IMG/VR virus record: IMGVR_UViG_3300030110_001091 | Location: 1-25,548 of that record | Source: a virus | Reading direction: 5' to 3' (one strand) | Length of the DNA: 25,548 bases | Part shown: piece by piece, positions 1 through 25,548 of the stretch | How positions within the stretch are numbered: the stretch's first letter is position 1 | How the letters are laid out: every line of letters begins with the position of its first letter | Made by a program: the position numbers and the translations under genes | The notes under the pieces: model-generated | The model's database searches: none | The model's input: only the letters and a program-made list of their open reading frames with translations | Told to the model about the DNA's origin: nothing

Positions 1-7250: not shown

Positions 7251-7420
7251 TATACACCCATACTTCCTACACCTAATTTTATGACACCTAAACCAACAAG
7301 TGGTTCTGGTAATAAATCAAGGTCTTCATCAACACGATTAATAAAATCTACATGTGGTGATCCGCCCATACTATCCATTGATAGTGAACCACCCTCTTTG
7401 AGAGTTAGTAAGATACCCAT
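7250..7420 (-). CDS. Small protein of unknown function, 56 aa
   Basis: The gap between the 110-aa and 313-aa genes contains a full short frame from ATG 7420 to TAA, sharing TAATG with the next start. The protein begins MGILLTLKEGGSLSMDSMGG, continues with acidic DEDLDLLPEP, and ends in a Gly/Val-rich stretch (GLGVIKLGVGSMGV). It has no evident domain, and the C-terminal hydrophobic part is short for a membrane helix. The overlap with its neighbour and the lack of any other coding option in this 176-base gap support it as a gene. A head-completion or connector accessory role would fit its position between a decoration-like and an adaptor-like gene, but nothing in the sequence proves this. Confidence 0.65.
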   Translation of the reverse strand: MGILLTLKEGGSLSMDSMGGSPHVDFINRVDEDLDLLPEPLVGLGVIKLGVGSMGV

Positions 7421-7426
7421 AGTATC

Positions 7427-7759
7427 TTAGCTTTCTCTATATAAAAAAGTTATTTTTCTTGCAGCCGCTTCAGTAGAACCAGATACTACACGTAAAAAAC
7501 CTGTAGAAGCAAAAGCCCAACCACTAGGATCTACTCTTACTACGTCATCTGTACTTACGGTATAGCTTACTGCACTTCCGTCAGTTTCTACAACATCTTT
7601 CCAACCACCAGGACTAGAAGCCCATTGCATTGTGATTGTTGTTCCAGTCATAGCTGATGGAAATAAGATTGCTGACAAAAGCATACCGTCTGTATTTGAA
7701 CCTTCGCTTGCTGTAGATCCGCTATCTATTTGTACTATATCTTGTTTAAATCTTGCCAT
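7427..7759 (-). CDS. Small beta-rich virion protein (decoration/head-associated), 110 aa
   Basis: The ATG at 7759 follows GGAA at good spacing. The sequence is a string of short strands with ILFPSAMTGTTITMQWASSP, GWKDVVETDG, VRVDPSGWAF and LRVVSGSTEAAARKITFLYR. I recognise this 'i.lPsaltGt.ltfq.S.dgg.w..v.d.dG..v....l.p..fag...lrvvSGs.eaa.rti.l..R' layout from small virion proteins encoded just after major capsid genes in many tailed phages. They are usually annotated as structural or head-decoration proteins of unknown role. It has no signal or membrane segment. It is separated from the capsid gene by the hairpin, so it may be expressed at a lower level. Confidence 0.75.
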   Translation of the reverse strand: MARFKQDIVQIDSGSTASEGSNTDGMLLSAILFPSAMTGTTITMQWASSPGGWKDVVETDGSAVSYTVSTDDVVRVDPSGWAFASTGFLRVVSGSTEAAARKITFLYRES

Positions 7760-7778
7760 ATACGTTCCTTATTTTAGC

Positions 7779-7822
7779 ATACTCTAAAGACCGCTTAGGT
7801 GGAGTAAGCGGTCTTAGAGTAT
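7779..7822 (-). terminator. Long hairpin after the major capsid gene (terminator or RNA-processing site)
   Basis: The plus strand reads ATACTCTAAAGACCGCTTA, a 7-base loop GGTGGAG, then TAAGCGGTCTTAGAGTAT. That gives an 18-bp stem with one bulged A, by far the longest inverted repeat I see between genes. It starts 12 bases past the capsid stop. No U-tract follows on either strand, so it is not a textbook intrinsic terminator. It may attenuate transcription, be cleaved by RNase III, or protect the capsid mRNA 3' end. T7 has its T-phi terminator at the equivalent place, after gene 10. Confidence 0.7.
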
Positions 7823-7833
7823 TAATTTATTGA

Positions 7834-8886
7834 TTAAGCGTTAGAAACGTTGTTAATTTCTACGTGATATTGTTGTGGACCAAAGTCAAAGCCCATTTCC
7901 ATATACACTGCTTTTGCAATTCTTGCGTTATCATTTTGATCTAAGTCTCTTACAAACATAGTTCCAAAACCTGGTATGTTTAGGAATATTGGTTTGACAA
8001 AAGACATGTCAACGATAAAGTTTTTCTTACCATCATTAGTTCCTGCAGGTAGGAAATCAGACAAAGCTAGTCCGATTGTACCGAAAGGAGTAACGATAGT
8101 ATCTATGTCAACACCACCGACATTTCTGTCTCTAGGTAAGATACCGTAGTTCTTTCCTGATACAACAGTTGCGTTTACCATTTCTTTATTAAGATCAAGT
8201 AAAGCTGTTGGTTGACAGAAAAGTACTAAGTTTCTCATTGGTGCGCCTGCGTCATACAGTTTTTTCATACCTGCTGCAATTACATCAAAGTTAAGTTTTT
8301 GTGCAGTACCTGTTCCATCACCATCTGTGTCGTGATGTATAATGTTGCCGCCTGATAGAGAACAATGTTGATCAAGACCTCTCATTTGACGATTACCTGA
8401 TGTACCGTCATTGTAAGAAGCGTTGAATGCTGACCATTCTACTTTCTTTGCGACTGTTTCTAATACTAATTCCATTTGATAAGCTAGCTCATCATTAATT
8501 GGATTGTTACCTGCTAATGCTAGTGCAGGATCGGAGTTCTTATAGTTCCCTGATAATTGAAAAGGTACGATTTCTCCAGAAGCTGCTTGTGCAGTATATG
8601 ATACTTGTGCTGCTTCGTGGAAAATTTGTAGTGTACCCTGTTGTGCGCTTCTGCTTCTTCCAGAATAGTTAGGCGCTCCGCCTTCATCATCTGGTGTAAC
8701 AGAAGAGACTGTTGCATTATCTTGTGTTTGGAACTGGAAGAATGTTGAGTTTATCGCAACTCCTCCATTAAGTCCGCCTGCAGCAGCTAGCAATGGTGTT
8801 CTATTAGGTGTGATTTTAAATAATTCACCAGTAAAGTTATTAACGTCACTAGCAACTATTGGATTAGCACCTGATATTGCTGCCAT
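7834..8886 (-). CDS. Major capsid protein, SU10-like HK97 fold, 350 aa
   Basis: The N-terminal region (NNFTGELFKITPNRTPLLAA) followed by a Ser/Gln-rich strand region (QIFHEAAQVSYTAQAAS) matches the pattern of the SU10-type major capsid family (DUF5309) as I know it. So do LETVAKKVEWSAFNAS with a later RQMRGLDQ, and the C-terminal FIVDMSFVKPIFLN. Length is typical. It forms the icosahedral shell. The initiation region has AAGGGA about a dozen bases upstream, which is less ideal than at most neighbours. The gene follows the scaffold gene and is followed by the longest hairpin in the window, consistent with a separately regulated, highly expressed capsid transcript. Confidence 0.88.
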   Translation of the reverse strand: MAAISGANPIVASDVNNFTGELFKITPNRTPLLAAAGGLNGGVAINSTFFQFQTQDNATVSSVTPDDEGGAPNYSGRSRSAQQGTLQIFHEAAQVSYTAQAASGEIVPFQLSGNYKNSDPALALAGNNPINDELAYQMELVLETVAKKVEWSAFNASYNDGTSGNRQMRGLDQHCSLSGGNIIHHDTDGDGTGTAQKLNFDVIAAGMKKLYDAGAPMRNLVLFCQPTALLDLNKEMVNATVVSGKNYGILPRDRNVGGVDIDTIVTPFGTIGLALSDFLPAGTNDGKKNFIVDMSFVKPIFLNIPGFGTMFVRDLDQNDNARIAKAVYMEMGFDFGPQQYHVEINNVSNA

Positions 8887-8919
8887 TTTCTACTATTTCC
8901 CTTCTCTCTTACGAGATAT

Positions 8920-9366
8920 TTATTGTTTTTTTAATTCTTCTTGTAAAGCTAATTTTGCTCTAAGACTATCTTTAACAGAAGTGTTATCACTTGCTATAAC
9001 TTCTTGCATTTTCTGTGTCCAATCTTGTGGTTGTGAAGCAACAGAATTTTGTTGTATTGTCTCTAGCTTAGAATCACTATCAGCAATCTTCGCAGCAGCT
9101 ACATCATTGTTCTGCTGTACCTGTGTGTCAATATTGTATGTTTCTTTTAGCCAGGATCCTAGTTCTGCGGTATCTGGTTTTCCATCATAAAGATCAAAAG
9201 CCATCTTACCTGTGCCAGAGTCAGGATCTAATCCAACATCTTTAAACAAAGAAGTCTTTACAACATTCTTTAGTTCTTTATTCTCTTGTTCTACAGATTT
9301 AAGTTTGTCCCTTAAACCTTTTATACCTTCGTTGGTTTCCATGCCGTCCATTGTTTCGTCTGTCAT
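8920..9366 (-). CDS. Capsid scaffolding protein, 148 aa
   Basis: The start is ATG 9366 with GGAG eight bases upstream. The protein is short, acidic and predicted helical. Residues about 14-40 (IKGLRDKLKSVEQENKELKN...) look like a coiled coil. They are followed by LFKDVGLDPDSGTGKMAFDL and YDGKPDTAELGSWLKETY, the 'AG(I/V)D....GK.F...Y.G..d.eaI...A' pattern I associate with scaffolding proteins of actinophages and others. The remainder is Gln/Ser-rich and low in complexity. It lies 33 bases upstream of the major capsid gene, the usual position. Scaffolding proteins template procapsid assembly and then leave or are degraded. No protease motif is seen in it. The call combines position, size and the short signature. 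Confidence 0.78.
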   Translation of the reverse strand: MTDETMDGMETNEGIKGLRDKLKSVEQENKELKNVVKTSLFKDVGLDPDSGTGKMAFDLYDGKPDTAELGSWLKETYNIDTQVQQNNDVAAAKIADSDSKLETIQQNSVASQPQDWTQKMQEVIASDNTSVKDSLRAKLALQEELKKQ

Positions 9367-9546
9367 TGATATTCTCCATTTCTCACACTATTACACTGTT
9401 CTCCAATAAGGTGTGGTACATATTGGGAGTGGTTACAGTATTTGATTATATGCTGAATTGGCGCTGCAACTACGCTGACAACACCTCTACGAATTTATTA
9501 CTTGGATAGGACGTAGGAACCCTAATCCAGAATGTCGTTCTATTAT
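9367..9546 (-). promoter_or_regulatory. Non-coding structured leader upstream of scaffold and capsid genes
   Basis: These 180 bases are the longest gene-free stretch in the window, and no frame holds a credible ORF. Two hairpins can be drawn: 9504-9528 (GGATAGG paired with CCTAATCC, one bulged base) and 9401-9429 (CTCCAATA paired with TATTGGGAG, one bulged base). A TATAAT hexamer on the minus strand (9445-9450) lies between them. A good ribosome-binding site (GGAG) sits at the 3' end before ATG 9366. This is the natural place for the promoter and 5' leader of the highly expressed capsid genes. No tRNA cloverleaf or U-rich terminator was found. Confidence 0.5.
9445..9450 (-). promoter_or_regulatory. 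Candidate -10 element (TATAAT) for the scaffold-capsid transcript
   Basis: The minus strand reads TATAAT here, 79 bases before the scaffold start. The hexamer at optimal spacing upstream is only GTAGTT, a poor -35, so the promoter call rests on one perfect -10 and on its location in the only sizeable gap. In an AT-rich genome this hexamer also arises by chance. Confidence 0.3.
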
Positions 9547-9720
9547 TTACCTAGCGGAAACTGACCACGCTAGTACAATTATTATAACACATAAAATTAC
9601 CGATAAGACAGTTTTTCCTTGTTGTGTCAATTTAATTTTATAAGCGTCATTCCAAAAAGTCCATGCTTTATCAGAAACAAAATGCCCTTTTTTATTTCTA
9701 GCTCTAACCCATTTTATCAT
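9547..9720 (-). CDS. Small single-pass membrane protein, 57 aa
   Basis: This short gene was found by translating the stretch after the 426-aa gene. Its ATG at 9720 overlaps that gene's TGA (ATGA), so translational coupling is likely. The N-terminal 35 residues are basic and aromatic (MIKWVRARNKKGHFVSDKAW). They are followed by one hydrophobic helix, about residues 38-54 (TVLSVILCVIIIVLAWSVSA), and a terminal Arg. The topology suggests a cytoplasmic basic N-terminus and a single membrane span. It could be a small virion ejection component, a holin-like protein or an accessory membrane protein; the sequence does not decide. It is the last gene of the block before the non-coding leader of the scaffold gene. 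Confidence 0.7.
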   Translation of the reverse strand: MIKWVRARNKKGHFVSDKAWTFWNDAYKIKLTQQGKTVLSVILCVIIIVLAWSVSAR

Positions 9721-10997
9721 TGTTCAACCAATCCTGTTACACCTACTTGTGTTTGTGCAGCGCCGCCTTCACGTGTGAACGCTGTAGCTTGCTCTGCTTC
9801 TAATCTTTCACGTACTTGTGCAGACACTCCTTCACCAAATACTTCTGATTCAATAAACTCTGACAAACCAAATATATCTTCTCTACCTGTAAATCTTCTA
9901 GCAAGTCTTTGTAATCTTGGTAAACTTGCTTCAGCTCTTTGTGCGATCTGCTGCGCACCTGTACCAGATAAACCTGCACTAACTAATCGTTGTGCTTGTT
10001 GTGCTGATACTGCAAAATCTTCTTCTTTAAATGCGCCACCAATCTGTGATACCGAAACTCTTTGTGAAATAATATCTGCTGATACATCTTCTGATATAAA
10101 GCTAGCAAATATAGCTTCATCAGATATGTCATCAGTTGTAGGAAATTGTCCAGGATAGTTTTCTACATAATATTGTTTTACTGCGTCAAACTGGTTAAAC
10201 AGTGATGTATATGCAGTATCTAATCTTGTAGCAAATGTTCCTGGATCTACATCATTATCAAACAAATCTGTTATCTTGTCTTCAAAATAACTAGGATTTA
10301 AATTATAATCTTCTAATGCGTTAAAGTAATCTTCCTTCATCTTAATGTAATCTAGTTCTGGTGTTTCTGTAGTAAATCTAAGTGTTGTACCATCTTCTCT
10401 AAATATTCCAGGAAACTTATCTTTGTACGCTTGTGTACCTCTCATACTAATTAATGCTTCGTCTACGTCACCACCGTTAACATTGTATTCACCTATAAAT
10501 GTTTCAAGTAACTCTTCACCTAAATAGCTGTAGTTAGCTTGTGCAAACTCTCTAGCGTTAAATTGTTCTTGTGGATCTCCTGGAACTGGTGCAGGAGGTG
10601 GAGGATCTGATACACCTGGATCACTTGGACCTAAATCTTGTTCTTCAATCGTTCCGTCACTGTATATAGTTTGAAATACTATTCTTCCGTTTTTAACAAT
10701 TGTTTGTGTTGATTGTACAGTTCTACCTGTTGGTGGTGGTACAACAGGATCTAAAGGTGGTATTATAGGATCAGCTGGTGGTGGTGTACCATCATCTGGT
10801 GGTGGAACATTTAATGCGGCTGCTCTAGCTGCAAGAACTGCAGGATCATTTTCTAATGAAGCACGTAATGCTTCTATATCTGTATCCACTGATAATTCTT
10901 GTATAGGTTGTCTTTCTGGTTCTGGTGTAACTTGTGGTAAACCACGAACACCATCAATCATTGGATTTAAATTCATAATTCTACCTAATATGCTCAT
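9717..10997 (-). CDS. Putative internal virion protein with Pro-rich linker, 426 aa
   Basis: The ATG at 10997 overlaps the preceding stop (ATGA), and GGAGGAAGG lies just upstream. There are three parts. The N-terminus (1-60) is Ala-rich. The linker (about 63-145) is rich in proline and aspartate, with runs such as PPPDDGTPPP and DPPPPAPVPGDP around a short strand-rich insert. The remainder is helical. Its last 170 residues, with VSVSQIGGAF, AQRLVSAGLSGTGAQQIAQ, EDIFGLSEF and the tail REGGAAQTQVGVTGL, match a layout I recall from a widespread uncharacterised virion protein of actinophages and others: 'VS...IGGAA...G...A..L...G...EVFG...GGG....G'. No catalytic motif is visible. It probably acts inside the head or connector with its 416-aa partner. 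The stop overlaps the 57-aa gene (ATGA). Confidence 0.85.
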   Translation of the reverse strand: MSILGRIMNLNPMIDGVRGLPQVTPEPERQPIQELSVDTDIEALRASLENDPAVLAARAAALNVPPPDDGTPPPADPIIPPLDPVVPPPTGRTVQSTQTIVKNGRIVFQTIYSDGTIEEQDLGPSDPGVSDPPPPAPVPGDPQEQFNAREFAQANYSYLGEELLETFIGEYNVNGGDVDEALISMRGTQAYKDKFPGIFREDGTTLRFTTETPELDYIKMKEDYFNALEDYNLNPSYFEDKITDLFDNDVDPGTFATRLDTAYTSLFNQFDAVKQYYVENYPGQFPTTDDISDEAIFASFISEDVSADIISQRVSVSQIGGAFKEEDFAVSAQQAQRLVSAGLSGTGAQQIAQRAEASLPRLQRLARRFTGREDIFGLSEFIESEVFGEGVSAQVRERLEAEQATAFTREGGAAQTQVGVTGLVEQ

Positions 10998-12244
10998 AAC
11001 CCAAACCTTCCTCCGCCAGTTGATCTAGCGCCTGCTTTACCAAATACTCTCTCCATGTCTGATTTAAATTGATCTCTATATGTTTGTGAACCAGTATCTG
11101 CTGCTGCAGCAAATGCGATATCTTTACGTTCTGCTACATCATTAGTCGCAATAAATTGATTCCATTGTGCAGATTGTTCATCTGGTCTTGCACCTGTAAT
11201 ACCTTGCCATTCTGTTCTAAGGTCTGGTGCTATGTCTTCGTATGCTTTAACATTAGTTCCTTCATACTGTGAAAACTTTGCTTGAAATTGATCTTGTAAT
11301 TTAGGTAAAAACTCTTGTGTAAATGCTGTAGGATTATCCTGGTAGTTAGCAAGTAACTGTTCTAAGTTATAGTTATCTGCAACTCCTGGACCTAATATAG
11401 AGTTAATTGTATTCTCCATTGTTCTTGTAAGTTCTATTGTCTCTAATGTTTTACCTTCCAATGCAGCTTTTACTTCTGGATCAAGTGTGTATCTGATTAA
11501 AGGATTAGCTAACTTCTGTAAAGTTTTAGTAATATCATTATCGGTAAATGTACCGTATTGATACTTTTGTGTAATAGTGTCTATAAGTTTAGGATCTAAC
11601 TCTGTTATACCTGCGTCCATCATTCTGCTAATTATGTCTTCTCTTTTCTGTATGCCACGTTGACTAAATGTTGCAGGATCCTGGTGTGCAAATAACATCT
11701 CCTGGCGTTCTGTAGCTGTATGTGTATTCCACCAGGTTGTCTTTGCTAGTTCTGATTCTCTTGCAGTTCTGCCTTCTTTAGCTGCTTCTAGTACAACAGC
11801 AAGGTAATCGTATTGACCTTGTGCATTCTTACTAAATATATAAGGTTTATACCGTGCTTCTGTTTCTAATGATTCTATAAAGTATTCATATCCTGTTGCA
11901 CCTGCTTCAACTTGTCCACGTATAGAAGATAGTTGGTTGTGTGTGCCAAAATAAAAACTATTTATATAATCATCAACGTCTATGTTAGTATCTCCTTCTG
12001 AAGAATATACGTCTCCATCTTTACGTACAATAACATCTGGTACTACTGTTGGCTGCGCTGCTTGTGTAATCTCTTTAAGATCACTAACTTTGTATCTAAA
12101 TGTAAAATTTTCTAATCCAGGAGATAACTGTGCAGTTTCTGGTGGTAATTGATACACCAAATAATATATGCTTTGTCCTGCTTCATTTATTTCTTGCCAT
12201 ACCTGTGTATCGCTAGGAAGTTCTGGTATAAGATTAGCTGCCAT
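10994..12244 (-). CDS. Putative internal virion protein, 416 aa
   Basis: The best start is ATG 12244 (MAANLIPELP), preceded by AGGT at usable spacing and overlapping the lysozyme stop by 11 bases. A TTG at 12256 in the same frame is possible but has no ribosome-binding site. The protein is soluble, mostly helical and rich in Gln, Thr and Glu. A central TTWWNTHTATERQEMLFAHQ segment followed by DPATF resembles a 'WW-x2-T-x3-R ... DPA' pattern I associate with internal virion proteins of marine phages and actinophages. The C-terminus is Gly-rich (GARSTGGGRFGL). No enzymatic motif is seen. It is co-translated with the 426-aa gene through an ATGA overlap. The function assignment rests on neighbourhood and this weak pattern. 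Confidence 0.83.
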   Translation of the reverse strand: MAANLIPELPSDTQVWQEINEAGQSIYYLVYQLPPETAQLSPGLENFTFRYKVSDLKEITQAAQPTVVPDVIVRKDGDVYSSEGDTNIDVDDYINSFYFGTHNQLSSIRGQVEAGATGYEYFIESLETEARYKPYIFSKNAQGQYDYLAVVLEAAKEGRTARESELAKTTWWNTHTATERQEMLFAHQDPATFSQRGIQKREDIISRMMDAGITELDPKLIDTITQKYQYGTFTDNDITKTLQKLANPLIRYTLDPEVKAALEGKTLETIELTRTMENTINSILGPGVADNYNLEQLLANYQDNPTAFTQEFLPKLQDQFQAKFSQYEGTNVKAYEDIAPDLRTEWQGITGARPDEQSAQWNQFIATNDVAERKDIAFAAAADTGSQTYRDQFKSDMERVFGKAGARSTGGGRFGL

Positions 12245-13118
12245 AGATACCTGCAAATGGTTTAAGTTTTTCTATTTTTTTGTCAGCAAATTCAGTCATG
12301 TCTGGTGCTTCTCTTTTCAATTCAGTATATGCGTCTATAAGAACCTTAGCTCTATCTTTAATATTAACAGGCATTTTGTCTCGTAATTCTAATATATGCA
12401 ACATGTCAGCGTTGTTCTTTGCATTCTCTAGCATTACTTGATCTGCATAAGATTTATATACTCTTTTTTCATTAGCTTCTGCAACCATGTCATACAAATC
12501 TTTAAAACCTTGATCACCATTAGGATCATTATAATTTGTGTATGCACGCCAACCTTCTTTACCATTATCGTTATATATTGTTGAAGCTATAAGCATGTGC
12601 TTATCTATGTTGTTTATATCCTTTAAAAATTTAATTGCTTCATCTCTATTCTCCTCAAACAATTGATTACCTAGTGCGTTACGTTCTGCTACTGTTTTTT
12701 CTTTCTTTAACATATCTCTATATTTAGGATCCATAGCCATCATTACGTATGTTTTATTATCTCCACTTACATCTATTTGCATAAGTCCATAACTTTCACC
12801 TCTACCAGGAACGTTGTATTCAGCATGTGCGTTATAAGGTACGTTATTTATATCTAATATCTCACCATCTTTAGTACGATTACTTGCACTTTCAACACCA
12901 AATATTGTGATCAAGTCTTCCATTTCATCTGTTGTGTCGTTATACCACGCAATTTTAGTTCTACCATTTAAATCTGCAGCGCGTGAATCTCTAAAATTAA
13001 TCATAGCTTCCATAATTCTATTAGGATCTACAACACCAATGTTGTTAGACATATACTTTATTTCAGGATATTTATTTCCACCACCTTCTATAACTGGAAA
13101 ATTTCTTGCGTTAAACAT
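12234..13118 (-). CDS. Virion lytic transglycosylase / lysozyme-like protein, 294 aa
   Basis: I place the start at ATG 13118, directly after AGGAGA and one base past the upstream stop. An upstream start at 13169 has no such signal and would add a spurious hydrophobic leader. Lysozyme-fold (SLT-type) signatures are clear: FGVESASN with putative catalytic E76, ESYGLMQI at 108-115, and IYNDNGKEGWRAYT at 181-194, matching the third SLT-type motif. Such enzymes cleave the glycan strands of peptidoglycan. No signal peptide or holin gene adjoins it, and it lies among virion genes. It is therefore more likely a virion-borne enzyme opening the wall for DNA ejection than the lysis endolysin (inference). 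The C-terminal 100 residues are helical and charged and may tether it to the particle. Confidence 0.85.
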   Translation of the reverse strand: MFNARNFPVIEGGGNKYPEIKYMSNNIGVVDPNRIMEAMINFRDSRAADLNGRTKIAWYNDTTDEMEDLITIFGVESASNRTKDGEILDINNVPYNAHAEYNVPGRGESYGLMQIDVSGDNKTYVMMAMDPKYRDMLKKEKTVAERNALGNQLFEENRDEAIKFLKDINNIDKHMLIASTIYNDNGKEGWRAYTNYNDPNGDQGFKDLYDMVAEANEKRVYKSYADQVMLENAKNNADMLHILELRDKMPVNIKDRAKVLIDAYTELKREAPDMTEFADKKIEKLKPFAGIYGS

Positions 13119-13119
13119 A

Positions 13120-16100
13120 TTATCTCCTACCTGGATTGTAGCTAGGAAAATTAGTAGTGTCGCCAACATCTAATGGTTGTCCGTATTTATCTGTAGTTTT
13201 TGGTAATGCTGATTCATATTCATTTTCTATAATTTTAACTAAACCTTTTGTTACGTTTCTATCTCCTGTATACCCTTTTTCTTTTAATTTAGATGATACA
13301 TACATATCACGCTTTACGTTGTATATCCAATCATTTAATCCAAATCCGTCCTTGACAGTATTTAATGCTGACACTGCTGTATCTTTTAAACTGTCAAACA
13401 TACTCATAATTATCTTGTTATTTTTTGCACCATCTAATAATGGATTTACATACGCTTCTTTACCTATTTCAAATGTATCACTTACAGCACCTGCTAATGT
13501 TCCTGGTGTTTCTGGAGATCCGTACATTTGTTCAAATACAGTATCTGTTTCTGTTGGATCGTAGATGTCTTGTGCAACATCTGCAACTGCACCACCTATT
13601 GTGGCTGTCTCACTACCAACGCCTGATACTCTTGACATAAGTAAATCTATTAACACTGGTCCAAATACTGCAGCGTCAAACAAATCTACGCCATTTGCAA
13701 GTGTTCTTGTTAGTCCTGTCGCATTCATAACTTTAGTAACGTCTTGTGGATCTACTTGACCTTCTAAAAGATTCATTACTTTTGTTACTTGCCTCTGTAC
13801 TGTTTCATCTTTTACATCACCAAAAATAGATTGTTGCGCAATCATTGTTCTCAATCCATCAAATTCTTGTAAAAACACACCATCAAGAGGTCTTGGTGCT
13901 ATATTTTCTGGAGATTTAACAAACCTTTCATCATAAATATTTAAATCCTTGTAAAGTTTAGACCAACGTTCTTTAGTTGTCTGTGACAATGTTTCATTGT
14001 TTTTTATTGTTTCTAATGGTATTATTTCTGCAATAGCTTTAATTTCATCGTCAGATAAGTCTGCAAAACTTCTGTTACCGAGTATTACATCATTTAAAAA
14101 TATAGTTCTATCTCCATCTAATTCTACAGATTTAATTTGATATGTAGCTTCTCTTGGAACACCAGTTCCAAATTTATCGCCTGGATCAACAATGCCAAAA
14201 ACATCATGATATGCCAATGCGTCAGCACGACCACCTCCTGTACCTGCAACAATTTCTATACCGCTTTGCGCTAAAGATTTTAACAACAATCTGTCAACAA
14301 ATTGTCCAGATTTTGGTACAGCTTCTACATATTTTTGCGGTAAACCATTTATTCTATTTAAAAAATTTATAAGTGTTTTGTCACCTTCGACATTATTGTT
14401 TAAAGAAAAAACAATATCATCAACTTCTGTATTTATATTTGCAGTAAGAGATTTTACTTCTTTTAGTAAATCTATACCATATTTACTTTTTACTCTCACA
14501 TCATTAGTGCTTGTATATCCTCTTGCTGAATTAGCTAAATCAAACAACAAATCTTCAGTTGGTTCAATTTTATTTTGTACCATGTTTTTTATTATTTGTT
14601 TATAACCAACATTATTTTTGTGGTACTCTATAAAATCCATAAACACTTCTGTGTCTGGACGTACTACCTCCATAAATTTTTGTAAATATAACAAGTCACG
14701 TGTAGCGCTATAGCTACCACCTAAAAATTCTATTGGTAAATTATTTGCAAAATTTAAAGCAACATCAAAATTAATTCTTTTTACATCTGCAAATGTATCA
14801 TTTAAATTTTTAGTAAATAACACATGTCCTGCTGTATTTTTTTGATTAACAAAATAAGTTGGTCTAACTAAATTTCCACCCGCATTAAAAGAACTTACAT
14901 ATTTTAGTGCGTCGTCTAAACCTTGTTGAGATATAGCTTCTTTTGCATATAAATATTGTGGTAAAAATTCATTTAAAGTTCTTAATGAACCTGCGTCGTC
15001 TTTTACAATAGTATTTATTTTATCTTTAAATATTTCTTGTTTATCTTCTAAAGATCTTATATAGTAATCTTTTATTGTTTTTCTTGTTACTGCACCTGTG
15101 CCTTCTGGATCATTTAAAGCTGCTTGCAATTGTAATATAACGTTACTTTGCATTGTTTCGTCTATATATCCAACAGCATTTATTTCGTCTCTTCTCATAA
15201 CTTCCATTAAATTATTAATTAAATCGTCTATTATTGTTTCATCAAAAATATTTTCTGATTGTAAATTACTTAAAACATTTTGTAAAAATTTAGATACATT
15301 AGGATTTTTAAGTTGTCTTGTAATTGGCATGTCGTTATGCAATATAGAATTTGACGGTACATCAAATTTTATTTGTAATACAGCAGGATCAGCTAGTTGT
15401 GGCAATAGACCTGTATCAGCTTCTACAATATTTAAACTACCATTTTGGTCGTGTATAGTTAAATTTAATTTTTTTAAATCTTCTTTAATAGAATTTAATG
15501 TATTAACATCTTCTGGTTTTAAAACATCTGTATGATTTAATATTGCATGAAAAGCAGCAATTGCATTATAATTTTGTGTTGTTACGTTGTTTATATTAAA
15601 ACCACCCATTGAATAAGATGTAGCTAAAAACGGATTAGAAGTTGTGTACATATAATTTAAATTTAACATGTTACCTCTGTATACACGAGGATCTAAAAAA
15701 TTAAGATCAGTTTCAGTTGTAATTTTATTTATTAAACCTTTCATACTGTTTTCAAATTGACCTACTGCTGATGGTGATGTTGATAATGGAATTAAGTTTT
15801 TTTCTAAAATTTCTTTTAAAGCTATTCCTTTAGTATTCAATCCAGATCCTCCGTGATAAACCATACCTGATAATCTGTTGTCCTCTGTCAATTTTAATTT
15901 TTGTGTCTCTAACATTGCTTCTGGCATAGATACATGATTGTCTTTGTAATAATCCCACGAAGGTATATATATTTCTGGTGGGAATGTTCTTGCAAAAAAT
16001 TTATTATTTTTGTTTCTAATGTTTTCTAAAGCATTGCCAACATCATCTCCGTAATTATTTTTTACATAACCAATATTGTCATCTACTGCTGTAGATAAAC

Positions 16101-18723
16101 CCATTTCTGAAATAATAGTGTTACGATCATCTAACTTAACATACTCTGCTAGATCGCTATTACCCCAATTTAAAACAGATATTGCGTCACCGTCAGGTGT
16201 AATTTCTATTTTCAATCCACCTTCTAATAAATTATCTAGAATTAAATTAAAATCTTTGCTTTTTATAATTTGATCTGCATTGTTTGCCATAGCTGCAATG
16301 TAATCACCAATTAACATACCTTGATTAATTTTTGATTTAAGTTTCATTTTATAATTTTTAGATAAATAATCTTTTATTTCAGTCTTTACTTTTCTTCTAC
16401 CTGATGGTGTAAGTTCTAAAGAATCAGCAGCTAAATATTCTCCTGTTTCTCTATATAAATTATTGTCGTCATCAAGAACTTCTACTAAATCTTTAAAACC
16501 TACAAAGTCACTATCATCTACACTTAAAGCATACAAAGATTGATCAGTTAATTCACCAAACAATTCGCTAAAAATAAAATCAGGTTCCATTTGCATTTGT
16601 GCAGTAAATTTGACTGGATTATTACTGTTACTTGTATAGCTTCTTAAACCTCTAATGCTATCTATAAACGCTTTATTTTTACGCTTAACAACAGAATCTA
16701 TATTTTCTGTTGGTATTAATGGTTGATTATTTTGTTTACGTACAACGTTTGCTTTTTTAATTATTTGTGAATTACGTTGTGATGTTTCAAATATACGTTG
16801 ATCTAATTCTGCAATATCTTCGTATGTGTACTTAGAAATATTTTTTAACATTTTTACATTATTAGATTTATTAAACAAATTACTTTTTATTGATGTATTT
16901 AATGCGTCTCTTACAAACTCTACATGACCGAATGCTAATTGTTTTTCACCTGATATAACATCATCAAGTTTTATCCACTCATACGCAATTGCGTCATCTT
17001 TTGCTTTTGGTATCCATTCTTCTACAACAGATGTAACTGGTTGTCCGTCAACAAGATTAGATTCTGTAACATCTTTTATAATTATGCCTACACCACCGAC
17101 ATCTACACCACCTGCTGCCCTTGCGTCCCAATCAAAACGATCATATTTAATTGGTAAATAAAAACTATTTTTTATAAATTTTCTTTTTAAATCTACTTCT
17201 TCTAATGCTTCTCTAAGTGCTTCTGCACCAAATACTTCGTTAGCTCTGTAGTTATCTGTAATGTCTAAAACTACATTTGATTGAAATGGCATTAAGAAAT
17301 CATGTACTTCAGTTGCTCTAAAATTAGGTGCGCCTGGATCTACAACACCTTGTATCATTTGTTCTTTTGTAAGTGATACATCTAATATGCCACCTGGTAA
17401 TGCAAACAAATCTCTATGTGGACCACGTTTACGTTTTATAACAAGCAGCTCAACTGTGCCATCTCCTGCTTCTTTTAAAATTACATTGTCTGCAGTTTGT
17501 ACTTTATCTTTAAACTTGTTATACACAAAGTCATTGTTAACTTCTGCTACATCATCTTTTAAGCTATTTGGTGTATTAGGTGTGTCTACTTCTATTTGTA
17601 AACTTTCTCTTGCAAATCTTGAACTTTTAGGATCACCTTCGTAGTTGTAAAATCCTGCACTTGTATCATCATCAATGTCAAATCCCATACTTTTCCAAAA
17701 ACTTGCACTGTATGCTGATTCTAAAGTTTTATCTAATAAAGTTATTGGTACACCAATTTCATCTGATAATTTTTGTAAAGCAGTAACCATTTTTCTACCA
17801 ATACCTTTACCTTGTGCTTCTGGTTTTAAATAAAATGCTTCAATGTATATTTCATCACCATTTATTATCTGACCATTAGTTAAATCAAAATGTAAACCGC
17901 TACCATCTCCTGCTTCACTTGCAGTGTCATCTAAAAATTGTCCGTATTTTTCTTTAAGGTCGTCAAGAAGTTGCATAACTTTATCTTCGTCATTTATGTC
18001 AGTTTCTAATTGACTTACATTATCAGGCACAACATCTGCTGCTGCAGCTTCTACTGTGTCTGGTACTTCTACATCTCCAGTCAATTCACCGTATTGTGCA
18101 GCTTCTTCTGCGTCAACTTTTTCAAATGCTTCTTTTGCATAAGGTGGAATAAAGTCACGATCTATATCTCTTCTTAATCTGTCAGAAATAACAGGTCCTT
18201 TATTTGTTAATGCCATTTCTATACTTGCCATACTGTTTGGAAATATACTATCTAATGCGTCACCTACTGTTGACACACTTGCAGTTCCACCTCCAGTATC
18301 AATTGTTTTATTAAACAAACTTTCCATTTCTTTTTTTGTAGAAAATTCACCTAAATCTATATCAAAAATTTCATCAATGTCTGGTCTAAATCTATTAGGT
18401 CCACCTACTGATTGTGTATTTTGGTCCATAATTTGTAAACGGAATCCTGTAATTATATCGTCATTTGCTTCACCAGTTAGTGCTTCAATAACTAAATTAA
18501 GATCACTTCTTCCTGCACCAACTAACTCTTCTAAATCATAAGGACCGTAAACTAATAAACCATCTTCTCTAGGCAAGGTGTCCCAGTAATCACTTATATC
18601 TTCTCCAATAAAATCTAATAAATTTTGACCGTCAAAATCTCTATTGTTAACTGTTTCTTTAGTAGCAGTTTCAACTAACTGGTCTAATGCTTGTATTATT
18701 CTTATAAGTTCTTGGGGATCCAC
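13120..18723 (-). CDS. Giant multidomain 'polyvalent'-type protein: GNAT-like, split Nudix-like and ADP-ribosyltransferase-like domains, 1867 aa
   Basis: The start is GTG at 18723, within TAGTG and close behind GGAGGA. Residues 285-360 look like a GNAT acetyltransferase: strand EIYIEAFYLKPEA, then the acetyl-CoA loop QGKGIGRKM (304-312), then a SFWKSMGF element. Residues about 410-605 look like a Nudix hydrolase: FALPGG (440-445) and REALEEV (504-510) carry the two halves of the Nudix box, separated by about 58 residues, so there is an insertion of roughly 40. Residues 953-1045 carry VYHGG (955-959) and YTTSNPFLATSY (1026-1037), the H-Y and TS-P-x2-A-x2-Y pattern of ADP-ribosyltransferase-like domains in phage polyvalent proteins. 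The last 200 residues include a hydrophobic helix (about 1681-1700). I cannot assign residues 1-280 or 1100-1650. I infer an injected effector or counter-defence protein. GNAT and Nudix calls are firmer than the ART call. Confidence 0.88.
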   Translation of the reverse strand: MDPQELIRIIQALDQLVETATKETVNNRDFDGQNLLDFIGEDISDYWDTLPREDGLLVYGPYDLEELVGAGRSDLNLVIEALTGEANDDIITGFRLQIMDQNTQSVGGPNRFRPDIDEIFDIDLGEFSTKKEMESLFNKTIDTGGGTASVSTVGDALDSIFPNSMASIEMALTNKGPVISDRLRRDIDRDFIPPYAKEAFEKVDAEEAAQYGELTGDVEVPDTVEAAAADVVPDNVSQLETDINDEDKVMQLLDDLKEKYGQFLDDTASEAGDGSGLHFDLTNGQIINGDEIYIEAFYLKPEAQGKGIGRKMVTALQKLSDEIGVPITLLDKTLESAYSASFWKSMGFDIDDDTSAGFYNYEGDPKSSRFARESLQIEVDTPNTPNSLKDDVAEVNNDFVYNKFKDKVQTADNVILKEAGDGTVELLVIKRKRGPHRDLFALPGGILDVSLTKEQMIQGVVDPGAPNFRATEVHDFLMPFQSNVVLDITDNYRANEVFGAEALREALEEVDLKRKFIKNSFYLPIKYDRFDWDARAAGGVDVGGVGIIIKDVTESNLVDGQPVTSVVEEWIPKAKDDAIAYEWIKLDDVISGEKQLAFGHVEFVRDALNTSIKSNLFNKSNNVKMLKNISKYTYEDIAELDQRIFETSQRNSQIIKKANVVRKQNNQPLIPTENIDSVVKRKNKAFIDSIRGLRSYTSNSNNPVKFTAQMQMEPDFIFSELFGELTDQSLYALSVDDSDFVGFKDLVEVLDDDNNLYRETGEYLAADSLELTPSGRRKVKTEIKDYLSKNYKMKLKSKINQGMLIGDYIAAMANNADQIIKSKDFNLILDNLLEGGLKIEITPDGDAISVLNWGNSDLAEYVKLDDRNTIISEMGLSTAVDDNIGYVKNNYGDDVGNALENIRNKNNKFFARTFPPEIYIPSWDYYKDNHVSMPEAMLETQKLKLTEDNRLSGMVYHGGSGLNTKGIALKEILEKNLIPLSTSPSAVGQFENSMKGLINKITTETDLNFLDPRVYRGNMLNLNYMYTTSNPFLATSYSMGGFNINNVTTQNYNAIAAFHAILNHTDVLKPEDVNTLNSIKEDLKKLNLTIHDQNGSLNIVEADTGLLPQLADPAVLQIKFDVPSNSILHNDMPITRQLKNPNVSKFLQNVLSNLQSENIFDETIIDDLINNLMEVMRRDEINAVGYIDETMQSNVILQLQAALNDPEGTGAVTRKTIKDYYIRSLEDKQEIFKDKINTIVKDDAGSLRTLNEFLPQYLYAKEAISQQGLDDALKYVSSFNAGGNLVRPTYFVNQKNTAGHVLFTKNLNDTFADVKRINFDVALNFANNLPIEFLGGSYSATRDLLYLQKFMEVVRPDTEVFMDFIEYHKNNVGYKQIIKNMVQNKIEPTEDLLFDLANSARGYTSTNDVRVKSKYGIDLLKEVKSLTANINTEVDDIVFSLNNNVEGDKTLINFLNRINGLPQKYVEAVPKSGQFVDRLLLKSLAQSGIEIVAGTGGGRADALAYHDVFGIVDPGDKFGTGVPREATYQIKSVELDGDRTIFLNDVILGNRSFADLSDDEIKAIAEIIPLETIKNNETLSQTTKERWSKLYKDLNIYDERFVKSPENIAPRPLDGVFLQEFDGLRTMIAQQSIFGDVKDETVQRQVTKVMNLLEGQVDPQDVTKVMNATGLTRTLANGVDLFDAAVFGPVLIDLLMSRVSGVGSETATIGGAVADVAQDIYDPTETDTVFEQMYGSPETPGTLAGAVSDTFEIGKEAYVNPLLDGAKNNKIIMSMFDSLKDTAVSALNTVKDGFGLNDWIYNVKRDMYVSSKLKEKGYTGDRNVTKGLVKIIENEYESALPKTTDKYGQPLDVGDTTNFPSYNPGRR

Positions 18724-20522
18724 TATCCTCCAATCATACGGTCAAATTGATCTATAGAACTAAACAAATAACTCATATCGTTACGTTCTTGTATACCTCT
18801 CTGTTGTGCTGCTTCTTGTGGTGCAAACTTTTCTTCTGCAAATGCAGCAAGCTCTTCACCTGCTGTTGACGGTATAGATATTTCTGTTGGCGCACCAGGA
18901 AATAATTTATTAGCTAAATCTAAATTTTTTTGATACTCTGCAGTAGCTGTATCGTAATCTTTATCTGCTTGTATGTAGAAATCAGAAAACGCTACAAGTT
19001 CTGCGTCTGTAAGTTTACGTGTAACACCTGCAGATTTAAGTGCTGCGTCTACCTGGTCTTTAATAAATCCTGGTGATGGTGTTTGATACACTTTAGGTGT
19101 AAGTGGTGGCTTTTTAAAATAACGTTCCTTTTCTGCATTAAGTTGTGTATATACATCTATCATGTTTAAGTTAGCGTCAACCATTGCACTATACATTGCA
19201 CCTGATGTTTTTTCTTGCCATGCACCTTGCTCTAAAAAATATTCTTCTACGCCTAAATAACCTGCTTGCATAAGATCTGTTTGCACTGCTTTTATTTCTT
19301 GTGGTGCTAATGATATCCAGGATATTTTCTGTGTATTGTTTAGTCCTGGACCTTGACCAGATATGTGATCTGTTGCACCATAAAACTGTTCTTCTGGAAT
19401 ACTACCTGCATATATCTGTTCTGGTAGTAACGCGTCCTTCATCTGTGACGCTGTTGGTTCTCCATCTCTAAATGCGTCTGCTAAATCTGGTTGTTTGTAT
19501 ATTGCATACTCTGGTGTAATACCACCAAATATGTCATACTCTGGTGCAGAAGCTAGATTTGTGTTGTAATCTAACCAACCATCTAATGCTGCTTGTGCTT
19601 CTTCTTTAGTTCCTGGTGTAAATATAATTTCTTTAGAAGGATCTTCTGCAACTTCATCTTCTAACAATGCCAATTCATCTCTACTCAAAGTTTGCACTTC
19701 ACCTACAGATGAACCGTCTGGTTTTCTAATTCCTACAGCTACACTAAATGTATCTCCTATATCTAGGTCTGTATTAAATTTACCTTCAGAACTGTATGAC
19801 TCTACAGCTTTTAAATACTCACCATCTACTGGTTCCCATGTATTTGTTTCTTCATTAAGTTTCATTGCAGGTCTTGTTAATATAGTTGGTTTTGCAAAAC
19901 CAGGATATTTTCTATAGTTCTTACCTTCTACAGGATAAAACCCATCACTTAAATTAACAGGTGCATTGTTTCTAAAGTACTCATCTAAATCTTCTGTAAC
20001 GTATATGGTTCCGCCTTCACCTTGTGGTGGTCGTATAACAGTGCCTAATAAACCTGTATCTTCGTATATCTTATCTAGTTTTGTATTTAAATATTCATAG
20101 TATTCTTCTGAAGCACCTGGACTACCTGCACCTTTTATACCTGCTGCAATATCTAATCCTGCGTATATATCTACGTTTCTCTTGCCATCTTCTTCAGACT
20201 GTATTGTTTTCCAATCTGATACGCCATATAATTGTGACACTGTATTATTTAATGCTTTATTAAAAGTATTAAGTGGTGTACGTGATGATCTTCTTCTGTC
20301 TACTTGTCCATAAGGTTCTTGAAATGATATAAGATCATTAGACATGTCTGCACCTACAGTATCATACACATTTAGTTCTGTGTAGACTTTTGCCATAAAT
20401 ACTTGATCTGGTACTTCTTGACTAACTAAATCTTGTAATATCTTTGTTATTTCTTCGTCTGGTGCAAAACCTCTAAGTGCAATAATGCTATCTACAAAAC
20501 CTTGCTTAAAATCTTTATCCAT
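18723..20522 (-). CDS. Putative internal virion protein, 599 aa, with a weak peptidoglycan-binding-like segment
   Basis: The ATG at 20522 overlaps the upstream stop (TAATG) and follows a GAGGAAA Shine-Dalgarno, so the start is well supported. The protein is acidic and soluble, with no signal peptide or membrane helix. Residues about 402-450 read WISLAPQEIKAVQTDLMQAG, then G-x-W-x3-T-x2-AM. This loosely resembles the 'Q-x2-L-x2-AGY ... G-x2-T-x2-A' spacing of peptidoglycan_binding_1 repeats and of virion proteins I recall from other marine phages. The resemblance is short and could be coincidental. Function is otherwise unknown. It sits between two giant genes in the putative ejection block, which suggests a virion protein. 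The TAG stop shares its final base with the GTG start of the next gene. Confidence 0.85.
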   Translation of the reverse strand: MDKDFKQGFVDSIIALRGFAPDEEITKILQDLVSQEVPDQVFMAKVYTELNVYDTVGADMSNDLISFQEPYGQVDRRRSSRTPLNTFNKALNNTVSQLYGVSDWKTIQSEEDGKRNVDIYAGLDIAAGIKGAGSPGASEEYYEYLNTKLDKIYEDTGLLGTVIRPPQGEGGTIYVTEDLDEYFRNNAPVNLSDGFYPVEGKNYRKYPGFAKPTILTRPAMKLNEETNTWEPVDGEYLKAVESYSSEGKFNTDLDIGDTFSVAVGIRKPDGSSVGEVQTLSRDELALLEDEVAEDPSKEIIFTPGTKEEAQAALDGWLDYNTNLASAPEYDIFGGITPEYAIYKQPDLADAFRDGEPTASQMKDALLPEQIYAGSIPEEQFYGATDHISGQGPGLNNTQKISWISLAPQEIKAVQTDLMQAGYLGVEEYFLEQGAWQEKTSGAMYSAMVDANLNMIDVYTQLNAEKERYFKKPPLTPKVYQTPSPGFIKDQVDAALKSAGVTRKLTDAELVAFSDFYIQADKDYDTATAEYQKNLDLANKLFPGAPTEISIPSTAGEELAAFAEEKFAPQEAAQQRGIQERNDMSYLFSSIDQFDRMIGG

Positions 20523-23500
20523 TAAATTTCCTCTGTATCAGGTGCTTGTGGTAAGTATACACCGTACTCTTTAAGTGTATCATAATCGTATTGCAAATCT
20601 TCTAAGAAATCTGTACGTTCCTGGAATAAAGGCAGCAATACACGTTCAGCTACAACCTGAAAATCTGGATTACTGTTTATTAATGTACCTATAAGATCAC
20701 GTAATTGTTGTCTTTCTTTAAGTAATGTACGTGATGTACGCCAACCATTCTTAGATAATCCTGATCTAAGTGATCGTTTTTCTAATGTATTAATTAAACT
20801 AAACACTACTTGTAGGTCTTTACCTACTGGTGTTGCAGATAACTTAGAACTGTTTTTCCAATCTTTAAGTTCATCATATTGCATTTCTAGTGTAGAAGTT
20901 TGTGGTAATCCTGGTACTGTAGCGTCAAATCCAGGAAACTTTTGTTTAGCTAAATCTCTATTAAATGCTAACTCTCTGTTACGTACTAAGTTTTGATACG
21001 GATCTGTTATATCGTATTTCTGCAATGTAGATACACGCTTTTCTTCCATATAAAACTGCCCTAGTCTTTGGTTACGTTTAGCTAACCATTCTTCTGGTTT
21101 AAGTGGTTCTCTCTGTTCATTAGCAATAGTTCTTACGTATGCTTCATAATCAAAAGGACCACCGCCGCCTTGTGGTATTGCATATTGTGCAGTAAATGAA
21201 TATTGTTCAAATATCTCTGGATTATCTTTTTGAAACTTAACACCACGCTCATCTACTGGTCTAGGTTCTATAACAACTGTTTTAGGTGTAGCTATGTCAA
21301 TAGGATTAAATCCAAACTCATCTATAAAATATTTAGTTGCAGAATAGTTATCGCCAGGTGCATATAAGAATTTACCTGTAATTGAATCTTTAGGTGGTGT
21401 CTCTAACAACTCTCTATACCTATCTGACAATATTTGCATAGAATAAACATGACCTGCATTTTTATCATTACCTATATCAAAACGTGGATTTAATCCTACT
21501 GGACCAACAAACTGTGATATAGCTTTTATAAGTGTTAAATTTTTTGCAATAGATCGTGCTTCTTTCATTAACTCATCTTGTTGTCCTGCTGTTCTGTCAT
21601 CTCTACCATCAGCTTTTAGTATTCTGTAAACATCAATAGTTGTGTTAGAAGCAATACGTGTTATCTCGTTTTGACCTACATCTTCGTTATATGCGTACAA
21701 TGCCTGGTATGTATTACGTAACCATGCAGGTACACCTGCTGCAGCAATAAGATCTCCTGCAGATCGTACATCTGGCAAACCATACGGAAACAAAACTTTT
21801 TTAGCTTCATCAAATGTAGGACTTGCGTTTACAAAAAAGCTAGCAGGTATAGCAACTGCAGGACCAATACCTGGTACTACTTCTAATGCTAAGTTAAGTG
21901 ATCCTGCATAACCAGGTAATCTAACGCCAACATTTCTATCTTCACCAAACAATCCATCAGATACAAGATCGTCTATAAGAGGATAATAAAATACTTCTTC
22001 ACCAGTAACTTCATCTTCCCCTAAAAATCCTTCACCTTCTACAGGACTAAACTTATTACTAGCACGTGCAGCATTAACTGTTACTTGACCTCTACGCAAT
22101 ATTTCTGGATTTTCTTTTAATAACTTTGCCCATGTAGTCATAATCTCTATGTATGCTTCGCCGAATGGAAATATACCACGTAAGTTATATGCAAGTTTTT
22201 TACGTTTAGTTAAGTCATATAATAGCTCTTGCACTTCTGTTAAAGCTCTAGCTTTTGCTATTCTATCAATTAAATCAACGTCACCAGATTTATCTGTAAA
22301 TCCTAGTAACTCTGCTTTTTCTTGCATGTTGGCATTAAATACATCTTGTACATCATCTATCTCTGATTCTATGTCAAATATATCTTCTGCTAAATCATCT
22401 ACACGTTGTTTAATGTTTGCAGGCACTATATCATCTTCGTATGTAACTCCTGATCCGTATGTACCTGTTATATCAAGTTCTAGTTTCATAAGTTCTTCTT
22501 GTTTATCTGTTAACTTTCCTTCTAGTCTTGATCGTTTTCTATTTAGTGCTGTAGATAAATTCTCAAATTCTTCATCAAGATCTTCAAATCCTACTCCTAA
22601 TGTTGAATCCTTTTCATTAAGTTCTTTAATTTTACGTTGAAACATATCTATATTTATTTCTGTATCTGCTTTACGTAGTTTTTGTGCAGGCAATCCTATG
22701 TCAGATCTAAATGTAGCTAACATGTTTTCTCCAGGTAAACTAGCATTCATTGCACCTGCAACTTTAAACTCTTTACCATCAACTGTGTATGTACCACCTT
22801 CTAACATAACTTTTCTCATTTTGCCTGACATGTATGGAAGCATATCGTATATAGTTCTCCAATATGCTTGTCTAAATACTGGAGATCTTGACGCGTTATC
22901 TGTTCTTTGTCCCATTAATGCGTCAAACGCTTTGTTTGTATAAAACTCTAATTTACCAACATCATCTATATAATCTGTTTTACCTACTGCAACAATGTTT
23001 GGTAAGTCATCAATGTAGTCATCAGATAACAATGTTTTCTTAACTTGTTTATATAAAGTTTGATCTCCATTTTTTATACTGTCAAAAAAATCATCTAATG
23101 TTTCTGTTGCAAATTGATTACCATCTAATCTATTTAATCTATTTCTTAATAACATTTCAAGTATATTGTTATTTGCTGTTTTTTCTACTGATAATGGAAA
23201 TGGTGTTTTAGCAAAATCTAAATCATCAATGTTAATTCTTTTACCTAAATCGTCTAATACATCTAAGTTTTGATCAAAAGATCCACCTGCTAGCTGATTT
23301 ACTCTAGCTGTAATAGATTCTGCGTAAGCATATCTACCACCTGCAGTATTCATTCTTGATCTATATGTAGGTCCACCTGCACTGTATGCTTCAATTACAT
23401 CTTGTGCGCGTGAACTTGTACCTTCAACAAACTCTTTTAATCTAGTGTCTCTTTGTTTTTTAGTTAAAGCACCTCTGTATAAAAAGTTAAATAATCTGTC

Positions 23501-25548
23501 ATAATGTAAATGTGCAACTTCACGCACAATACCATCATCAAAATATTTTTGTATAAGTCTTGGTTTTGTTTCTTTATTACGTAGTGCGTCTTCTTTTGAT
23601 ACAACGTCCATAGGGTGAACGCCAGGTTTTTTCTTTCTTTTACCTGCTCTGTATGCACCACCAAATAAATGATCAAAGTTATTAGATCCATATCTACGTG
23701 AACTAGCTTGCTGCCACTCTAATGCTTCGTCTAATGGATTACCTAACAAATCTGCAAACTGTACATTTTTGCTAGTCCATCTTGCAGCTTCTGTCTTATT
23801 AGGTTTTTTAAGTAATCCTAATGACAATACTGACAAAGGTCGTGAAAATATATTGTCATAACCGCGTGTATACATACGTAGCTGCTCTTCACCTACAACA
23901 CGAAGTAACCAGGCACCACGTAACAATACAAATGGTTTCCAAAAGTCACCGTAGTAACTATCTATAATTTTTGACATAGTTCCTTGTCTTATGTTTGCAG
24001 GTAATTTACTAAACATATCTATACCTGCTTCTGACGCTTTTGCTCTAATTAATGACATAGAGTTCATAGCTTTTGCTAATTGTGTTGGATCAGGTAAAGG
24101 TATTGATCTGTTAATAAATTCTGTTAGTAAATGTGGATCTGGATTTACAAATGCTTTGTTATCAATAATAGTTTGGCTTATCTTTGCACCTGGATTAGCA
24201 ACGTTATTACCTGTTACTGCGTCTATAAAGTATGCACGTAACTCTGGTAAATAATCTTCAAACAACCTGCTAAAAGTAAATGCGTCTTCTTTATTTACAC
24301 CATACTTTTCTACTAAATCATCTGTAGCGTATGTAACCATATCTTTAACAACATTAAACATTCCTGTTTGATCGCCATCTTGTAATCTTATAGCTCTGTT
24401 AATTATCTGATCTTTAGCAACAGGATCTACAGTTGTTTGATCTAACCAACCTTTTATGTTTGTTACTGCGTCATCTATTTGATTACTATCTACATATCTG
24501 TATGGAAACTCTCCTGCGTATGTAGACAATATTCTTGCTGACCTATTAGGACTATCCATAAGTTTTGTCTTAATAACTTTTTTTGCACCAAATAATTTAC
24601 CTGTACCTTTAGGTACGCCACCTAATAATTCTTCTGTAGCACCACCTAAAAATCTACCTATAGCACCTACTGTTGGTGCTTCACCTATACCAAAAGGACC
24701 AAAAGGATCTTCTAAAAATTCTGTTATAAGTCCTGACATCAGTTCACGTTTTTCATCTGCAGATTTTGTAAAATCTTGTGATATATCCATAAATGCTGCA
24801 ATAGCTTCTCTATCATTAATGCCAGTAAGTTCTATAAATTTATTAGGACTATCTAATTCTGACATGTAATTTATAAGTTGTTTACCACCAGGATCTTTAG
24901 ATAAATAATTAGAAATAGATCTTCCAGACATAAACGGTAATCCCCAACCTTTATTAACTGCACCTATGTATTCTTTTTGTGCTTTAGTTAATTTGTCAGG
25001 TTCTATTTTTTGTAATTCTTTTACAAGATAATCTGGTACTTTTAATGATTTTCTACTTTTAGCAAAAGCACCTAATCCTAATGTCATGTAGTTTGCAGGA
25101 TCTAAGAACAATGCTTTACCTGCGTCTAATACACCAGATATAACATTAAATGGTCTACTGTTTGGTTCTGCAACTTGTAATGCAATAGTTCTACCTAATG
25201 ATATAGGTGCAGTTCCGTACTGGCTTGTAATAGTAAAGTTCTCATTACCTTCTTGCATGCTTCTATCTATGTCAGTTATTGGTGTACCTAAATAGTTTTG
25301 TATAACTTGTTGCGCTCTACCTTGATCAAAACCAGAACGTATCATGTACTGGTACTCATCATAAAATTTAGATTGTGGATTCTCTGGATCAAATACTTCT
25401 GACTTTGGTAAGAAACCTTCTCCTATGTTTACTGATTTACCTTTTTGTAATTGTTGAATAGCTTTATTAGCTCTTTTTAAATCTTGTTTTGCTAAACGAA
25501 GTCTATCTGAAGCGGCTTTGGTCTGTTCTTGGTTGAGTTTCTTATAAA
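20522..25548 (-). CDS. Very large virion-associated (ejection-type) protein, 5' truncated by the window edge
   Basis: The reading frame stays open to the right edge, so at least 1674 residues are encoded and the true start lies outside the window. The first in-window ATG, at 25345, is internal: 67 in-frame residues precede it, including a Lys/Gln-rich helical stretch that looks like coiled coil (about 25430-25546). Other visible features are a basic KRKKK patch (near 23635), a second charged coiled-coil region (about 22450-22620), and a hydrophobic Gly/Ala/Pro stretch (about 21830-21895) that could contact a membrane. I do not recognise a catalytic domain. Size, hydrophobic patches and position at the head of a block containing a virion lysozyme fit a large internal or ejected virion protein, analogous in role to T7 gp16. 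That role is inferred, not shown by homology. The gene ends in TAATG, sharing a base with the next start. Confidence 0.85.
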   Translation of the reverse strand, partial: YKKLNQEQTKAASDRLRLAKQDLKRANKAIQQLQKGKSVNIGEGFLPKSEVFDPENPQSKFYDEYQYMIRSGFDQGRAQQVIQNYLGTPITDIDRSMQEGNENFTITSQYGTAPISLGRTIALQVAEPNSRPFNVISGVLDAGKALFLDPANYMTLGLGAFAKSRKSLKVPDYLVKELQKIEPDKLTKAQKEYIGAVNKGWGLPFMSGRSISNYLSKDPGGKQLINYMSELDSPNKFIELTGINDREAIAAFMDISQDFTKSADEKRELMSGLITEFLEDPFGPFGIGEAPTVGAIGRFLGGATEELLGGVPKGTGKLFGAKKVIKTKLMDSPNRSARILSTYAGEFPYRYVDSNQIDDAVTNIKGWLDQTTVDPVAKDQIINRAIRLQDGDQTGMFNVVKDMVTYATDDLVEKYGVNKEDAFTFSRLFEDYLPELRAYFIDAVTGNNVANPGAKISQTIIDNKAFVNPDPHLLTEFINRSIPLPDPTQLAKAMNSMSLIRAKASEAGIDMFSKLPANIRQGTMSKIIDSYYGDFWKPFVLLRGAWLLRVVGEEQLRMYTRGYDNIFSRPLSVLSLGLLKKPNKTEAARWTSKNVQFADLLGNPLDEALEWQQASSRRYGSNNFDHLFGGAYRAGKRKKKPGVHPMDVVSKEDALRNKETKPRLIQKYFDDGIVREVAHLHYDRLFNFLYRGALTKKQRDTRLKEFVEGTSSRAQDVIEAYSAGGPTYRSRMNTAGGRYAYAESITARVNQLAGGSFDQNLDVLDDLGKRINIDDLDFAKTPFPLSVEKTANNNILEMLLRNRLNRLDGNQFATETLDDFFDSIKNGDQTLYKQVKKTLLSDDYIDDLPNIVAVGKTDYIDDVGKLEFYTNKAFDALMGQRTDNASRSPVFRQAYWRTIYDMLPYMSGKMRKVMLEGGTYTVDGKEFKVAGAMNASLPGENMLATFRSDIGLPAQKLRKADTEINIDMFQRKIKELNEKDSTLGVGFEDLDEEFENLSTALNRKRSRLEGKLTDKQEELMKLELDITGTYGSGVTYEDDIVPANIKQRVDDLAEDIFDIESEIDDVQDVFNANMQEKAELLGFTDKSGDVDLIDRIAKARALTEVQELLYDLTKRKKLAYNLRGIFPFGEAYIEIMTTWAKLLKENPEILRRGQVTVNAARASNKFSPVEGEGFLGEDEVTGEEVFYYPLIDDLVSDGLFGEDRNVGVRLPGYAGSLNLALEVVPGIGPAVAIPASFFVNASPTFDEAKKVLFPYGLPDVRSAGDLIAAAGVPAWLRNTYQALYAYNEDVGQNEITRIASNTTIDVYRILKADGRDDRTAGQQDELMKEARSIAKNLTLIKAISQFVGPVGLNPRFDIGNDKNAGHVYSMQILSDRYRELLETPPKDSITGKFLYAPGDNYSATKYFIDEFGFNPIDIATPKTVVIEPRPVDERGVKFQKDNPEIFEQYSFTAQYAIPQGGGGPFDYEAYVRTIANEQREPLKPEEWLAKRNQRLGQFYMEEKRVSTLQKYDITDPYQNLVRNRELAFNRDLAKQKFPGFDATVPGLPQTSTLEMQYDELKDWKNSSKLSATPVGKDLQVVFSLINTLEKRSLRSGLSKNGWRTSRTLLKERQQLRDLIGTLINSNPDFQVVAERVLLPLFQERTDFLEDLQYDYDTLKEYGVYLPQAPDTEEI

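What the first reader, a model, noticed from the sequence alone, without database searches (positions are those of the whole stretch)
13120..18723. Giant phage protein combining GNAT, Nudix and ADP-ribosyltransferase-like domains: candidate injected effector
One 1867-aa protein carries an acetyl-CoA loop (QGKGIGRKM, 304-312), both halves of a Nudix box (FALPGG, REALEEV) and an ART-like pattern (VYHGG, then YTTSNPFLATSY), with about 1000 residues unassigned. It sits between large ejection-type proteins and a virion lysozyme. Phage polyvalent proteins (large multidomain proteins delivered with DNA to counter host defences or modify host targets) are known to mix ART and other small enzymatic domains. 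An ART that uses NAD, with a Nudix that could cleave ADP-ribose-type products, would make a self-contained NAD-signalling or NAD-defence interference module. The combination and the host setting may be undescribed.
Basis: partly seen in the sequence, partly recalled or inferred. Interest (0 to 1): 0.78.

Follow-up and report, generated by a model that had tools for sequence, protein, structure and literature searches.

The report
Mosaic phage effector: Nudix, GNAT, ART-like
An uncultivated virus of bacteria encodes, among its particle-building genes, one giant protein that joins an ADP-ribose-cutting (Nudix) enzyme, a swappable acetyltransferase and a probable NAD-using ADP-ribosyltransferase, which looks like a delivered weapon against the host's NAD chemistry but has not been tested.

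Summary
The 1867-aa ORF lies on the minus strand, and all quoted motifs are at the stated residues. GNAT is real (Pfam above cut-off). Nudix is real: all 18 aligned relatives match Pfam NUDIX, the profile finds only Nudix proteins in the PDB, and the AlphaFold2 model best matches the NrtR Nudix domain bound to ADP-ribose and NadM ADP-ribose pyrophosphatases. Its metal-binding glutamates are invariant. The ART is only partly supported: H957 and Y1026 motifs match ART-PolyVal profiles above background and are invariant, but the proposed third residue, E1490, lies beyond a ~350-aa helical insert and rests on conservation and strand order alone. No fold search recovered an ART.

The gene sits between portal and scaffold/capsid genes. 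Relatives show a mosaic: the Nudix is the constant part, kept even in 500-630-aa short forms, while GNAT moves as a cassette (85-91% DNA identity where the Nudix is 55-69%). Best reading: a polyvalent-type effector delivered with the genome, whose core job is ADP-ribose/NAD hydrolysis. GNAT+ART polyvalent proteins are published; I found no phage precedent for ART+Nudix in one polypeptide. New variant of a known kind. Virion presence and activity are untested.

The parts
13120..18723 (-). Whole effector gene, 1867 aa, GTG start
   Evidence: 13 IMG/VR relatives by its own search, 29 loci with the alignment
18028..18723 (-). N-terminal module 1 (residues 1-232), unknown function, exchangeable
   Evidence: present in L002, L008, L010, L021, L037 and absent from others; also heads other large proteins without a detected Nudix, L101-L103
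17608..17997 (-). GNAT cassette (residues 243-372; Pfam core 288-348; acetyl-CoA loop QGKGIG 304-309)
   Evidence: above gathering score; 85-91% nt identity in carriers whose Nudix is 55-69%
16894..17535 (-). Nudix domain (residues 397-610), NadM/NrtR-type ADP-ribose pyrophosphatase-like, with an insert between ALPGG and the Nudix helix
   Evidence: invariant E505, E508, E509, DDA 576-578, AFGH 597-600
17188..17232 (-). Nudix helix (residues 498-512, FGAEALREALEEVDL)
15334..15891 (-). ART-like part 1 (residues 945-1130): VYHGG with H957, MYTTSNPFLATSY with Y1026, third strand VLQIKFDVP
14299..15303 (-). Variable, almost all-helical insert (residues 1141-1475)
   Evidence: AlphaFold2 secondary structure; poorly conserved
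14122..14298 (-). Proposed ART-like part 2 (residues 1476-1534): GIEIVAGTGGG with invariant E1490, HDVFGIVDPGDK
   Evidence: invariance and strand prediction; not supported by profile comparison
13123..13743 (-). Conserved C-terminal region (residues 1661-1867), possible virion-association part
   Evidence: kept in all 17 full-length relatives; function inferred
12234..13169 (-). 311-aa protein with a lytic-transglycosylase-like motif (E93-S94, SYGLMQID)
   Evidence: no family or PDB support
18723..20522 (-). 599-aa upstream gene, probable virion protein, function unknown
   Evidence: same place in L008, L034 and L045
20522..25546 (-). >=1674-aa upstream giant gene, probable virion protein, function unknown
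   Evidence: (phrog_10618)
8920..9366 (-). Probable scaffold gene
   Evidence: phrog_206 head scaffolding, weak
7834..8886 (-). Major capsid protein
   Evidence: phrog_1328, 7e-37

Best explanation
This is a polyvalent-type phage effector, made late with the head proteins, packaged, and delivered with the DNA. Its constant core is a catalytically competent Nudix hydrolase of the NadM/NrtR type that should split ADP-ribose (and possibly NAD or related NDP-X molecules) soon after entry, blunting ADP-ribose-based host alarms or toxins and/or clearing ADP-ribose produced by its own partner domain. An ART-like domain with an H957-Y1026-(E1490) site, interrupted by a helical insert, would use NAD to ADP-ribosylate a host target. 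A GNAT cassette, exchanged between phages, would acetylate a host protein or small molecule. Shown by computation: ORF, GNAT, Nudix fold and intact site, location, mosaic exchange. Supported but not settled: ART. Inferred: virion packaging, injection, substrates, host targets.
For: GNAT above Pfam cut-off. Nudix: Pfam in 18/18 aligned members; above cut-off in relatives L034 (25.0 vs 21.1 bits) and L038 (34.8 vs 21.1); profile against the PDB finds 9 sequences, all from the Nudix superfamily, led by 2fml (9e-9), NrtR and NadM, with the DDA..W and/or LAF.H motifs co-linear in the printed alignments; AF2 model best hits are the NrtR Nudix with ADP-ribose (E 2.5e-6, TM 0.75) and NadM ADP-ribose pyrophosphatase; E505, E508, E509 invariant. 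ART: H957, Y1026, E1490 are among 21 invariant columns of 825; H segment scores 21.6 against ART-PolyVal versus 9.2 +/- 2.1 (max 15.0) for 67 other windows of the same family, Y segment 15.1; strand order in the AF2 model is compatible. Location between portal and capsid, same order in relatives. Cassette exchange. Polyvalent proteins: multi-enzyme, virion-borne, ART the commonest modifier, GNAT often beside ART (PMC5512222).
Against: No fold search recovered an ART; Pfam ART-PolyVal does not match the window record or 12 related virus records; the E1490 segment has no profile support. No proteomics and no isolate: tblastn finds no match in 50,697 phage records. Nudix enzymes use many substrates, and some NrtR-type domains sense rather than hydrolyse (own knowledge). 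The host is unknown.
Confidence: 0.6

Rival explanations
1. The middle region is not an ART. The effector is a Nudix hydrolase with optional GNAT, and residues 900-1560 are a structural or unknown domain whose YHGG and YTTSNPF motifs are coincidental.
For: No ART in Pfam, PDB or BFVD searches; E segment unsupported; short forms without this region exist at the same locus.
Against: H and Y segments score above all 67 same-family windows against ART-PolyVal, in register and order, though the Y segment only just; H, Y and a later E are invariant across relatives of 17-81% identity; predicted strand order fits.
Confidence: 0.25
2. It is mainly an internal virion or ejection protein; the enzymatic domains are minor or degenerate.
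For: Size, position between portal and capsid genes, conserved C-terminus.
Against: Nudix metal-binding residues are invariant in 18 sequences and the Nudix is kept in the short forms, so selection keeps the catalytic chemistry. N-terminal cassettes come and go, which is unlike a structural part.
Confidence: 0.15
3. The Nudix domain binds ADP-ribose as a sensor (NrtR-like) and controls the other domains instead of hydrolysing it.
For: Closest structural match is the NrtR Nudix with ADP-ribose bound.
Against: The Nudix helix glutamates E505, E508, E509 are all retained; no DNA-binding domain was detected; the NadM hydrolases match nearly as well.
Confidence: 0.08
4. The Nudix acts on another substrate, such as NAD caps of RNA, dinucleoside polyphosphates or NDP-sugars, to alter host RNA or metabolism.
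For: Broad substrate range of Nudix enzymes (PMC9503650); NudC and Ap4A hydrolases appear lower in the structural list.
Against: Best matches and the DDA..W / LAF.H motifs are those of ADP-ribose pyrophosphatases and NrtR.
Confidence: 0.15

Closest known systems
Phage polyvalent proteins (Iyer et al. 2017, PMC5512222)
   Same: Very large, multi-enzyme, encoded with head genes; GNAT beside ART is described there
   Different: No ART-PolyVal Pfam match here; Nudix as the constant core with ART and GNAT in one phage polypeptide is not described in the passages I read (NUDIX is mentioned once, linked to InPase and GNAT)
NadM NMNAT/ADP-ribose pyrophosphatase and NrtR Nudix domains (PDB 2qjt, 2r5w, 2qjo, 3gz8)
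   Same: Nudix fold, Nudix helix, DDA..W and LAF.H motifs
   Different: Insert of varying length (about 50 aa in the window protein) between ALPGG and the helix; no adenylyltransferase or DNA-binding domain detected; embedded in an 1867-aa phage protein
ART-PolyVal (Pfam PF18760; Roseovarius Plymouth podovirus 1 vRNAP, residues 1023-1096)
   Same: YHG motif and the (F/Y)-x-T...A-x-x-Y motif in order
   Different: Below Pfam detection; H-to-Y spacing about twice as long; large helical insert before the proposed third residue, which is E rather than the D reported for polyvalent ARTs
Tunturiibacter phage Tunturi_5 gp321 (XOB77764.1)
   Same: 1362-aa protein among head/tail genes with ART-PolyVal (three stretches) and GNAT
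   Different: Has SprT-like and 2H/Acb1-like domains; its 'MutT/NUDIX' label found no support in Pfam or PHROGs
KptA ART-Nudix fusion of Bodo saltans virus (reported in PMC9503650)
   Same: An ART-superfamily domain and a Nudix in one viral protein
   Different: Giant virus of a eukaryote, KptA-type ART, RNA-repair setting

Membership tests
Phage polyvalent effector proteins | Two or more unrelated enzymatic domains in one large phage polypeptide | tested here: met
   GNAT and Nudix confirmed in one ORF
Phage polyvalent effector proteins | Encoded with virion/head genes | tested here: met
   Between portal and scaffold/capsid
Phage polyvalent effector proteins | Packaged in the virion and delivered to the host | not testable with these tools
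   Needs virion proteomics
GNAT acetyltransferases | Pfam match above cut-off and acetyl-CoA loop Q/R-x-x-G-x-G/A | tested here: met
   PF00583 29.4 vs 20.7 bits; QGKGIG 304-309
Nudix hydrolases | Nudix fold and Nudix helix REx2EE | tested here: met
   the first conserved E of the box is displaced by the insert
NadM/NrtR-type ADP-ribose pyrophosphatases | Closest sequence and structure neighbours, DDA..W and LAF.H motifs | tested here: met
NadM/NrtR-type ADP-ribose pyrophosphatases | Hydrolysis of ADP-ribose | not testable with these tools
   Needs enzyme assay
ART-PolyVal / ART superfamily | Pfam PF18760 match above cut-off | tested here: not met
   No match in the window record or 12 related records; positive control RPP1 rings at 1.5e-11
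ART-PolyVal / ART superfamily | Strand-1 H and strand-2 Y motifs | tested here: met
   Invariant and above 67 same-family windows, the Y segment narrowly
ART-PolyVal / ART superfamily | Third residue (D/E) on the fifth strand next to H and Y | tested here: inconclusive
   E1490 invariant and next to a predicted strand; no profile support; coordinates not available
ART-PolyVal / ART superfamily | ART fold by structure comparison | tested here: inconclusive
   No significant Foldseek match, PDB or BFVD; the helical insert dominates the model

The most novel reading that the evidence does not exclude
A virion-delivered, self-contained NAD module: an insert-split ART and an ADP-ribose pyrophosphatase in one phage polypeptide, in which the phage modifies a host target with NAD and at the same time destroys ADP-ribose signals, with further effector domains plugged in and swapped at an N-terminal cassette site between phages.
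Probability: 0.3. Interest if true: 0.75.

Novelty: new variant of a known kind. Interest (0 to 1): 0.5.

Why it matters
NAD and ADP-ribose chemistry is central to bacterial anti-phage immunity. A single delivered protein carrying an ADP-ribose pyrophosphatase as constant core would be a direct, testable way for a phage to act before its genes are expressed. The relatives give natural versions with and without GNAT and ART, so the job of each part can be separated. Nudix is rare in small phages (0.25%, PMC9503650).

Tried and rejected
(1) tblastn of the whole protein and of the Nudix domain against 50,697 phage records: no match. (2) Foldseek of the ART-region model against PDB and BFVD: no significant match; some BFVD rows are named ART-PolyVal-like but at E about 1, not used as evidence. 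(3) Profile of the ART region against PDB sequences: only chance hits. (4) Actinobacterial host by WhiB: none in 11 related records; MCP and portal resemble actinobacteriophages only at about 26-33% identity, so the host is left open. (5) Tunturi_5 gp321 as an ART+Nudix precedent: Nudix label not supported. (6) 'Virion lysozyme': motif only. (7) The GNAT cassette's weak hit to the Pokken virion RNA polymerase (E 3e-3) is a lead, not evidence. (8) PADLOC: nothing. (9) The Rhodobacteraceae MAG contig L045 carries a near copy of the L010 protein in the same gene order, most likely a phage contig binned into the MAG; not taken as a host.

Full report
What is there. The 1867-aa ORF runs on the minus strand from GTG 18723 to the stop at 13120, with GGAGG just upstream of the start. 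The record is a 28,188-base uncultivated virus contig. Upstream lie a 599-aa gene, a >=1674-aa giant gene and, beyond the window, a portal gene; downstream a 311-aa protein, two ~420-aa proteins, a probable scaffold and the major capsid protein. Relatives L008, L034 and L045 keep this order as far as they reach.

Domains. GNAT 288-348 is above Pfam's curated cut-off. Nudix is weak in the window protein alone (E 0.17 whole protein; 0.0011 for the domain alone, just under the cut-off), but every one of 18 aligned relatives matches Pfam NUDIX, best 3.5e-9, two above the cut-off as whole proteins. The family profile against the PDB returns nine sequences, all Nudix-superfamily proteins: Enterococcus 2fml, Shewanella NrtR, NadM bifunctional enzymes and others. 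AlphaFold2 of residues 243-660 best matches the NrtR Nudix with ADP-ribose (E 2.5e-6, TM 0.75 on the target) and NadM ADP-ribose pyrophosphatases. The Nudix glutamates are invariant, as are DDA 576-578 and AFGH 597-600. In the long forms an insert of varying length separates ALPGG from the helix; short relatives (L038, L039, L043) have a nearly canonical box. NadM-type is one of the two major phage Nudix clades reported in PMC9503650.

ART. Pfam ART-PolyVal does not match the window record or 12 related records, though the control (RPP1 vRNAP) rings. I assembled 15 ART-PolyVal-type domains (RPP1 vRNAP, 13 phage hits, one bacterial genome hit) and compared profiles. The H segment (945-980) scores 21.6 and the Y segment (1015-1050) 15.1, against 9.2 +/- 2.1 and a maximum of 15.0 for 67 other windows of the same family; both align in register. 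The E segment (1476-1525) scores 8.5, no support. AlphaFold2 of 895-1560 (mean pLDDT 79, pTM 0.70) predicts strands at H957, Y1026, 1111-1123, 1491-1495 and 1507-1511, with 1141-1475 almost all helical. H957, Y1026 and E1490 are among only 21 invariant columns of 825, but E1490 was picked after seeing this. Fold searches gave nothing significant. I rate an ART at about 0.7.

Mosaic evolution. In relatives the stretch from the Nudix to the C-terminus is the constant scaffold, and the N-terminus is a cassette site: module 1, GNAT, a second unrelated module (L007, L009) and others. L034 carries two GNATs. GNAT is 85-91% identical in DNA between the window and L033, L031, L034 and L035, whose Nudix domains are 55-60% identical in DNA; at fourfold sites in L031, L033 and L034 the GNAT figure is 81-86% against 47-59%. 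This indicates exchange rather than only constraint. The C-terminus also recombines: L008 is 93% in DNA there against 74% in the Nudix, L007 62% against 94%. A linker like VPDTVEAAAADVVPD recurs at junctions. Short proteins of 500-630 aa at the same locus keep the Nudix and lack GNAT and the ART region. Module 1 and GNAT also occur in other large proteins without detected Nudix.

Interpretation. The sum fits the polyvalent-protein class (PMC5512222), which already includes GNAT next to ART. What differs is a constant NadM-type Nudix. I found no phage protein in the held collections or papers with ART and Nudix together; a KptA-Nudix fusion is reported for a giant virus. Since the Nudix survives where other modules are lost, ADP-ribose/NAD hydrolysis is the most likely primary task; ART and GNAT are cargo. 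Packaging and injection are inferred from position and class only.

Limits. The host is unknown, no isolate exists in the collections searched, model coordinates could not be read, and no activity was tested.

Noticed in passing
L102:2986-6069 (+), also L103: 1028-aa protein with module 1 of the window protein, then a stretch with ART-like look (IWRAT...YFSATPEYADEY...) and a divergent GNAT-like stretch, no Nudix; Pfam finds nothing in it at E 0.05.
   Followed up: partly
L098:1489-6375 and L096:1540-4890: Other very large phage proteins with two or more GNAT-like stretches, one of them 57-71% identical to the window's GNAT cassette, and no detected Nudix.
   Followed up: partly
window 25540-25548 and L015:5493-6086: The upstream giant gene is interrupted in this assembly by a short run of N just past the window end; relative L008 has an intact 1796-aa version.
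   Followed up: no
L045 (NZVE01000026.1): Contig in a Rhodobacteraceae MAG carries a near copy of the L010 effector in the same gene order; probably a phage contig binned into the MAG.
   Followed up: no
L072 (PP885688.1, Tunturi_5 gp321): Labelled MutT/NUDIX hydrolase, but scans show three ART-PolyVal stretches, GNAT, a SprT-like domain and a 2H/Acb1-like domain instead.
   Followed up: yes
L074 (PQ492659.1): Limnohabitans phage DC33 is filed under Inoviridae, yet it is 39 kb with a 9.4-kb gene holding an ART-PolyVal-like domain; the taxonomy looks wrong.
   Followed up: no
L082 (MH460462.1, Dickeya phage JA33): A gene labelled putative SAM-dependent methyltransferase matches an ART-PolyVal-type domain near its start.
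   Followed up: no
window 614-886 (-): 90-aa protein matches a PHROG labelled nuclease (1e-21) but its sequence looks hydrophobic, more like a membrane protein.
   Followed up: no
window 1-564 (-): Protein ending in threonine/serine-rich TTTTSSTTTT repeats, cut by the contig end.
   Followed up: no
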